Source of the DNA: an uncultured bacterium
GTDB lineage: Bacteria > Verrucomicrobiota > Kiritimatiellia > PWTM01
Direction: 5' to 3'
Length of the DNA: 64,000 nt
Assembly (NCBI GenBank): GCA_938010045.1
Contig: CALLFZ010000033.1
Span: 1 to 64,000 of the forward strand
In this document: piece by piece, positions 1-64,000 of the stretch
Numbering within the stretch: position 1 is the first letter of the stretch
Layout of the letters: each line of letters opens with the position of its first letter
Translations under genes and position numbers: made by a program
Notes under the pieces: generated by a model
What the model was told of the DNA's origin: nothing
What the model saw: the letters and a program-made list of their open reading frames with translations, nothing else
Database searches by the model: none

Positions 1-2
1 CG

Positions 3-194
3 CGGCACGGCGTCACCACCGCCAGCGGCCACCAGCCGCCGCAGCCGGCGGGGCACACGTTCCTGCCGGCGACGGCGCCGCCGAACCAGCCGCTGCTCAT
101 GCCCGAGAGCAAGAACTACCTCGATCCGGCGATTCCCACGCCGGGAACCTGTCCCGATGGTTGTCCCCATGGTTGGTTACCGGCCAACTTGTAA
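3..194 (+). CDS. C-terminal end of an unidentified protein (cut by window edge)
   Basis: Reading frame 3 is open from the left edge to a TAA at 192-194. Its codons are strongly G/C-ending, as in the confirmed genes nearby, and the frame has no internal stop. The peptide of about 63 residues is rich in Pro, Gly and His and ends in a short Cys-containing tail (motif CPDGCPHGW). I do not recognise the family. The gene starts outside the window, so its function cannot be judged. The other two forward frames give arginine-rich or alanine-rich nonsense, which supports this frame. Confidence 0.5.
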   Translation, partial: RHGVTTASGHQPPQPAGHTFLPATAPPNQPLLMPESKNYLDPAIPTPGTCPDGCPHGWLPANL

Positions 195-357
195 AGGTCG
201 CACATCGCGGTCACCGATGTGGCATCGGCACCCTCGCTCGAGCGTCCGACTCCCATCTCCGCGCAGCGATTGGATTGCACGCCGCGCAATCGCCTTGACC
301 GGCCATCCCGTCGAGGCACACAATCATCAGAAAGAGAACGACACCGGACACAATTGG

Positions 358-1524
358 ATGCGCAACATGAACGGCAGAAAATGTGCGGTTCTCGTGGGCG
401 TGTTCGCTCTGGCTGCGGCCAGCGTGGCCACCGCGCCAACGGCGGAGGCGAATGGCTCATCGTCTGGCCACCTGCTCTCGCGGCCCGATGGCCGACTTCC
501 GGACCATACGAAGAAGGTCAAGGTGTTCATCCTGATGGGCCAGTCAAACATGGTCGGCATGGGCGACATTGACCCCGAAGACAAGCCCGGGACGCTCTCG
601 AATCTCGTCCGCGTGCGGAAGCTGTACCCGTTTTTGGTTGACGCAACTGGCGCCTGGGCGGTCCGCCGGGATGTCTACTACTACGATGCCCGCCTGAAGA
701 AGGGCAGTTACTTGAGCGCAACCTCGAACGGGCGGTCGATCGGGCCGGAATTGGGCTTCGGCTTTGTCATGGGAGAGGTCCTGGAGGAGCCGGTGCTGGT
801 GTTGAAGTCCTGCATTGGCAACCGCAGCCTGGGTTGGGATCTCTTGCCGCCGGGCAGTCCCCGCTATGCGGCGGAAGTGAAAGAGCGGGACGGGCGGACG
901 GTGATGAAGGTCTTCGCCGGCTATGGGGACCGGCCGGACTCCTGGCCGATGGACCCCGCCAAGGGGCTGGCCACGGAGCCGCCGCCGTGGTTGGACCCTA
1001 AGACCGGCAAGTCCATCGACTGGTATGCGGGCAAGCAATATGACACCGACATGGCCAACGCTAAGGCCGCGCTCGACGACCTCGCGAAGATTTACCCGGA
1101 CTACAAGGGCCAGGGCTATGAAATCGCCGGCTTCGTGTGGTGGCAGGGCCACAAGGACCAGAACGCCGTTCACGCGGCTCGCTACGAGGAAAATCTTGCG
1201 CGGCTGATCGTTTCGCTGCGCCGCGACTACCATGCGCCAGACGCCAAGTTCGTGCTCGCCACTGGATGCGGTAACCCGGGCCGCGAGGGGTTCGGCCTGC
1301 AGATCGCGGAAGCGCAACTGGCTGTCGGCGATCCCAAGAAGCATCCTGAGTTCGCCGGTAACGTGAAGGCCGTGGACAATCGCGATCTCTGGCGCGATGC
1401 GAATGTCTCACCGAAAAACCAGGGCTACCATTACAATCGCAACGCGGAGACCTATCTCGAAACCGGACTTCGCCTAGGGTGGGCCATGGCGGAGCTTCTT
1501 CGCACCCAATCGTCGAAACCGTGA
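358..1524 (+). CDS. Secreted sialate O-acetylesterase-like SGNH esterase
   Basis: Predicted exported carbohydrate esterase of the SASA family (sialic acid-specific acetylesterase fold), which removes acetyl groups from glycans. The chosen start gives a clear signal peptide of about 30 residues (hydrophobic core VLVGVFALAAAS, then an AEA-type cleavage region). The frame is open further upstream, but that part has no coding character. The catalytic Ser lies in GQSNM at about residue 62, a WWQGHKD block sits near residue 261, and the GYHYN block near residue 355 carries the probable catalytic His. ATG at 367 is an alternative start. The gene is followed directly by, and overlaps, a GH95 glycosidase gene, which suggests combined trimming of acetylated, fucosylated glycans. 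The substrate is inferred; acetyl-xylan or other esterase activity is possible. Confidence 0.8.
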   Translation: MRNMNGRKCAVLVGVFALAAASVATAPTAEANGSSSGHLLSRPDGRLPDHTKKVKVFILMGQSNMVGMGDIDPEDKPGTLSNLVRVRKLYPFLVDATGAWAVRRDVYYYDARLKKGSYLSATSNGRSIGPELGFGFVMGEVLEEPVLVLKSCIGNRSLGWDLLPPGSPRYAAEVKERDGRTVMKVFAGYGDRPDSWPMDPAKGLATEPPPWLDPKTGKSIDWYAGKQYDTDMANAKAALDDLAKIYPDYKGQGYEIAGFVWWQGHKDQNAVHAARYEENLARLIVSLRRDYHAPDAKFVLATGCGNPGREGFGLQIAEAQLAVGDPKKHPEFAGNVKAVDNRDLWRDANVSPKNQGYHYNRNAETYLETGLRLGWAMAELLRTQSSKP

Positions 1525-3941
1525 ACGAGATTGGGCGGCCCTGCGCTGTTCTGCCGTGCCCGGACCGCGGCTTCGTCAGCTCGCAACCCGCGCGGACCTG
1601 GGAAGAGGGGCTGCTGTGCGGCAACGGCACCATCGGCGCCAACGCCATGGGCCGCCCGCTGGATGAACGCATCATTTTCACCCATGAGCGCCTCTTTTGG
1701 CCGATGGGCCCCCCTCCGGTCCCGGCCGATCAGTCGTCACGACTGCCCGAGATCCGCCATCTGATCGAGCGAGGAGAATACCAGCGGGCCGTGGCACTGC
1801 AGTTCGAGCTCTCTGGCCTGCCGGGTTTCCGCTATCCAGAGTTTTTCGTGCCGGCCTTCGACCTGACGATTCGCAGCCGAAACGACGGCCCCATCCGCGA
1901 CTACCGCCGCTCCGTCGACTTCCAGACCGGAGAAGCGGTAGTCCGTTGGGCTGACAATCGCGGCGTCTTCGAGCGGCGGCTGTTTGTCTCGCGGGCCGAT
2001 CGCGTGGCGGTGCTGTTGATCGTGGGCCCGGGCCGCCGATCGCTCGACTGCGTGCTCGCGCTTGAGCCACGGGAACCCAGCGATCATTTCAACGCCGATA
2101 GCGACATTGCCCGCCATTCGGACGAGATGTTCCGCGAGCATGTCACCGACGTCCGGGCGTGGACCGACGGAACATCCCTGTGGTATTCGAATCGTTATCG
2201 GAAGGCCTATCCGGGCAGCCTCCAGTCAATCGTCGGGTATGCGCACATTCTTCCGACCGGCGGAGACATCGAGGCCTTGGGCGGTGGATCGCTGGCCATC
2301 CGGCAGGCGGATCGCGTCCTCGTGTTGCTCGATCTGCGTCCCGTGTTCGATCCGCACACCTCGCCGGCGCCGGCGATGCCGGCGGCGATCGCGGCGTTGC
2401 CGGCTGAGTACGATGAACTGCGGCGCCGCCATGCGAGACTGCACGGCGAACTATTCAACCGTGTTCGCCTCGATCTTCGCGCCGGAGAGGGTCGGCGGCG
2501 CACGACAGAGTCTCTCATCGCGGAGTCAACCTGCGAGCACACCCACCCCGCGCTGATCGAGAAGGTGTTCGACGCTGGCCGCTACAACATCATTTCGAGC
2601 ACTGGCGAACTGCCACCCAATCTGCAGGGGGTGTGGGGCGGCACGTACGTACCCGACTGGGCCAGCGACTACACCCACAATGGCAACCTGCCCTGCGCGA
2701 TCGCTGCCCTCCTGCCGGGCAACCTCCCCGAATTGATGCACGCCTACACGAACTACATCGAATGGCTCATCCCGTGGCTCGAGATCAACGCGAAGCGCTT
2801 TTTCGGCGCCCGCGGTGTCGTGCTGCCGTCCCACACCTCGACGCACGGCCTCAACACCGCACTGTCGCCAACCTTTGCTGGTGGATTCTGGGTGGCCGGA
2901 GCCGGCTGGGCTGCGCATTTCTTCTACGACTATTACCTGTACACCGGCGACCGCCGTTTTCTTGCCGAGCACGCGCTGCCATTCATGCTGAAGGTGGTCG
3001 AGTTTTTCGAGGATTTCCTGTTCGAGGGACCGGACGGGAAGTGGGTGTTCTCACCGGGCCAGTCGCCGGAGAACACGCCGGGCAATAGTAACTCTCAGGG
3101 GACATTCAACGCCACCATGGATGTGGCCGTCGTGAAAGAACTCCTCTACAACACGATTGCCGCCTCACGGGAACTCGGATGCCATGCCGACCGGATTCCG
3201 CACTGGCAACGGATGCTGGAAAAGATGCCAGACTACATGGTGGATGAGCGCGGCGTGGTGAAGGAATGGCTCACCCCAAGGCTGGAGAACAACGACCGAC
3301 ACCGGCACAGCTCGCATCTATATGCCCTGTTCGACGGCCGGCCCGAAGAAATCGCCGAGAATCCACGGCTTCGCGCGGCCTTCGCGAAGAGCATCGAGGT
3401 CAAACTCGACACTCATTGGCGCAACAACCCGACCGGCGTCATGTCGTTCGGACTGGTGCAGCTCGGCTTGGCCGCGGCGAGTCTCGGCGAGGGAGAACTG
3501 GCGTGGCGCTGCCTAGCGCAACTGGTGAACCGCTATTGGCTGAACAACCTCGCTTCGACGCACAATCACCGCTCCCTGTTCAACATGGACATCAGCGGCG
3601 GCCTGCCGGCTCTGATCCTCCGGATGCTGGTCGCGTCTGATCCCGGCCGCCTCACCCTGCTGCCGGCGTTGCCCAAGGCGTGGCCGGCGGGAGTGATCGA
3701 AGGGGTGCTGTGCCGCGGTCAGATCGAGATTCGCCGCCTGGAGTGGGCGCCCGCTGGGCTCGAATGTTGGATCCGATCCGGCAAAGCACAAACGATCGCG
3801 TTGGAGGTGCCGGCCGGGATGTCCTCCGTGGAGATCGACGGCGTCAGGTCGGGCTTTCCGACCGTGAGATCCGATCGAGAGTGCGACCTAACGCTTCCGG
3901 CCCACAAAAGTGTCATCATAAAAATCCTCTTTCCAAGCTAA
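1479..3941 (+). CDS. GH95-family glycosidase (alpha-L-fucosidase / alpha-L-galactosidase)
   Basis: Predicted inverting exo-glycosidase that removes terminal alpha-1,2-L-fucose or L-galactose. The N-terminal beta-sandwich begins at PARTWEEGLLCGNG (about residues 38-51) and is followed by an (alpha/alpha)6 barrel. Residues matching the GH95 active site are visible: the Asn pair in THNGN near residue 399, the acid Glu in SPEN near 530, and the Asp in FNMDISGG near 703. At 820 residues it is of normal length for the family. No signal peptide is seen. The ATG at 1479 overlaps the esterase gene by 46 bases. A GTG at 1521, which overlaps the esterase stop as GTGA, fits the local coupling habit and is an equally good start. 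It is translationally coupled to the esterase. Confidence 0.85.
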   Translation: MGHGGASSHPIVETVNEIGRPCAVLPCPDRGFVSSQPARTWEEGLLCGNGTIGANAMGRPLDERIIFTHERLFWPMGPPPVPADQSSRLPEIRHLIERGEYQRAVALQFELSGLPGFRYPEFFVPAFDLTIRSRNDGPIRDYRRSVDFQTGEAVVRWADNRGVFERRLFVSRADRVAVLLIVGPGRRSLDCVLALEPREPSDHFNADSDIARHSDEMFREHVTDVRAWTDGTSLWYSNRYRKAYPGSLQSIVGYAHILPTGGDIEALGGGSLAIRQADRVLVLLDLRPVFDPHTSPAPAMPAAIAALPAEYDELRRRHARLHGELFNRVRLDLRAGEGRRRTTESLIAESTCEHTHPALIEKVFDAGRYNIISSTGELPPNLQGVWGGTYVPDWASDYTHNGNLPCAIAALLPGNLPELMHAYTNYIEWLIPWLEINAKRFFGARGVVLPSHTSTHGLNTALSPTFAGGFWVAGAGWAAHFFYDYYLYTGDRRFLAEHALPFMLKVVEFFEDFLFEGPDGKWVFSPGQSPENTPGNSNSQGTFNATMDVAVVKELLYNTIAASRELGCHADRIPHWQRMLEKMPDYMVDERGVVKEWLTPRLENNDRHRHSSHLYALFDGRPEEIAENPRLRAAFAKSIEVKLDTHWRNNPTGVMSFGLVQLGLAAASLGEGELAWRCLAQLVNRYWLNNLASTHNHRSLFNMDISGGLPALILRMLVASDPGRLTLLPALPKAWPAGVIEGVLCRGQIEIRRLEWAPAGLECWIRSGKAQTIALEVPAGMSSVEIDGVRSGFPTVRSDRECDLTLPAHKSVIIKILFPS

Positions 3942-4138
3942 CCGGCCCGGGCGAGGCGACGGCTGACCTTGGAAACGCAAGCGACAGCAGTCTCCGAAGA
4001 TGCAGGGTGACAGGCGACGATCGGAACGGGCAGGCGGCTTTGACATCGGCGTTTCTCGGCGGCAGGTTGCTGGGTGAGTGCTCCATGGCTGAAGAAGCAG
4101 ACGTCCCGGCGCGTAGTGAAGAATGGAGGACAGCGGTA

Positions 4139-5401
4139 GTGAAAACGATGACGGTTCGATCCTTCACAACGGCGATTCTCGTCTTGCTCGGCGCGCGGGG
4201 CGGTGCTGTCGTGCCACAGCCTCCGGCGGAGGCCTTGCCGCCGGCCGTCGAGATCGAGGCGGCCAATGAATTTTCCGCCGCGATGTTTCGCCAGGTTGCC
4301 GGCGAGAGCGATGAGAATCTGATTCTTTCGCCATTCAGCGTGCGGATCGCGATGGCGATGGTGGTCGCCGGCGCGGACACGACGACGGAGGCGGCGTTGG
4401 TCCGTGGGTTGCGCCTCGCGGAGGATCGCACCGAGCGGGCAGCCCGGTTGGGCGCTCTGCAGCAGCGGGTCGCGGCGATCGGAGCGGGCGGCGGCGTCAC
4501 GCTCGAATCCACATGCCGCATTTGGAGTCAGCGCGACTACGAGCTGTTGCCCGACTTCGTGCGCTCGGTGGACTCGGTGTTCGGAGCCACGCCCGCGCTC
4601 GCGGATTTCGTCCGCAACGCGGAGGGCGCACGGCGCGAGATCAATGGGTGGGTGGAGCAACGCACGCGGAACCGTATCCGCGAGCTGGTGCCGCCCGGCC
4701 TGCTCGATGCCAATACGCGCCTGGTGCTCGTGAATGCGGTGTACTTCCTCGGCCTATGGATGAACGAATTCTCGGCTGATAAGACGCAGCGCGCCCCTTT
4801 CCACGACGCAGCGGGTCGGCCGGCCGGAGAGGTGGAGCTCATGCACGGCGAGTTCGAGTTTCCGGCGGTGCGCTATGCGGAGGAGCCGGGGCTGCAGATC
4901 TGCGAGCTCTCCTACCGCGGCGCCGAGGTGGCGATGCTGATCCTGTTGCCCGCGCCGGGCCAGTGGACCGACCTGCGCGGGCGTGTGGATGGCCGTTCGC
5001 TCGCCGGATGGCGCCGCGCGCTGCGAGCCCGCAAGGTCGAGGTCTACCTGCCCAAGCTCAGAATTGAGTCGCAGGCGCAGCTCGACTCGACGCTGGCGTC
5101 CATGGGCATGGACGAGGTGTTCGATCCGAACCGGGCCGACCTGTCGCGGATCAGCGGCCGCCGGGAGCTATTCGTGAGTGCGGTCGTGCACAAGGCGTTC
5201 GTCGAGGTGCACGAGAAGGGCACCGAGGCTGCGGCAGCCACGGCGGTCGCGATCGCAGTGGCCATGGTGCCCGCCGAGGAGCCGCCCCCGGTCATTGTCC
5301 GCGCCGACCGGCCGTTTCTATTCCTGATCCTCGATCGTCGCACCGGCGCGACGCTCTTCTGGGGGCAGGTTGCCCGGCCGCCCACCCCGCCCAAACCCTA
5401 G
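4139..5401 (+). CDS. Secreted serpin, inhibitory type
   Basis: Serine/cysteine protease inhibitor of the serpin superfamily, 420 residues, which is typical. The GTG start has a GGAGGA Shine-Dalgarno 8 bases upstream and gives an export signal (hydrophobic FTTAILVLLGARGGAVV). Serpin hallmarks include LVNAVYFLG near residue 200 and the hinge EKGTEAAAAT near 357-366. The small-residue hinge is the signature of serpins that insert their loop and trap proteases. The reactive loop continues Ala-Val-Ala-Ile-Ala-Val-Ala-Met-Val, so Ala-Met is the best guess for P1-P1', suggesting elastase- or subtilisin-like targets. An in-frame ATG at 4085 would add a hydrophilic extension and lacks the Shine-Dalgarno. 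It lies 197 bases after the GH95 gene. It could protect exported enzymes or counter host or competitor proteases; this role is inferred. Confidence 0.9.
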   Translation: MKTMTVRSFTTAILVLLGARGGAVVPQPPAEALPPAVEIEAANEFSAAMFRQVAGESDENLILSPFSVRIAMAMVVAGADTTTEAALVRGLRLAEDRTERAARLGALQQRVAAIGAGGGVTLESTCRIWSQRDYELLPDFVRSVDSVFGATPALADFVRNAEGARREINGWVEQRTRNRIRELVPPGLLDANTRLVLVNAVYFLGLWMNEFSADKTQRAPFHDAAGRPAGEVELMHGEFEFPAVRYAEEPGLQICELSYRGAEVAMLILLPAPGQWTDLRGRVDGRSLAGWRRALRARKVEVYLPKLRIESQAQLDSTLASMGMDEVFDPNRADLSRISGRRELFVSAVVHKAFVEVHEKGTEAAAATAVAIAVAMVPAEEPPPVIVRADRPFLFLILDRRTGATLFWGQVARPPTPPKP

Positions 5402-6106
5402 CCCCGGCGCGACCTGCCGCCGCCCGCCTCGGACACTACAAAAACGCGTCCCACCACGGTCCGCTCAACCCTACTCAACGCTTCAAGAATCCGCACCGCC
5501 GCCGGGTCGTGCATGGCGGCGTACCGCGAGTCCAGATGAACCGACCAGATCTCGAAGAGGATCCCGTCCGGCTGCCGGCACATCAACCGCGTGGAATTGC
5601 ATACGCCGTTCACGCGAAGTCGGTTGACGACGTCCGACCACTCACATGGTACCGGCCAGCAACGATCCACGCCCTCCGTGCCCCACTGGATGATCGGCGA
5701 TGGCTACGGCAGCTCGAGAGGGCCGGGGGCAACGATCGGCCATCGGCTGAGCACCGCATGCCCGTCCGATTTCGGAAGAATGGAAGATCCCATCGGCATT
5801 GTGCTGCTCGGACTGCCAGCGAAAGATGCCGGCCCGCGTGACGAGCGCTGTCAGGTTCATCCGGCGGATGAACGTGCGATCGAGGTCCAATTCGTTCAGC
5901 ACGGCGACGTCGGCGGATCGCTCCACGAGTGTGCGTCCGATCGCTTCGCAACGTTGGCGCACTTCCGGCGTGCGCGGCCGCCACGCCACTCACCCGCCAT
6001 CCCACGTGCGACCGCGGCCGTGTCGTGCGCAAGCCGGTCTACCGGTGGCGCACGCAGCCAAGACGACGACACCGCCGACGCTCTTCGTTTCAGTGCGCGC
6101 CACCAC
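5398..6106 (-). pseudogene. Decayed endonuclease/exonuclease/phosphatase-family lipoprotein gene
   Basis: Minus-strand remnants in two frames join into one EEP-like protein. It begins near 6106 with a lipoprotein-like signal (VVVLAAC), continues through ARHGRGRTWDG, and meets an in-frame TGA at 5990-5992. The same frame then resumes with RPRTPEVRQRCEAIGRTL and ADVAVLNELDLD, typical of EEP N-terminal halves. At about 5761-5764 (a CCC run) the frame shifts into HAVLSRWPIVAPGPLELP, and then comes a TAG at 5704-5706. After that the recognisable IWSVHLDSRY appears. The distal GDxN and SDH catalytic blocks are missing, and the 3' end abuts the serpin stop. Two stops, a frameshift and truncation indicate a dead gene. 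Assembly error is the alternative but would need several independent errors. Confidence 0.65.
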
Positions 6107-6137
6107 CTGGAGAGGTGGCAGCCGGCAGGTAATGGCC

Positions 6138-6884
6138 TTAAAGCTCGCGGATCCAGATGTTGCGAAACTGGACGAGGCTCGGTGGACTCATCCACTCCCC
6201 GTCCTTAAGATTCCCGTGGTGCTGCAACGCGATGCGTCCACGTGGTGGCAGGTCGGGGATCTCCACGGGTGGGATCACAAGCACCTCATTCAGTTTCACC
6301 GAGACGGTTTTGCCTCGCACGGTGATCTCAAACCGGTTCCACTCGCCCACCGGCCGGTCCGCCTGGGTGCGCGGCGTGACCCCCGCGCGAACTTCGGGCG
6401 GCATTTTCGAATCCATGCGCACGCCGTACATCTCACCCGAACCGATCGGCCAGCACCAGATGTTCACCTGGTGCTTCGGCGAGCCGCGTAGGTAGATGCC
6501 CGAGTCGGAGTCCGGCAGCGTGAGACGAAGCGGCTGGCCATGGATGTCGCGCGCATGGGAACCGTCGGGTAGTACGTAGGCGACCCGCGGATTCACGAAC
6601 GGTGTCTCCTTGATGCGCCACTCGACGACCAGCGTGAAGTCGCCGAACTCGCGTTCGGTCCAGAGGTTCTTGTCGCCCTTTGCCTCGCTCCGCGCGTCGT
6701 AATCAATGACGCCGTCCACGACCTTCCAGTGGCCGTTGTCGCCCTCGGGCACGATCCAGCCAGCGAAATCGCGTCCGTTGAAGAGGGAGGTGAAGCCTTC
6801 GGGTATCTCCGCCGACTGGGTTCCTGTTGCGATGACGGCCGCTGCCCAAACCATAGATCGAAACATTGCGAGTTTGTTCATCAT
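6138..6884 (-). CDS. DUF1080 (3-keto-disaccharide hydrolase fold) secreted protein
   Basis: Exported protein with a single DUF1080/LamG-like jelly roll, a family that includes 3-keto-disaccharide hydrolases and many carbohydrate-binding proteins. The start ATGATG at 6884 has GGGAG about 5 bases upstream and gives a signal peptide ending in TQSAEI. The family motif GFTSLFNGRDFAGW is at about residues 29-42, with NLWTEREFGDF and SDSGIYLRG further on, and a C-terminal GRIALQHHG block near 222. At 248 residues it is a complete single domain. It lies downstream of the GH106 gene on the same strand, 474 bases away. The in-frame upstream extension is arginine-rich and not protein-like. Confidence 0.85.
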   Translation of the reverse strand: MMNKLAMFRSMVWAAAVIATGTQSAEIPEGFTSLFNGRDFAGWIVPEGDNGHWKVVDGVIDYDARSEAKGDKNLWTEREFGDFTLVVEWRIKETPFVNPRVAYVLPDGSHARDIHGQPLRLTLPDSDSGIYLRGSPKHQVNIWCWPIGSGEMYGVRMDSKMPPEVRAGVTPRTQADRPVGEWNRFEITVRGKTVSVKLNEVLVIPPVEIPDLPPRGRIALQHHGNLKDGEWMSPPSLVQFRNIWIREL

Positions 6885-7358
6885 CCAACTCCCGCGCCCG
6901 ATCCGCGTGGGCGATCTCAGGCCCAGCCTATCGCCCGCAACCGCCCGAAGGCAAGCCCAGAGCCGTCGAACCAACTTGATGACGCTGTGCGGGTGGGCTG
7001 TGGATCGCGGCGTTGATGAGGGTGCCGGCAGCGCAAGCCAAAGCCGTGCCGCGCTGCGATCGGCACGGCACAACAAACGCCGCGCTGCACGCGCGCGGGG
7101 CCAGCCCGGTCGTTGCCGCCGCGCGCGGCTTTCCCTGCACCGGCCCACGCATGCGAGGCGAAGGGGGGGTGCCTCGGCCAAGCAGCGGGCGTCCCGATCG
7201 CGGCGGTAACCACGACCTCAGGATGATGGCCGTCGGTAGAACGCAGCGCAGGCGTGGTTTTGTTTCGCATCGCCCACCCGAGGCAGCCCTCACCCCGCCG
7301 TGCCCGAGTGCGCCACTCGCTCACGGCGACACCGGCCAATACCGCGCACGTCCGCGCT
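6885..7358 (-). other. Gene-free gap between GH106 and DUF1080 genes
   Basis: No convincing coding frame is present; the open frames are arginine/alanine-rich products of GC composition. The last 25 bases before 6884 hold the DUF1080 ribosome binding site. I see no clear promoter, terminator hairpin or repeat. Confidence 0.5.
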
Positions 7359-10300
7359 TCAACGGGAAGGCGATGGGGACCTTGTCATCGGCACACGGCG
7401 GCAAGGACGTAGCTCAACCGGTCCGAGCAATCCTGAGGGACGCAGCGGCACGTCCATTCGCTCGAACTTCGTAATGTTCGTGCGGGTCACGCGCTGTTCG
7501 GGCGGACGCTTCCCGTCGCCAATCAGACGGTTGGCCCAGCAATTGATCACTTCCACCCGAAGCCGCCCCCCCCGGGCAAGCGCCTCGGAGGCGCCGAGTT
7601 CAACGCGGTAGGGTGCAGTCCACAGTGTTCCGAGGTCGCGGTCGTTCCACCACGCCCCGCCGATCTCATGCACGAGACCCAGGTCGAGCGTCCAGTGCAG
7701 CCCTTCCTCCGCTGGCACGGAAGGCACCGCCGTCTCGTAGAGTACGCGGCCGGAGTAGAACCGGATGCCTTCTTCGGGGTGGGCCGTCCAATCGCCGAGC
7801 CGTTCCATCTCGATCTCGGGCGGCGCGCCGCGACCGTCGAGGAACCGCACGCGCCACGGCCCGGCCACCGGCACGCCGGACGGCAGCGCGGAGACCACAA
7901 TGGACGAACGCGTGCCGTCGCTCCATCTCACCTCGTACCGCCCCTCGCGGTACGCCTCGAGCCACAGCCGGCCATCGCGTCGGGCAAGCCGAGCGATCGG
8001 CCATGGCGACGGAGCCGGCTCGGTGGAGGGCCAAAGTCGCCGTCCCTCTCGCGTCAACTCCACAGGATGGGGCTCCGTCGAGGAGCGGCGGAAGACCACG
8101 AAGATGGACCCTTCGGGGGGGAGGCGCAGAGGTACGACCGTCCGCCCGTCTTCTTCTCGCCAGATCGGCGCATCCTCCATCGTGCCGGTCAGCGGGTCCC
8201 ACAGCTCGGGGACCCTCCCGCGGATGCGGAACGAACACTCGACCTCCTCGTAACGGTCGGGAAGGTCAAATCGCCGGCGGTACTTCGTATCGGTGACGTC
8301 GCGCCACGCCCAGCGGTTGACAACGAAGTAGATGTCCGCCGTGTTGGTGCGCCGATGGATGCGGTCAAGCCACGTACCGGGCTGGGCGCTTCGCACGATG
8401 AGATCGGGCTCGATGCCCAGCCGGGCGAGCTCGGCGCGGGGCGAATTGGTTGAGATCCGTCCGCTTCCCCACAGGCGCTCAACGACGTCGGCGAATTCGC
8501 GATCCGCCGCCTCGCCGCCGGAGAGGCCCGTGCGGTGGAGCGGGCGCGGTCCCACGACCGGGATGCCGGCCGCGACCAACCGTTCGATCACACGCAGCGC
8601 CTCGAGGGACATCACGCCGGTTGCCGGAAGCGACAGCAGGCGGTAGGTCATGCCGTCGGGCAACACGATCCGGCCGTCGTTCGCGCTCACGCGCGTGCGG
8701 AGCGCCTCCTCGTTGATCACGTCGTAGTCGTAGTCGGGCCAGACGCCGGCGGGATTGTCTTCGCGCAACCGCACGAAGTTTGGCACATGGTCGCCATAGT
8801 AGTGCAGTACATCGGCGACGAACCAACCGGCCTGCAGCAGGGCCTGCGCGCGGTGGACGTAGGCGAAGAAGCCGTCCGCGCGCGGCCACCAGGTGACGTT
8901 CGGGTTGAAGTGCGTGCCGGCGAAGTACTCCTGGCCCGGGAGCCCCGCGGATGCGGGCGAGCAGGTGAAGGTATGTAGCATCAGATGGTTCAGGCCCTCA
9001 CAGAACGCGCGGTCGAGATCGTGTTTCAGGTCGCGCGGCGCGCGTTCCCAGTGGGGGCCGATCGAGGTGAACGACTCGGCCTGCATGCGCGGGCGGCCGT
9101 AGATGTGCGCGGCGCTGGCGCCCTGCTTGATAAAAAATCGGAAATTGTCCTCGATGCGGTGCCGGTCGTTCCGCACCCAGAACTCGCCGGTGGGATGATC
9201 ACAGAGACCCATCGTCTGGAGCGCATCAATGGGCGCCGCGTGGGGCCCGCCGGTTTCGGCCTGGAGTTTGAGGCCGCGGGAATGGGCGAGCTCCGCGAGC
9301 CGTCGCACATGCTCCGCGAAGAGGTCACCGAGGGTCCGCCGAACGTCCGCAAGAAACCGGTTGGACCGCTCGCGGCTCTCGAGGATGATCCCCGCCATGG
9401 CCGGCAGCCACGGGGTGAGGTCATAGCCGCGACGCCGCAAGAATTCGGCCGGCATCGCGCGCGTCCAGTTGATCGGCCCGAGCTCCCAACTGTCCGTCTG
9501 AATCGCGGCCCATGTGCGCCCCACATGGGGACCGCCGGCCTCGAGGAGGCGCTCCATCACGTCGCGCCAGTAGGCGTCCACCATCGCGGGATCGAGGTGG
9601 TCCACGGCCCAACCCTCCCAGCCCTCGCTGCACGTCGAAACGCGCGAGCCGGCGAGGGTGCTACAAAACCGCAGCACGCGCCAGCGGCCGGGTGGCGGTG
9701 TCCACTCGAGCACATCGGGCTCTACCCATCGCGGTTCAAGCACCACCACCGCGGCGAGTGGAACGGCCTCGCCCGGCGCGGTGGACTCGGGCCGCACCAA
9801 GTGCTCGGCGGGGGGCGCGTTGAAAGGGCCGGGATAACGGTGATACGCCTTCTGTTCGAAGTCGCGGATGCGGGGCATGCCCCGCTGTGAGAGATCCACG
9901 CGTCGCCCTCCCTCCAGTACGGTCATCTCCGCGACCTGCACATTGCGCGGAGCGTTGGGCGAGCGCGGATCCCAAGCGCGGGTGACGATCAGCCGCACCG
10001 CCGCCGTCATGCGGGCGTCAAAGTTCAGCTTGATTTCGCCCTCCTCGGCCGCGTTCGTGAACGCACCAGCGAGTGTCACCGAGCCGTCGGAACCGAGGAG
10101 CTCGATGCGGCCGTCGCGCGGCCCGTAGCGCGGCCGACCGAGCACTCGCACTTCGTCCAGTCGCCGAGGCTCTGGCAGCTGCACCTCCAGCCAAATAGGA
10201 CGAGCGGGCGAAGGTCCGGCCCCAGGCTTGGCGGCGGCCACCCAGAAGGTGGTGGGATCTCCGTCGATCGCGCGCTCGGGCGGAAACTCCGTCGATTCCA

Positions 10301-10859
10301 CGCTGGCGCACACCTCGGCGGATAGGGGCGCGCCGGGCGGGAAGGGAACGGCGACGACGGCGACGTCGTCACAAATACCTTCCCGCGCCGGAGGTTTCGT
10401 CAAGCGGATTCGCCGGCGCGCACCCCCCTCGATCCGCGTTTCGGTCCACACGAGCCGACGGGTGGAATCTTCGGGGCGGACATGCGGGCCGCCCAGGTTC
10501 CACCCGCTCATGATGTTGAGACTCATTTCGAAGCCGTGGCGTTCCGCCTCGTCGAGCGCAAACCGGAAAAGCCGCAACCACTCGGGCGAGGCGAACCGCG
10601 GGCCTGCGGGCACCCGCCGATGACCGTCCTGCGCGGATCCATCCGCGTCAAATATCGCCGCGCCGCCCATGCCGTGACGCTTCATCTCCTGTAGGTCGCG
10701 CGCAATGGCGTCCCGGTCCACGTTGCCGTTCAGCCACCACCACCAGCAGCGCGTGCGCGCGGCCGGCGGGGGATCGCGAAAGACAGCCTCGAGGTCCTCC
10801 GCCCCAGCCGGGAGGGTCAGAAGGACCACCACCACGATCAGACGTGTTCCGATGTCCAC
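7359..10859 (-). CDS. GH106-type alpha-L-rhamnosidase, secreted
   Basis: Large exported glycosidase of 1166 residues, resembling family GH106, which hydrolyses alpha-L-rhamnosides from plant or bacterial polysaccharides. The GTG start at 10859 is preceded by AAGGAGG with 6 bases spacing and gives a clean signal peptide (LIVVVVLLTLPAGA). The frame is open 15 codons further, but only from a TTG without a binding site. The family signature, a WWWWLNG block followed by IARDLQEMKRHGMGG, lies near residues 38-65. The central region carries LNIMSGWNLGGP and a discoidin-like beta-domain insertion (about 190-300). The C-terminal third is beta-rich, with a terminal sugar-binding-like domain. It is probably the first gene of a small unit with the DUF1080 gene. 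Confidence 0.85.
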   Translation of the reverse strand: MDIGTRLIVVVVLLTLPAGAEDLEAVFRDPPPAARTRCWWWWLNGNVDRDAIARDLQEMKRHGMGGAAIFDADGSAQDGHRRVPAGPRFASPEWLRLFRFALDEAERHGFEMSLNIMSGWNLGGPHVRPEDSTRRLVWTETRIEGGARRRIRLTKPPAREGICDDVAVVAVPFPPGAPLSAEVCASVESTEFPPERAIDGDPTTFWVAAAKPGAGPSPARPIWLEVQLPEPRRLDEVRVLGRPRYGPRDGRIELLGSDGSVTLAGAFTNAAEEGEIKLNFDARMTAAVRLIVTRAWDPRSPNAPRNVQVAEMTVLEGGRRVDLSQRGMPRIRDFEQKAYHRYPGPFNAPPAEHLVRPESTAPGEAVPLAAVVVLEPRWVEPDVLEWTPPPGRWRVLRFCSTLAGSRVSTCSEGWEGWAVDHLDPAMVDAYWRDVMERLLEAGGPHVGRTWAAIQTDSWELGPINWTRAMPAEFLRRRGYDLTPWLPAMAGIILESRERSNRFLADVRRTLGDLFAEHVRRLAELAHSRGLKLQAETGGPHAAPIDALQTMGLCDHPTGEFWVRNDRHRIEDNFRFFIKQGASAAHIYGRPRMQAESFTSIGPHWERAPRDLKHDLDRAFCEGLNHLMLHTFTCSPASAGLPGQEYFAGTHFNPNVTWWPRADGFFAYVHRAQALLQAGWFVADVLHYYGDHVPNFVRLREDNPAGVWPDYDYDVINEEALRTRVSANDGRIVLPDGMTYRLLSLPATGVMSLEALRVIERLVAAGIPVVGPRPLHRTGLSGGEAADREFADVVERLWGSGRISTNSPRAELARLGIEPDLIVRSAQPGTWLDRIHRRTNTADIYFVVNRWAWRDVTDTKYRRRFDLPDRYEEVECSFRIRGRVPELWDPLTGTMEDAPIWREEDGRTVVPLRLPPEGSIFVVFRRSSTEPHPVELTREGRRLWPSTEPAPSPWPIARLARRDGRLWLEAYREGRYEVRWSDGTRSSIVVSALPSGVPVAGPWRVRFLDGRGAPPEIEMERLGDWTAHPEEGIRFYSGRVLYETAVPSVPAEEGLHWTLDLGLVHEIGGAWWNDRDLGTLWTAPYRVELGASEALARGGRLRVEVINCWANRLIGDGKRPPEQRVTRTNITKFERMDVPLRPSGLLGPVELRPCRRVPMTRSPSPSR

Positions 10860-10913
10860 GACCAGCCTCCTTGTCCAACTTAGCGGAGCCCGCCGGAACC
10901 TCAACGGCGAGGT

Positions 10914-11585
10914 TTAGCTCGAAGGGCTGTGCCCAATTTGAATCGGCACAGTTGCGCGTTTGAGAAACTCTCGCGACGAGGCAGGGGTTTCCGGCACGTT
11001 GGGCGCGCCGATGCGCACAAGCAGGTTCGCGAGTGCACCGCGGCACAGTGCCGCGTTTTGCTCGACGACGTTCAGAACGGGCACCGCGTCGGGCAATTGC
11101 ATGCGAGAACGGACGCGCTCGGCGGGGGAGACGATCGCGATCGGTTGCCGGCAGGCCGCGCACCGACCCCGCCGGCCGATCTCCTCCTCCAACACCCACA
11201 GTTTCTGCCCGCAGTGATCGCAGGAAATCTTGAACTGCCGTTCAGACTGGGCTCGATAGATGAACACGCCGGCCGGCACGCCGGCCATCGTCGCTTCCCG
11301 GATCAGACGGGAGGCGCCTTCCAGCAGACGCTGGTCGAGAAAATGAACGAGCACCACGGCCGCGTCCGCCTGGCGCAGCCGCCCCTTCCAGCCGACATCG
11401 TCCGGCGTCACAATAGTCACCGCCTCGAGATACACGTGGTGGGCGCCGACATCCACGACCCCGCTGGCCACGCCCCCCGGCAGCAACCCCGCGACGAACC
11501 GCCCCGCGATGTCGGGCTCGGCAGCGAGCACCGGCACGAAACGGCGGCGCCGTTCGTCGGCGATGGCGGATGTGGAAACCATCAT
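10914..11585 (-). CDS. Zinc-ribbon protein of unknown function
   Basis: A 223-residue protein I cannot assign. There is no signal peptide. The N-terminal half (about 20-115) looks like an alpha/beta fold with hydrophobic strands (AAVVLVHFLD, AGVFIYRAQ). The middle (about 122-150) is a zinc ribbon, CDHCGQK...CAAC, of the type often found in Planctomycetes and Verrucomicrobia regulatory and membrane proteins. The C-terminal part is helical. It is on the same strand as the ExbB/D-TPR operon and lies downstream of the degenerate third exbD, separated by about 485 bases, so it probably has its own promoter. A double ATG marks the start; the Shine-Dalgarno is weak. GC3 character supports it being a real gene. 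Confidence 0.7.
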   Translation of the reverse strand: MMVSTSAIADERRRRFVPVLAAEPDIAGRFVAGLLPGGVASGVVDVGAHHVYLEAVTIVTPDDVGWKGRLRQADAAVVLVHFLDQRLLEGASRLIREATMAGVPAGVFIYRAQSERQFKISCDHCGQKLWVLEEEIGRRGRCAACRQPIAIVSPAERVRSRMQLPDAVPVLNVVEQNAALCRGALANLLVRIGAPNVPETPASSREFLKRATVPIQIGHSPSS

Positions 11586-12070
11586 TCTGTTTCTTGCCTA
11601 CACGGTTTCGGAGCCGCGCGCAAGCCGCCGTAGCCCCCGCCACGCCGCTCGCCAGGTGGAACCGCGCTGGACGCGCGCGGCTTCAAGCAGGACAGTGGCG
11701 GCTGCCGCGAGCGTTGACCTACGCTCGAAAGCGCCGTGCCGAGAATCGCCCAGTCGTGCGTGGCCCACAACCGCGCGTCCAGCCATGGTCTCGGCCGTTG
11801 TGTGCCGGACGAAGCAGCCGACCGCTTGCGACTCGGCGGATGTCGGGGGAGCCGATCCGCCTCATCCCGGCTGGACGCCGAGCATCGGAGCTTGAGCGGC
11901 GTTGGCTCGAGCATGCCATATCTGAGCGGCTCACCCGATGCTCCAGCGTACGAACGGGCCCGCCGGCACCCGGCGGAGTACGGGGAAAGCTCCGCCGCGA
12001 TGGCGACAACAGCCCCGGTGCGGCAGCGAGGTTGCCCTCTCTGGCGTCAGACCGCGGCGCCGCGCTGTCT
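11586..12070 (-). other. Gene-free segment, probably decayed sequence
   Basis: No frame reads as a credible protein. Minus-strand fragments such as ARLWATHDWAILGTALSSVG and LLEAARVQRGSTWRAAW look protein-like but sit in different frames, which may indicate further gene decay continuing from the adjacent broken exbD. I cannot name a family. Confidence 0.4.
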
Positions 12071-12472
12071 GCGTACATGCTGAGGACCGACAGGTTCGAA
12101 CGCTCGTGCCGGGCGCCGACGTTCAACACCGTCACGCACATTTTGTGCGGTGCCGCATCGGAACAGGCAGGCTGGACTCTTTGCCGTCGGTCGAGGCCGG
12201 CCCCAGCAAACCTGCACATCATGAACATCCGCGGACACAGGCACGCCGTGGATCCGATCTCAATCGGCCAACGCCTCGATCCGAAGCAGCGCGGGGCGTG
12301 CCTGCTTGTCGTCGCGTCCACGCCCGCCGGCCCATGGCCCCTCAAAGTGCGCGAACACGTCCGTCGGCGTCAACATGATAGGACGTACACGAGCCGCAGG
12401 AACCCGCGACGATCATGGCGTCATGGGCAGCCCACTGGGCTCACCGATGGGGATCCATTTGGGCGGCTTCAT
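12071..12472 (-). pseudogene. Degenerate third exbD/tolR copy
   Basis: Directly downstream of two intact exbD genes, the same strand carries a third, broken version. It starts at an ATG at 12470-12472 with GAGGAG upstream and reads to LPMTP, the conserved ExbD motif, then hits TGA. After frame changes, the piece MLTPTDVFAHFEG matches DVLAHLDV of the neighbouring intact ExbD. Near the end LDRRQ...CSDAAPHKM and VLNVGARHERSNLSVLSM match LDRKQ...CSGAAPHEM and VLNLCARHQLSNLSVISV. Nucleotide similarity is also obvious near 12085-12180. The proton-path Asp after MTPM is lost. This is a duplicated gene that has decayed; a sequencing artefact would need several indels confined to this copy. Confidence 0.75.
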
Positions 12473-12521
12473 CGGGTCACCGCTCCTCGCCGGCAGCGCA
12501 GGACCGCCGACCGCGCCGCGC

Positions 12522-12932
12522 CTAGTTGACGCTGATGACCGACAGGTTCGAAAGCTGGTGCCGCGCACACAGGTTCAGCACTTTCACGAGCATCTCGTGG
12601 GGCGCCGCGCCCGAACACAGGATCAGAATCGTCTGCTTACGATCGAGTTCCGCCAGCCGCTGAATCAGGCTGTCCAGGTCCACATCCCGGACCGGCTTGT
12701 CGTTGATGGTGTAGCCGTCGTAGAAGACGCCGATCCGGATCAGATTCTTCGGCACATCGAGCCGATCCGCCTGCTTCTCCGGCCCGGGCCGCGACACGTC
12801 GAGGTGGGCCAGCACGTCAATCGGCTTGATCGTGACCAGAAAGTACACGAGGAGCTGGAACACGATATCGATCATCGGCGTCATCGGCAGTTCCGGCTCA
12901 GGCGACTCTTTGGGCTTGCGCTTGCGGGCCAT
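12522..12932 (-). CDS. exbD: ExbD/TolR-family biopolymer transport protein (second copy)
   Basis: Single-pass inner membrane subunit of a proton-driven ExbB/ExbD or TolQ/TolR-type motor, 136 residues. A charged N-terminus is followed by MTPMIDIVFQLLVYFLVT (about 17-34). The Asp just after MTPMI is the conserved proton-relay residue. A periplasmic domain of about 95 residues follows and ends SNLSVISVN. It lies 19 bases after the first exbD in an operon with exbB. The lack of a TonB homologue nearby and the presence of two large TPR partners suggest a dedicated motor with its own periplasmic partners rather than classical TonB uptake. Confidence 0.9.
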   Translation of the reverse strand: MARKRKPKESPEPELPMTPMIDIVFQLLVYFLVTIKPIDVLAHLDVSRPGPEKQADRLDVPKNLIRIGVFYDGYTINDKPVRDVDLDSLIQRLAELDRKQTILILCSGAAPHEMLVKVLNLCARHQLSNLSVISVN

Positions 12933-12951
12933 GGCGGGTCTCGGCTCCTCG

Positions 12952-13362
12952 TCAGGCTTTTTCCTTGATGGCGGCGAACTTGATCCGCCACAGGCCGGCC
13001 TCGCTACAAATGTCCATCACGCGCCGGATGTATTCGTGGCGGGCCTTCATGTCGCCTCGGATCACGACTGGAAGTGTCTGACCGTGCCGCGCGACCGCGT
13101 TCCGCATGATCGAGCGCAGTGCGGGCAAGGTCAGCCGCTGCCGGGCGATGTAGACGCGCCCTTCATCGTCCACGTCGATGTTGATCGTGCGCGGATCCTT
13201 GCGCTCGACGGCCTTCCCGTCCGGCGCCATTGCGAGCCGCAGATCCATCTCGATTTCCTTCTGCTGCTGCGCAATGGTCACAATGAAGAAGATGATGAGC
13301 TGGAACACGACGTCAATCATCGGCGTCATGTTCAACGCCATCTCTTCTTTTCGTTTGCGCAT
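12952..13362 (-). CDS. exbD: ExbD/TolR-family biopolymer transport protein (first copy)
   Basis: Also 136 residues, with the membrane segment MTPMIDVVFQLIIFFIVT at about 12-29, including the proton-relay Asp. The periplasmic domain has the typical pattern of the family (INIDVDDEGRVYI, LPVVIRGDMKARHEYI). The N-terminus is short and basic (MRKRKEE), as expected for a cytoplasmic tail. It follows exbB by 34 bases and precedes a second, divergent exbD. Two non-identical ExbD proteins with one ExbB is a known arrangement and may give a heteromeric periplasmic shaft. Confidence 0.9.
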   Translation of the reverse strand: MRKRKEEMALNMTPMIDVVFQLIIFFIVTIAQQQKEIEMDLRLAMAPDGKAVERKDPRTINIDVDDEGRVYIARQRLTLPALRSIMRNAVARHGQTLPVVIRGDMKARHEYIRRVMDICSEAGLWRIKFAAIKEKA

Positions 13363-13396
13363 GGCCGCGGTCTCCCGTGCGCTGGCTGGTCCGACC

Positions 13397-14230
13397 TCAC
13401 TCCTCCTCGGCGACGACCTCGACGTTTCGCAGTGACTTGATCAAGTCGAGCGTGAGGCCTTCCATACCGAGAATGATCTTCGTCGCGGTGTTGCGGAAGA
13501 ACGTGTAGAAGCCCACGGATGGGATTGCGATCATGAGGCCCGCGGCGGTGGTCCACAGCGCTTGGCCGATGTTCTTCGCGAGCAGGGCGGTCTGCGCCGC
13601 ACCCGCCTCCTGCATCGCGAGCGTCATGAACGCGTAAATCATACCTTGCACGGTGCCGAGCAGCCCGAGCATCGGCGCGAGGTTCGCGCACACGTTCAAA
13701 TACGCGACCCGCTGCAGCAGCTTCTCGCTCTCGAGGTCCGCCGCGACGCCCACGATGTCCTGAATGACGTCAAACCCTTCTTGCACGTTCTGGAAGCCCG
13801 CGGTGAGGATGCTCGCCAGCGGTGTGGGACGGTTTTCGCAGTGTTTGATCGCCTTCATCACATCGCCCTGCGACATGGCCTCGCGGACGTCGTTCACGAG
13901 GTCGGCCGGCGCGATTTTCTTTTCCTTGATCGTAATGAAGGAGTCGATGATGAGCGCGGCGGCCGCCACCGAACATAGGCCGAGCGCCAGCCAGAGCACC
14001 GCGCCGAGCCATCCACTGCCGGTTACGACCGACCAAAAGCCCATGCCGCCTGCGTCCTTGCCCTTGGCGGCCGCAGCCTGCGCCTCCGGTGTCAACACGG
14101 TGGCGCCCGCGGCGGGTTGCGCGGCTGCCGGTTGGGCGGCGGGTTGCGCTGCCTCTTGGGCGCGCGCCGCCCAGACCATCGCCATCGTTGCTAGTACCGC
14201 CACGGAGGTCCATCGGATCCACGTCTTCAT
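13397..14230 (-). CDS. exbB: MotA/TolQ/ExbB-family proton channel protein
   Basis: Proton-channel subunit that works with the two downstream ExbD proteins, 277 residues. Unusually for ExbB it starts with a cleavable-looking signal peptide (ATMAMVWAARAQ) and a Pro/Ala/Gln-rich linker (about 25-60). The usual three membrane helices follow: about 70-100, 170-195 (APMLGLLGTVQGMI) and 215-240 (TTAAGLMIAIPSVGF). The conserved LGLLGTVxGMI block and the Thr/Ala-rich third helix are intact. The ATG at 14230 has an AAGGGA-type site; the upstream extension is arginine-rich and rejected. It lies 91 bases after the small TPR gene in the same direction. Confidence 0.9.
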   Translation of the reverse strand: MKTWIRWTSVAVLATMAMVWAARAQEAAQPAAQPAAAQPAAGATVLTPEAQAAAAKGKDAGGMGFWSVVTGSGWLGAVLWLALGLCSVAAAALIIDSFITIKEKKIAPADLVNDVREAMSQGDVMKAIKHCENRPTPLASILTAGFQNVQEGFDVIQDIVGVAADLESEKLLQRVAYLNVCANLAPMLGLLGTVQGMIYAFMTLAMQEAGAAQTALLAKNIGQALWTTAAGLMIAIPSVGFYTFFRNTATKIILGMEGLTLDLIKSLRNVEVVAEEE

Positions 14231-14321
14231 GCTCGTCCCTTCTTTCTTCACTCCATTCGCCGGTCGGTCCAGACCGGCTCGAAGTCTAGCCGCGTCGACG
14301 TTCTCCCGCAACGTCGTCGGC

Positions 14322-15107
14322 TCACGCCTTGCCCTTGGCGGCCGCGGCCTCGGGCGACTCGGGGTATTCCTGCAGCAGCCGACGATAAAATTCCTTCGCG
14401 CGGCCGTCGCGATTCTTCTCGAGCGCCTGCGCGACACGCAGCAACGCTGCCGGCATCAGCACCGTCTCGCGCTCGAAGAACAGCACCACGCGCAGGTAAT
14501 CGCGAATCGCGAGCTCGAGGTTGCCTTGCGCCTGACGAATGTCGCCGCGCATCAGCAGCGCGCGGCCCGCATCCACGCGGTTCTCGGATTTGATGAGGGC
14601 GGGCAATTGCTTTTCCACTTCCGAGAACTGGCGGGCCGCGATGAGGGCTTCGCGATAGGCCCAGCCGATCTCGGGATCGTTCACGAGCGCGGGGTAGTCC
14701 TTCATCAGCGTGTCGTAGACCTTCAGCATGGCCGCGCCGTCGTTCTTCGCGCGGTAGGCGCGCACGAGCAGCAGACCCGCCTCACGGTCCCACCGGAGAA
14801 ACCGCAGGTCGGACATGATCTTCTGGAGGATCGGGATCGCCTCATCGTGGCGGCCCGCCTGGACGGCCGCGGCGGCGCGGTCGAAGTCGGCCGGCTTATC
14901 GGCGCCGGCCTCGGTGTACTGGTCGCGCGTCAACTGAAACTGCTGGCCGTCCGCTCGCGTCAGGATGATCGTGCCATCCGGCCGGGCGCGGATCGCGGCC
15001 CCCTCGATGCGCTGGCCGTTTTTCAACACCACGTACGGGGCCGCGATCGCATCGAACGCGAGGGCCGCAGCGCCAAGGACTGTCCACCACCTACGCATGG
15101 TCGTCAT
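14322..15107 (-). CDS. Exported TPR protein, partner of the ExbB/D operon
   Basis: A 261-residue exported protein. The ATG at 15107 overlaps the upstream gene stop as ATGA and has AGGAGG upstream, so the two TPR genes are translationally coupled. It has an N-terminal signal (VLGAAALAFDAIAA), a short beta-rich region (about 22-60, KNGQRIEGAAIRARPDG and QFQLTRDQY, resembling small SH3-like 'key in the lock' domains) and then helical TPR-like repeats (about 75-255) ending in EYPESPEAAAAKGKA. It is probably periplasmic and may contact the larger TPR protein or the ExbD periplasmic domains. Confidence 0.75.
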   Translation of the reverse strand: MTTMRRWWTVLGAAALAFDAIAAPYVVLKNGQRIEGAAIRARPDGTIILTRADGQQFQLTRDQYTEAGADKPADFDRAAAAVQAGRHDEAIPILQKIMSDLRFLRWDREAGLLLVRAYRAKNDGAAMLKVYDTLMKDYPALVNDPEIGWAYREALIAARQFSEVEKQLPALIKSENRVDAGRALLMRGDIRQAQGNLELAIRDYLRVVLFFERETVLMPAALLRVAQALEKNRDGRAKEFYRRLLQEYPESPEAAAAKGKA

Positions 15108-17989
15108 CGCGGAGTGCCTCCTGCGGGCGCGGGCGCCGGCACCGCCGCCGCGGGCGGCTCGGCGGCCGCGGCCTTCAGACGCAGCGCCTGCTGGCGGCGC
15201 CGCACCTCGGCGGCCGCGGGCAGATCGCCGAACTTTGCCAGGTACCGGTCGCACGCGCTGATCGCATCGTTGAACCGCCCAAGTTCCTCGTGCACGTCGA
15301 TGGCGTGCCGGAGCGCCTCCTCGATCATCGGTCGGATCTTCTCGTTCGTTTCATCGGCCAGCAAGATAATGCGCTCGTACGACGCGGCCGCCTGTCGGAG
15401 CGGCTCGTCGGCCGCGGCGGCCTTGTTCTCGGCCTTCAATTTCGCAGCAAACTCGCGGTACACCTTCGCAAGCTCCATATTTGCCTGGTTCACCACCACC
15501 GGATCGGTCGCCACTTTGAAGATCTCGTTCAGCGTCGCGATCGCCTCTGGATACTTGCCGGTCTCGCGGTAGGCCTTCGACAGCAGCGTCCGGGCCTCGT
15601 AGAACAACCCCGTGCGCGGATACCGCGTCATCAGGTCCTCGAGCTTCTCGATTGCCTTTTCCTTCTGGCCCGCCTCGTAGGCCGCCACTCCCAGGCCGTA
15701 CAGGCTCCGCTCCAGCAGCGCCCGGTCGCTCGCGCCGCCGGCCAACACCATCTCGAAGGCCTGCACCGCCGCGGGGTACTTCTTTCCGTCGAGGAACCAC
15801 TGCCCGATGCGCACGAATTGATCCGGCGTGTAGAGCTTCGAGGGCGTCCCGGGCTTCTCACCGGCCATGATTTTGCCAAACGCCTCCTCGGCGATGTCAT
15901 AGCGTCCGATCTCGACCGCGGCGCGGATCAGCGAAAACAGCGCGCTCTTCCCGTCCTCCGAGTTCGGATACTCGCGCCCGAGCCGCTCGAACGTCTTCGC
16001 GGCCTCCTCCGACCGGCCGAGCTCTAGGTGGATCGCGCCGACCAGGTTGATCGCCTTCGGCGCCAGCTCGGAGTTCTTGTACTCCTTCACGAACGATTCG
16101 AGCGCGGCGACCGCCTCGGCCCGGATCTTCGCTTTCTCCGCGTCCTCGGCCGGCTGCTTGAACCGGCAGTAGCCGATGTAGAAGCGGGCCTTTTCGATCA
16201 GGTCCGTCGCCTTCTTCACCTCGTCAGCCGTTTTCGCATATGGGTTGTTCTCGCGCGGGGAGAGCCACTCCACGAGCCGTTGGTACGACTCGGCCGCCGC
16301 CGCGAACTGGTTGAGCCGCATCTGGCAGTCGGCCAGGCTAAAGAGCGCGAGCGCGCGGTGATGCGACGGAGGGCTCTCCTTGACGAAGCGGGTGAATGCC
16401 TCGAGCGCGCCCTCGTAGTCCTGCATCTCGTAGCGGTCCCATCCCAGCGTGCTGAGCGCGCGCAGGAAGAACTGGTCCTGCGGATATTGGTCGATGATCC
16501 GTTTGAGCAGATCCCGTGAGCCGGCCGTGTCCCCCTTTTTCTTCAGCATGGAGGCCGCCAGAAACAGCACCTGCGGCGCACGCTCGTGCTTCGGATACGC
16601 GTCCGCAAAGATCTTGTAGACGTGCACGCACGAGTTGGTGTCGCCCTTGTCAAAGAAGTGTTTGCCCAGCGCGAGCAGGGCCAGTCCGCTCGTCGCGTCC
16701 CCCGCGCGGGTCTCGCGAATGTGGTCGAGCGCCGCCTCGAGTTCCATCCGGCGGCCCGTCTCGGCCAGCGAGATCAGCAGCGGTGTCAGCAGCGGGCCCA
16801 TCTCGGCCGCCTTCGGAAACGCGTTGATCACTTTCAGCGCCGCGCCGGCGGCCTCGGCATATTTCTTCTGCAGGAAGAAGTCGTCGATCAGCCGTTGCTG
16901 CGCGGCGACGGCCTTCTGCATATGCGCGCCCCAGTCAATGCGGATCTCGCGGTTGAACTTCGTGCGCACCAGAGCGGCCAACCGCTCCGTGCGCGCACCG
17001 GCCTCGGGCGCCCACTCGCTGTCCGGGTACTTCGCAAACACGTTCGCATACTCGGAAATCGCGGCCGCGTAGGCGCGAAGCTGCTCCTCGCCCGATTTCT
17101 TCTCGGCCTCCTTCTCATAGAGCTCGCCGAGCAGAAACCGCGCATAGGCCATCGGACTCTCGCCAAGGGGCAGCTTCTCCTGCCGCAGGATTTCGTCCAC
17201 CCCCTTCATCAGGTCCATGTTGTTGCGCAGCAGCTTGATCGCTGCCTCCGGCCGGCCGCGCACGATCTCGATGTTGGCCATCGCGGCGATGGACTGGCAG
17301 AACGCGACGTCGATTCCCTCTTTCCCCCATTGGATCTCCTCGCAGAGCTTCCAGGCGCGGTCGAGCAACTTCTTCTGGTCTTCGCCCTTTTTGGTCTTCG
17401 CCACGTCAATCAGCAACTGACACAGATCCACCTGCACCCGCCGCGCCACGCCGGGCTCCGGTTTTGCCTTCAGGATGTTCTCGTAGGCGCCGATCGCGCC
17501 GTCCGGGTCGCCCGCGCGGATGAGCATCTGACCGAACCGATAGGCCGCGTCGATGTAAAAGCGGCGAAGGTCCGGATCGGTGGGCACGGTTTTGTATTGC
17601 GCAAAAAACTCTTGATAGAGCTTGCGCGCGCGCTCGATCTCGCGGTGCCGGTACATGTGGTTGGCGAGCGCGAGCCGAGCGGCCTGCGTCTTCGGATTAT
17701 CGGCCGGCATTTCGCGGAGCAGCTTTTCCGCGTCGTCAAACTTGCGCCGGGACCCGAGGATTTCGATCTGTACCACCCGCGCGCGCTCCTTCAGAGCGGG
17801 GTTTTCAAGAATCATCTGGTCCAGCATCCGCTCCGCGTAGTCGGCAAAGCCGATCTCGACCAGTTTGGAGGCGAAGACGAACTCCTCATCTAGATCGTCC
17901 TCCGCCTGAGCCGCCACCGCCGCCAAGGCCGCGACGGCCACCGCCAACGCAACCGCCGCCCCTCGCGATGTCAGGTCCGACCACGTCAT
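15104..17989 (-). CDS. Large periplasmic TPR protein
   Basis: A 961-residue exported protein built almost wholly from tetratricopeptide repeats, of the kind found in YbgF/CpoB and BamD-like scaffolds (repeated patterns such as AxxxYxRLVxxxP and Gx..YP.SE). The start ATG has GAGG 8 bases upstream, and the first 30 residues form a signal peptide (VALAVAVAALAAVAAQAED). The C-terminus is Pro/Ala-rich (about 940-961). It is the first gene of an operon with a second TPR protein, ExbB and two ExbD proteins. In Tol and Exb systems the periplasmic partner is normally a TolB/Pal or TonB; here a TPR scaffold takes that position. It is likely to assemble protein complexes in the periplasm, but its ligand is unknown. 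Confidence 0.85.
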   Translation of the reverse strand: MTWSDLTSRGAAVALAVAVAALAAVAAQAEDDLDEEFVFASKLVEIGFADYAERMLDQMILENPALKERARVVQIEILGSRRKFDDAEKLLREMPADNPKTQAARLALANHMYRHREIERARKLYQEFFAQYKTVPTDPDLRRFYIDAAYRFGQMLIRAGDPDGAIGAYENILKAKPEPGVARRVQVDLCQLLIDVAKTKKGEDQKKLLDRAWKLCEEIQWGKEGIDVAFCQSIAAMANIEIVRGRPEAAIKLLRNNMDLMKGVDEILRQEKLPLGESPMAYARFLLGELYEKEAEKKSGEEQLRAYAAAISEYANVFAKYPDSEWAPEAGARTERLAALVRTKFNREIRIDWGAHMQKAVAAQQRLIDDFFLQKKYAEAAGAALKVINAFPKAAEMGPLLTPLLISLAETGRRMELEAALDHIRETRAGDATSGLALLALGKHFFDKGDTNSCVHVYKIFADAYPKHERAPQVLFLAASMLKKKGDTAGSRDLLKRIIDQYPQDQFFLRALSTLGWDRYEMQDYEGALEAFTRFVKESPPSHHRALALFSLADCQMRLNQFAAAAESYQRLVEWLSPRENNPYAKTADEVKKATDLIEKARFYIGYCRFKQPAEDAEKAKIRAEAVAALESFVKEYKNSELAPKAINLVGAIHLELGRSEEAAKTFERLGREYPNSEDGKSALFSLIRAAVEIGRYDIAEEAFGKIMAGEKPGTPSKLYTPDQFVRIGQWFLDGKKYPAAVQAFEMVLAGGASDRALLERSLYGLGVAAYEAGQKEKAIEKLEDLMTRYPRTGLFYEARTLLSKAYRETGKYPEAIATLNEIFKVATDPVVVNQANMELAKVYREFAAKLKAENKAAAADEPLRQAAASYERIILLADETNEKIRPMIEEALRHAIDVHEELGRFNDAISACDRYLAKFGDLPAAAEVRRRQQALRLKAAAAEPPAAAVPAPAPAGGTPR

Positions 17990-18056
17990 GCTCGCATCCT
18001 CGGGAGTGCGCGCCGCCTGCGCGCTCGCACTGCGCGAATGTTCCGGTCTTCACGCC

Positions 18057-18084
18057 ATCCTACCCGACCGGCCGGGTCGGTCAA
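18057..18084 (-). promoter_or_regulatory. Putative sigma70-type promoter of the TPR-ExbB/D operon
   Basis: On the minus strand TTGACC (18079-18084) and TAGGAT (18057-18062) are separated by 16 bases and lie about 70 bases upstream of the ATG at 17989. The spacer contains a G/C-rich dyad (GACC-GGCC-GGTC type), which could be coincidental in this GC-rich genome or a repressor site. Confidence 0.4.
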
Positions 18085-18187
18085 GCGCCCGCTCCTCCAC
18101 GCCACGCCGCGGCCGCGGCGCCGCTTCGTGACCCCCGGCCGTCGGCCGTTGCCATCTCTCGATCTGACCGGCCCCGCATCGCCCCGA

Positions 18188-19105
18188 TCAGCCCAACGCC
18201 TCGGCCGTCTCCACCACATCCGCCAGCGCGGCGATGAACGTCGGGTTCGTGTTCAGTGACTCGGTGCGCCATAGTTCGAGACCAAGGCCCGCGGCGAACT
18301 CCCAAGCCTCAACATCGAGATCGTACAGCACCTCCATGTGGTCGCAGACGAAGCCGATCGGCACGACGAGCACCCTCCGTTCCCCCGCCGCCGCCACTCG
18401 CCGCAGCTCCTCGATGAGCGACGGCCCCAGCCAGGGCTCGCGCGTCGCGCCGGCGCTCTGGAACGCGAAGCTCCACCGGCTCAGGCCGAGACGCCCCGCC
18501 AACATCGCGGCGTGCTCGCGCACCTCCGACTCGTACGGATCGCCCGCCTCGCGAACGCGCGCCGGGAGGCTGTGCGCCGTAAACACGACGTAGACATCGG
18601 ATGGGGCGGCCTCGCGCCGCGCCAGCGCCTCGTTCACCCGCTCCGCCACTGCCTCCTGCAACCGTGGCGCACGCCACCAGCGTTCGATCAGCCGCACCTC
18701 CAGCGCGCCCGGCACGGCCGCGAGCGCCTCGGCGAGCCGCCGCCGATAGCGCTCGACGCTGAGGGAAGAATAGTGCGGCGCCATCACGAGACCTACCGCG
18801 CGGCGCACGCCGTCGGCCGTCATCCGTTCGACCGCCTCGCGGATGCGCGGCGCCCAGTGCCGCATGCCAACATACACGCGCCGTGGACGTCCCCGCCGCG
18901 CCAGTTCGCGCTCTACGGCAAGGGCTTGCTCGAGCGTGATGCGCGTCAGCGGCGAGCCGCCGACCCGCGCATAACGCCGCGTCATCTCGGCCACCAGCTC
19001 GGGCGACGGCGCCCTCCCCTCCGCCACGTCCTGGAGATACTCGCCCATGCGGGAGAGGTCATCCACCGTGCCGTACGCCATCAGCAACACCGCGTGGTCA
19101 TTCAT
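18188..19105 (-). CDS. hemH: Ferrochelatase (coproporphyrin ferrochelatase-like)
   Basis: Inserts Fe(II) into a porphyrin in heme synthesis; 305 residues, cytoplasmic. The fold-defining motifs are present: LLMAYGT at about 8-14, GGSPLTRIT near 50-58, FTAHSLPAR (the metal-coordinating His) near 185-193 and the distal acidic block CDHMEVLYDLD near 264-274. The sequence style (GGSPLTRIT, short protein, no C-terminal membrane tail) resembles the coproporphyrin-dependent branch used by Gram-positive and some other bacteria; no HemQ/ChdC is in the window to confirm this. The start at 19105 places the first beta strand right after the Met; an ATG at 19123 is possible. Confidence 0.9.
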   Translation of the reverse strand: MNDHAVLLMAYGTVDDLSRMGEYLQDVAEGRAPSPELVAEMTRRYARVGGSPLTRITLEQALAVERELARRGRPRRVYVGMRHWAPRIREAVERMTADGVRRAVGLVMAPHYSSLSVERYRRRLAEALAAVPGALEVRLIERWWRAPRLQEAVAERVNEALARREAAPSDVYVVFTAHSLPARVREAGDPYESEVREHAAMLAGRLGLSRWSFAFQSAGATREPWLGPSLIEELRRVAAAGERRVLVVPIGFVCDHMEVLYDLDVEAWEFAAGLGLELWRTESLNTNPTFIAALADVVETAEALG

Positions 19106-19213
19106 GCGCGCAACATACTGCATTCCACGGCCGGCGCGAGCGCCAGAGAATCCGTGCGAAGATCGGCACGATCGCGATGGGCCGGGTGCCGCCGCCCTCG
19201 CTGGGCGCTGACG

Positions 19214-20917
19214 TCAAACGCGATCCGTCACCGCGCCCTCCGAGGCCGAGCGCACCGTGTGGGCGTATTTCGCAAGCACCCCTCTCCGATAGCGCGGCGG
19301 TGGCGGGCGCCATTCCGCGCGTCGTGCGGCGAGCTCCTCCTCCGGAACCTCGAGGGTGATCGTCTCGGACCGTGCGTCCACTGTGATCCGGTCGCCGTCC
19401 CGCACCAGCGCGATCGGCCCCCCACAGGCGGCCTCGGGCGAGACGTGGCCGACGACGAACCCGTGGCTGCCGCCGGAGAAGCGGCCGTCGGTGATCAGGG
19501 CGACCTCCCGGCCCAACCCCCGTCCCATGATCGCCGAGGTGGGCGCCAGCATCTCGCGCATGCCGGGTCCGCCGCGCGGCCCTTCATACCGAATCACGAC
19601 CACGTGCCCCGCCCGCACCCGCCCCGCCAGAATCGCGGCCAGCGCCTCCTCCTCCGACTCAAACACAATCGCGCACCCCGAGAAGCGCTCGCCCTCTTGG
19701 CCACTGATCTTCGCCACTGCTCCCTCCGGCGCGAGGTTCCCGCGCAGGATCACGATGTGGCCGCTCGGCCGGATCGGGTTGTCGAGCGGCCGGATGATGG
19801 TCTGTCCCTTCGGATAGGGACGCACGCCGCGCAAGTTGCCCTTCAGTGTGCGGCCGGTCACCGTCGGCAGGTCGCCGTTGATCAGCCCCGCATCGATCAT
19901 CGTCACGAGCAACGGCCCGATACCGCCGATCCGCACAAGATCGGCCATGTGGTGGCGTCCGCTCGGCTTGAGGTCCGCGAGCACCGGCGTCCGCCGACCA
20001 ACCGAACGGAAGTCGTCCAACGAAAGCTCCACACCCGCGGCGTCGGCCATCGCCAGCAGATGCAGCACCGCGTTCGTCGAGCCGCCCAGCGCCATCACCA
20101 CCGCGATGGCGTTCAGAAAGGCCTCGCGCGTCAAAATATCCGAGGGGCGAAGCCCGCGCCGGGCCATTTGCACGACCGCGCGGCCCGCCGCCTCCGCGTC
20201 GAGCCGCTTCGCGGTGGACACCGCCGTCTGCGCGCTGCTGCCGGGCAGACTCATGCCGAGCACCTCGATCGCGGACGCCATCGTATTCGCGGTGTACATG
20301 CCGCCGCAGGCGCCCGGACCCGGAATCGCGGTCTCCTCAATCTCGCGCAGTTGGCGGGCGGAGATCTCGCCGCGCGCGTGACGGCCCACCGCCTCGAACA
20401 CGCTGACGATATCCACCGGATGCCCGCCGCAACGGCCGGGCAAAATCGTGCCGCCGTACACGAACACCGCCGGCCGGTTGAGACGTGCGATCGCGAGCAT
20501 CGCCCCCGGCATGTTTTTGTCGCATCCGCCGATCGCCACGAGCCCGTCGAAGTGGGCCGCGCCGACGACCGTCTCGATCGAGTCCGCGATCACTTCGCGC
20601 GAGACCAGCGAATACTTCATCCCCTCCGTGCCCATCGAAATGCCGTCCGAGACCGTGATCGTCGCAAACTGCAGCGCCTTACCGCCCGCCGCCTCGACTC
20701 CGCGCCGGGTGGCCCGCGAGAGCCGGTCGAGGTGCACGTTGCAGGGCGTCACTTCGCTCCACGAGGAGACCACACCGATCAGCGGCCGGCGAAAATCCGC
20801 GCGCGAGCAGCCCACCGCGCGCAGCATCGCGCGGCTGGGCGCCCGCTCGATCGGATCGGTGATCGCGCGCGACCACGCACGTACATCGGAGCGTCGGGAC
20901 GGTTGGAATCGACTCAT
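19214..20917 (-). CDS. ilvD: Dihydroxyacid dehydratase
   Basis: Iron-sulfur dehydratase that makes the 2-oxo acid precursors of valine, isoleucine and leucine; 567 residues. The three cluster cysteines are visible in SEVTPCNVH (about 53), GGCDKNMPG (about 121) and GPGACGGMYTANTM (about 193). The C-terminal TDGRFSGGSHG and GHVSPEAACGGPIA blocks (about 475-500) are also typical. The ATG at 20917 has GGAGAG 5-6 bases upstream; the longer reading frame adds an arginine-rich tail without support. It is divergent from lysS. hemH follows 108 bases later on the same strand, but a functional link is not evident. No other ilv genes are nearby. Confidence 0.95.
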   Translation of the reverse strand: MSRFQPSRRSDVRAWSRAITDPIERAPSRAMLRAVGCSRADFRRPLIGVVSSWSEVTPCNVHLDRLSRATRRGVEAAGGKALQFATITVSDGISMGTEGMKYSLVSREVIADSIETVVGAAHFDGLVAIGGCDKNMPGAMLAIARLNRPAVFVYGGTILPGRCGGHPVDIVSVFEAVGRHARGEISARQLREIEETAIPGPGACGGMYTANTMASAIEVLGMSLPGSSAQTAVSTAKRLDAEAAGRAVVQMARRGLRPSDILTREAFLNAIAVVMALGGSTNAVLHLLAMADAAGVELSLDDFRSVGRRTPVLADLKPSGRHHMADLVRIGGIGPLLVTMIDAGLINGDLPTVTGRTLKGNLRGVRPYPKGQTIIRPLDNPIRPSGHIVILRGNLAPEGAVAKISGQEGERFSGCAIVFESEEEALAAILAGRVRAGHVVVIRYEGPRGGPGMREMLAPTSAIMGRGLGREVALITDGRFSGGSHGFVVGHVSPEAACGGPIALVRDGDRITVDARSETITLEVPEEELAARRAEWRPPPPRYRRGVLAKYAHTVRSASEGAVTDRV

Positions 20918-20954
20918 GGGAACTCTCCGCGCCCGCTCGCGGCGGGCATCGGTC

Positions 20955-20982
20955 AATCTATCCCGTCCATCCCGCGGCGCAA
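20955..20982 (-). promoter_or_regulatory. Putative ilvD promoter
   Basis: On the minus strand TTGCGC (20977-20982) and TAGATT (20955-20960) are 16 bases apart; the ATG follows about 38 bases later. Agreement with consensus is moderate. It shares the divergent gap with the lysS promoter. Confidence 0.3.
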
Positions 20983-21015
20983 CCGCGGGCGCGGACCACG
21001 TGCGGGCCCGCCGGG

Positions 21016-21045
21016 TTGACGGCCGCGGCGCCCGCGCCCTACTCT
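21016..21045 (+). promoter_or_regulatory. Putative lysS-lol operon promoter
   Basis: TTGACG (21016-21021) and TACTCT (21040-21045) with 18 bases between, about 27 bases before the lysS ATG. Its presence argues against a more upstream lysS start, because that start would lie inside the -35 element. No Shine-Dalgarno is visible, so the message may be nearly leaderless. Confidence 0.4.
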
Positions 21046-21072
21046 GCCGCGGTTGTCCGCAACTCGAACCCG

Positions 21073-22518
21073 ATGAGTCTGCCCCGGCATCTGGACCACG
21101 AATACCGCGCGGTGCGGCTCGAGCATCTGCGCGAGCTGACCGCGCGCGGACAGGCGCCGTTCGGCCGCGCGTTCGCGCGCGACGGCCGGCTGGCCGAGAT
21201 CCGCGCCACCTTCGCCGACGGCCGCGCGGTGCGCATCGCCGGCCGCCTTGTCGCGCGGCGCGACATGGGCAAGACCGTGTTCGGCCATCTGCACGACGCC
21301 ACCGGCCGCCTCCAGATTTACCTGCGGCGCGACGACCTCGGCGAGGCGTCGTTCGATGCGTTCTCTCGGGTGGACCTCGGCGACCACCTCGGCATCGAGG
21401 GTGAATGCTTCACCACCCGCACCGGCGAGCCGACCGTCCGCGCTCGTTCGTGGACGCTGCTCGGCAAAGCGCTGCAGGTGCCGCCCGAGAAGTGGCACGG
21501 GCTCCAGGACATCGAGCTACGCTACCGCAAGCGCTACCTCGACCTCATTGCGCGGCCCGAGGTCGCCCAGGTCTTTTGGCGGCGCAGTGAGATCCTCCGC
21601 CGCACTCGCCAGTTCCTCGTGGATCGCGGCTTCATCGAGGTCGAGACGCCGATGCTCCAGCCGATGGCCGGCGGCGCCGCGGCGCGGCCGTTTGAGACCT
21701 TCTATCACGCGCTCGGCGCGCCGATGTACCTGCGAATCGCGCCGGAGCTCTATCTGAAACGGCTGCTCGTTGGTGGGTTCGACAAGGTCTTCGAGCTGAA
21801 CCGCAACTTCCGCAACGAGGGGCTCGACCGCTCGCACAACCCTGAGTTCACGATGCTCGAAGTCTACGAGGCCTATGGCGACCTGCGCTCGATGCGCACG
21901 CTGATCGAGGACCTGATCCTTACGCTCGCGCACGAGGTTGTGGGTTCGCTCCGCGTCGGCCCCGCCGAGCAACCCGTGGACCTCACCCCGCCCTGGCGCG
22001 AGGCGACCTACGCCGCGTTGATCCGCGAGGCCGCCGGCGACGACTGGGACCGCCTCAGCCTCGACGAGGCGCGCGAGCGGGCGCGCTCCCTCGGCCTCAC
22101 CGTGCCGCCCGACTGGGACCGCGCCGCGATCACGCACGAAATCTACGAGAAAATCGTCGAGCGCTCGCTCGTGAACCCCACGTTCGTCACCCGCCTGCCC
22201 GCCGCGCTCATTCCTCTCGCACGCCCCTGCGAAGACGACCCCGCCTGCGCGGATGTCTTCGAACTCGTGATCGGTGGCCGCGAGATCGCGCCGGCCTACA
22301 ACGAGCTGAACGATCCGCTTGAGCAGCGCCGTCGGTTCGAGGAGCAAGCCGGGGGCGATCCTTCCCATGTGGATGAGGACTTTCTCGAAGCACTCGAGTA
22401 CGGCATGCCGCCCGCCGGCGGCATGGGGGTGGGCATGGACCGGCTCGTGATGCTGCTGACCGGGCAGGATTCCATCCGCGATGTGCTGCTCTTCCCCCAC
22501 CTGAAGCCGCACGGATGA
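21073..22518 (+). CDS. lysS: Lysyl-tRNA synthetase, class II
   Basis: Charges tRNA-Lys; 481 residues. It has an N-terminal OB-fold anticodon domain (about 35-150), then a class II catalytic core. Motif 2 is NRNFRNEGLDRSHNPEFTMLE-like (near 250; FRNEG and HNPEFT visible) and motif 3 is GMGVGMDRLVMLL near 455-467. LRIAPELYLKRLLVGG is the usual lysine-binding approach. The start at 21073 (MSLPRHL) was preferred to a further upstream non-ATG codon that overlaps a promoter -35. The last bases overlap lolC/E by ATGA, placing translation and lipoprotein export genes in one operon, an arrangement also seen in other bacteria. Confidence 0.95.
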   Translation: MSLPRHLDHEYRAVRLEHLRELTARGQAPFGRAFARDGRLAEIRATFADGRAVRIAGRLVARRDMGKTVFGHLHDATGRLQIYLRRDDLGEASFDAFSRVDLGDHLGIEGECFTTRTGEPTVRARSWTLLGKALQVPPEKWHGLQDIELRYRKRYLDLIARPEVAQVFWRRSEILRRTRQFLVDRGFIEVETPMLQPMAGGAAARPFETFYHALGAPMYLRIAPELYLKRLLVGGFDKVFELNRNFRNEGLDRSHNPEFTMLEVYEAYGDLRSMRTLIEDLILTLAHEVVGSLRVGPAEQPVDLTPPWREATYAALIREAAGDDWDRLSLDEARERARSLGLTVPPDWDRAAITHEIYEKIVERSLVNPTFVTRLPAALIPLARPCEDDPACADVFELVIGGREIAPAYNELNDPLEQRRRFEEQAGGDPSHVDEDFLEALEYGMPPAGGMGVGMDRLVMLLTGQDSIRDVLLFPHLKPHG

Positions 22519-23747
22519 AGACGCCGTTGCCGGTGTCGCTCGTGCTCGCGCTCCGGTACCTCCGGCCGCGCCGCACGCTCTTTTCGGTCATCACGGTCGT
22601 CTCGGTGCTCGGCGTGCTGATCGGAGTCGCGGTGCTGCTGATCGTGATCTCCGTGATGACGGGATTTGACCAGGTCTGGCGCGACCGGATCCTCGGTTTC
22701 CAGGCGCACGTCACGCTCAGTGGCACCGGCCCGATCGAGGCCGACGCGCCGCTGCTGCGCTCGATCGAGTCGGCACCTGGCGTGCTCGGCGCGGCGCCCT
22801 ACGTGCAGGGGCTGGTATTCCTCTCGCGCGAGGGCCTCGTGAAGGAGGCGTTGCTGCGCGGCGTGGATCCGGCGCTCGAGCGGCGCGTGAGCCGCGTGCC
22901 CGACTCCGTCGTCGAGGGCGCCTTCGATCCAGGACCCGGCCGCATCGTGATCGGCCGAGCCCTTGCGCGACAGCTCGGCGCGCGCGCGGGCGACACGCTC
23001 ACGGTGCTCTCGCCCGTCAGCCTTGCGCGCGCTGGCTCGCTACGCCTACCGGAGGACCTCGTCGTCGCCGGCGTGTTCGAGGTCGGCATGTACGATCTCG
23101 ATCTCGGCTACGCGTTCACCTCCCTCGCGGTCGCGCGCGACCTGTTCGGCTTCGACCGCGGCGTCCACGCGATCCAGGTGCGCACGGCCGACCCGAACCG
23201 CGCGCCCGAAGTGGCCGCCGCGCTCGCACCGCGCCTGCCCCCCGGCGTCGAGGCGCGCACCTGGATGGAGATCAACCGCCAGCTCTTCACGGTACTGCAG
23301 ACCGAGAAACACATGATGTTCTTCCTGCTGATCTTCATCACCATCGTTGCCGCGTTCGGCATCACGAACACGCTGATCACCGTCACGGTGCAGAAGACGC
23401 GCGAGATCGGCTTGCTCAAAGCCCTCGGTATGCCCTCCGGCGGCATCATGGCGATCTTTCTTTGGCAGGGCGCCATCGCGGGCGCGATTGGCACCGTCGC
23501 GGGGATTGGCGCCGGCCTTGCGGCACTTCACTGGCGTAACGATCTGCTGCGCTTTCTCAACCGCCAGTTCGGCGTCTCGCTGCTGCCGCCCGAGTTCTAC
23601 CAACTGGCCGAGATCCCTTCCCGCACCCTCCCCTCCGATGTCGCGCTGATCGCGGGTTCGGTGCTCGTGATCTGTCTGCTGGCCGGGCTGCTGCCCGCCT
23701 GGCGCGCCGCACGCCTCGACCCAGCCGCCGCGCTGCGCTACGAGTAA
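22515..23747 (+). CDS. lolC: LolC/LolE-family lipoprotein-releasing permease
   Basis: Inner membrane permease of the ABC exporter that releases outer membrane lipoproteins from the inner membrane; 410 residues. The topology is typical: a cytoplasmic basic start (LALRYLRPRRT), helix 1 at about 24-47, a large periplasmic MacB-like domain (about 48-265), then three C-terminal helices (about 268-295 FFLLIFITIVAAFGITNTL, 315-340, 375-395) ending AARLDPAAALRYE. There is a single permease gene, so it probably acts as a homodimer (LolF type) rather than a LolC-LolE pair. It is coupled to lysS by ATGA and followed 8 bases later by lolD. Confidence 0.9.
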   Translation: MKTPLPVSLVLALRYLRPRRTLFSVITVVSVLGVLIGVAVLLIVISVMTGFDQVWRDRILGFQAHVTLSGTGPIEADAPLLRSIESAPGVLGAAPYVQGLVFLSREGLVKEALLRGVDPALERRVSRVPDSVVEGAFDPGPGRIVIGRALARQLGARAGDTLTVLSPVSLARAGSLRLPEDLVVAGVFEVGMYDLDLGYAFTSLAVARDLFGFDRGVHAIQVRTADPNRAPEVAAALAPRLPPGVEARTWMEINRQLFTVLQTEKHMMFFLLIFITIVAAFGITNTLITVTVQKTREIGLLKALGMPSGGIMAIFLWQGAIAGAIGTVAGIGAGLAALHWRNDLLRFLNRQFGVSLLPPEFYQLAEIPSRTLPSDVALIAGSVLVICLLAGLLPAWRAARLDPAAALRYE

Positions 23748-23755
23748 GTCCCACG

Positions 23756-24484
23756 ATGCCGCCGCCCGCCCCCACCACGCCCCGGATCGAAGCCAGCGGC
23801 CTCTGTCGCCGCTTCGAGATCGGCCCCCGGACGATCGAGGTGTTGCGCGGCGTGGACCTCGCCGTCGCGCCCGGCGAGCGGCTCGCGGTCATCGGCGCTA
23901 GCGGTTCGGGCAAGACCACCCTGCTGCACATCCTCGCGGGCCTCGACCGCCCCACAGCCGGCGTTGCGCGGCTGGACGGGTGCGACCTCTACGCGATGAG
24001 CGACGGCGCGCGCGCCGCACTCCGCCAGCGCCGCATCGGCCTTGTCTTCCAGGCCTATCACCTGCTGCCCGAACTCTCCGTGCTCGACAACGTGCTGCTG
24101 CCCGCGCGCATCGGCCGCATCCGGTCCGCGGAGTTCGCCGCGGTGCGGCGCCGCGCACGCGATCTGCTTGAGCGCGTCGGCCTCGCCGATCGCGCTGACC
24201 ACCGCCCGAACGAGCTGTCCGGCGGCGAACAGCAACGCGTGGCCCTCGCCCGGGCGCTGATGAACGACCCGGATGTCGTCTTCGCCGACGAACCCACGGG
24301 CAATTTGGACTCCGAAAGCGGCGAGGCGGTGCTACGATGCCTCTTCGAACTCTCGGCGGGCCCGCAGCGGACCGTCATCCTGGTTACGCACAACCCGGAG
24401 ATTGCCGCCCGCTGCGACCGAACGGTTCACTTGCGCGACGGCCGGATCGAGTCGTCCCCGATCGCGCCCATTGCCCCCCACTAA
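23756..24484 (+). CDS. lolD: LolD-type lipoprotein exporter ATPase
   Basis: ATP-binding subunit for the preceding permease; 242 residues. Walker A GASGSGKTTLLH is near residues 47-58, the Q-loop FQAYHLLPELSVLDN near 97-111, the signature LSGGEQQRVALARAL near 152-166 and Walker B VVFADEPTGNLDS near 174-186, with the switch His in LVTHN. The FQAYHLLPELSVLDNV block is characteristic of the LolD/MacB group. It is the last gene of the lysS operon. Confidence 0.95.
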   Translation: MPPPAPTTPRIEASGLCRRFEIGPRTIEVLRGVDLAVAPGERLAVIGASGSGKTTLLHILAGLDRPTAGVARLDGCDLYAMSDGARAALRQRRIGLVFQAYHLLPELSVLDNVLLPARIGRIRSAEFAAVRRRARDLLERVGLADRADHRPNELSGGEQQRVALARALMNDPDVVFADEPTGNLDSESGEAVLRCLFELSAGPQRTVILVTHNPEIAARCDRTVHLRDGRIESSPIAPIAPH

Positions 24485-24834
24485 CGGAGATTCGCCGCCG
24501 CGGGCGGTCGAGGCCGTGGCCGGCGCCGCCCAGCGGCGCGGCCGAGCGCGTGACGCCCGGCGCAAGGGAGGGCCCGCGGCCTCGCGGGCCGTCGGTCGAA
24601 GCCGGGACCTGCGTCCCTCCTGTCGCGACCTTCATTCGCCGGGGCCGCACCCCATTCGCGGCGGTCACCGACCCCACGCACCGCTGGTGCTGGGTCCCCA
24701 GGCGGTCGCCGTCTGCGTCCTTGAGAATGCGATGCCCATCGCAACGCGACGCCGCGGTGGACCGCGCCGGCCGCGCGCTCACGAGCGCCGCACTTCGTCG
24801 TTCGGCGGACCCGCTGTCATCGGCTCCCGCGCGG
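24485..24834. other. Convergent gene-free gap with G/C hairpins
   Basis: Lies between the 3' ends of lolD and holB. No coding frame is convincing. It holds a strong hairpin (24571-24590) and a smaller one (24604-24617, GGGAC-CTGC-GTCCC), either of which might end transcription from one or both sides. The text around them resembles intergenic repeats I remember from Verrucomicrobiota genomes. Confidence 0.45.
24571..24590. repeat. Perfect 8-bp inverted repeat, possible dispersed element/terminator
   Basis: GGCCCGCG and CGCGGGCC arms with a 4-base GCCT loop, without a downstream T run. The flanking GGAGG upstream and CCCTCC downstream form a second, outer partial dyad. It could be a member of a dispersed intergenic repeat family or a factor-independent stop for lolD or holB. 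Confidence 0.45.
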
Positions 24835-25821
24835 TCAAGCATCACGGAAGAACGCCCAGAGCGCCGAGGCTTCGCCGAGGTTGAGATGGAGCCGGTGCTC
24901 CAGCGCGTCCAGTTGCCGAAGCCGCTCGCGAATGCCGCGCACGCCAGCTCGCCGGGCCTCGGCGGCAAGCGCCTCGGCGTGCTCGCGATGGCGCAGGTGC
25001 TCGGCCGCAACACCGAACGCCAGCGCGAGCGCGTCGCGCTCCCAGGCCTGCCACTCTGCGAGAAACGCCGCGCGCAACTCGAGCCACGCGGCACGGGCGC
25101 GCGCCTCCTCCACGGCGGTGTCCGCCGGTGCTGCGTCGTCGCCTGAAGCTTCCTGCTCGATGTGCTTCGCTGCCTCCTCCCAGAGCGACGCCATCCGCGC
25201 GGCGGCCGAATGACGACGCTCGGGCGAGTCGTTCGCCGCCAGATCGGCCAGCAGCCCGAGGAACCGCGTCCGCCACGGTTCGGGTGGAGACATGTCCGCC
25301 GGCAATGCGATTCTCTGGCAGCGAGAGAGGACCGTCGCCGGAATCTGGTGTGACGCATCGGAGACGAGCAGGAGCAGCGTCGAGGGGGGCGGCTCTTCCA
25401 GCGTCTTCAACAGTGCGTTCGCGGCCGGCAGCGTGAGCCGGTCGGCCGCCAACACCACCGCCGCCTTCCATCCGCCCTCCACCGCCGCGCGCGAGAGCGG
25501 CTCGATGAGTCCGAACCGAACGCCGGGATCGCTCTGGGGGCTCATCGGATCGCCGATCGTGATCCGCCGGCTGCGACTCTCGGGCTCGAGCCAATGGACA
25601 TCCACGTGGGCGCGCCGTTCCACCAGCCGGCAGCCGCGGCACGTGCCACAAGCACGGCCGGGCTGGACGCAGAACACGAGCTGCAGCATCTGGACCGCCG
25701 CACGAAGCCCCTCCCGTCTCGGCGAACCCATTATCAAATAGGCGGGAGCCAGCCGGCCGCTCCGCGCCGCCTCCTGCAGCGCAGCCCATCCGGGAATCCG
25801 GACCTCAAGCGAAGAGGACAC
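24835..25821 (-). CDS. holB: DNA polymerase III delta-prime subunit
   Basis: Clamp-loader subunit; 328 residues. The zinc-binding cysteines C...CGTCRGC near 51-65, the sensor-like LLKTLEEPPPSTLLLLVSD near 137-155 and the SRC motif VLSRCQ near 164 mark the delta-prime/gamma family. The P-loop position reads GSPRREGL, so it probably does not hydrolyse ATP, as usual for delta-prime. The GTG start at 25821 lies inside the 3' end of tmk (17-base overlap) with GAGG 7 bases upstream. The C-terminal region is Ala/Glu-rich and less conserved. The tmk-holB order is a widespread operon. Confidence 0.88.
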   Translation of the reverse strand: MSSSLEVRIPGWAALQEAARSGRLAPAYLIMGSPRREGLRAAVQMLQLVFCVQPGRACGTCRGCRLVERRAHVDVHWLEPESRSRRITIGDPMSPQSDPGVRFGLIEPLSRAAVEGGWKAAVVLAADRLTLPAANALLKTLEEPPPSTLLLLVSDASHQIPATVLSRCQRIALPADMSPPEPWRTRFLGLLADLAANDSPERRHSAAARMASLWEEAAKHIEQEASGDDAAPADTAVEEARARAAWLELRAAFLAEWQAWERDALALAFGVAAEHLRHREHAEALAAEARRAGVRGIRERLRQLDALEHRLHLNLGEASALWAFFRDA

Positions 25822-26449
25822 GTTCGACCTCGAACCACACTGCGGCCTCGACCTCGTCCTCCGGCGCCGCGGCGGAAATCACCCGGCACCGCGCCGGCTC
25901 GCGGCGCGCCAGTTCAAGATAACCGGCCCGCACCTGTTCGTGGAATTCGGTGCGCTCGCGTTCCATCCGGTCGGGGCCGCCGCCCGTCTCGCGCTCGCGT
26001 TGCGCCCGCCGCCGTCGTCCCTCCTCCGGCGCGATGTCGAGGATCAGGGTCAGATCGGGCCAGACGCGGTCCACCGCGAACCGGTGCACCGCGGCGACCG
26101 CCTCGAGATCAAGCCCGCGCGCGATGCCTTGGTATACGGTCGTCGAGTCCGCAAAGCGGTCCGCGACCACCCAGATGCCCGCCTCGAGGGCCGGCGAGAT
26201 GACACGGCGCACGAGCTGCGCGCGACTGGCCGAGAAGAGCAACAGCTCGGCCTCTGCGCAGAGTGGCTCGCGGAATTCCTCGTGCTGCAGGATGCGGCGA
26301 ATCGCCTCCCCGGCCTCCGTGCCGCCGGGCTCGCGGGTGGCCACCACCGAGACACCTCGCCGCTCGAGCCGCGCGATGAGCCGCCGCGCCTGCGTGCTCT
26401 TCCCAGCGCCGTCGGGTCCTTCGATCGAAATGAACCTCCCGCGCCTCAT
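25805..26449 (-). CDS. tmk: Thymidylate kinase
   Basis: Phosphorylates dTMP to dTDP; 214 residues. P-loop EGPDGAGKST is at about 10-19, the DR(Y/F) region VVADRFADST near 95-104, and REPGGTEAGE near 39-48. A long Arg/Glu-rich lid region is seen near 145-165. It starts 3 bases after the cysS stop and overlaps holB. Confidence 0.95.
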   Translation of the reverse strand: MRRGRFISIEGPDGAGKSTQARRLIARLERRGVSVVATREPGGTEAGEAIRRILQHEEFREPLCAEAELLLFSASRAQLVRRVISPALEAGIWVVADRFADSTTVYQGIARGLDLEAVAAVHRFAVDRVWPDLTLILDIAPEEGRRRRAQRERETGGGPDRMERERTEFHEQVRAGYLELARREPARCRVISAAAPEDEVEAAVWFEVERVLFA

Positions 26450-26452
26450 CGT

Positions 26453-27862
26453 TCAGCGGCGCCGCAGCTTCGGCCCCTGGGGGGTATCCTGCACGATCCA
26501 GCCCCTCGCGGCGATCTCCGCGCGCAGCCGGTCCGCCTCGGCCCAATCGCGCGCCGCGCGCGCGACCTCGCGCCGCCGGAGGAGCTCCTGCACCGCCGCC
26601 TCGCCATCCTCCTCCCCGTCGCCGTCCGGCCGCAGGACGGCCAGCACGCGATCCCACTCGTCCAGCAACGCCAGCACCGCCGCGGCGCCCGCGGGCGCGA
26701 GGGCGTTCGCGTCCATCGCCCGATGCCCATCGCGCACGAGGTCGAACAGCACACCGAGCGCGCCGGAGATGTTCAAGTCATCGGCGAGCGCGTCATGGAA
26801 CGCGGCGCGCGCGCCGGCCGCCCATTCGGGCGCCGCGCCTGGCGAGGCGCCGGCGGCGACCGTCTCGAGCCGCTCGCGGAACTCGTCGAGCCGCCGAAGC
26901 GCGGCGCGCGCGGCGCCGAGCGAATCGAACGTGAAGTTCAGGCTCTGCCGGTAGTGGGTGCCGAGCAGCACGTACCGCACCTCGCGGCCGGTCCAGCCCC
27001 GCTGGAGCAGATCGCGGAGCGTGAAGAAGTTGTTCAGCGACTTTGACATCTTCCGCCCCTCAACGATTAGGTGTGCGCAGTGCAGCCAGAACCGTGCCAG
27101 TGGCCGGCCCGTCGCCGCCTCGCTCTGCGCGATCTCGTCCTCGTGGTGCGGAAAGATATTGTCCTGGCCGCCGGTGTGAATATCGAAGCTCTCGCCGAGA
27201 TAGCGCATGCTCATCGCGGAACACTCGATGTGCCAGCCCGGCCGCCCGCGGCCCCACGGCGAATCCCAGGCGACGTCGCCGTCGGCTTCGTCCCAGGCCT
27301 TCCACAGCGCGAAGTCGCCGACATGCTCCTTCTCGTACTCGTCCTGCGCCACGCGCGCGCCGGGCTTGAGCCCTGAGAGGTCGAGCCGCGCGAGCCGCCC
27401 GTAGGCCGGGAAGCGCTCAATCCGAAAGTACACGGAGCCGTCGTCGGACTTGTAGGCGTAGCCACCCGCGATGAGCCGCTCGATCAGCCGGATCATGTCG
27501 GGCACATGCGCGGTCGCGGCCGGATAGTGCTCGGCCCGCTCGATGCGGAGCGCGTCGAGGTCCTCGAAGAACGCCGTAGTGTAGCGCGCGGTGTACTCGC
27601 GCAGCGGTAGGCCCGCCGCGCGGGACTTGCGGATGGTCTTGTCGTCCACGTCGGTGAGGTTCATCACCTGCCGCACGTCCCAGCCGTGGAACTTGAGGAC
27701 GCGGCGCAGCAGGTCCTCGAACACGTACGCACGGAAATTGCCGATGTGCGCGTAGTCGTGGACGGTCGGGCCGCAGGTGTACATACGCACGGTTGCGCCG
27801 TCCATCGGCTCGAACGGCTCGACCGTGCGCGTCAGCGTGTTGAACAACCGGGGTTGCATTGC
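26453..27862 (-). CDS. cysS: Cysteinyl-tRNA synthetase
   Basis: Charges tRNA-Cys; 469 residues. The first zinc cysteine is in YTCGPTVHDYAHIGNFR (HIGH-type motif) near 27-43, WHIECSAMS near 208 and HHEDE near 238 supply the other zinc ligands, and KMSKS lies near 267-271. The ATG at 27862 fits the family N-terminus (MQPRLFNTLTR). The much longer upstream open frame and a GTG at 27877 are less likely. It follows the UbiA-like gene by 74 bases and precedes tmk. Confidence 0.95.
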   Translation of the reverse strand, partial: AMQPRLFNTLTRTVEPFEPMDGATVRMYTCGPTVHDYAHIGNFRAYVFEDLLRRVLKFHGWDVRQVMNLTDVDDKTIRKSRAAGLPLREYTARYTTAFFEDLDALRIERAEHYPAATAHVPDMIRLIERLIAGGYAYKSDDGSVYFRIERFPAYGRLARLDLSGLKPGARVAQDEYEKEHVGDFALWKAWDEADGDVAWDSPWGRGRPGWHIECSAMSMRYLGESFDIHTGGQDNIFPHHEDEIAQSEAATGRPLARFWLHCAHLIVEGRKMSKSLNNFFTLRDLLQRGWTGREVRYVLLGTHYRQSLNFTFDSLGAARAALRRLDEFRERLETVAAGASPGAAPEWAAGARAAFHDALADDLNISGALGVLFDLVRDGHRAMDANALAPAGAAAVLALLDEWDRVLAVLRPDGDGEEDGEAAVQELLRRREVARAARDWAEADRLRAEIAARGWIVQDTPQGPKLRRR

Positions 27863-27936
27863 ATTGGCATTCACATCGCGATTGTGCGGCCATCGTAGCG
27901 CGCCAGGCCGCAGCGGCGCAATCGGCCGGCCCCTCC

Positions 27937-28812
27937 TCAGCGGTGCACGAGCCAAGCGGCAACCGCGGCCCACGCAGCGACCGTCGCCAGCAGCGGCCGG
28001 TCGGACCATAGCGCGCGCTCCGGTCGCCCCCCCGCCTCGCCGCGCTGCACGAGCCACACATAGCGAAACACCCCCGCGACGACGAACGGCAGCGTCCAGA
28101 TCAGACGGTGACCACCAAACTTGCGGATCGTCTGCTCCGAAAGCGTATAGAGCGAGTAGCTGACGATGGTCGCGGCAGCCGCCATCTGCATCCACTGGTC
28201 CAGCACCGCCATCGGGCAGCCTGTGAGCGAGGCGCGGTGGCCGCCCGCTGCGTCCTCGAGCATGGCCGCCTCATGGCGACGCTTCGCGATCGCGAGAAAC
28301 AACGCCAGGTGAAATGCACAGACGAGCATCCAGGGCGACACCTCCACCTCGATCACCCATGCGCCCGTGAACGCGCGCAGCACGAACCCGGACGCCAACG
28401 CGATCACGTCCAGCACCGGGCGGCGCCGGAACACCGCATTGTAACCCGCCTGTAGCGCCCAGTAGGCCAGCACGCCGACCATCAGCCGGCGACCCACCGC
28501 GGCCGCGATGCCGAGCGCGCCGAGCGCCACGAGCGCCCCGGCCAGCAACGCCTCGCCAACTCCAAGCTCACCCGAGGCCAGCGGCCGGCGCGCCTTCACC
28601 GGATGGCGGCGGTCGGCCTCGCGATCGAGCAGATCATTGGCCACATAGACTGCGCTCGAGGCCAAACAGAACGCCGCGCACGCCGCCAGCGCGCGCGCCA
28701 CGGCGACAGGATCGCCCACCCGCCGCGCGAACATGAGACCCGCGAGCACCGCGGCGTTCTTCGTCCACTGCTCCGGCCGAAGGAGTCGGATCGCGCTGGC
28801 CCACCGGTTCAT
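27937..28812 (-). CDS. UbiA-family prenyltransferase (decaprenyl-phosphate phosphoribosyltransferase-like)
   Basis: Integral membrane protein of 291 residues with about eight helices. The start LLRPEQWTKN near 9-18 and the Asp-rich motif NDLLDREADRRHPVKARRPLASG near 59-81 match the subgroup that transfers phosphoribosyl to polyprenyl phosphate, rather than quinone-forming UbiA. A second Asp motif is weaker. Products of such enzymes feed decaprenyl-phosphate arabinose or ribose donors, so it may serve cell-surface glycan synthesis. It lies upstream of cysS and divergent from nadE. Confidence 0.8.
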   Translation of the reverse strand: MNRWASAIRLLRPEQWTKNAAVLAGLMFARRVGDPVAVARALAACAAFCLASSAVYVANDLLDREADRRHPVKARRPLASGELGVGEALLAGALVALGALGIAAAVGRRLMVGVLAYWALQAGYNAVFRRRPVLDVIALASGFVLRAFTGAWVIEVEVSPWMLVCAFHLALFLAIAKRRHEAAMLEDAAGGHRASLTGCPMAVLDQWMQMAAAATIVSYSLYTLSEQTIRKFGGHRLIWTLPFVVAGVFRYVWLVQRGEAGGRPERALWSDRPLLATVAAWAAVAAWLVHR

Positions 28813-29036
28813 CGCGAGTTGTCGCAGCTTATCCGCGCCGTCGCCGGAAAGGTCAAGCGGATCGGCGAGTGGCTGCGGCCTCTCCCCGGGCGCGGACTAC
28901 GGCCGAGCCGCGGCGCACCTCCCCGCAGGGGACGGCCGCGGGCGCGTCCGGTCCAAAGATTGGACGCCGCGAGGCGCTCAGCGCCGCCGACCACGCGGCT
29001 TGTCGGCCGCCGGCGATTCGGACTAGCTTGAGCGGC

Positions 29037-30758
29037 ATGAACCGAATCGTCGTTGCGCTCGCGCAGATCAACCCCACCGTCGGCGCCCTGATTCCCAATG
29101 CTGACAAAGTCGTGCGGTTCACCGAGGAGGCGGTACGGCGGGGCGCCGAGGTGGTGGTCTTCCCAGAGATGTGCCTCGCCGGCTATCCGCCGGAGGACCT
29201 CGTGCTCAAGCCGCATTTCATCGAGGACTGCGGCGTCGAAATTGCTCGGCTCGCGGCGAGGCTGCCGCGCGAGCCGGTTGTGATCGTCGGGGCGCCGCAG
29301 CGCGGCGACGACCTGTCCGACCCGCGACCGTACAATGCCGCGTTCGTCTTCCACGGAGGATTTGTGCGCGGCGTCGGGCGCAAACAGGCGCTGGCTTCGT
29401 ACGGCGTCTATGACGAGCGTCGCCTGTTCATACCCGGCCGCCGGCCGACCGTGCTACGACAGGGCCGCTCGGCGATCGGTATTCACATCTGCGAAGACTC
29501 GTGGAACACCTCCGCCGAGCCCTGCCGCGCCATGCGGGGCGGTCGGCTCGACCTGCTCGTGAACCTTGCCGCCTCGCCCTACCACCGGGGGCGCAGCCGC
29601 CAACGCGTCGCGATCCTGCGCGCGGCGGCGGCCGCGGTGGATGCGCCGGTGGCGATCGCGAACCTCATCGGCGGCCAGGACGAGCTGGTGTTCGATGGCG
29701 CGAGCTTCGCGGTGGACCCCACCGGCCGTGTGCTCGCGCAGGCGCGCGCGTTCTCCGAGGATCTGCTGATCGTCGAGGTGCCGGCTCGGTACCGCGCCGA
29801 GGACGCGGTGTTCCCCGAGTGCGAGCTGATCGAGACCGGCGCCGCCATCTCCGGCGCCACGAAGGACGAGGCCAGCGCCGGGCGGATGGAGCCCTGGCCC
29901 GACGGACCGGAAGAGGTGTACCGGGCGCTGTCGCTCGGACTGCGCGACTACGTGGACAAGAACGGGTTTCAGCGTTGCGTCGTTGCATTGAGCGGCGGGA
30001 TTGACTCGTCGCTCGTCGCGACGATCGCGGCCGACGCGCTCGGGGCGGAGCGTGTGGTCGGCGTGACCATGCCTACCCGCTACACCTCGGCCGATACGCG
30101 CGCCGATGCCGAACGGGTCGCGCGCCACCTCGGCATCGAGTTCCGTGAAATCTGCATGGACAGCCTGTTCGAGGCGTTTCTGCGGCAGCTCTCCGGGCAG
30201 TGGATCGGCCGCCGCCCGGACGCCACAGAGGAGAACCTCCAGGCGCGGATCCGGTCCGTCGCGCTGATGGCGCTCTCGAACAAGTTCGGCTGGTTGGCAC
30301 TTTCGTGCGGCAACAAGAGCGAGCTGGCGACGGGCTACTGCACGTTGTATGGCGACATGTCGGGCGGCTACACACTGCTGAAGGATGTGACGAAGACGCT
30401 CGTCTACGAGCTGGCGCGCTGGCGCAACGCTCGCGGGGGCCCGCCGCCGATTCCCGAATCCGTGATGGCGCGGCCACCCACCGCCGAGCTGCGACCGGGC
30501 CAGCGCGACGACGACACGCTGCCGCCGTATCGGGTGCTCGACCCGATCCTGGAGCTCTACGTCGAGCAGGATCTCTCGTTCGATCGGATTGTCGCGCGGG
30601 GATTTGATCCCGAGACCGTGCGCCGCGTGATCCGGATGGTGGACGCGGCCGAATACAAGCGGCGGCAGGGAGCGCCGGGCGTAAAGATCACGCCGAAAGC
30701 GTTTGGACGGGACCGATGCATGCCGATCACCAACCTGTACCGCGAACGCACCGGATGA
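29037..30758 (+). CDS. nadE: Glutamine-dependent NAD+ synthetase
   Basis: Makes NAD+ from deamido-NAD using ammonia from glutamine; 573 residues. The N-terminal nitrilase domain (about 1-270) shows Glu in VVFPEMCLAGYPPEDL near 43, Lys in GRKQALASYGVYDE near 113 and Cys in HICEDSW near 148. The C-terminal ammonia-dependent synthase (about 290-560) has the P-loop SGGIDSS near 319. The start ATGAACCGAATCG was chosen because it begins the first beta strand; the longer frame adds an Ala/Arg-rich tail. The stop overlaps the next gene by ATGA. Confidence 0.95.
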   Translation: MNRIVVALAQINPTVGALIPNADKVVRFTEEAVRRGAEVVVFPEMCLAGYPPEDLVLKPHFIEDCGVEIARLAARLPREPVVIVGAPQRGDDLSDPRPYNAAFVFHGGFVRGVGRKQALASYGVYDERRLFIPGRRPTVLRQGRSAIGIHICEDSWNTSAEPCRAMRGGRLDLLVNLAASPYHRGRSRQRVAILRAAAAAVDAPVAIANLIGGQDELVFDGASFAVDPTGRVLAQARAFSEDLLIVEVPARYRAEDAVFPECELIETGAAISGATKDEASAGRMEPWPDGPEEVYRALSLGLRDYVDKNGFQRCVVALSGGIDSSLVATIAADALGAERVVGVTMPTRYTSADTRADAERVARHLGIEFREICMDSLFEAFLRQLSGQWIGRRPDATEENLQARIRSVALMALSNKFGWLALSCGNKSELATGYCTLYGDMSGGYTLLKDVTKTLVYELARWRNARGGPPPIPESVMARPPTAELRPGQRDDDTLPPYRVLDPILELYVEQDLSFDRIVARGFDPETVRRVIRMVDAAEYKRRQGAPGVKITPKAFGRDRCMPITNLYRERTG

Positions 30759-31744
30759 GCACACCCGCCGCCCGCCCAGCCCGGCGGACCCAGCGCCGAT
30801 GGCGGATGTACGCCCTGATCGGGGCGGGGGCGGTGGCCGCCGGTGCGCAGGAACCGCCGCCGCGCATGTATCGAAATCCTCTGCCGGGTCTCGAGGGACT
30901 GGCCGATCCGTTCGTGTTGCGCCATCACGAGCGATATCTGCTCTACGCGACCGGACACGGGCGTGCCTACCCGGTGTTCGAATCGACCGACCTCGTGAAC
31001 TGGCGGCGCCTCGGCGACGGCTGGAGCGATCCGCGTGGCGGCCTGTGGGCGCCGGAGGTGCTGGCCGCGCCGGACGGCCGGTTTTACCTCTATTACACCG
31101 TCCATCAAACGACGGCATCGGGCGGTCTGCAAAAGCTCATCGGCGTCGCCGCGAGCGATCGGCCGGAGGGGCCCTATGGCGATCCGACGGACCTTGTCGC
31201 GCCCGCAATTGACGCGCATCCGTTTCTCGACGACGACGGCCGACTCTACCTCTACTATGTGGATCTGTCGCAGGGATTTCGGATCATGGGGCGGGCCATG
31301 GCCGATCCGCGCCGTCCAGCGGGAGAACCGGTCGAGCTGATCCGCCCCACCGAGCCATGGGAGACCGCGCACGGCCGGGTCACCGAAGGCCCCTTCGTGC
31401 TGCGCCGCGGGGCCACGTATTACCTGATGTATTCCGGCAGCGGCGCCGACAGTCCTCATTACGCAATCGGCTTCGCGACGTCGGCCTCGCCGCTCGGTCC
31501 CTTCCGCAAACATCCCGGCAATCCCATCGCGCGTTCGGGACATGGCGTGATCGCCCCCGGTCACCACTGTGTCGTGCGCGGACCAGATGGCGGCTGGTGG
31601 ATGGTGTATCACCAGAAGTTCGACGACCGGATCAATTTCCGTCGGTTCATCGCGCTGGATCCACTGTGGTTTGACGCCGACGGCTCTATTCGCGTGGAGG
31701 TCACCCGGGGCATCGACCGCCCGGCCCCGGGGGCCGCCCGGTGA
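30755..31744 (+). CDS. GH43-family glycosidase, exported
   Basis: Five-bladed beta-propeller glycosidase, likely an alpha-L-arabinofuranosidase, beta-xylosidase or related exo-enzyme; 329 residues. It has an N-terminal basic stretch and short signal (MYALIGAGAVAAGA). The three acidic residues are visible: Asp in LADPFVL near 50, Asp in DAHPFLDDDGR near 152 and Glu in TEGPFVL near 212, plus the metal-binding-like His pair in GHHCVV. Its ATG overlaps the nadE stop; this coupling to a housekeeping gene is accidental-looking but may give constitutive expression. Confidence 0.85.
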   Translation: MSTPAARPARRTQRRWRMYALIGAGAVAAGAQEPPPRMYRNPLPGLEGLADPFVLRHHERYLLYATGHGRAYPVFESTDLVNWRRLGDGWSDPRGGLWAPEVLAAPDGRFYLYYTVHQTTASGGLQKLIGVAASDRPEGPYGDPTDLVAPAIDAHPFLDDDGRLYLYYVDLSQGFRIMGRAMADPRRPAGEPVELIRPTEPWETAHGRVTEGPFVLRRGATYYLMYSGSGADSPHYAIGFATSASPLGPFRKHPGNPIARSGHGVIAPGHHCVVRGPDGGWWMVYHQKFDDRINFRRFIALDPLWFDADGSIRVEVTRGIDRPAPGAAR

Positions 31745-31985
31745 CCGTGCCTCGACCTGGTGATGGGGGGCCGAGCGCGGCGATACCTCAAGCCCGGCGA
31801 GTCGGCGCCACCGGTTCTCGGGCTCAGGCACACCGCGGCCAGAGGGCGCCGGCAGGAGCCTTCGCCTCGCCTCGCGGTTCAGCGAACCACAACCCGCGGC
31901 GTCGTCATGCCGGTGGGCGCGTTGGCCGGACCCACCGCAGTCGTCCGAGCGCTCTCGGAGGCGACGGGCAGCGAATCAAGAGCCA

Positions 31986-32966
31986 TCAGCGAACGGCCGG
32001 CGGTGGCGCGGCTGCGCGGACCGCGCGGACATACTCCTGAATGCCCAGCGCGATCCGCTGCGCGAGCGCATCGAGGTATTCGGCGGAGCGCAACCGCCGC
32101 GCCGTGGCGGGATGGCTCAGAAAACCGCATTCCACCAGCACCGCCGGGCAGGTCGCCTCGCGCAGCACCTGAAAGCGCGCACGCCGGACGCCGCGATCGT
32201 GATCGGGCCCGAGCCACTGCCGCAACGATCGCTGGATCTGATAGGCGAGCACAACGTTGGCCGCATCGTGCCGGTTGCCCGCGACGGCGCTCTGGCGCCA
32301 CGAGGAACTGTCGCCGCCCGCGGTCGAGCTGTAGCCGCGCGGCGTCAGCGCGAAGGTCTCAACGCCGTAAATCGAGCGCGAGGCCGTCGCGTTGAAGTGC
32401 AGGCTCACGAACACGTGCGCGCCGTGCCGGCGGACCAGCGCCGCGCGCTCGCTGAGGCCGAGCGCGCGGTCCGAATCGCGCGTGAGAATTGAACGGATGC
32501 CAAGGTTCGCGAGTTGGACGCGCACCCGCCGCGCGAGGTCGAGCGTGAGATGCTTTTCCAACAAACCCTCCGGCCCCACCGCGCCGGGGTCGTCGCCGCC
32601 ATGCCCCGGGTCCAGCAGCACCAGACCGGCGGAGAGTCCCACAAGATGCCGCGACGGCGAAAGAATGGGTTCCAGAGTTTTCGCACGGTCAACAGCATTG
32701 ATCGCCCAGCGGCCGCGGGCCTCGCGCACAGTGTCGTTGAGCCAGACGAGCGTACCGTTCACGCGAAGTTGGCGCGTGAGCGGCACGAATTGCAGTGTGG
32801 TCCACCGGCCGCGCAGCTCGACGAGCGTGGTGGACGATTTCGCAACGGTCATCCCCCAGGCCGACGCCAACGATTCGATCGCCACAAACGACTCGCCCGC
32901 CGCCACTACGCGCAGAGCGACGGCCGCCACTACAGCGGCCGCCCGACGACCGCCCCTCACGACCAC
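31986..32966 (-). CDS. N-acetylmuramoyl-L-alanine amidase (Amidase_3)
   Basis: Zinc amidase that cuts the peptide from peptidoglycan; 326 residues with an N-terminal signal-like segment. The zinc/active residues are His in [10 protein letters not shown] near 121, Glu in [12 protein letters not shown] near 137, His in SLHFNA near 190 and Glu in [10 protein letters not shown] near 276. Before the catalytic domain lies a region of about 85 residues resembling a copper amine oxidase-like or AMIN-type wall-targeting domain. GTG 32966 overlaps the yifB end; GTG 32960, which forms a GTGA overlap, is an alternative. It is translationally coupled to yifB. Confidence 0.88.
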
Positions 32967-34492
32967 ACTTGCCGATCCAGCGTGCGGTACTGAATCGCCT
33001 CCGAAATGTGCGCCGCGCAGACCTCCTCCGAGCCGTCGAGGTCCGCGATCGTCCGGGCGACCTTCAGGATTCGGTCATAGGCGCGCGCGCTCAGGTGCAG
33101 ATCGTTCACCGCGGCGCGCAGGAGCTCGCGGCCCTGCGCATCGGGTCGGGCATATCGCTGGACCTCCGCGGCCCGCATCGCGGCGTTGCAGTGGACCCCG
33201 CGCGTGTCGCGAAAGCGATCCTGCTGACGACGGCGTGCCGCGACCACTCGCTCTCGAATCGCGGCCGACGACTCGCCACGCTCGAGGCTGGCGAGCTCCG
33301 AGTAGCGCACCGACGGCACTTCGATGTGGAGGTCAATGCGGTCGAGCAGCGGTCCCGAGATGCGGTTGCGGTAGCGCTGGATCTGCAGCGGCGTGCAGCG
33401 GCAGTCGCGGCGCGGATCGCCGAAGTAGCCGCACGGGCATGGGTTCATCGCCGCCACGAGCATGAAACGGCACGGAAACGTCACGGCCGCCGCGGCGCGC
33501 GAAATTGTCACGAACCCGTCCTCGAGCGGTTGGCGCAGCACCTCCAGCACATTGCGGTGGAATTCCGGCAGCTCATCCAGGAACAGCACACCGTGGTGCG
33601 CGAGGCTCACCTCACCCGGCATCGGGTGCGTGCCGCCGCCGAGCAGGCCGGCATCGGAGATCGTGTGGTGCGGCGCACGAAACGGCCGCACCGTCACGAG
33701 CGGCTGGTGCGAGGCGAGCGTGCCGGCGATGCTGTGAATCTTGGTGACCTCGAGCGCCTCCTCGAGCGTCATCGGCGGCAGGATCGAGGGCACGCGCCGC
33801 GCGAGCATCGTCTTGCCGGTGCCTGGCGGGCCGATCGCAAGCAGGTTGTGGCCGCCCGCGACCGCGACCTCGATCGCGCGCTTCGCGAACTCCTGCCCCT
33901 TCACGTCGGCGAAGTCCTCGGCGGTTTGCCAGCTCTCCGCGAACCGCTGTGTGGTATCGAGGCGCAGCGGCGGGACGTCGAGCGCACCCGCAACAAAGTC
34001 GGCGGCGTCCCGCAGCGTGTCCACCGGATATACCTCGAGCCCCTCCACCACCGCGGCCTCTTCCCCGTTCTCCGGCGGGACCAGGATGCCGCGCACGCCG
34101 GCGCGCCGAGCGCCAACCGCAATGGGGAGCACGCCGCGCACCCGCCGCACCTCGCCGCTGAGCGCCAGCTCGCCCACGACGGCGAGATCCGCCAGCCGCG
34201 TTCCATCCAACGCACCCGTCGCCACCAGCACGCCGAGCGCAATCGGTAGATCGTAGATCGGTCCCTCCTTCCGCAGGTCGGCCGGCGCCAAATTGATCGT
34301 GGTGCGGCCGCGCGGCGGCGGAAACCCCGAATTCGCGAGCGCGGTCCAGACCCGGTCGATGCTCTCCCGAACCGAGGTGTCCGGCAGGCCGACGATGATC
34401 GTCTTCGGATCCCCGCCGCCGGCGTTCACCTCAATGTCGACGGGAACCGCGTCCACGCCGATCACGGCTCCGGACCGTATGGTTGCGAGCAT
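32957..34492 (-). CDS. comM: YifB/ComM-family Mg-chelatase-like AAA+ ATPase
   Basis: 511-residue AAA+ protein with an N-terminal ChlI-like/Lon-substrate-like domain (about 1-170), Walker [14 protein letters not shown] near 226-238 and Walker [12 protein letters not shown] near 304-314. The C-terminal domain has the zinc-type [15 protein letters not shown] block near 357-371. ComM homologues help branch migration during natural transformation. The start [12 protein letters not shown] is conserved and has GGAG 8 bases upstream; the longer frame is rejected. A perfect TTGACA lies upstream. Confidence 0.9.
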
Positions 34493-34526
34493 CGTTGCGC
34501 ACTCCGCGCCCTTCCGCGCCGCACTA

Positions 34527-34555
34527 CACAATCGGAAGCGGCCGGGATCTGTCAA
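34527..34555 (-). promoter_or_regulatory. Putative promoter of the comM-amidase operon
   Basis: On the minus strand a perfect TTGACA (34550-34555) is followed after 17 bases by TTGTGT (34527-34532), a weak -10 element. The ATG of the ComM-type gene is 35 bases further on. Confidence 0.35.
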
Positions 34556-34726
34556 CCCCCGTCGGCGGCGGGAGAACCGAGCACGCTCGGCGACAACGGC
34601 CGCGGTCCACGGCGCCCGTCGCAGGCTATCCTGCGCCCAACGGCGCGGCTCGACGCATCGGAGGCCTGCGGTGACGCCGCCGTCGCCCAACCAACTATCC
34701 AAGGTTTCGATGCGGCCTCGAAGACA

Positions 34727-34761
34727 ACCGCGCCGCTCCGCCGGGAACGGAGCGGCGCGGT
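34727..34761 (-). terminator. Strong hairpin terminator after the Gfo/Idh gene
   Basis: Perfect 14-bp arms (ACCGCGCCGCTCCG and its complement) around a 7-base loop, about 41 bases downstream of the oxidoreductase stop. On the minus strand the hairpin is followed by TGTCTTC, on the plus strand by CTGTTTC, so termination could work both ways. Confidence 0.7.
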
Positions 34762-34801
34762 CTGTTTCGGCGGGCGGGTTCACCCGCCGCGGGACGGCGC
34801 T

Positions 34802-35971
34802 TCAGGCCGTCGGAATCTTCACCCACTTCGCGCCGAGCTTCGACGACTTCACAACCGACTCAATGAAGAGCATTCCGCGCAGCCCTTCCTCGACGCCCGG
34901 GAAATCGAGCTCCAGCTCGGTTGGCTTGCGCTTCTCGTCCAGCGCCTGCAGCACGCTCGCGAAGTTCACGTAGTGGTTCGCGAACGCCTCGATGAACGCC
35001 TCGGGATGGCCGAACGGCAGGCGCGTCGCCCGCGCGGCCGCGGGGCTCTTCTTGCCGATGTAGCCGTTGCCGCGCTTCCACACCTCCTCGGGAGAGTCGA
35101 TCCGCCGCACGTACAGGTAGTTCGGATGCTCCTGGTGCCACTCGAGGCTCGCGTTCTCGCCGTGCACCCAAATCGCGAGATTGTTCTCCTCGCCAATCGA
35201 GACCTGGCTGGCATGCAGCACACCCTTCGCGCCACCCTTGAAGCGGAGCAGCACGTTGCCGTCGTCGTCGAGCTTCCGGCCGGGGACAAACGTGGTCAGG
35301 TCTGCGCACACCGCCTCGATCCGCAGCCCCGTGATGTACTCCGCCAGGTTCGCCGCGTGCGTGCCAATGTCGCCCATGCAGCCCGCCGCCCCGCTCTGCT
35401 TCGGATCGGTGCGCCACGCCGCCTGCATCTGGCCCTCGCGCTCAATCGGCCGCGCCAGCCAGCCCTGCGGATACTGCACAACCACCTTGCGGATGGCCCC
35501 GAGATCGCCCTGGCGCACCATATCGCGCGCGAGTTTCACCATCGGGTAGCCGACGTAGTTGTGCATCAGCCCGAACACGAGCCCGGTCTGCTCCACCAGC
35601 TTCTTCAGCTTGCGCGCCTCGGCCACGTTGATCGTCATCGGCTTCTCACACATCACATGGAAACCCGCCTTCAGAAAGGCGGACGCGATCGGGAAATGCC
35701 AGTTGTTCGGCGTCGTGATCGCGACGAAGTCAATGCGCTCGTTGGGCGAAAGCGCTTTCTCGCTTGCGATCATGGTCTTGTAGTCCGGATACACACGCTT
35801 CGGATCGAGGTTCAGCGCCTTGCCCTGCTGGATGCTCTTGTTCGGATCAATGTCGAACGCCCCGGCCACCAGCTCAATCTGCCCGTCCAACCGCGCGGCC
35901 TTGCGGTGTACCTCGCCGATGAAGGCGCCGGGACCTCCACCGATCATGCCCATTCGGATTTTTCGGCTCAT
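34802..35971 (-). CDS. Gfo/Idh/MocA-family sugar oxidoreductase
   Basis: NAD(P)-dependent dehydrogenase of sugars or inositols; 389 residues. The Rossmann motif GMIGGGPGAFIGEVH is near 8-22, EKPMTIN (the catalytic EKP) near 107-113, and the C-terminal alpha/beta domain carries GDIGTHAANLAEY with the substrate His near 191. The ATG has AGGAGG 8 bases upstream. It lacks a Tat signal, so it is cytoplasmic. It stands alone, with its own promoter and terminator, divergent from the BtuF-like gene. Substrate is unknown; rhamnose, fucose or galactose derivatives from the neighbouring glycosidases are possible. Confidence 0.9.
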   Translation of the reverse strand: MSRKIRMGMIGGGPGAFIGEVHRKAARLDGQIELVAGAFDIDPNKSIQQGKALNLDPKRVYPDYKTMIASEKALSPNERIDFVAITTPNNWHFPIASAFLKAGFHVMCEKPMTINVAEARKLKKLVEQTGLVFGLMHNYVGYPMVKLARDMVRQGDLGAIRKVVVQYPQGWLARPIEREGQMQAAWRTDPKQSGAAGCMGDIGTHAANLAEYITGLRIEAVCADLTTFVPGRKLDDDGNVLLRFKGGAKGVLHASQVSIGEENNLAIWVHGENASLEWHQEHPNYLYVRRIDSPEEVWKRGNGYIGKKSPAAARATRLPFGHPEAFIEAFANHYVNFASVLQALDEKRKPTELELDFPGVEEGLRGMLFIESVVKSSKLGAKWVKIPTA

Positions 35972-36013
35972 GCTGTATCCTCCTGTTCGGTTTGTGTTCC
36001 GACCGTAGCCTCT

Positions 36014-36042
36014 ACTATAGCGACGGCATTCGGGAATGAAAA
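36014..36042 (-). promoter_or_regulatory. Promoter of the Gfo/Idh gene
   Basis: TTTTCA (36037-36042) and TATAGT (36014-36019) with 17 bases spacing on the minus strand, about 42 bases upstream of the ATG. The -35 overlaps the ATG of the divergent BtuF-like gene. TACTAT on the plus strand (36013-36018) may serve as its -10, giving back-to-back overlapping promoters. Confidence 0.5.
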
Positions 36043-36971
36043 GAGTTTGTGCACGAGTCGCGGTAGCGGCAGCCGCAAGTGGCCTGTTCGCCACGGATCA
36101 CGTTACCCACGGCGCTGAAGGGCCTCGCCTTGTCCCATGGTCGCCCGCGCTGGCCGCGATTGCGTTCGAAATCGGCCGAGGTCCCCAAGTCGTCGGCATC
36201 ACCCAGTGGACCCGTCTGCCGCCGGGCGAGTCGCGGCCGGTCGTCGGCGACGCCCACTCCGTGCACCTCGAGGCGCTGCTCGCGGTGCGGCCCGACCTCG
36301 TTGTGCTCCAGAGCGAGCCGCCGGCCGGCCTTCGCGAGGCGCAGCGGCTGTATTCCGCGCTGCGCGTCGAACGCCTCGGTCTGGAACGACTCGCCGACAT
36401 TCCCCGCGCGGCCCGCCGGCTTCACGAGCTGTCCGGCGGAGACCCGCAGCAGCCCCCGCCGACGATCACAGAGTTTGAACAAACGATCGAGCAATACCAG
36501 GATCGCCCGCCACCGCCGCGCCGCCCGCGCGTTCTGTTCATCGTCGGTACGGAGCACCCCCTCGTCGCGGGGCCGGCGACGTTCGTCGGAGACATCATCC
36601 AGCTGGCGGGCGGCGACAATGCCGCGGCCGATCTTCCCGGCCGACCCGGGTGGAACGTCGTCGGGCTGGAGCACCTTTGGCAATCGCGGCCGGACATCCT
36701 TCTCGTTCACGCCCCCACGGCCGAGGCCGCCGCGGCTCGGGACTGGTGGCGGCGCCGGTGGCCGTCCGTCGCCGGCACCGTCCCTCGCCGTATCGCCGTC
36801 TCGGATCCGTCCTGGCTCCAGCCGTCGCTCGGCACCGCCCGATGCCTCGGGGAGCTGGCCCGGCGGCTGGCCGACGATTCCGCGGAGGACACGGCAACGA
36901 CCGCCGGTGTGGACCAGGCCAGCGCGCGTGCCGATGAGGCCCGCCGTCGCTGTCCCGGAGACTCACGATGA
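36036..36971 (+). CDS. BtuF/FecB-like periplasmic binding protein (orphan)
   Basis: Exported metal/cofactor-binding protein of the helical-backbone type used for cobalamin or iron-chelate uptake; 311 residues with an N-terminal signal-like segment. The two-lobed pattern is visible: PWSPALAAIAFEIGRGPQVVGIT near 33-55, VHLEALLAVRPDLVVLQ near 77-93, then a second lobe with ATFVGDIIQLAGGDNAAAD near 180-198 and EHLWQSRPDILLVH near 213. No permease or ATPase gene is next to it. It is coupled by ATGA to an isomerase-fold lipoprotein, suggesting that the pair works together or that the transporter is elsewhere. Confidence 0.8.
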   Translation: MKRVCARVAVAAAASGLFATDHVTHGAEGPRLVPWSPALAAIAFEIGRGPQVVGITQWTRLPPGESRPVVGDAHSVHLEALLAVRPDLVVLQSEPPAGLREAQRLYSALRVERLGLERLADIPRAARRLHELSGGDPQQPPPTITEFEQTIEQYQDRPPPPRRPRVLFIVGTEHPLVAGPATFVGDIIQLAGGDNAAADLPGRPGWNVVGLEHLWQSRPDILLVHAPTAEAAAARDWWRRRWPSVAGTVPRRIAVSDPSWLQPSLGTARCLGELARRLADDSAEDTATTAGVDQASARADEARRRCPGDSR

Positions 36972-38536
36972 AGCTAGACCGCCGTTCGTTCCTCGGCGCG
37001 CTGAGCGCCCTCACCTCCGTTTCGTGGCTCCACGGATGCCGGACCGTCCCCCCGGCGGAGACGGCGTCCGCGGGGCGTCGTCGCGCGCCGCGCACGCGCA
37101 TGCGGGGAGTCTTTCTCTATCCCCCGGCCGACGTTGTGCAAGCCGGCCAGTGTGAGGATAACTGGGCGCCGCATCATTGGTTCACATGGCCCGGCAATCA
37201 GTTCGAGCCCGAGGCACAGCGCGCGAAGTTTGAGCGCCGGATCGGCGAGATGGCTCAACCTCTCCAGCTCGATCTCCAGTTCGAGCCATCACCGTTGTAT
37301 ACGAACGCCGCGATCGCCGCCTGGCTCGACTCCGCGCTGGCGGACCCGCCCGACGCACTCCTCGTCGTGAACTTTTGGAACAGCTTCAGCCCAAAACTGA
37401 AGCCAGTACTCGAGCGATGGCCGGGGCCGTTGATCGTGTACCATCCCGTCGGCGCAAACCATCAGTTGCCGCCCGAGTACCTCCGCCGCGCGCCCCGCAC
37501 GCAGTACATCCACTCGATCGAGAACTGGGCGGCGATCGAGCGCGGCCTGCGCGCGGTCCGCGCGCGCACTGCGATGCGCGCCGCCCATCTGCTGCGAATC
37601 TCCGGCCGTGCAGAGACGACGTCGGAGACCACGGAAGCGTTCTTCGGCACCCACATCACCACATTGCCGGCCGCCGAGTTCAATGACCGGTTCGACGCGC
37701 AAGCGCTGACCCCGCCGCTCGAACGGCTCGCGCGAGAGGTGCGCGCCCGCGCCCGCAGCGTGACCGACCTGTCCGACGAGGCTGTTTTCGACGCCGTCCG
37801 CGCGCACGCGACCGTCGAGCGGCTGCTCGCGGAGTTCGACGCCGACGCCATTACGATCGAATGTCTCTTTCTGAAGCACCGCAAGCCGTGTCTGAGCTTC
37901 GCGCTCCTGAACAGCCGCCTCGTGCCCTGCGGCTGCGAAAACGACCTCAACGCCACACTGACGTTGATGCTGGGCGAAGCCTGTTTCGGGCGCAGCGGCT
38001 TCCAGCACAACCCGGAATTCGACACGGAGCAGAATCTGTATTTCGGCGCCCACTGCACGTGCGCGCCGCGGTTGCGGGGACCAACGGCGCCGCCGGCGCC
38101 GTACGCGTTGCGGCCGTTCTTCCATCAGTTGCCGAAAACGCTCGCGTTGGACGTGCAGTGGCCCGCGGGCGAACGGATCACCCTGCTGAAGTACCACAGC
38201 GGTCAGAAGCGGCTCGACGTCTGGGGCGGCGAGTGCCTCGGCTCTCCGGCCGCCCCTCCCACCGGCGGGTGCGCAACCCGCGTGCTCGCCCGCATGGACG
38301 GCGTTGCGGACGTCTGCGACGTGTACGGCGGACCGCATCCGGTGCTTTTTCTCGGCGACTTCGTGCGGCACGCACAGACCTTCGCCCGGCTCTATGAGCT
38401 CGAGACGCGCGGCCCCGCGGCCACCTCACCCACCGCCCCGGTGGACGCCGTTGGTGTACGCAGCTCCTCCCCGCTCACGTCCGCACTCCCTCCGGCTCGC
38501 CCCTCAGGGGTCGGTGCCTCGAACCTCGCCCGTTGA
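36968..38536 (+). CDS. Tat-exported protein with L-fucose isomerase-like fold
   Basis: 522 residues. The N-terminus has an RRSFLGALSAL twin-arginine signal, and LHGC near 21-24 could be a lipobox. The C-terminal half (about 260-400) resembles sugar isomerases such as L-fucose isomerase: ITIECLFLKHRKPCLSF near 297, VPCGCENDLNATLT near 318 and a HCTCAPRL block near 358. Whether the metal-binding Glu/Asp/His set is complete cannot be judged by eye. The last 40 residues are Ser/Pro-rich. It is coupled by ATGA to the BtuF-like gene. An exported isomerase-like protein is unusual; it may bind rather than convert sugars. Confidence 0.7.
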   Translation: MKLDRRSFLGALSALTSVSWLHGCRTVPPAETASAGRRRAPRTRMRGVFLYPPADVVQAGQCEDNWAPHHWFTWPGNQFEPEAQRAKFERRIGEMAQPLQLDLQFEPSPLYTNAAIAAWLDSALADPPDALLVVNFWNSFSPKLKPVLERWPGPLIVYHPVGANHQLPPEYLRRAPRTQYIHSIENWAAIERGLRAVRARTAMRAAHLLRISGRAETTSETTEAFFGTHITTLPAAEFNDRFDAQALTPPLERLAREVRARARSVTDLSDEAVFDAVRAHATVERLLAEFDADAITIECLFLKHRKPCLSFALLNSRLVPCGCENDLNATLTLMLGEACFGRSGFQHNPEFDTEQNLYFGAHCTCAPRLRGPTAPPAPYALRPFFHQLPKTLALDVQWPAGERITLLKYHSGQKRLDVWGGECLGSPAAPPTGGCATRVLARMDGVADVCDVYGGPHPVLFLGDFVRHAQTFARLYELETRGPAATSPTAPVDAVGVRSSSPLTSALPPARPSGVGASNLAR

Positions 38537-39005
38537 GCGTGCGGGTGCTCCGGTCAAAGGGGTAGACGCCACGGCTCTCCGTGTCCATCCTGCGGGCGCG
38601 AGCGGCGGCGATCGGCGTGGAGCCGCGCGAAGAAGAGATCGACGGGCACGCGCTCGACCGCAGAGCGATTTCCTCCGGGTGCCGCCACGTGACTCCACCG
38701 GCCGCCCACCCGGCATCGCAGACCGGTGAGCGGGATCAGGCTCCCAGCGGGGCTCCCCATCCGGCGATTGCACAGGAAACAGGTGCGAACCGCTGTGCCG
38801 TCCAATCACGGGAGGCGGCCGGCCATGGGGGGCCAAGCCGTGGACACACCGGGGCCCACCGCCTGAGCGGCCGTGGGCGTCCTCCAGCGGTCGGGTGGCG
38901 AGGCGCGGAGGGGACCACCGGCTCCCCCGCAACGATTCGATCAGGCCGGATCGCTCGATTTCGCCGCCGCGGCGGGCTATCCTCGCACCTCTTCATGGCC
39001 ATTCG
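38537..39005. other. Gene-free gap before tgt
   Basis: No credible coding frame on either strand; the open frames are Arg/Pro/Gly-rich. A short minus-strand fragment, CFLCNRRMG, is Cys-containing but has no conserved context. No tRNA or clear promoter was recognised. Confidence 0.45.
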
Positions 39006-40166
39006 ATGGCGACGCCGGGTACATTTGAGATTCTCGCAACCGACGGGATGGCACGGCGCGCACGGCTGCACACCGCGCACGGCGTGATTGAGACGCCGGC
39101 GTTCATGCCCGTGGGTACGGCCGGCGCGGTGAAGGGCGTCGCACCGGACGAGCTGCTCGCGCTCGGGTTCGATGTGGTGCTGGCGAACACCTACCACTTG
39201 TTCGCGCGGCCGGGTGTCGAACGGGTCGAGGCGCTCGGCGGGCTGCACCGCTTCATGGGCTGGCCGCGCGCCATTCTGACCGACAGTGGCGGCTACCAGG
39301 TCTATAGCCTTTCGCACCTGCGGCGCGTCACCGACGAGGGCGTCGAGTTCCGCTCACCCTATGACGGCGCGCGACACCACCTGACGCCGGAACTCGTGAT
39401 GGACATCCAGCGCCGGCTCGGCTCGGACATCGCGATGGTGCTCGACGAGTGTCCCCCCGGCGACTGCGACGAGGCGACGGCTTGCCGGGCGGTGGAACGC
39501 ACCCTAGACTGGGCGGTTCGATGCGCGCGACAGCCGCGGGCCGAGGGCGGATTGCTCTTCGGCATCGTGCAGGGGGCGGGCCATCCCGCGCTGCGCGCGC
39601 ACTGCGTGTGCGCGCTACGGCAGATCGGGTTTGACGGCTACGCGATCGGCGGAGTGAGCGTCGGCGAGCCCGAGGAGAGGATTCGGTCGGCGGTCGAGGC
39701 CACAGTACCCCACCTGCCGCCGGAGCGCCCGCGCTACGTGATGGGTGTCGGAGGCGTACGGCAGATGCTGGACATGATCGCCGCAGGCGTGGACCTGTTC
39801 GACTGCGTGATGCCGACGCGGCTTGCGCGGCACGGCACCGCGTTCACGTCGCGCGGCCGGTTCCCGCTGAAGGCCGCCGTCTATGCGGACGACGCCCGGC
39901 CGATCGAGGAGGGCTGTGGCTGCCCCGCCTGCCGTTCGTTCAGCCGCGGCTATCTGCGCCACCTGTTACAGGTCGGCGAGATGCTCGGTCTTCGGCTGCT
40001 GACGCTCCACAACCTTCAGTGGTACGCGACGCTGATGCGCCGCGCCCGCGCGGCGATCGAGGCGCGCCAGTTCGGTGCGTTTCGCGCGGAGATCGCCGCG
40101 ACGTACCGTGAACCGTCCGAGGAGCATCTTCGCGCCGCCGCGGCGCTACCGGAGACCTCGCCATGA
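39006..40166 (+). CDS. tgt: tRNA-guanine transglycosylase (queuine)
   Basis: Exchanges guanine 34 for preQ1 in tRNA; 386 residues. TDSGGYQV near 91-98, DCVMPTRLARHG with the nucleophile Asp near 267, and the zinc site CGCPACRSF near 302-310 with a distant His in LTLHN near 334. The start MATPGTFEILATDG is the family N-terminus; the longer frame is rejected. It is coupled by ATGA to yajC and leads the classical tgt-yajC-secDF operon. Confidence 0.97.
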   Translation: MATPGTFEILATDGMARRARLHTAHGVIETPAFMPVGTAGAVKGVAPDELLALGFDVVLANTYHLFARPGVERVEALGGLHRFMGWPRAILTDSGGYQVYSLSHLRRVTDEGVEFRSPYDGARHHLTPELVMDIQRRLGSDIAMVLDECPPGDCDEATACRAVERTLDWAVRCARQPRAEGGLLFGIVQGAGHPALRAHCVCALRQIGFDGYAIGGVSVGEPEERIRSAVEATVPHLPPERPRYVMGVGGVRQMLDMIAAGVDLFDCVMPTRLARHGTAFTSRGRFPLKAAVYADDARPIEEGCGCPACRSFSRGYLRHLLQVGEMLGLRLLTLHNLQWYATLMRRARAAIEARQFGAFRAEIAATYREPSEEHLRAAAALPETSP

Positions 40167-40507
40167 TTCCTCTGCCGATTTGGATCGCCACCGGCGCCGC
40201 CGCGCCGGAACAGTCGCCGCTCATGATGCCGATGATGTTGGTGCTGATGATCGCGATGTTCTACTTCCTGATCATCCGTCCGCAACAGCGGCGCGAACGC
40301 GAGCGGCAGGCGATGCTTTCAGCGCTCAAGATCGGTGACCGCGTCGTGTTCGCCGGGGGTCTGATCGGCATGATCACGGGCCTGCGCGAGCGAACCTGCA
40401 TGATCCGCATTGCGGACGGCGTGAAGGTCGAGGCGCTGCGCAGCGCGGTCGCACAAGTGCTGACCAAGGACGAAGCGCCGGCGGACGATCCCGCGCGCGG
40501 CAGCTAA
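40163..40507 (+). CDS. yajC: Preprotein translocase accessory subunit YajC
   Basis: Small membrane subunit of the SecDF-YajC complex; 114 residues. One membrane helix (about 20-39, MMPMMLVLMIAMFYFLIIRP) is followed by the conserved RPQQRRERE and a small beta-rich domain (IGDRVVFAGGLIGMITG). It overlaps tgt by ATGA and ends 25 bases before secDF. Confidence 0.95.
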   Translation: MIPLPIWIATGAAAPEQSPLMMPMMLVLMIAMFYFLIIRPQQRRERERQAMLSALKIGDRVVFAGGLIGMITGLRERTCMIRIADGVKVEALRSAVAQVLTKDEAPADDPARGS

Positions 40508-40532
40508 GCCAGCTTCAACGGGAGATTCTCCG

Positions 40533-43124
40533 ATGCAGAAAACACCGTGGTGGCAGTGGATGATTCTGGCCGCGGCCTTGGTGGCCTCCGCCGCAATCGT
40601 GTGGCCCCCGTTCGACCGCGTGGACGCGAGCGGTCGTGTCGTGCAACGCGGCAAGATCCGGCTTGGCCTCGACCTGCGCGGCGGCACCTCGTTCACCGTC
40701 GAGGTGGACCGCGACGAACTGCGTACACGCCTGAAGCAAAAAAGCCCGGACCTCGAGGGTGAGGCGCTCGACGCGGCGGTGGAACGGGAGGCGAGGGCCT
40801 CCCGCGACGTCGCGCTCGAGGCGATCCGGAACCGCATCGACGGCCTCGGCATCGCGGAGCCGCAAATCTATCCCCAGGGCGCCGACCGCATCATCGTGCA
40901 GATGCCGGGCGTAGACGCCGCGAAGCGCGACGAGGCGCGCCGCGCGATTCAGAGCGTCGCGTTTCTCGAGTTCCGGCTCGTGCACAAGAACAACGACCAA
41001 TGGGTGAAACGCCTCTTCGACGAGGAGCGCGCGCCGCGCGGCTTCCGGATCGAGGGCACCAGCCCCGACAACTTCTTCTATGTACGCGATCCAAGCGCGG
41101 TGCCGGACGAGGAGATGGACTCCCGGTTTTGGGCCGAGCTTCGCCGGTTCGCGCCGCGCGAAGGTGCCGATTTCATGCTGCAGCGCGACGAAGAGGGCGA
41201 AACCCGCCGAATTGTGTGGCGGCCGATGTACGTCGAGCGCACACCGCTGATGACCGGCAGCATGGTGCAGGACGCCCGCCCCGACACCGATCAGCTCGGA
41301 CGGCCGGTCGTCGAGCTTCAGTTCACGCGCGCGGGAGCGCGGAAGTTCACGGAAATCGTGCGCGACTATCGCCCGAACGGCGAGCTCAACCGCGGCAATG
41401 AGCGCGGCCGCCGCCTTGCGATCATCCTCGACGGCGTGCTCCGCTCCGCGCCGGAGATCACCGACCGCTTCCCGCACGACCAGACGATCCGTTCGTGCGA
41501 GATCAGCGGACGCGGCATGGACGTGCGCGAGGTCCGCCAGCTCGTCAACGTGCTGAAGACCGGCGCGCTGCTGGCGCCCATGAAGATCACGCAGGAGTAC
41601 TCCGTGGACCCCACCCTCGGCCTCGCGTCGGTGCGGTCGGGCCGGATCGCGATCCTGATCGGCCTGGCGCTCGTCGCGGTGTTCATGCTCGTGTATTACC
41701 GCGTCGCCGGCGCGATCGCGGACCTCGCCCTCCTCCTCAACGCGCTGTTGCTGCCGCTCGGCGTGTTCATGATCGCGGGCCTCTTCGCCGTGTTCGCGCG
41801 GACGCCCGGCATGCCGCAATTGCCCACGCTCACGCTCCCGGGCATCGCGGGCATTGCGCTGATGTTCGGCATGTCCGTGGATGCCAACGTGCTGATCTAT
41901 GAACGCGTCCGCGAGGAGCTGAAATCCGGCAAGCACCTGTTCGCCGCGATCCTCGCCGGCTACGAGAAGGCGTGGGTCACGATCCTCGATGCGAACGTCA
42001 CGACGGTGCTGGCCGCGATCGTGATGTTCTGGTGGGGCACCGGCCCCGTCCGTGGGTTCGCGGTGATGCTGACGGCCGGGATTCTCGTCAGCCTCTACAC
42101 GGCCGTCGTATTCACCCGCATGCTCTTCAATCAACTGCTGCAGAGCGGACGCCTCAGCACGCTGCGGATGCTCGAGTGGATCCGCTCGCCATCGTTCGAC
42201 TTCCTCGCTCACCGTCGGCTCGCCGCCGCCATCTCCGGTGCGCTGCTCGCGGTCACGATCGGCGTGTTCGCCGTGCGCGGCACCCGCACGCTCGGCGTCG
42301 AGTTCACCGGTGGCACAGCGCTGACGCTCGAGTTTCAGCGCGCCGTGCCCGACACCGAGCTGCGCGCCCAGTTGCGCGCCGCGGGCGTGAAGGGCGAGCC
42401 GCTCGTTCAGTACCGCGAGGCGCTCGGCGAGGCGGCCGGGCGCCGCCTGGTCGTGCAGGTCAGCTCCGATGACGCCGCCGCGGCGGAGGCGGCGCTGGCC
42501 CAGCGCTTCGCCGACGCGGGATTCCGCATCGTCCAGAAGGAGGAGATCGGCTCCCACATCGGCGCCGAGCTCAAACGGAGCGCGCTGCTGGCCCTGCTGT
42601 GGGCGCTGGTCGGCATGGTGATCTATATCTCGATCCGGTTCGAGTTCGCGTTCGCGGTCGGCGCGATCGTTGCGCTCCTGCACGACGCGATTCTCTCGGT
42701 CGGCATATTCTGCCTGCTCGGCCGCCAGCTCAGCGCGCCGATGATCGCGGTGATCCTCACCATCATTGGCTACTCGGTGAATGACACGATCGTCGTATTC
42801 GACCGGATCCGTGAGGGGCTGAAACTCTGGCGCGGGAAGTCCTACGTCGAAATCGCGAACCTCGCGATCAACCAGACGCTGAGCCGGACGCTGCTGACGG
42901 CCGGCACAACGATCCTCACTGTGCTCGCGCTCTACCTCTTCGGCGGCGGCGCGATCAACGATTTCGCGCTGCTGTTGCTGATCGGCCTCGTGATCGGCAC
43001 CTACTCCTCCATCTTTATCGCGACGCCGATCATGCTGCTCTGGCATCGGGCGCCGCTGCCGGCCGCGGCCGCCGCCGCCCCGGCGGCCGCCGGCGATCGC
43101 CGCTCGGGCCGCCGCAGCGGCTGA
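40533..43124 (+). CDS. secDF: Fused SecD-SecF protein translocase subunit
   Basis: Uses the proton gradient to complete Sec export; 863 residues joining SecD and SecF. SecD part: helix 1 about 9-25, LGLDLRGGTSFTVEV near 45-59, periplasmic P1 region to about 360, then helices with GMSVDANVLIYERVREEL near 446. SecF part begins near 545: RTLGVEFTGGTALTLEF near 587 and GYSVNDTIVVFDRIREGL near 746. About 12 helices in total. The usual Asp of SecF FTGGT is Glu here (GVEFTGG). GGGAG lies about 8 bases before the ATG. The C-terminal tail is Ala/Arg-rich. Confidence 0.97.
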   Translation: MQKTPWWQWMILAAALVASAAIVWPPFDRVDASGRVVQRGKIRLGLDLRGGTSFTVEVDRDELRTRLKQKSPDLEGEALDAAVEREARASRDVALEAIRNRIDGLGIAEPQIYPQGADRIIVQMPGVDAAKRDEARRAIQSVAFLEFRLVHKNNDQWVKRLFDEERAPRGFRIEGTSPDNFFYVRDPSAVPDEEMDSRFWAELRRFAPREGADFMLQRDEEGETRRIVWRPMYVERTPLMTGSMVQDARPDTDQLGRPVVELQFTRAGARKFTEIVRDYRPNGELNRGNERGRRLAIILDGVLRSAPEITDRFPHDQTIRSCEISGRGMDVREVRQLVNVLKTGALLAPMKITQEYSVDPTLGLASVRSGRIAILIGLALVAVFMLVYYRVAGAIADLALLLNALLLPLGVFMIAGLFAVFARTPGMPQLPTLTLPGIAGIALMFGMSVDANVLIYERVREELKSGKHLFAAILAGYEKAWVTILDANVTTVLAAIVMFWWGTGPVRGFAVMLTAGILVSLYTAVVFTRMLFNQLLQSGRLSTLRMLEWIRSPSFDFLAHRRLAAAISGALLAVTIGVFAVRGTRTLGVEFTGGTALTLEFQRAVPDTELRAQLRAAGVKGEPLVQYREALGEAAGRRLVVQVSSDDAAAAEAALAQRFADAGFRIVQKEEIGSHIGAELKRSALLALLWALVGMVIYISIRFEFAFAVGAIVALLHDAILSVGIFCLLGRQLSAPMIAVILTIIGYSVNDTIVVFDRIREGLKLWRGKSYVEIANLAINQTLSRTLLTAGTTILTVLALYLFGGGAINDFALLLLIGLVIGTYSSIFIATPIMLLWHRAPLPAAAAAAPAAAGDRRSGRRSG

Positions 43125-43469
43125 GGCCGCTCGCGCCCACCCACATGCGCGGGCCCAGTCGTCGCGGGATGGCCGACACCGCCCCTCGCATGGCCCGCCG
43201 CTCCGTGGCCCGCATCGGCGGCCCGCTGTACGATCCCCACCCACGGTGAGAGGAAGATTCGGGCATCGCTCCAATGCTCGGAGCGTCCGCCTCGGCGGCC
43301 GTCCAACGGTTGGATAGGCCGCACCGTCACAGTGGACGACTTCGATGAAGATCCGGAAGGGTGCTGGCCACGGCGGCCTCGAGAGTGTCGCCCGATCCAT
43401 CGCGCGGAATCGGCGAGATCCTCGCGCTGCTCTGTTGTCGGCCTTCGCGATGGGCTAAGATCAACGCTT
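43125..43469. other. Gene-free gap with two short palindromes
   Basis: Precedes the DUF2339 gene. It contains CGCTCC-N7-GGAGCG (43267-43285) and TCCAAC-G-GTTGGA (43302-43314), two perfect 6-bp-arm dyads 16 bases apart. They might be regulatory sites for the membrane-protein pair. The upstream in-frame extension of DUF2339 crosses these and is not protein-like. No other coding signal is seen. Confidence 0.45.
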
Positions 43470-45716
43470 ATGGCAGGGCTGTTGTTGTGGGTCGTTCTCG
43501 GGCTGCCGTTGGTTTGTTCCATCTGGGCGTTGATTCGCTTGGCTCGTCTTTGCGATCAGATTGAGGCCGTACGGAGGCAGATCGACCATCTGCGGCATGA
43601 TCCCGCGGCGCCGCCGTACCCGCCGGCCGTGCCGGTGTTTCCGCCGGCGCCGGCTTCAAAGCCCGCGCGAGCTCCTGCGCCCGTGAAGGTCGCGCCGGAC
43701 GTTCCTCCACCTCCACCGGCGGCACCGCCGCCGCTGCCAACTGCGCCGCCTCGCGCCATTGCGTCGGCCGCGGACTCGGAAGCCATCGAGCAAACGTTGG
43801 GCGGTCGCGCGGTCGCGTACACGGGCGTGGCGGCCGTCATGCTCGGCATTGCGTTTTTTGTCGTGTACGCAATTCAACGGGCGTGGCTCGGCCCTGAGGT
43901 GCGCGTGGCGGCGGGGCTGCTGGCCGGTGCTGCCCTCGTGGTGATCGGTCACCGCCTTTCGCGGCAGCCGACGCCGCCGCTAGGTCTGGCGCGTTTGCTC
44001 ACCGGGGGCGGGGCGGGCCTGTTCTATTTCAGTCTCTACGCGGCATCGGCCTTCTACGGGCTGCTCACGCCCGGGGTGACCTTTTTCGCACTGGCCGGCA
44101 TCTCGGGGGTGGTTTTGGCGCTGGCCACGCTCTATCGCAGCCCGACCATCGCCGTGCTGGCGCTGCTCGGCGCCCACGGCTCGCCCCTCGTCGCCGGTGG
44201 CGACGCGCCGGACGCCGTGTTCACACTGATCGTGACCTTGATCGTCAACCTGCCGGTGATCGCGCTGACCGCACGGCACGGCTGGACGGCGCCGGCGGTT
44301 CTGGCGTTCGCCCTTGCCTGGCTGCAGTATGCCGCCGCGGCATTTCGAGTCTGGACAGGGCTGGATGCAGCTCGCTGGGCGATCGCCACCGCCATCGCCG
44401 CGGGCCTCTGGGTGGAAGTTGGCCTGGTCGCCGATCGGCTTTGGGTGCGGACGCCCGCTCGCCCGCGCGCCTCGCTGGTGCTCCACGCGCTCAACTCCCT
44501 CGCGCTGCTCGGCGCGCTCGCGCGATGGTTCGATACGGACCGCCTCAGCGAGTGGTTCGGCGCCGCGCTGCTCGGCGGGGCGCTGGCCCACGTCGGTTGG
44601 GCGCTGCCTCTTCGCCGCCACCTCGGCGCCGCGGCGGGGCCGGTGGTCGTGAGGCTGCTTGCCGGCCTTGCGTTCGCGTGCTTCGCGCTGCCGGCGCAGC
44701 TCGACGGCGCATGGGTCTCCGCAGGCTGGATTCTCGGCGGCCTGCTCATCGCGCGTCTTACCGACCGTCTCGACCTGCCGCTGGGGCGCGAAGCGGCGCT
44801 GGTGATGGGTCTCACGGGTCTCGTCAAATCGCTCCTCTATGACGCGGTGCTCTACGAGTCGTCGCCGCGCCTGTTCTTCAACGCGCGCTTCGCCGTGAGC
44901 TTGCTGGGCGCGGTCGGCCTCGCGGGGCAGAGCCGCGCGTGGGCCGTCCGTCGCCCCGCGACCGCTCCGGAGCAGACGCCGCCCACCGCCGGCGTCGCCG
45001 GGTCGGCCGCCCTGCTCCTGCTCGCCGCGAGCCTCGGGGCGGTCGCCGCGACAGTGTTCGTGGATGTCGGCTGGTCGCGGGGCTGGCGCGATCCGGCCGG
45101 CGCCGCGATCACCACGGCCGTCCTCGTCGGTCTGGGGTTCGCGCTGGTTGCCGTAGCGCGACGCGAGTCGGCCCGCTGGCTCGAGACGCTCGGCCACACC
45201 ACGCTCATCGCCGCCGCCGTGAAACTGGTGCTGGTGGATCTCTGGCTGACGCACGACCGACTGCGCACCGTACCTCCCTTCGCTGCGGTCGCCGTCTGGG
45301 GATGGCTGGCGGCAATGGCGGTGGTGATCTGGGTGTCGCAGTCGGCACTCACCGACTCGTCACCCTGGCCACAACTTGGCGCGCTCGTGGCGGTCGTGGC
45401 CACCGTCACCGCCGAGCTCGCCCGGACCGCGCACGGCTGGCGTTCTTCCTTGATCACGCTCTGGTGGGCCACGGCCGCGGTGGCGCTCGTGATCGCGGGA
45501 TTCGCGGCGCGCCGGGCCGCGTGGCGGCGGTTGGGCCTCGCGGTTGCGCTGATCGCGGCACTGAAACTGTTTTTGGCGGACATCGCCGCGCTCCAGGGCC
45601 TGCATCGCGTCGCGGCGTTTCTTGGAGCGGGCGCCGCGATGATGGTGCTTTCGTACCTCTATCAGACCGCCGCGAGAACGTGGCGGCGCCCTCAACCGGA
45701 GCGGCCCGACCCATGA
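43470..45716 (+). CDS. DUF2339 multi-spanning membrane protein
   Basis: 748-residue membrane protein with one N-terminal helix (about 1-22), a coiled-coil-like piece (RLCDQIEAVRRQIDHL), a Pro/Ala-rich linker (about 50-95) and then around 20 hydrophobic segments. The conserved DUF2339 features are IEQTLGGRAVAYTGVAAVMLGIAFF near 105 and LLTGGGAGLFYFSLYAA near 175. Family function is unknown; it usually sits next to DUF3999, as here (ATGA overlap). The ATG at 43470 was chosen because the membrane segment starts at once; the Shine-Dalgarno is poor. Confidence 0.88.
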   Translation: MAGLLLWVVLGLPLVCSIWALIRLARLCDQIEAVRRQIDHLRHDPAAPPYPPAVPVFPPAPASKPARAPAPVKVAPDVPPPPPAAPPPLPTAPPRAIASAADSEAIEQTLGGRAVAYTGVAAVMLGIAFFVVYAIQRAWLGPEVRVAAGLLAGAALVVIGHRLSRQPTPPLGLARLLTGGGAGLFYFSLYAASAFYGLLTPGVTFFALAGISGVVLALATLYRSPTIAVLALLGAHGSPLVAGGDAPDAVFTLIVTLIVNLPVIALTARHGWTAPAVLAFALAWLQYAAAAFRVWTGLDAARWAIATAIAAGLWVEVGLVADRLWVRTPARPRASLVLHALNSLALLGALARWFDTDRLSEWFGAALLGGALAHVGWALPLRRHLGAAAGPVVVRLLAGLAFACFALPAQLDGAWVSAGWILGGLLIARLTDRLDLPLGREAALVMGLTGLVKSLLYDAVLYESSPRLFFNARFAVSLLGAVGLAGQSRAWAVRRPATAPEQTPPTAGVAGSAALLLLAASLGAVAATVFVDVGWSRGWRDPAGAAITTAVLVGLGFALVAVARRESARWLETLGHTTLIAAAVKLVLVDLWLTHDRLRTVPPFAAVAVWGWLAAMAVVIWVSQSALTDSSPWPQLGALVAVVATVTAELARTAHGWRSSLITLWWATAAVALVIAGFAARRAAWRRLGLAVALIAALKLFLADIAALQGLHRVAAFLGAGAAMMVLSYLYQTAARTWRRPQPERPDP

Positions 45717-46990
45717 AGCGCATCTGGAGGCGGTGCGGACTCGCGGCGGCGCTGCTGGCGGCTTCATGGAGCCGCGCCCGTGAGGCAGATACGCGGGCGC
45801 CATTCGCGTGGCGACAGCCAATCCGGGGCGACATCCGTCCCGGCGATCGCTTCCGAGTGCGCGTCACCGATGACATCTACGATGGGTGCGACGACCCGCT
45901 GCTCGCCGACCTGCGCGTGTTCGACACGGAGGGCCGCCCGTGGCCGCGCCTGATCTGGCGCGATCCGTCCGCCCTCGTCACCACCCGCGTTCTCGCCGCC
46001 CGGCAGCTCAACGTGTCCACCGCCATGCCGTCGGGCGAGGTGCGGTTGGATGCGGATCTGTCTGTTGATGCCAGCCGCCGTCCACCGATCCACAATGCCG
46101 TTCGCATCGTGCTGCGTGGGGACGAGTGGATTCGACCGGTCACTGTGCTCGGCCGCGACGACGCAGACACATGGATGACGTTGGCCGCCGGCCACGTGCT
46201 GCGGCTGCGCCACGAGGGCGGCCTTGTTCAGAGCGACCGGGTGGGCTACCCGCCCTCGGATCTGCGCCGCCTGCAGGTGCGTGTCGGCTCCGATCCGCGT
46301 CGGCCAGAGGCGGCCGTGATCGAGCGGATCGAGGTGCTCGCCGACGTCTTGCCGGCGCCGGACGCCCCGTTCGAGCGGGTTGAATGGACCGCCATCGCGC
46401 CGCCGGCCGAGCGGCCGCAGTGGCAATCGCTCCTGTTCGATACGCGCGTGCGCGGCGGTCCCCTCAACCGCATCGAGATCGAGGCAGATGGGGAGTACGC
46501 GCGGCCGGTGACGATTTGGGTCGCGCCGCATCCAACTGGCACGTGGATCCACATTGCCTCCGATCAGATTCACCGGATCGGGATGGATCAGCGCGCGCGG
46601 CTTGACGTTTTCGGCCGCGGCCGGTACTGGCGGCTCGATGTGTTTCGCGGCGAAGATCCCCCACTGGCGAATGTGCGGGCGCGCGCGTTTCGCCAGATCG
46701 CCTGGTGGGTGATCGAGGCGGTGGCGGACGGGCCGGCGGCGCTCTACTACGGCGCGGCGAGCTTGACGGCGCCCCAACACGATCTGGCACGACGGCTCCG
46801 GCCCGAGGAGATTGGCGCGCTGCCGGTGCGCGAGCTGGGCCCGCGCGAGCCGAATCCCCTGTGCCGGCCGGGGATCGCGCCGGCGTGGAGCCGCTGGGCG
46901 GCGCTCGCGGCGGTGGGCGCAGCGGCCATCGCGGTCGCGTGGGTGATCGCGCGGCTCCTGCGCGTGCCGCCGCATGCCGCCGGACCCTGA
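45713..46990 (+). CDS. DUF3999-family exported/membrane protein
   Basis: 425 residues: signal (LAAALLAASWSRA), a periplasmic beta-rich region (about 22-390) and a C-terminal membrane helix (about 397-418, WAALAAVGAAAIAVAWVIARLL) with a short cytoplasmic tail. Family members pair with DUF2339 and may form a cell-envelope complex. It is coupled by ATGA to DUF2339 and followed 18 bases later by folE. Confidence 0.85.
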   Translation: MKRIWRRCGLAAALLAASWSRAREADTRAPFAWRQPIRGDIRPGDRFRVRVTDDIYDGCDDPLLADLRVFDTEGRPWPRLIWRDPSALVTTRVLAARQLNVSTAMPSGEVRLDADLSVDASRRPPIHNAVRIVLRGDEWIRPVTVLGRDDADTWMTLAAGHVLRLRHEGGLVQSDRVGYPPSDLRRLQVRVGSDPRRPEAAVIERIEVLADVLPAPDAPFERVEWTAIAPPAERPQWQSLLFDTRVRGGPLNRIEIEADGEYARPVTIWVAPHPTGTWIHIASDQIHRIGMDQRARLDVFGRGRYWRLDVFRGEDPPLANVRARAFRQIAWWVIEAVADGPAALYYGAASLTAPQHDLARRLRPEEIGALPVRELGPREPNPLCRPGIAPAWSRWAALAAVGAAAIAVAWVIARLLRVPPHAAGP

Positions 46991-47008
46991 TGGAAAGCGA
47001 GGCCTGAG

Positions 47009-47599
47009 ATGAAACCCCAATCCCCCGACTCGAACCGCAGAGAGACGCTCGAGCGCGTCGCGCGCGAGCTGTTGCTGGCCATCGGCGAAGATCCAACGCG
47101 CGAGGGACTTGTGCGGACGCCGGAACGCGTCGCCCGCGCGTGGGAGTTCCTCACGAAGGGGTACGCGGAGGACCCCGACGAGGTCGTGAACCGCGCGGTG
47201 TTCGAGACCGAGGCCAATCACATGGTCATCGTCCGTGACATCGAAATTTTCAGCCTATGCGAACACCACCTGCTGCCCTTCTTTGGCCGTTGCCATATCG
47301 GCTACATTCCACGCGGCCGCGTGATTGGCGTGAGCAAACTGGCGCGGATCGCAGAGATTTTCGCGCGGCGGCTGCAGATTCAGGAGCGGCTCACCCATCA
47401 GATCGCGCGCCTCGTGATGGACCACCTGAAGCCCGAGGGCGTTGGCGTGGTGATCGAGGCGCGGCACCTGTGCATGATGATGCGCGGCGTCGAGAAGCAG
47501 AACTCGGTGATGGTGACCTCGGCGATGCTCGGCAGTTTCCACAACTCGCCCGCCACGCGGACCGAGTTCCTGAGCCTGATCCAGCACGCGACATCGTGA
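47009..47599 (+). CDS. folE: GTP cyclohydrolase I
   Basis: First enzyme of tetrahydrofolate (and possibly preQ) synthesis; 196 residues. The zinc motif [18 protein letters not shown] is near 84-101, and the second Cys is in [11 protein letters not shown] near 153-163. GAGG precedes the ATG by about 6-9 bases. folK lies 11 kb away; no other fol gene is adjacent. Confidence 0.96.
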
Positions 47600-47648
47600 C
47601 AACGCCCGATGATCCCTGGGATACGGCGCCTCGTTCCGGAGCCGTCCG

Positions 47649-48758
47649 ATGACTCGCGAAGCGTCGCGCTCTCGGCTGCGAGTCCGGCCAACGGGAGCGT
47701 CGTGGCATGCGCAGTGGCGCGCGCGGCTCCAATCGCCCGGGGAGCTGGCCGCGGCGATCGGACGGCCGATCGAGAGCGACTGGATCATCCCCGCGTCTCG
47801 AACCGGCTGGCCGATGGCCGTTACGCGGTACTACGCGTCGCTGATCCAACGCTTGGCGCCCGACGACCCGATCGCGCGCCAGTGCGTGCCCTCGCGCGAG
47901 GAGGTCAGCGACGAAGCGCTCCCGCCGGATCCCTTCAACGAACTCGGCCACCGCGTCGCGCTGGGACTGGTACGGCGCTATGTGGACCGCGCCGCGTTCT
48001 GGGCCACCGGGGCCTGTGCGGTGCGCTGCCGACACTGCACGCGGCGGAATGAGCTGAGCCGTGCCGCCGCGGCGACCGACCCGCGGCCGGCGGTCCGCTG
48101 GCTCCGCGTGCACCCCGAAGTGCGTGAAGTGCTCATCACCGGCGGCGATCCCCTCTCGCTCGAGGATGCCGCGGTGGAGCGAGTGCTCGCCGCATTTCGG
48201 TCAGTGCCCAGCATCGAGGTGGTGCGGCTCGGCAGCCGGATGCCGGTCGTGTTGCCGGCGCGCATCACGCGCGCGCTCTGTCGCATGTTGCGCCGCTATG
48301 CCCCGCTCTGGTTCCACACGCACTTCAATCATCCGGCCGAACTGACACCTCACGCCATCGCCGCGTGTGCGCGGCTCGTCGACGCCGGAATACCGGTGAA
48401 CAACCAGACCGTCCTGCTGCGCGGCGTGAATGACTCGGTGGACACGCTCGAGGCGTTGTTCCGAGGCCTCGTTCGTGCGCGGGTGCGTCCGTACTACCTG
48501 CTGCACTGCGATCCAGTGCGGGGGGCGGGTCATTTTCGTGTGCCGCTTCGGCGCGCGTTGAAGATTATGGACGCGCTGCGCGTCCGGTTGAGCGGTCTGG
48601 CGATACCGGCGTTTGTCGTGGATGTGCCGGGCGGCCGCGCGAAAATGGTGTTGGCCCCGGGCGGTGTGCTGCGGTGGACACGACGCGGCGCCTGGCTGCG
48701 CGCGCCCGGCGGCGCCCGCGTAGTTTATTCCGATCCGGCTTCGCACGGTTCGCACTGA
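47649..48758 (+). CDS. KamA/EpmB-type radical SAM lysine 2,3-aminomutase family protein
   Basis: Radical SAM and PLP enzyme; 369 residues. The cluster motif CAVRCRHCTRR is near 121-131, ITGGDPLSL near 157-165, LLRGVNDSVDTLEAL near 256, CDPVRGAGHFRVPL near 284-297 and the PLP lysine in VDVPGGRAK near 322-330. Length lies between KamA (about 415) and EpmB (about 340). It may make beta-lysine as an osmolyte/antibiotic precursor or modify elongation factor P; no efp or epmA is in the window, so the role is open. GGAG is 8 bases before the ATG. Confidence 0.88.
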   Translation: MTREASRSRLRVRPTGASWHAQWRARLQSPGELAAAIGRPIESDWIIPASRTGWPMAVTRYYASLIQRLAPDDPIARQCVPSREEVSDEALPPDPFNELGHRVALGLVRRYVDRAAFWATGACAVRCRHCTRRNELSRAAAATDPRPAVRWLRVHPEVREVLITGGDPLSLEDAAVERVLAAFRSVPSIEVVRLGSRMPVVLPARITRALCRMLRRYAPLWFHTHFNHPAELTPHAIAACARLVDAGIPVNNQTVLLRGVNDSVDTLEALFRGLVRARVRPYYLLHCDPVRGAGHFRVPLRRALKIMDALRVRLSGLAIPAFVVDVPGGRAKMVLAPGGVLRWTRRGAWLRAPGGARVVYSDPASHGSH

Positions 48759-49387
48759 CCGAACCGCGCCTCTACCCGATGGGATGCCCGCATGCTGGAG
48801 AGTGGCCGGCCAGCATGTGTTCCGACGCGCTGGGCACGCTCGTTCGATTGAGCCGTTGCCGCTGTTCCCTCCCTGGGGACAGGCACGTCGTTCGGCGCGG
48901 TCGGCACCGCAGGTTGGAAAGAGGCACAGCACCGGCCGTACGAGCTCAACGGATGTCGGGGGCCTGTCCAGGGCCCGCTGCCCGCGCGCGATTGGGGACA
49001 GGTACAGGCACAGATGACGCAACAATCGCACGTTCCATCTCCTGCGACGGGTTGTCGGATGCCTGTCCCCTTTGACGCCGCGTTCGATGCCGAGCGCCGC
49101 GTCGAAACCGGCGAGCAATGAGACTGCCCTGTGCGGCGCACCGGGCTGGCTGCTGCTCTGTTGGGGACAGGCACAAGTGCGTTCAGTCGCCTCGTCAAAA
49201 CCATCCAGCACGCCATCGGCTTCGTTCGGAGCGGTCGAAGCGGAGCGATTTCGACTGCGGTCGCTACGTGAGGCGCGTACGGCGGCCAAGAGCAGGGACC
49301 CGAGACCGGGGAGAGTCGGCAAGCGCAGGTCACGGTAGGTCGGGCGATCTGTTCCGCGCAGGACGGCGAAGGGCCGACCGCGCGACG
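48759..49387. repeat. Convergent gap with a cluster of GGGGACAGGCAC repeats
   Basis: Four copies of a short repeat lie within 300 bases: TGGGGACAGGCAC at 48874-48886, TTGGGGACAGGTACAGGCAC at 48992-49011, an inverted GCCTGTCCCC at 49061-49070, and TTGGGGACAGGCAC at 49161-49174. The rest has no coding potential. This motif looks like the short repeats found near REP/IS200-like transposases, but no transposase gene is present here. The region lies between the 3' ends of convergent genes, a typical refuge for such repeats. Confidence 0.6.
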
Positions 49388-50008
49388 CTAAAAATATGGA
49401 TTGAACCGCAATTCGGCAGCGAGTGTGGTCTGCGGGCCGTGGCCCGGCCACAGGCGCGTTGAGGCCGGCAGTTCGCATAGCCGCCGGATCGAGGCGCGAA
49501 GCTGGTCGGCGTCGCCGCCGGGCAGATCGGTGCGGCCCACGCTGCCGTGGAACACGAGGTCGCCGCAGAACACGGTCTGTTCGCACGGAATGTGGAAGCA
49601 GACGCTGCCGGGCGTATGCCCGGGAGTGTGCAGCACATGCCATTCGAGGCCCGCGAGCGACAACCGCTGTCCATCCTCCAAGCTTCGCGGCGGCTCGGGC
49701 GGTGGCTCGGGCGGCGGATACCACGGCGGAAGCTGATTGACCGCCGTGAACGCCCAGACCGCGTCGGCGGGATGCAGGTACACCGGAATGCCGTGGCGGC
49801 GCGCGATCTCGCCTGCCGCGCTCACGTGGTCGGCATGGCCGTGCGTCAGCAACACCGCCTCGGGCGCCAGCCCCGCGCGGCGAAGCGTATCGTCGAGCGC
49901 ATCGGTCTGGGCAGCGGGGTCGAGAACGACCGCGCGGGTCGAGGAGGAGCCGGCCACGATGTAGGTGTTGGTTTCGAAGGGACCAAGCGCAAGACCCATC
50001 ACCTTCAT
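49388..50008 (-). CDS. MBL-fold hydrolase (glyoxalase II-like)
   Basis: Metallo-beta-lactamase-fold hydrolase of 206 residues. The metal motif THGHADH is near 55-61, with later ligands His in HTPGHTPGS near 127-135, Asp in VFCGDLVFHGSVGRTD near 144-159 and His in WPGHGPQT near 187. The sequence style matches YcbL/GloB-like enzymes that open thioesters such as S-lactoylglutathione. A Pro-rich insertion (PPEPPPEPPRS) lies near 98-108. The ATG at 50008 overlaps the upstream gene stop as ATGA, with GGGAGG upstream. Confidence 0.88.
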   Translation of the reverse strand: MKVMGLALGPFETNTYIVAGSSSTRAVVLDPAAQTDALDDTLRRAGLAPEAVLLTHGHADHVSAAGEIARRHGIPVYLHPADAVWAFTAVNQLPPWYPPPEPPPEPPRSLEDGQRLSLAGLEWHVLHTPGHTPGSVCFHIPCEQTVFCGDLVFHGSVGRTDLPGGDADQLRASIRRLCELPASTRLWPGHGPQTTLAAELRFNPYF

Positions 50009-51486
50009 CGGGTGGCACCTCCCGTGTCGTCTGCGCTTCGCCATACGGCGCGCACGCTCTTCACGTGGACGGCGCCGCGGAAGCGTCCAATCACCCGCAC
50101 CTCCAGTTCGCGGGCGCCGGCAGGCATCTCCGCGGTCACCTGCGCGAGGGTCCCGTCGCGGCGGCGAAGCGTCGGCATTTTGTTCATGAATCGCGGAATG
50201 ATCACCTCTCGAGTCTCGCCCGTCCGTCGCAGGGAGCCGACGATCTCAATCTGGCCGTCTGGGGGTACGGCATCCACGAGCATTTCCAGCTGCAGTCGAC
50301 GGCCGGGCGAGACGGGGAGCGGGCGGCTGACAAGTTCCATCTCACGAGCGGGGTCGTCCGATTCGAGCCGGAAGGCGGCGGCCGGTGGATCGGCCGCCGG
50401 CCGGAGCGCGATGACGCTCTGGGCGCGGCGGTTGCCGTAACGGACGGTCCACCCCTCAAGAGGCGGCGGACCCGAGGGCGGCACAGGCAGCAGATTGCCC
50501 TCGGTGGGCAGCGCCGAGGCTGAAGGTTCGCGAGCGGGGATCTCGAGGCGCCGTCCCGCGTACCACAGGTATGCGGCAAAACCCCCGAGCACGACCAGCG
50601 AGAGCGCGGCACCCAGCGCCAGGGCCGCGCGCCGCCATCGGCGTGCGTGTCCCCGCAGACGTTCCACGTCGTCGGCGGCGGGTGCGCCGCGGGCGCCGTC
50701 CTCTTCGCGCTCGGGCGGTCGAAAGGAGACCACCTCGCGGATCGGGCGGCGTGCGAGCAAGGGATCGGCCTTGAGGAACGCGGCGGCTTCGTCGGGCCAG
50801 CCGCGGGCGGCGATGGCGACGCGGCAGGCATCGAGGTCGAACGCGACACGGCGGAACCAGACTGCGCCGGCCTCGTCATCGTAGAGCACATACGAGGCGC
50901 GCGGATCGCCGTCGCGCGGGCACCCCACCGAGCCAACGTTGACGAGGTATCGTTTGCCGGGTTCGAGTTCGAAGTCCTGCGGTTCGAGGCGGTGGGGGGT
51001 GCCACTGGCGCCGAGCACGAAGAGGGCCGGGCGATGGGTGTGGCCAATGAAGATCACCGGTTCGCGCGCCGCGGACCATGCGATCTGCGCATCCCTCGGT
51101 TCCTCCACATAGTCGAACCGTCCGGGCGCGGCGCAACTGGCATGGGCACACCGAAATGTGCGGCCGACGAGCTGCAGGGGCCACGTCCCGATCCAACGGA
51201 TCGCCTCCCGAGCGACGGCCGCGCGCGTGCGGTCCAGGATATCGCGCGCGACGGGGTGAAAGCCGTCCGGCGACATGCGTCCGGCGAGCACCGCGTCGTG
51301 ATTGCCGAGAGCGACGCGCCACGCCTCGCCGTAGAGTGACTCGAGCACCTCCACCGGCTGGGGACCGTAGCCGACCACATCGCCGAGACAGAGGATGCGG
51401 TCGGCCTGCTGCTGGGCGATGTCGCGCAGCACGGCCCGCCAGGCGGTGAGGTTCGCGTGCAGGTCGGATACGATCGCGTACTTCAC
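50005..51486 (-). CDS. Single-pass membrane protein with N-terminal metallophosphoesterase domain
   Basis: 493 residues in two parts. The N-terminal calcineurin-like phosphoesterase (about 1-245, YfcE/Ppp2-like) has DLHAN near 8-12, GDVVGYG near 35, GNHD near 61 and GHTHRP near 148. A basic stretch (HARRWRRA) precedes one membrane helix at about 286-309. The C-terminal domain (about 330-493) is beta-rich and resembles jelly-roll carbohydrate-binding modules (RLQLEMLVDA, VRVIGRFRGAVHVKSV). By the positive-inside rule the phosphatase is cytoplasmic and the C-terminal domain periplasmic, so it could sense something outside and act inside. GTG start with GAGGG upstream. It is between the polyamine gene and the MBL gene in one operon. 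Confidence 0.8.
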   Translation of the reverse strand: MKYAIVSDLHANLTAWRAVLRDIAQQQADRILCLGDVVGYGPQPVEVLESLYGEAWRVALGNHDAVLAGRMSPDGFHPVARDILDRTRAAVAREAIRWIGTWPLQLVGRTFRCAHASCAAPGRFDYVEEPRDAQIAWSAAREPVIFIGHTHRPALFVLGASGTPHRLEPQDFELEPGKRYLVNVGSVGCPRDGDPRASYVLYDDEAGAVWFRRVAFDLDACRVAIAARGWPDEAAAFLKADPLLARRPIREVVSFRPPEREEDGARGAPAADDVERLRGHARRWRRAALALGAALSLVVLGGFAAYLWYAGRRLEIPAREPSASALPTEGNLLPVPPSGPPPLEGWTVRYGNRRAQSVIALRPAADPPAAAFRLESDDPAREMELVSRPLPVSPGRRLQLEMLVDAVPPDGQIEIVGSLRRTGETREVIIPRFMNKMPTLRRRDGTLAQVTAEMPAGARELEVRVIGRFRGAVHVKSVRAVWRSADDTGGATR

Positions 51487-51529
51487 GCGCGCCCTCGCGC
51501 CGGTTGGGCCGGGATGCGCCGGCGGTCCC

Positions 51530-53002
51530 TCAACGGTTGCGGCGTGCGCGCGCCACCGTCTTCGAAGCGCGGCCCGCCTTCGGTGTCGCCGCAGCGGCTG
51601 GGCGCGCCGACTTCGCGCGTACGGCGCGTCGAACGGGCTTCGTCCGCGTTGGGGCTGCGGATGCGCTGGGCGGTTTCGGTACGGAGATCATCGGATTTGC
51701 GGCCGAAATCGTGATGGTGACTGTTGAGCGCTCGATCTCGTTCTCGAGCGGGCCCACGGTGCCGTCGAAGGAAAGCCGGCTGCCGGGCCGCAGCTCGACG
51801 ATCTCGGTGGGCAAGCCGAGCCGCGCGAGCAGCTCGATGAAGGGATCGGGGTCGAGCTCCTCGACGTTGACCATCGTGCGGCAGTCCCAGGGGCCCTGCG
51901 CGATGAGCATCGCGGCGGCGACGGGCGGCACGCCCGCGGTGTAGCTGATCGCCTGCGACTCGACCTCCTCGTAGCACTTCTTGTGGTCCGAAACCTGGTA
52001 GATCAGCACCTCGCGGCGACGGCCGTTCTTCCAGCCCTTCACGAAGTCCCCAATCCAAGTTTTGCCGACGTAGTTCGGCGCGAGGGTCTTCGGGTCCGGC
52101 AGCAGAGCCTTCACGACCTTGAGCGGCACAACCTCCTGGCCGGTGGACAGCCGCACGGGCAGGTGGGAAAGAAATCCGAGCGTGCGCAGCACCGTGAAGA
52201 CGTTGATGTAGTGGTCGCTGAAGCCCATCCAAAAGCGCACGCTGTTCGCGTCCATATTCTGCGAGAGCGAATGTAGCTCGTCATGTCCATTCAGATACAC
52301 GGGCTGCCGTCCGACCACCGGGAACTCGTGGACCCGCTTCACGGTGTGCGTGGGATACTCGCGCCACTGGCGGTCAATCCACGTCCACACCTTGATGAAC
52401 TCGCGGAAGTTGATCTCGGGATCGAAGTTCGTCGCGAAGTAGCGGCCGTGGCTGCCCGCGTTGACGTCGACGATGTCGATCGTGTCGAGTCGTTCGAAGT
52501 AGTGCTTTTTCGCGTAGGCGGCGTAGGCGTTCACGACCCCCGGATCGAAGCCCACACCGAGAATGGCAGTGAGGCCCCGCTCGCGGCACCGGTCGCGCCG
52601 CTTCCACTCGTAGTTCGCGTACCAGGGCGGGTTTTCGCAGACCTTGTCCGGCTCTTCGTGGATCGCGGTGTCGAGATACGCAGCGCCGGTTTCGAGGCAC
52701 GCCTCGAGCACGGACATGTTCACGAAGGCGTTCGCAAGGTTGATGACGATCTGCGACTGCGTCTCGCGGATCAGCTTCACGGTGGCGGGGATATCGAGCG
52801 CGTTGAGCTCGCGCGCATAGAGCCGGCCCGCTGAGTGTTTCAGGTGGTTCTTCCGGCGGACGCTCTCGATGATCTCCTCACACTTGGAGACAGTGCGAGA
52901 GGCCAGGCAGATGTCGCCCAGCACGTCGTTGTTCATGGCTGCCTTGTGCGCGGCGACATGCGCGACGCCGCCGGCACCGATGATCATCACATTGCGCTTC
53001 AT
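51530..53002 (-). CDS. Carboxynorspermidine synthase (saccharopine dehydrogenase family) with basic tail
   Basis: NADPH-dependent enzyme that condenses aspartate semialdehyde with a diamine to carboxy(nor)spermidine; 490 residues. The Rossmann motif MIIGAGGVAHVAAHKAA is at about 6-22, the conserved SRT near 35, DTAIHEEP near 111-118 and GVGFDPGVVNAYAAYA near 146-161. Family members usually end near residue 405-410; this one has about 80 more residues, ending in an Ala/Lys/Arg/Pro-rich histone-like tail (about 445-490). nspC lies directly upstream (57 bases), which supports the assignment. GGAG is 7 bases before the ATG. Confidence 0.88.
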   Translation of the reverse strand: MKRNVMIIGAGGVAHVAAHKAAMNNDVLGDICLASRTVSKCEEIIESVRRKNHLKHSAGRLYARELNALDIPATVKLIRETQSQIVINLANAFVNMSVLEACLETGAAYLDTAIHEEPDKVCENPPWYANYEWKRRDRCRERGLTAILGVGFDPGVVNAYAAYAKKHYFERLDTIDIVDVNAGSHGRYFATNFDPEINFREFIKVWTWIDRQWREYPTHTVKRVHEFPVVGRQPVYLNGHDELHSLSQNMDANSVRFWMGFSDHYINVFTVLRTLGFLSHLPVRLSTGQEVVPLKVVKALLPDPKTLAPNYVGKTWIGDFVKGWKNGRRREVLIYQVSDHKKCYEEVESQAISYTAGVPPVAAAMLIAQGPWDCRTMVNVEELDPDPFIELLARLGLPTEIVELRPGSRLSFDGTVGPLENEIERSTVTITISAANPMISVPKPPSASAAPTRTKPVRRAVRAKSARPAAAATPKAGRASKTVARARRNR

Positions 53003-53059
53003 GGGTGATCTCCGCTGCCGCGCCGCGGCTTGGGACGCGCCGCGAGCGTGGCGTACCTA

Positions 53060-54196
53060 CTATTGCGAATCGTGCGCCGACACGCAACGCCGCGAGAGCG
53101 AGTCGAGGTAGTCGCGGTAGTCGAACTCGGCGAGTGTTTCGATCCGGCCGTTCGCGCGACGCACGCGGATCGCGGGCATCGCCAAGCCGTTGAACCAATT
53201 GTTCTTCACCATCGTGTAGCCGGCGGCGTCGGCGATGCGCACGCGGTCGCCAGGGCGCAGGCGCCGAGCGAGGCGGTAGCGGCCGAACACGTCGCCCGCG
53301 AGGCAGGAGCGCCCGGCGACGATTACCTCGTGCGGCCCCGGCGGGGGCCACCGGAGGCGCGGCGACGTCCGGTAAATGAGATGATCGAGCATGTGCGCCT
53401 CGATCGAGGCGTCGACGATCGCGATCTCCGCTTCGTTGTGCACGACGTCGACGACCGTCACGACGAGCTCGGCCGACTGCGTCACGACCGCGTCGCCGGG
53501 CTCGAGGTACACCTCGAGATCAAACTCGCGCCGGAAGTCGGCGAGCTGCCGGATGAACTTCGCGAGCGGGTAGCCGGGGCTCGTGAACGCAAGGCCACCG
53601 CCGAGGCTCACCCAGCGCACGCGCCGCAACAGCGGGCCGAACTCGCGCCCGAGCCGGCGGAGCTGGCGTTCAAAGGCGCGGTAGTCCGCGTTTTCGCAGT
53701 TGAAGTGGAACATCACGCCGTCGAGCCGGTCCGCCGCGCGCCGCAGCGCCGCGCGGTCGGTCACGCCGAGCCGCGAGAACCGCCGCGCGGGGTCGGCCAG
53801 ATCGTAGTGCGAGTAGCTGAACCCGGGGTTCACGCGCACGCCGACCGGCCGGTCCCGACATTCAGCCGCGAACGCATCGAGTTGGGAGAGTGAATTGAAG
53901 ATGACCTTGTCGGCGTAGCGCACCGCCTCGCGGACCTCATCGGGGCGGTAGCCGACGCAGTAGGCGTGGACTTCGCGGCCGAACTTTTCGCGGCCCAGGC
54001 GCGCCTCGTAAACGCTGCTGCTCGTGGTGCCGTCGAGCGAGTCGCGCATGAGGTCAAACACTCCCCAGGTCGAGAAGCACTTCAGCGCGAGCACCGCCTT
54101 GACGCCCGCGCGCTCGCGCACGCGGCGCACGATCGCGAGATTGCGGGCCAGCCGCTGCTCATCGAGCAAGTAATAGGGCGTGTCGAATTCGGGCAT
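53060..54196 (-). CDS. nspC: Carboxynorspermidine/carboxyspermidine decarboxylase
   Basis: PLP enzyme that removes CO2 from carboxynorspermidine or carboxyspermidine; 378 residues, alanine racemase-fold type III. The PLP lysine is in VLALKCFSTWG near 36-46, HFNCEN near 152-157 is the typical NspC motif, the phosphate loop GGGLAF lies near 185, and LEPGDAVV near 216. The second-monomer Cys is in CLAGDVFG near 288. The ATG at 54196 fits the family start (PEFDTPYYLLDEQRL) with GGGAG upstream. Together with the following dehydrogenase it forms the alternative spermidine pathway that avoids decarboxylated S-adenosylmethionine. Confidence 0.92.
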   Translation of the reverse strand: MPEFDTPYYLLDEQRLARNLAIVRRVRERAGVKAVLALKCFSTWGVFDLMRDSLDGTTSSSVYEARLGREKFGREVHAYCVGYRPDEVREAVRYADKVIFNSLSQLDAFAAECRDRPVGVRVNPGFSYSHYDLADPARRFSRLGVTDRAALRRAADRLDGVMFHFNCENADYRAFERQLRRLGREFGPLLRRVRWVSLGGGLAFTSPGYPLAKFIRQLADFRREFDLEVYLEPGDAVVTQSAELVVTVVDVVHNEAEIAIVDASIEAHMLDHLIYRTSPRLRWPPPGPHEVIVAGRSCLAGDVFGRYRLARRLRPGDRVRIADAAGYTMVKNNWFNGLAMPAIRVRRANGRIETLAEFDYRDYLDSLSRRCVSAHDSQ

Positions 54197-54421
54197 GATC
54201 GCGCTCCCCCGTCCGGCGCCGCCGCGCCGGCCGCGCCGCAGTGTACTTGCTCGCGTACGGTGCGCAAGCCCGCGGTGCGCCAGTGAACGCCGGGCTCGGG
54301 CCGAACGAACCCTGCCCCTCCCCGATGAAGCAGCAGCGGAGGCTCCGAAGGCACGGCGCGGAACCAGCGGCGCCCCGCTCACGGGGTCCGGCGGGCGGCG
54401 CGAGAGCGCACGCGCCGCCGG

Positions 54422-56353
54422 TCAAACCGCGTCCGGCGAGACCCGCCGGACAAGGCCGGGCGGCAGCTCCTGCAGAAAGCGGGAGGGCGAATAGAACTGC
54501 GGCGAGCGGTCGCGGCCGATCCGGACGCGCGGCACGCAGAGGAACAGAAGGTCGCGCGCGCGGGTGATCGCGACATAGAAGAGGCGCCGTTCCTCCGCGA
54601 GCGCCTCGCGGCCGCCCTCCATCATCGCGCGGCCGGAGGGAAACATGCCGTCGGCCAGCCAGATCACCAACACGACCGGCCATTCCAGCCCCTTGGCCTG
54701 GTGCACGGTGGAGAGCAGCATGCGGTCGTCCGCGTCGTGCGCATCGGGCGTCGCGGCCGCGTCCACGTTGGTGAGCAGCGCAACCTCTTCCAAAAATGCC
54801 GTGACGGTGTCGAAGCGCGCGATGTACCGCTCGAGCTCGTCAATGTCGTCGCGGCGCCGTTCGGGGTCATCGAACGTTTCCGTCAGGTGCCGCGCGTAGA
54901 CGGCCTCGGTGAAGCGGTGGATGAGTTCGGCGGGGCGCGCGAGGTCTGCCGCCGCGAACGCGCCCTCCCACGCGGTCCAGTCCGCCACGGCGGGTGCGGG
55001 CAGCGCGGCGGCCAGACGCGCGCGATCCTCGGCGACGAGCGGCGACCACCGGCCGCCGAGGTGGCGCCAAAGGGAGCGGGCGGTCGCCTCACCGACCCTC
55101 GGCAGCAACATCAAAAGCCGCGTGAACGCGAGTTCGTCCGCCGGATCGGCCGCCAGCCGCAGCGGCGCGAGCACGTCCTTGATGTGGGCTTGTTCGAAAA
55201 AGCGCACGCCGGAGACGATGCGAAACGGAAGGCCGCCGTGCTGCAGTTCGAGCTGGACCTCGAGCGCGTGGTAGTGCGAGCGGTAGAGCACCGCGATGTC
55301 GCGCCACGCGTACCCGGAGGCGTGGAGCTCCTCCGCGGTCTCGCGAACGAACCGCGCCTGCTGGCGGCCGTCGCGCAGGTTCGCGCAGAACGGTGCCAGC
55401 CCGTCCGTGCGCACCGCGCGCAGCGTTTTTTGAAACTGCTCCGGGTTGCCCGCGATGCAGGCGTTCGCCACCGCGAGAATGCCCGGCACGCTGCGGTAGT
55501 TCATCTCAAGCCGCACGACGAACGCATCCGGGTAGCGCTGAGGAAAGGAGAGAAAATTGCGGTAGTCCGCGCCGCGCCACGAATAGATGCTCTGAAAGTC
55601 ATCGCCGACAACGAGCAGGTTGCGGTGCCGCGCCGCGACCTCATCCACGAGGCGCGCCTGGGCGGGGTTCGTGTCCTGATACTCATCCACGAGCACATGA
55701 AGAAACTGATCGCGGTAGCGCTCGAGCACGTCCGGCGCCCGCGCGAAAAGTTCGAGCGCCAGCTCGAGCAGATCGTCAAAGTCCACGCCGCGGACGGCCT
55801 GTTTCGCGGCCGCGTAGTCCCGCACGGCCGCCGCGATCGTCTCGGGCGGCAGGGGTAGGTCCTCGAAGCGGCGGGGCACCGCGTCCAGCGGATCCTCGCC
55901 GCGGTTGCGCGCGAGACTGATCGCGTCGTGCAGCACCTCAACCTTCGGAAAGTGCGCATATGCGCGACGCGCTTCGGCAGTCGCGCGGCGCAGCAAGGAC
56001 TGCGCGTCGTCGTCGTCGAGGATGACGAACGAAGCGTCGAGGCCGACGCGCGGTGCGTGGCGCCGCAGCAAGCGGTGGGCAAAGTGGTGGAAGGTGCCGC
56101 CCCAGACGCCGCCGACGGCCTCGCCGACGAGGTGGCGCGCGCGGTCGAGCATCTCGCGCGCGGCGCGGTTCGTGAAGGTGAGCAGCAGGATCCGCTCCGG
56201 CGGCACGCCGCGCTCGACGAGGTGAGCCACGCGGTAGGTGAGCGTGCGGGTCTTGCCAGTGCCCGCGGCGGCGATCACGAGCACCGGTCCGTCCGGCGCG
56301 AGCGCCGCGGCGCGTTGTTCAGGGTTCAGGTCCCGGTCAAAGTCCACCGGCAT
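54422..56353 (-). CDS. UvrD/PcrA-like superfamily I DNA helicase
   Basis: 3'-5' helicase of 643 residues. Motif I AAAGTGKTRT is near 28-37, motif II VDEYQDTNP near 219-227, motif III GDDFQSIYSWRGAD near 243-256, motif IV region EMNYRS near 274, motif V HQAKGLEWPVV near 552 and motif VI YVAITRARDLL near 598. It lacks the extended C-terminal tail of UvrD/PcrA and is a short form, so the exact subgroup (Rep, UvrD, PcrA or UvrD-like) is open. The ATG at 56353 lies within the 3' end of the NUDIX gene (17-base overlap). Confidence 0.9.
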   Translation of the reverse strand: MPVDFDRDLNPEQRAAALAPDGPVLVIAAAGTGKTRTLTYRVAHLVERGVPPERILLLTFTNRAAREMLDRARHLVGEAVGGVWGGTFHHFAHRLLRRHAPRVGLDASFVILDDDDAQSLLRRATAEARRAYAHFPKVEVLHDAISLARNRGEDPLDAVPRRFEDLPLPPETIAAAVRDYAAAKQAVRGVDFDDLLELALELFARAPDVLERYRDQFLHVLVDEYQDTNPAQARLVDEVAARHRNLLVVGDDFQSIYSWRGADYRNFLSFPQRYPDAFVVRLEMNYRSVPGILAVANACIAGNPEQFQKTLRAVRTDGLAPFCANLRDGRQQARFVRETAEELHASGYAWRDIAVLYRSHYHALEVQLELQHGGLPFRIVSGVRFFEQAHIKDVLAPLRLAADPADELAFTRLLMLLPRVGEATARSLWRHLGGRWSPLVAEDRARLAAALPAPAVADWTAWEGAFAAADLARPAELIHRFTEAVYARHLTETFDDPERRRDDIDELERYIARFDTVTAFLEEVALLTNVDAAATPDAHDADDRMLLSTVHQAKGLEWPVVLVIWLADGMFPSGRAMMEGGREALAEERRLFYVAITRARDLLFLCVPRVRIGRDRSPQFYSPSRFLQELPPGLVRRVSPDAV

Positions 56354-56885
56354 CGAGCCAGCCCCGCAGCTCCGCGAGCGCCCAGGCGGCGAGGGTCTTG
56401 CCGTCGCGAATCGTGTTCTCGCGCAACGCCTGCCGCAATTCATCCGGCCGCAGCCGGAGCAGCTCCAGCTGTTCGTCGGCGTCGAGGTCGGCCGGGCGCG
56501 CCGCCTCCTCGCAGTCGGCGAGAAATAGGTCAATCCATTCGTCCGTATAGCCCGGCGAAGCGAGCACGCGGCCCAAGTGGCGGAGCCGCGTGGCGGTGCG
56601 GCCGGTTTCTTCGAGCAGTTCCCGACGGGCGGCTGCTTCGGGCGCCTCGCCGGGCTCGCGGAGGCCCGCGCAGAGTTCCACCACGACCGCCTCGACCGCC
56701 TTCCGGTACTGCCGCACGAGCAGAAAGTCGCCGTTCGGCAGCCGCGGCAGCACGGCGACCGCGGGCGCGTGCCGAACGATCTCGCGGACCGACCTCCGGC
56801 CGTCGGCGAGCTCCACATCGAGCACCTCGAGACGTACGACGCGTCCCTCGTAGATGGTGCGCGCGGTGAGCGTTGTCTCATGCAT
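56337..56885 (-). CDS. NUDIX hydrolase, ADP-ribose pyrophosphatase type
   Basis: Hydrolyses ADP-ribose or related nucleoside diphosphates; 182 residues. The Nudix box GLREPGEAPEAAARRELLEE is near 73-92 with the REL..EE core intact. The pattern VLPRLPNGDFLLVRQYR near 45-61 is typical of the ADP-ribose group. ATG at 56885 has AAAGGA upstream; the longer frame is unsupported. It is coupled to the helicase gene and divergent from the glycosyltransferase. Confidence 0.9.
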   Translation of the reverse strand: MHETTLTARTIYEGRVVRLEVLDVELADGRRSVREIVRHAPAVAVLPRLPNGDFLLVRQYRKAVEAVVVELCAGLREPGEAPEAAARRELLEETGRTATRLRHLGRVLASPGYTDEWIDLFLADCEEAARPADLDADEQLELLRLRPDELRQALRENTIRDGKTLAAWALAELRGWLDAGGL

Positions 56886-56994
56886 CGGTCGTGTCCTTTC
56901 GCGCGGTCCGATATCCCCCAATGGGCGCGCGCTGTCAAACGCGTGCGGCGGCATTGCGCGGGGCGAGGGCTCGCGGCTACGATCTCGGTCAACC

Positions 56995-58140
56995 ATGCCT
57001 CCGTTCTCCGAGGACTGGACCCGACAGCGGGTTGTGCTGGGCCACGACTGGCTGACCGGTCGGCGCGGCGGCGAGCGCGTGCTCGAGGTGCTGGCCGGCA
57101 TGTTCCCGGACGCTCCGATTCTGACGCTTCTGCACCGGCGGGAGGCGCTGCCGCCCACGCTGCGCGATCGCCGGATCATCGCTTCGCCGCTCCAACGGCT
57201 GCCCGCCATCCACCGCGGGTACCGCTGGCTGCTGCCGCTGTTCCCGGCCGCGGTCCGCGCGCTCCGGTGTCCGCGCTGTGACCTGCTGATCACGACGAGC
57301 CACTGCGCGATCAAGGCGCTCCGCCCGCCGCCCGGTGCGCGGCACCTGTGCTACTGCTTCACGCCCATGCGCTATGCGTGGACGTTCGCGGACGAGTATT
57401 TCGGCCGCCGAACGCCCCTGCGGCTGGCCGTCACGCCGGTGCTCGCCGCGCTGCGTCACTGGGACCGGACGACGGCCAGCCTCGTGGACCGCTTCGCGAC
57501 GATCAGCCGCCACGTGCGCGACCGCATCTGGGACGCGTACGAGCGCGATGCGGATATCGTGTACCCGCCCGTGCGACTCGACGTGTTCACGCCGTCCCCG
57601 TCCGCCTCGCCTCCGCGCGCCGATGAAGAACCCTATGACCTGGCGGTGGCGGCGCTGGTGCCCTACAAGCGGCTGGACCTGGCGGTGCGGGTCTGCTCGC
57701 GGCTCGGCCGACGGCTGCTCATCGTCGGCGTCGGCAGCGAGGCGGCTCGGCTACGGCGGCTCGCGGGACCCACCGTGCAGTTTCTCGGAACCGTGCCGGA
57801 CGAGACACTGCGCGAGCTCTATCGTGGATGTCGCTGTCTCATCTTCCCGGGCGAGGAGGACTTCGGACTGGCGCCGGTGGAGGCGCAGGCCTGCGGACGA
57901 CCGGTCGTCGCCTACGCGCGCGGCGGAGCGGTGGAATCGGTCGTGGACGGCGAAACCGGCGTGCTGTTCCGGCCGCAGACCGAGGAAGCGCTCGCCGCGG
58001 CGCTGGCGCGCGCCGACGCCATCGCATGGGACGGCCATCGGATTCGACGTCATGCCGAACGATTCAGCGAGAGCGCCTTCCGGGAGGCGTTGACGCGCGC
58101 GATCGAGGCGTGTCTCGAGCAACCGGAGGGCTCCCGATGA
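56995..58140 (+). CDS. GT4-family glycosyltransferase
   Basis: Retaining glycosyltransferase of GT-B fold; 381 residues. The N-terminal acceptor domain contains GHDWLTGRRGGERVLEVLAG near 16-35 and FTPMRYAWTF near 122. The donor domain has the typical pattern ALVPYKRLDLAVRVC near 219 and the E-x7-E motif region EEDFGLAPVEAQACGRPVVA near 286-305. The product may be a polysaccharide, LPS or glycolipid sugar chain. It is coupled by ATGA to folK. The start follows a GATCTCGGTCAACC leader without a clear Shine-Dalgarno. Confidence 0.88.
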   Translation: MPPFSEDWTRQRVVLGHDWLTGRRGGERVLEVLAGMFPDAPILTLLHRREALPPTLRDRRIIASPLQRLPAIHRGYRWLLPLFPAAVRALRCPRCDLLITTSHCAIKALRPPPGARHLCYCFTPMRYAWTFADEYFGRRTPLRLAVTPVLAALRHWDRTTASLVDRFATISRHVRDRIWDAYERDADIVYPPVRLDVFTPSPSASPPRADEEPYDLAVAALVPYKRLDLAVRVCSRLGRRLLIVGVGSEAARLRRLAGPTVQFLGTVPDETLRELYRGCRCLIFPGEEDFGLAPVEAQACGRPVVAYARGGAVESVVDGETGVLFRPQTEEALAAALARADAIAWDGHRIRRHAERFSESAFREALTRAIEACLEQPEGSR

Positions 58141-58658
58141 ACGCGCCGCTGCGCGAGGCCGGGTTCAGCTTGGGCTCGAACCTCGGCGACCGGCTCGCGA
58201 ACCTGCGCGCCGCGCGCACGGCGCTGGCCGGGACGCCCGGCGCCCGCCTGCTCGCCAGCGCGCCGGTCTATGAAACCGAGCCGGTCGGCGTCCGGCCCGA
58301 GCACCGTCACCTGAAGTTTTTGAACACGGTCGTCATCCTCGAAGCGCCGCTCGACGCGGACGCCTGGCTGGCGCGCATTCGCGACATCGAAACCGCCCTC
58401 GGGCGCGTTCGTGCCGCCGATCGCTACGCGCCGCGCGGCGTGGATGTGGATCTTCTCTACTGTGGCGAGCTCACGATCGAGGAACCCCATCTCACGGTGC
58501 CCCACCCGAAATGGGCCGAGCGGCGGTTTGTTCTGCAACCGCTGGCCGATGTGCGGCCGAACCTGAGGCTGCCCGGCTGCGAGGGCGTCGTGGCCGAGGC
58601 TCTCGCTGCGCTCGACGATTCGCCGGCCGATGTTCGCCGACTGCTGGAAACTTGGTGA
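58137..58658 (+). CDS. folK: HPPK: 2-amino-4-hydroxy-6-hydroxymethyldihydropteridine diphosphokinase
   Basis: Pyrophosphorylates the pterin in folate synthesis; 173 residues. SLGSNLGDRLANL near 11-23, FLNTVV near 62-67 and the signature RYAPRGVDVDLLYCG near 96-110. It overlaps the glycosyltransferase stop by ATGA and is followed 1 base later by the GH27 gene. Confidence 0.95.
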   Translation: MNAPLREAGFSLGSNLGDRLANLRAARTALAGTPGARLLASAPVYETEPVGVRPEHRHLKFLNTVVILEAPLDADAWLARIRDIETALGRVRAADRYAPRGVDVDLLYCGELTIEEPHLTVPHPKWAERRFVLQPLADVRPNLRLPGCEGVVAEALAALDDSPADVRRLLETW

Positions 58659-58659
58659 G

Positions 58660-60726
58660 ATGAGCCCTGTTCGCACGCGATGGAGGCGGAGTCGGCCCGC
58701 CGGGCGGCCCGCACGAATTGCCGCAGCGCTGGCGGTGACGATGGCCGTCCGTGCGGCAGAAACCGGCGTCGGGCTCGAGAATCTCGATCTCACGCGGATG
58801 ACGTGCGGGTGGGCCAAGCCAATGGCGAACCGCAATGTGCGCGGCGGCGAACTCCGAATCGGCGGCCGCACGTTCGATCGTGGCGTGGGCACGCACGCGG
58901 AGAGCTTGATCCGCCTCCGACTGCCGGCCGGTCCGGTTCGGCTTCGCGCGTGGGTGGGAGTGGATGACGCGGCGGGCGCGGGTCGTGGAAGCGTCGAGTT
59001 CCGCGTGTTGGGCGACGGGCGCTGTCGATGGAGCAGCGGTCTGATGCGCGGCGGCGATCCGGCCCAGCGCGTGGAGCTCGATGTGACCGGCGTGCGCGAA
59101 CTGGTGCTGCGCGTCACCGATGGTGGCGACGAAACGACCGACGATCTCGCGAACTGGGCCGATGCGGTTCTCGAAACGGCGGGCGGAGCGGTCGAGACAC
59201 TCGAGCCGATCCCGGTCGAGGCGCGCGAGATCCGCACCCCGCCGCCCGTGCCCACACCTCGGTTTCACGGTGCCGCGGTGGTCGGTGTGCGACCCGGGCG
59301 CCCGTTCCGCTCCACGATTGCGGTGCGGGGCGAGCGGCCGATCGCGCTCCACGCCGAGGGGCTGCCAGCGGGGCTGGCGCTCGATGGCGCCCGCAGGTGC
59401 ATCGAGGGGCGCGCGCCGGCCGATTCCGGCGTGTACGAGGCCACACTCATCGCCTCCAACGCGCACGGCGTGGCGCGGCGGCGGTGGCGGCTCGTCGTCG
59501 GCGAGCAGCTCGCGCTGACACCCCCGATGGGCTGGAACAGTTGGAACTGTTTCGGTGCGCGCATCTCACAGGAGCTGATCGAAGCCACCGCGCGGGCAAT
59601 GGCCGCCGAGCGGCTCCACGAGCTCGGCTGGACCTACGTGGTGATCGACGACGGCTGGCAGCGACATCCCGACAGCGACGACCCCGCGCTCGCGGGTCCC
59701 GAGCGCGATCCGCGTGGTCGCCTCCTGCCGAACCGGCGCTTCCCGGATCTGCGCGCGCTCGTGGACACGATCCGGGGCCTCGGGTTCAAGGCCGGCATCT
59801 ACTCTTCGCCCGGCCCGATCACCTGCGCGGGCCACACCGGCAGCCACGGCCGCGAGGCGGAGGACGCGGCGCAATTTGCAGACTGGGGCTTCGAGTACCT
59901 GAAATACGACTGGTGTTCCTATAGCCGCATCGCCCGCGGCACCACGCTGCCCGAGCAGATGCGCCCATACCAGCGCATGGCCGCGTTGCTCGCGCGTCAG
60001 CCGAGCGACATCGTCTTCAGCATTTGCCAATACGGCGTCGGCAACGTCTCCGCCTGGGGACGCGCCGCCGGCGGCCACCTCTGGCGCACCACTGGCGACA
60101 TCGAAGATACGTGGGAAAGCGTGCGCCGGATCGGATTCGGTCAAGCGGGGCTCGACCTCTTCGCGGGGCCCGGAGGGTGGAACGATCCCGACATGCTCGT
60201 GATCGGCCACTTGGGATGGGGCCAGCCACTCCGGCCCTCGCGCCTGACGCCCAACGAGCAGTACTTGCACATGACGCTCTGGTGCCTGCTCGCAGCGCCG
60301 CTGATGCTCGGCTGTGACATGACGCGGCTCGATGACTTCACGCGCGGCCTGATCACCAACGGCGAAGTGCTCGACGTGAACCAGGACCCGCTCGGGCGTG
60401 CGGCATCGCGGGTCGCGGTGCGCGGCCCCACACAGGTTTGGGCCCGGCCGCTCGAAGACGGCTCAGTCGCCGTGGGGCTCTTCAACCTCGACGAGGAACC
60501 TATGGAGGTCGAGGCCCGCTGGAGCGACATCGGGATCGTCGGCGCGTGGTCCGTGCGCGACCTTTGGCGCGGGCGCGACCTTGGCGCGTCGACGAACGGA
60601 TGGACGATAACCGTCGCCCGCCACGGCGCGGAGCTGCTGCGGTTGTCGCCCGCGGACGCGATCGCCTCGAATTCGCCGCCCCGCGTGCCGTGGACGTGGG
60701 AGGCCGACGCGCGCGACCGCCGTTAG
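58660..60726 (+). CDS. Secreted NPCBM-GH27 alpha-galactosidase
   Basis: 688-residue exported enzyme. Signal near 20-43 (RIAAALAVTMAVRAA), then an NPCBM/NEW2 domain (about 45-180, with IGGRTFDRGVGTHAESLIRL), an Ig/cadherin-like putative domain (about 200-285) and a GH27 barrel (about 286-640). Catalytic markers: LTPPMGWNSWN, VVIDDGWQ near 328, the nucleophile Asp in LKYDWCSY near 415 and the acid/base region RTTGDIEDTW near 476 with GWNDPDMLVIGH near 506. A C-terminal beta domain follows. Release of alpha-galactose from galactomannan, melibiose-type or host glycans. It lacks a Shine-Dalgarno, so it is probably coupled to folK translation. Confidence 0.92.
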   Translation: MSPVRTRWRRSRPAGRPARIAAALAVTMAVRAAETGVGLENLDLTRMTCGWAKPMANRNVRGGELRIGGRTFDRGVGTHAESLIRLRLPAGPVRLRAWVGVDDAAGAGRGSVEFRVLGDGRCRWSSGLMRGGDPAQRVELDVTGVRELVLRVTDGGDETTDDLANWADAVLETAGGAVETLEPIPVEAREIRTPPPVPTPRFHGAAVVGVRPGRPFRSTIAVRGERPIALHAEGLPAGLALDGARRCIEGRAPADSGVYEATLIASNAHGVARRRWRLVVGEQLALTPPMGWNSWNCFGARISQELIEATARAMAAERLHELGWTYVVIDDGWQRHPDSDDPALAGPERDPRGRLLPNRRFPDLRALVDTIRGLGFKAGIYSSPGPITCAGHTGSHGREAEDAAQFADWGFEYLKYDWCSYSRIARGTTLPEQMRPYQRMAALLARQPSDIVFSICQYGVGNVSAWGRAAGGHLWRTTGDIEDTWESVRRIGFGQAGLDLFAGPGGWNDPDMLVIGHLGWGQPLRPSRLTPNEQYLHMTLWCLLAAPLMLGCDMTRLDDFTRGLITNGEVLDVNQDPLGRAASRVAVRGPTQVWARPLEDGSVAVGLFNLDEEPMEVEARWSDIGIVGAWSVRDLWRGRDLGASTNGWTITVARHGAELLRLSPADAIASNSPPRVPWTWEADARDRR

Positions 60727-60781
60727 CGCACTGCTGATCGGGCGCGCGGAACGGAGCACCCGCGCAGGCCGCGGCGCGCGA

Positions 60782-61123
60782 TCACCCGCCGGGCCGGCTG
60801 CGGATCATGATCAGCAGCATCTTAAACCGCTCGCGCGCGCGCACTGAGTGCGGCACGCCCGCCGGCATGATCAGCAGCTCGCCCTCGCGGACGGTGTGTA
60901 CCTGGCCGCCGACCGTGAACTCGCCGGCCCCCTCGACCACCTCCACCGTCGCGTCGTACGGCGCGGTGTGTTCACTCAGTCCCTGGCCTTCGTCGAATGC
61001 GAAGACCGTCAGCGTCCCGGCGGGGTGATCGAGCAACGTCCGGCTCACCACCGCGCCCGGGCCATAGTCCACGAGCGCGGAGAGCTTCAACACTTGATTG
61101 CGAAGATCGTTGGTTGCATTCAT
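60782..61123 (-). CDS. Single-domain cupin protein
   Basis: 113-residue beta-barrel protein. The two cupin blocks are LSEHTAPYDATVEVVEGAGEF near 49-69 (metal ligands His and Glu) and LIMPAGVPHSVRA near 84-96 (His). GAGG precedes the ATG by about 7 bases. It follows the ferredoxin gene by 15 bases. Cupin-ferredoxin pairs are common next to hybrid-cluster or redox-stress genes in anaerobes; here both probably respond to the upstream Fnr/HcpR-like site. The metal and ligand are unknown. Confidence 0.88.
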   Translation of the reverse strand: MNATNDLRNQVLKLSALVDYGPGAVVSRTLLDHPAGTLTVFAFDEGQGLSEHTAPYDATVEVVEGAGEFTVGGQVHTVREGELLIMPAGVPHSVRARERFKMLLIMIRSRPGG

Positions 61124-61138
61124 CTGGCACCTCGAGTT

Positions 61139-61963
61139 TCACGCGGGGCCCGCGATCCGAACCGTCTCGAGCACGTCGCCCTCCAGCGACAACGTGACCT
61201 CGTCCAGCGCGAGATCCTCGCGCCCGCTGCACCGCACAGCCTCCTCGGCCATCGCCGTCAGTCCGCCGCAGCAGGGCACCTCCATCCGCACGACGATCGC
61301 GCGCGGTATGGATCGATCCTCGAAGATCGCGGCCAGTTTTGCCACATAGGGCTCGGTGCGGTCGAGTTTCGGGCAGGCGACAACGACGGCGCGGCCGCGC
61401 AGAAACCGCCAGTGCGTATCGGCGCTCGCGATTGGTCCGCAGGTGCTCATGATCACGAGCTCGCGGCCGCGGAAAAAGGGCGCGCCCGGCATCACGAGGT
61501 GCAGTTGCACCGGCCACTGTCGCAGTTCCGACGGGTGGATCTTCGGGGGCAACCCTGCGTCCGTGACCGGCGGCGCCGCGGCCGGCTCGGCCGGCATGCG
61601 CATGCGCGTGCCCGGGCAGCCGCTGAACGCGGGCATCGCCGCAGCGCGCGAGGCCGCCGCGGGCGCCGCCGCATGCCGTCGGGCGGCTTCGTCGAAACGC
61701 CGAATCGCCGCCTCGCCGCCGGTCGCCGCCACGTGCGCGCGCGCCGCCAGCGGGTCGTAGTCCGGCACGTCACGCTCGACGATCTTCAGTGCGCCGGTGG
61801 GACATTCGCCGATGCAGTCGCCGAACCCGTCGCAGAAGTCTTCGCGGACGAGCTTCGCCTTGCCGTTCACAATCTGCAGCGCGCCCTCGGCGCACGCCGT
61901 GACGCACTCGCCGCAGCCGTTGCAGAGGTCCTCGTGAATCTCGATCACCGTTCGTCGCGCCAT
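61139..61963 (-). CDS. 4Fe-4S ferredoxin-domain redox protein
   Basis: 274 residues. The N-terminal ferredoxin domain (about 1-62) has a complete first motif CNGCGECVTAC near 14-24. The second is C-xx-F-xx-C-xxx-C (CDGFGDCIGEC, near 44-54), missing the second Cys, as is usual in this family. An Ala-rich linker (about 90-120) leads to a C-terminal domain with CGPIASAD, ACPKLDRTEPY and a PCCGG near 232-236, which may hold a further metal site. GGGAG is 8 bases before the ATG. It heads an operon with the cupin; the partner enzyme is not in the window. Confidence 0.85.
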   Translation of the reverse strand: MARRTVIEIHEDLCNGCGECVTACAEGALQIVNGKAKLVREDFCDGFGDCIGECPTGALKIVERDVPDYDPLAARAHVAATGGEAAIRRFDEAARRHAAAPAAASRAAAMPAFSGCPGTRMRMPAEPAAAPPVTDAGLPPKIHPSELRQWPVQLHLVMPGAPFFRGRELVIMSTCGPIASADTHWRFLRGRAVVVACPKLDRTEPYVAKLAAIFEDRSIPRAIVVRMEVPCCGGLTAMAEEAVRCSGREDLALDEVTLSLEGDVLETVRIAGPA

Positions 61964-62032
61964 GTTCGGATCTCCCGTACATCGCCGGATCGCCGGCGGC
62001 AGGAAGACCGTACGCGCGGAGCCAGCGGTGCG

Positions 62033-62050
62033 CCTTGACCAAGATCAAGG
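62033..62050 (-). promoter_or_regulatory. Fnr/Crp-family (HcpR-like) operator upstream of the ferredoxin-cupin operon
   Basis: Perfect inverted repeat CCTTGA-N6-TCAAGG, reading TTGAC-CAAG-ATCAA in its core. This differs by one base from the Fnr consensus TTGAT-N4-ATCAA, and its left half equals the HcpR half-site TTGAC. Its centre is about 78 bases upstream of the ferredoxin ATG; if it acts at -41.5, transcription would start near 62000. It overlaps the last bases of the upstream glycosidase gene. Confidence 0.55.
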
Positions 62051-64000
62051 TTTCGCAAAGCCGGCCGCAGCGGTTGGTTGGGCCGACTCGAACGGCCGCG
62101 CTTCGACCACGAACGGTTCGAAGAGGCCGCACGGGATCACGTCGTAGGCTTCGCCCGGCGGCAGTCCGCCCTTGGGTGCCTGAGCCATGTTGAACGGCGA
62201 AGCCAGCCCTCGCACGGGGCCGGCATGGAAGGGCCCGAGCAAATTCTTGAGCGTGCCGTACACTCGGACGGCGATGTCGTGGCGGCCAGCCGGCAAGTCG
62301 GCGGGCAGGTCCAGTTCGTAGGGTGGTGGCGCGATGAGACCGACGGGCCGGCCGTCCACGCACACTTCCGCGACCGTGCCCCACCAGGCGGGCAGCCGCA
62401 CGCGCAGCCGCATACCGGCCGGCGCTTCGAACTCGGCGGCGTATTCGACCCGGCCCGCGTAGGTCGGCAGACCCTGAGCGGACCACGGACCCACGTCGAG
62501 CTGTGCCGGCGGCACGATGGTGAAACCTCGTTGCGCGGGCCGCAGTGAAAACTCGCCGAGCAACACCACCTGGTCCACCTCGTGCAGAACGGTCATCGGC
62601 GCGGCGCGCAACGTCAGCTCATTCGTGCCGGTGCGCGCGACCGCCGCGAGGTCCACCCGTCCGAACGAGCGGTCGAGCCACCAGGCGTTGGGCGTCGCCT
62701 GCACGGGGCGTCCGTTGCACTCGAGAGTGTAGAGGTCCGGCCGCTCCACGACCGCTTCGAGGCGCGCGGGTGGGTCGCCCTCGATCACGAAGCGGTACGT
62801 GGCCGTAACGCCGCTGTCGGCCGGGAACGTAAGGGTGTTGATTCGGTCGCGAAATTGCACCGCATGCCGCCATGGGTTCTTCGCGAGACCGTGTTGCTGG
62901 AACACCCAATCGGCCGCGGCGACGACATGCAGATTCGTGCGAGAGCCCGCGCAGTCCACTTCCACGAAATCGAGTGGGAGCATCGCGGGATCGAGCCGGC
63001 GAATCCGCAATTCGCGCAGCGGCGCGAGCCGCCGACCCGGGGCATCGGACACCGGCGCGGGCACGGGGCCCGCGGCGGCCGCCAGCCGCAGCAGGCGGCT
63101 GCCGGCCGGCGGCAGCGCGAACGGTATGCGCAGCCCTTCGGCCACGGTGTTCGCGGCGGCAGGCGCCATGTCGCCGGTCCAGGGGTTCCACTCCTCCGCC
63201 CAGCGCGCGGGGCTCCGCACATACCCGCGGCTCCATTCATTTGAACTCGTGTTGACGAGGAAGAGCAGCTCATCTTCGCCGACACGTCGCCGCAGATGGA
63301 AGAGCTTGCCCGATGCGTCCAGCCGCTCGACTCGCGCGCCGGGGGCCAGGAAGGGTCTCAGCGCCTCCGCGAGCGCCGCCGGCGGGACCGTCCGCCAGCC
63401 TGTCTCCCGCGCGAGGCGCGCGGGCTCGTCCGAAAGGCGCGCGTCCACCCGCGCCGGTGGCGCGTCGCACGCGAACACGGTGCCGCCCTCGCGCACGAAC
63501 GCGGCCAACATGCGCACCGTCGCCGCGGATAGAGTCTCCGTGCCCGGTGGCAGCACCACGGCGCGGTACTCGCGCCGGCCGACGCGCAGCCGTCCGTTCA
63601 CGCTCGTTCCGATCCGCTCGATCACATCCTCGCTGCCCAGCTCATATTCGATCTGCGCGGCCTCGAGCGCGCCGAGCAGCCGGTGAACAGCCTCAGCGAT
63701 CTCCACCGCACGTGCGCCTGGCTTCGATCCCTCCTGGTACATCCAGCAGGTCGTCGTCGGCTCAATCACGAGCGCGGCCGCCGGCGGCGCCTCGCCCTGC
63801 GTAAGCGCCCACTGAAGCCGCGCGACATACCGTGCCTGCATCGTGTAGAGGTCCCACCAGGGCGCGTGGTACGAAAACGACACTGGGTAGTCGCGCTTCC
63901 GGGCGCCGCGGATGCTGATGTGCGAGAGGTGCTGATTGATCGTGTTCACGCCGAGCACGAGCAGCCAGTCGCCGATGCGCTTGAGGTCCTCGAAGCGCAC
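62045..64000 (-). CDS. C-terminal part of a large glycoside hydrolase (GH106-like), cut by the window edge
   Basis: At least 651 residues; the gene begins beyond the right edge. The visible part starts in a catalytic barrel segment (LGVNTINQHLSHISIRG, SYHAPWWDLYTMQARYVARL), then a GATase-like domain (about 100-220, RAVVLPPGTETLS and FVREGGTVFACDA), a beta-sandwich (about 330-480) and a C-terminal jelly-roll sugar-binding domain (about 490-620). The layout resembles GH106 or related rhamnosidase-type enzymes, but the family-defining N-terminus is missing. The stop at 62045-62047 overlaps the Fnr-like palindrome. Confidence 0.7.
   Translation of the reverse strand: MRFEDLKRIGDWLLVLGVNTINQHLSHISIRGARKRDYPVSFSYHAPWWDLYTMQARYVARLQWALTQGEAPPAAALVIEPTTTCWMYQEGSKPGARAVEIAEAVHRLLGALEAAQIEYELGSEDVIERIGTSVNGRLRVGRREYRAVVLPPGTETLSAATVRMLAAFVREGGTVFACDAPPARVDARLSDEPARLARETGWRTVPPAALAEALRPFLAPGARVERLDASGKLFHLRRRVGEDELLFLVNTSSNEWSRGYVRSPARWAEEWNPWTGDMAPAAANTVAEGLRIPFALPPAGSRLLRLAAAAGPVPAPVSDAPGRRLAPLRELRIRRLDPAMLPLDFVEVDCAGSRTNLHVVAAADWVFQQHGLAKNPWRHAVQFRDRINTLTFPADSGVTATYRFVIEGDPPARLEAVVERPDLYTLECNGRPVQATPNAWWLDRSFGRVDLAAVARTGTNELTLRAAPMTVLHEVDQVVLLGEFSLRPAQRGFTIVPPAQLDVGPWSAQGLPTYAGRVEYAAEFEAPAGMRLRVRLPAWWGTVAEVCVDGRPVGLIAPPPYELDLPADLPAGRHDIAVRVYGTLKNLLGPFHAGPVRGLASPFNMAQAPKGGLPPGEAYDVIPCGLFEPFVVEARPFESAQPTAAAGFAKP

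Follow-up and report, generated by a model that had tools for sequence, protein, structure and literature searches.

A Kiritimatiellia ExbB/ExbD motor operon with two TPR genes, and the displaced gene for its putative toroid-bearing force transducer

The window analysed here is a stretch of 64,000 nucleotides, bases 1-64000 of contig 33 in the genome of an uncultured bacterium of the class Kiritimatiellia (G000; 3.2 Mb, 49 contigs, 98% complete). On its minus strand, from 17989 to 12522, lie the five genes lTPR-sTPR-ExbB-ExbD1-ExbD2, in the order in which a preliminary description of this DNA had placed them and with Pfam domains that agree with that assignment. The features are as follows:

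15104-17989, minus strand: lTPR, operon gene 1, a probably exported TPR protein of 961 amino acids
14322-15107, minus strand: sTPR, probably exported, 261 amino acids, with a six-strand beta domain (25-68) followed by TPR helices
13397-14230, minus strand: ExbB/TolQ-type motor protein, 277 amino acids, with a signal peptide and an Ala/Gln/Pro linker
12952-13362, minus strand: ExbD1/TolR-type protein, 136 amino acids
12522-12932, minus strand: ExbD2/TolR-type protein, 136 amino acids
12076-12201, minus strand: remnant of a second, decayed ExbD2 gene (tblastn, 59.5% over 42 amino acids, E 4.6e-11)

The adjacent genes carrying MotA_ExbB and ExbD domains mark the locus as a motor of the ExbB/ExbD-TolQ/TolR type, with Pfam matches of 1.2e-25 for MotA_ExbB in ExbB and of 8.5e-26 and 2.6e-16 for ExbD in ExbD1 and ExbD2. 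The best NCBIfam models were tolQ for ExbB (85.8 bits, below the cut-off of 221) and tolR for ExbD1 (likewise below cut-off). The pore threonines of ExbB and the membrane aspartate of ExbD are the working residues of such motors, and they are conserved in this family: T193 and T228 of ExbB are invariant across 24 aligned rows, while the membrane aspartate was found in 33/33 rows for ExbD1 (32 by pattern, one read as TAMID) and in 31/32 for ExbD2 (28 by pattern, three read as TAMID), the remaining row being truncated. This assignment of residues draws in part on the available portion of Williams-Jones et al. 2025 (PMC12204202).

TPR repeats were detected in both lTPR (TPR_6, 2.3e-39) and sTPR, and the ATGA coupling of the two genes noted earlier is present as an overlap at 15107-15104. 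Summed over its repeats, lTPR reaches 153.5 bits against the NCBIfam tol_pal_ybgF model (cut-off 90.1). The AlphaFold2 model of sTPR (mean pLDDT 94.4) predicts a small beta domain with TPR helices, and its best Foldseek match is BamD (E 1.6e-4). None of the five products carries a TonB_C, TolA or Pal domain according to the Pfam and NCBIfam scans, and TolB is absent from the operon in the Pfam scan; the earlier observation that the operon contains no TonB, TolA or Pal therefore stands.

Sec-signal-peptide-like N-termini were called on lTPR, sTPR and ExbB by a plain rule based on hydrophobicity rather than by a trained predictor; a pattern check found no lipobox in these three N-termini. In the relatives, the same rule, applied at the best methionine for lTPR and ExbB, called 29/29 lTPR, 39/40 sTPR and 31/34 ExbB sequences, and the lipobox pattern occurs in 3/29 lTPR and 2/40 sTPR. 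The Pro/Ala/Gln-rich linker attributed to ExbB is real, with 16 Ala, 5 Gln and 4 Pro among the 38 residues after the leader. The leader itself had been called unusual, a claim that is superseded by the available portion of PMC9008036, where "long" ExbBs are already described as having an N-terminal extension together with a putative signal peptide.

Conservation was surveyed with class-built profiles in the 80 named loci that ranked best among 570 confirmed candidates. These loci share some genomes with the set from which the profiles were seeded, and they are labelled mostly as Kiritimatiellae, Lentisphaerae, Verrucomicrobia or "uncultured bacterium". When a named locus is counted only if the gene was found there or the contig left room for it, lTPR lies upstream of ExbB in 73/73 and sTPR in 76/78 of these best 80 of 570 candidates, and ExbD1 and ExbD2 are present in 79/79 and 78/78, respectively. 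The operon is therefore more than a chance arrangement, since its gene order recurs in nearly all 80 named loci (best 80 of 570), and the neighbourhood survey proposed in the preliminary description has thus borne the order out.

The conserved unit comprises six genes. A further gene lies downstream of ExbD2 in 64 of the 71 named loci with room (best 80 of 570 candidates), the seven without it in this position being L074, L092, L093, L127, L128, L136 and L141; in L128 the gene is found just upstream of lTPR, and L074 is a contig of G003, a genome of the window's genus. Examples of loci where the six genes stand together intact are L075, L076 and L085. A single membrane helix lies at the N-terminus of the encoded product, an acidic linker containing proline comes next, and the C-terminal domain matches SQHop_cyclase_C (1.7e-7 for the G000 copy). 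The anchor motif was counted over 72 transducer reading frames scoring at least 370 bits, with SxxxH confined to the helix region, and this TonB/TolA-type signature is present in the helix of most of them (46/72). The other frames comprise 22 with a helix but without His (most of these helices being SAPxxAxxxP-like), two with Ala for Ser and two fragments without a helix; therefore, TonB-type docking cannot hold for all transducers. Looser patterns returned 47 frames with S and 49 with H (helix-unrestricted), and 50 with [SA]xxxH, at least three of which are chance matches. For SHLS, described as the TonB/TolA motif in the available part of PMC12204202, the looser count gave Leu at +11 in 34/50 and the fourth residue, Ser at +15, in 2/50, and the G000 copy carries the S, H and L. 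The TolA model matched the anchor and linker weakly (E 0.012, far below its cut-off), and neither TonB_C nor TonB_2 matched any of the four toroid transducers scanned (E up to 0.1).

For the transducer of locus L075, a model built from 38 rows predicts a helix over residues 35-54, then a linker (56-135) of mostly low confidence, and a confidently modelled helical domain at about 143-466 (mostly pLDDT >90). Foldseek matched this domain to squalene-hopene cyclases and to mannanases of family GH76, with a best E of 6.2e-8. In a second structural aligner the top match was squalene-hopene cyclase 2sqc_A (Z 27.0, 282 residues, 2.8 A), and sugar epimerases followed closely at Z about 25. As modelled, the end domain is an (alpha/alpha)6 toroid of the squalene-cyclase fold. 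The defining catalytic motif of class II terpene cyclases is DxDD. As a conserved motif it is absent from the toroid: any DxDD after residue 120 occurs in just 8/38 rows, and among six rows inspected it occurs in one, near the C-terminus. GCxEQ was found in 0/38 rows. Many aromatic and polar toroid residues are invariant or nearly so in the aligned sequences, a pattern that would suit a putative binding site.

In the window genome the sixth gene is displaced. Its loss was ruled out by a copy on the minus strand of contig 33 at 68115-69554, found with the in-operon copy of G002 as query and 84% identical to it. This copy lies about 50 kb from the operon and about 4 kb past the window, which ends at base 64000 of the contig. 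In G001 the gene is about 80 kb off on the same contig, in G003 it is on another contig, and in G002, of the same genus, it sits inside the operon; of the four members of the genus that were examined, three therefore have the gene displaced. The decayed ExbD2 fragment follows the intact ExbD2, at the slot where relatives hold the transducer gene, and was not found in the same-genus loci L024, L025 and L027. A displaced gene can make an operon seem to miss a part. The preliminary description had proposed a force-transducing system in which TPR proteins take the place of TonB. Of this proposal, an ExbB/ExbD motor with two probably exported, lineage-conserved TPR proteins is retained, but the substitution of TPRs for TonB/TolA falls because a TonB/TolA-like gene is linked to the operon in relatives, following ExbD2 in the 64/71 loci (best 80 of 570) and bearing SxxxH in the 46/72 frames counted above. 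Such a linked gene in relatives was what the preliminary description had itself named as decisive against its claim, and it is what was found in substance, the end domain being a toroid and not TonB_C.

Across 38 genomes of the class, the ExbB ortholog was recognized in 33, including G000, at 48-94% identity versus at most 39% for the listed paralogs; it is split in G018 and cut by a contig end in G020. The transducer was found in 34/38, with the rows read by hand and the matches in G016, G018, G031 and G034 partial, split or at contig edges. The presence or absence of the two is concordant in 37/38 genomes, with both missing from G009, G023 and G028; G008 has no ExbB ortholog and toroid-only matches at most, and G014 has the transducer alone.

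In the wider phylum, the transducer profile (E <= 1e-40, up to five candidates scored per genome) matches 145/288 genomes, 85/97 in the class and 60/191 elsewhere by hand count of the rows, with some of the matches to the toroid alone. Eighteen of the 60 outside the class were looked at, and the 13 with a strong ExbB-ortholog match, drawn from genomes already known to carry a transducer match, were taken as neighbourhoods. The complete six-gene order is present in 7/13 (L166, L171-L175 and L177), and the transducer is non-adjacent in 6/13 (L167-L170, L176 and L178), two of them at contig ends; lTPR was looked for in L178 and not found. In the distant loci L179 and L180 a toroid accompanies TPR, ExbB and two ExbD. 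Genus g66 has anchored toroids, three in tandem in L181 and one in L182, and the 12-16 kb read around them hold no ExbB, suggesting that toroids may also act motor-free. In an ExbB tree of 31 rows, a branch with support 98/99 separates the 17 operon-type rows from the six other ExbBs of the window genome. The toroid-linked ExbBs of L179 and L180 group with those of vWA operons (91/82; flagged as a possible long-branch join), and toroids may therefore have been gained or swapped repeatedly.

The window genome encodes seven ExbB and eight ExbD domains. On contig 3, two ExbB and one ExbD stand with a TonB_C protein (2.2e-23), and the frame after it is TPR-like by eye; TonB, which the preliminary description had asked to be sought elsewhere in the genome, is thus present. 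In operon L017, on contig 31, a TPR gene and another that is weakly TPR-like precede ExbB, two ExbD genes and the gene for a vWA-like protein whose helix bears SxxxH (VWA_2 2.7e-4, 22.0 bits, below the Pfam cut-off of 27). This operon shares its gene order with the toroid operon and differs in the transducer end domain. Contig 17 holds ExbB, ExbD and then a TolA-like protein (TonB_2 1.3e-15), and contig 11 a pair of TolB (PD40 8.5e-25) and Pal (OmpA 6.1e-22). A search with TolB_N matched 2/38 genomes and not G000, the model being too weak (E 0.0099 on the G000 TolB); traced from OmpA matches, TolB-like frames adjoin Pal in G000, G003 and G033. The idea that Tol-Pal is absent and replaced by the window motor was dropped on these grounds. 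Since Ton, Tol-Pal and vWA gene sets are all encoded in the genome, the window motor is an additional one. The TPR proteins are read as companions and not replacements, because TPRs also accompany same-genome motors that have their own transducer (the vWA operon L017 and, by eye, the TonB operon L016).

Combined, these results make it probable that the ExbB/ExbD motor drives a TolA/TonB-like transducer in which a toroid replaces TonB_C, in parallel with the vWA transducers. The window locus would then supply the motor and the scaffold of an envelope system powered by protons. From family knowledge, ExbB would assemble into a pentamer with ExbD1 and ExbD2 as the pore pair, and proton flow would turn this pair within ExbB. 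The force transducer would be the single-pass protein with the TonB/TolA-like N-terminal helix and the periplasmic (alpha/alpha)6 toroid, and not a TPR protein; its anchor would dock on ExbB and be pulled, transferring force to the toroid, which may work on a periplasmic or outer-membrane partner or on a glycan. The two TPR proteins would form a periplasmic scaffold and serve as the partners of the toroid. A broader proposal, given about an even chance, is that a single ancestral motor-TPR module, the vWA operon included, carries exchangeable periplasmic end domains, with the toroid gripping or processing an envelope glycan or lipid under load.

Three other explanations were weighed. If the toroid protein were an envelope enzyme or sugar-binding protein that shares the operon and is not force-driven, the commonness of its fold among sugar enzymes and terpene cyclases, the 22/72 helices without His and the anchored toroids without a nearby ExbB (L181 and L182) would all be in keeping. 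This is considered rather unlikely given the anchor signature in 46/72 frames, the agreement of motor and transducer presence in 37/38 genomes and the vWA transducer that occupies the same slot in the related operon L017. A model in which ExbB/ExbD have the TPR proteins themselves as periplasmic force partners, with no TonB/TolA-like transducer, would fit an operon that lacks one in the window and whose two TPRs look exported and are conserved like the ExbDs (73/73 and 76/78; best 80 of 570). The transducer that follows ExbD2 in 64/71 loci (best 80 of 570) and is retained in the window genome, the lack of a lipobox in the window TPR proteins and the TPR genes adjoining same-genome motors with a vWA or, by eye, a TonB transducer make this quite unlikely.

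The third explanation, in which the operon is this lineage's Tol-Pal in another form, is very improbable. In this genome TolB and Pal are paired on contig 11, and on contig 17 a TolA-like gene comes after ExbB and ExbD; these genes outweigh the lTPR score above the YbgF cut-off, the sub-threshold preference of ExbB and ExbD1 for the tolQ and tolR models and the near-universal occurrence of the operon in the class sample. The toroid-bearing transducer thus remains the preferred reading, and it would help explain the seven ExbB domains of the window genome.

Mucin-type glycan uptake in Akkermansia, reportedly described by Davey et al. in 2023, was considered as a parallel and set aside. The portion of the review PMC12418764 that was available mentions pili and periplasmic protein complexes and nothing further, and there is no ExbB near the g66 toroids in the stretches read. 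Among the literature matches listed, which were mostly titles and had preprints and most subscription papers outside their scope, no title was recognized as describing a toroid-transducer gene. The available parts of PMC12283558 and PMC12505986 hold nothing on such a gene, and neither "toroid" nor "prenyltransferase" occurs in the main text of PMC12204202.

The TonB2 system of Vibrio vulnificus requires the TPR-motif protein TtpD2 and also has TonB2 and TtpC2, according to the available part of PMC6957404. TtpD2 works alongside TonB and does not replace it, the likeness to the window operon being a TPR protein with a TonB-type system. TonB-ExbB-ExbD and TolQ-TolR-TolA share with the toroid systems an ExbB/ExbD motor, an SxxxH-type anchor (in most of the transducers), a flexible linker and a globular periplasmic domain; unlike them, the toroid systems match neither TonB_C nor TonB_2 in the four transducers scanned and possess two ExbD genes and a TPR pair. 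Tol-Pal differs further in its TolA, TolB and Pal, none of which is in the window operon, with TolB-Pal on contig 11 and the TolA-like gene on contig 17. Squalene-hopene cyclase and other (alpha/alpha)6 enzymes have the fold of the toroid as well, and the transducer differs from them by its membrane anchor and linker.

A further close comparison is with the vWA force transducers of PVC bacteria, described by prediction in the available part of PMC12204202 with a layout of a TPR gene, a TolQ-like gene, two different TolR-like genes and then a single-pass transducer with an SHLS helix and a disordered linker. Operon L017 has this published layout, and its ExbB is 34.5% identical to that of the window. 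Window-type loci differ in their end domain, a toroid with no vWA domain, and share the arrangement of TPR, TolQ, two TolR and a single-pass transducer. In the literature consulted, TonB, TolA and, by prediction in 2025, vWA proteins are the described transducers of ExbB/ExbD-type motors, and one ending in a toroid would extend this set with an enzyme-like domain.

Proline replaces the histidine of the membrane helix, according to the alignment rows, in the transducers of loci L114, L122, L123, L129, L135 and L138, and in these same transducers the cytoplasmic N-terminus is longer and includes a stretch resembling GLKxPKxSxEYK. Further anchored toroids were located at the following loci:

L071:1621-3222 (contig 49 of the window's genome), plus strand, another anchored toroid protein of this genome, with a weakly zf-HC2-like segment N-terminal to the membrane helix
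L069:8075-9865 (G003, same genus), plus strand, similar anchored toroid with a weakly zf-HC2-like N-terminal segment, by eye
L181:4679-9826 (genome of genus g66), minus strand, three membrane-anchored toroid genes in tandem

The N-terminal segment of the L071 protein matched the anti-sigma-type Pfam family zf-HC2 weakly (E 0.0025, below the cut-off). No ExbB was found around the L181 tandem in the 16 kb read.

Other features were noted in the window and elsewhere in its genome:

Window 12076-12201 (by eye perhaps to ~12470), minus strand, decayed partial ExbD2 duplicate adjoining the intact ExbD2
Window 7359-10904, minus strand, large reading frame, putative exported glycoside hydrolase, by eye
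Window 62045-64000, minus strand, likewise
L020:6186-10483 (contig 3), plus strand, additional TPR, ExbB and ExbD cluster, then a gene for a 233-aa protein

The remnant had no counterpart in the three same-genus genomes searched, and no Pfam family matched the 233-aa protein at a threshold of E 0.1. The two putative hydrolases look related to each other by eye.

In the ExbB tree, the ExbBs of the distant toroid-linked motors L179 and L180 join those of the vWA-operon type (support 91/82, possibly a long-branch join), hinting that end domains may have been exchanged.
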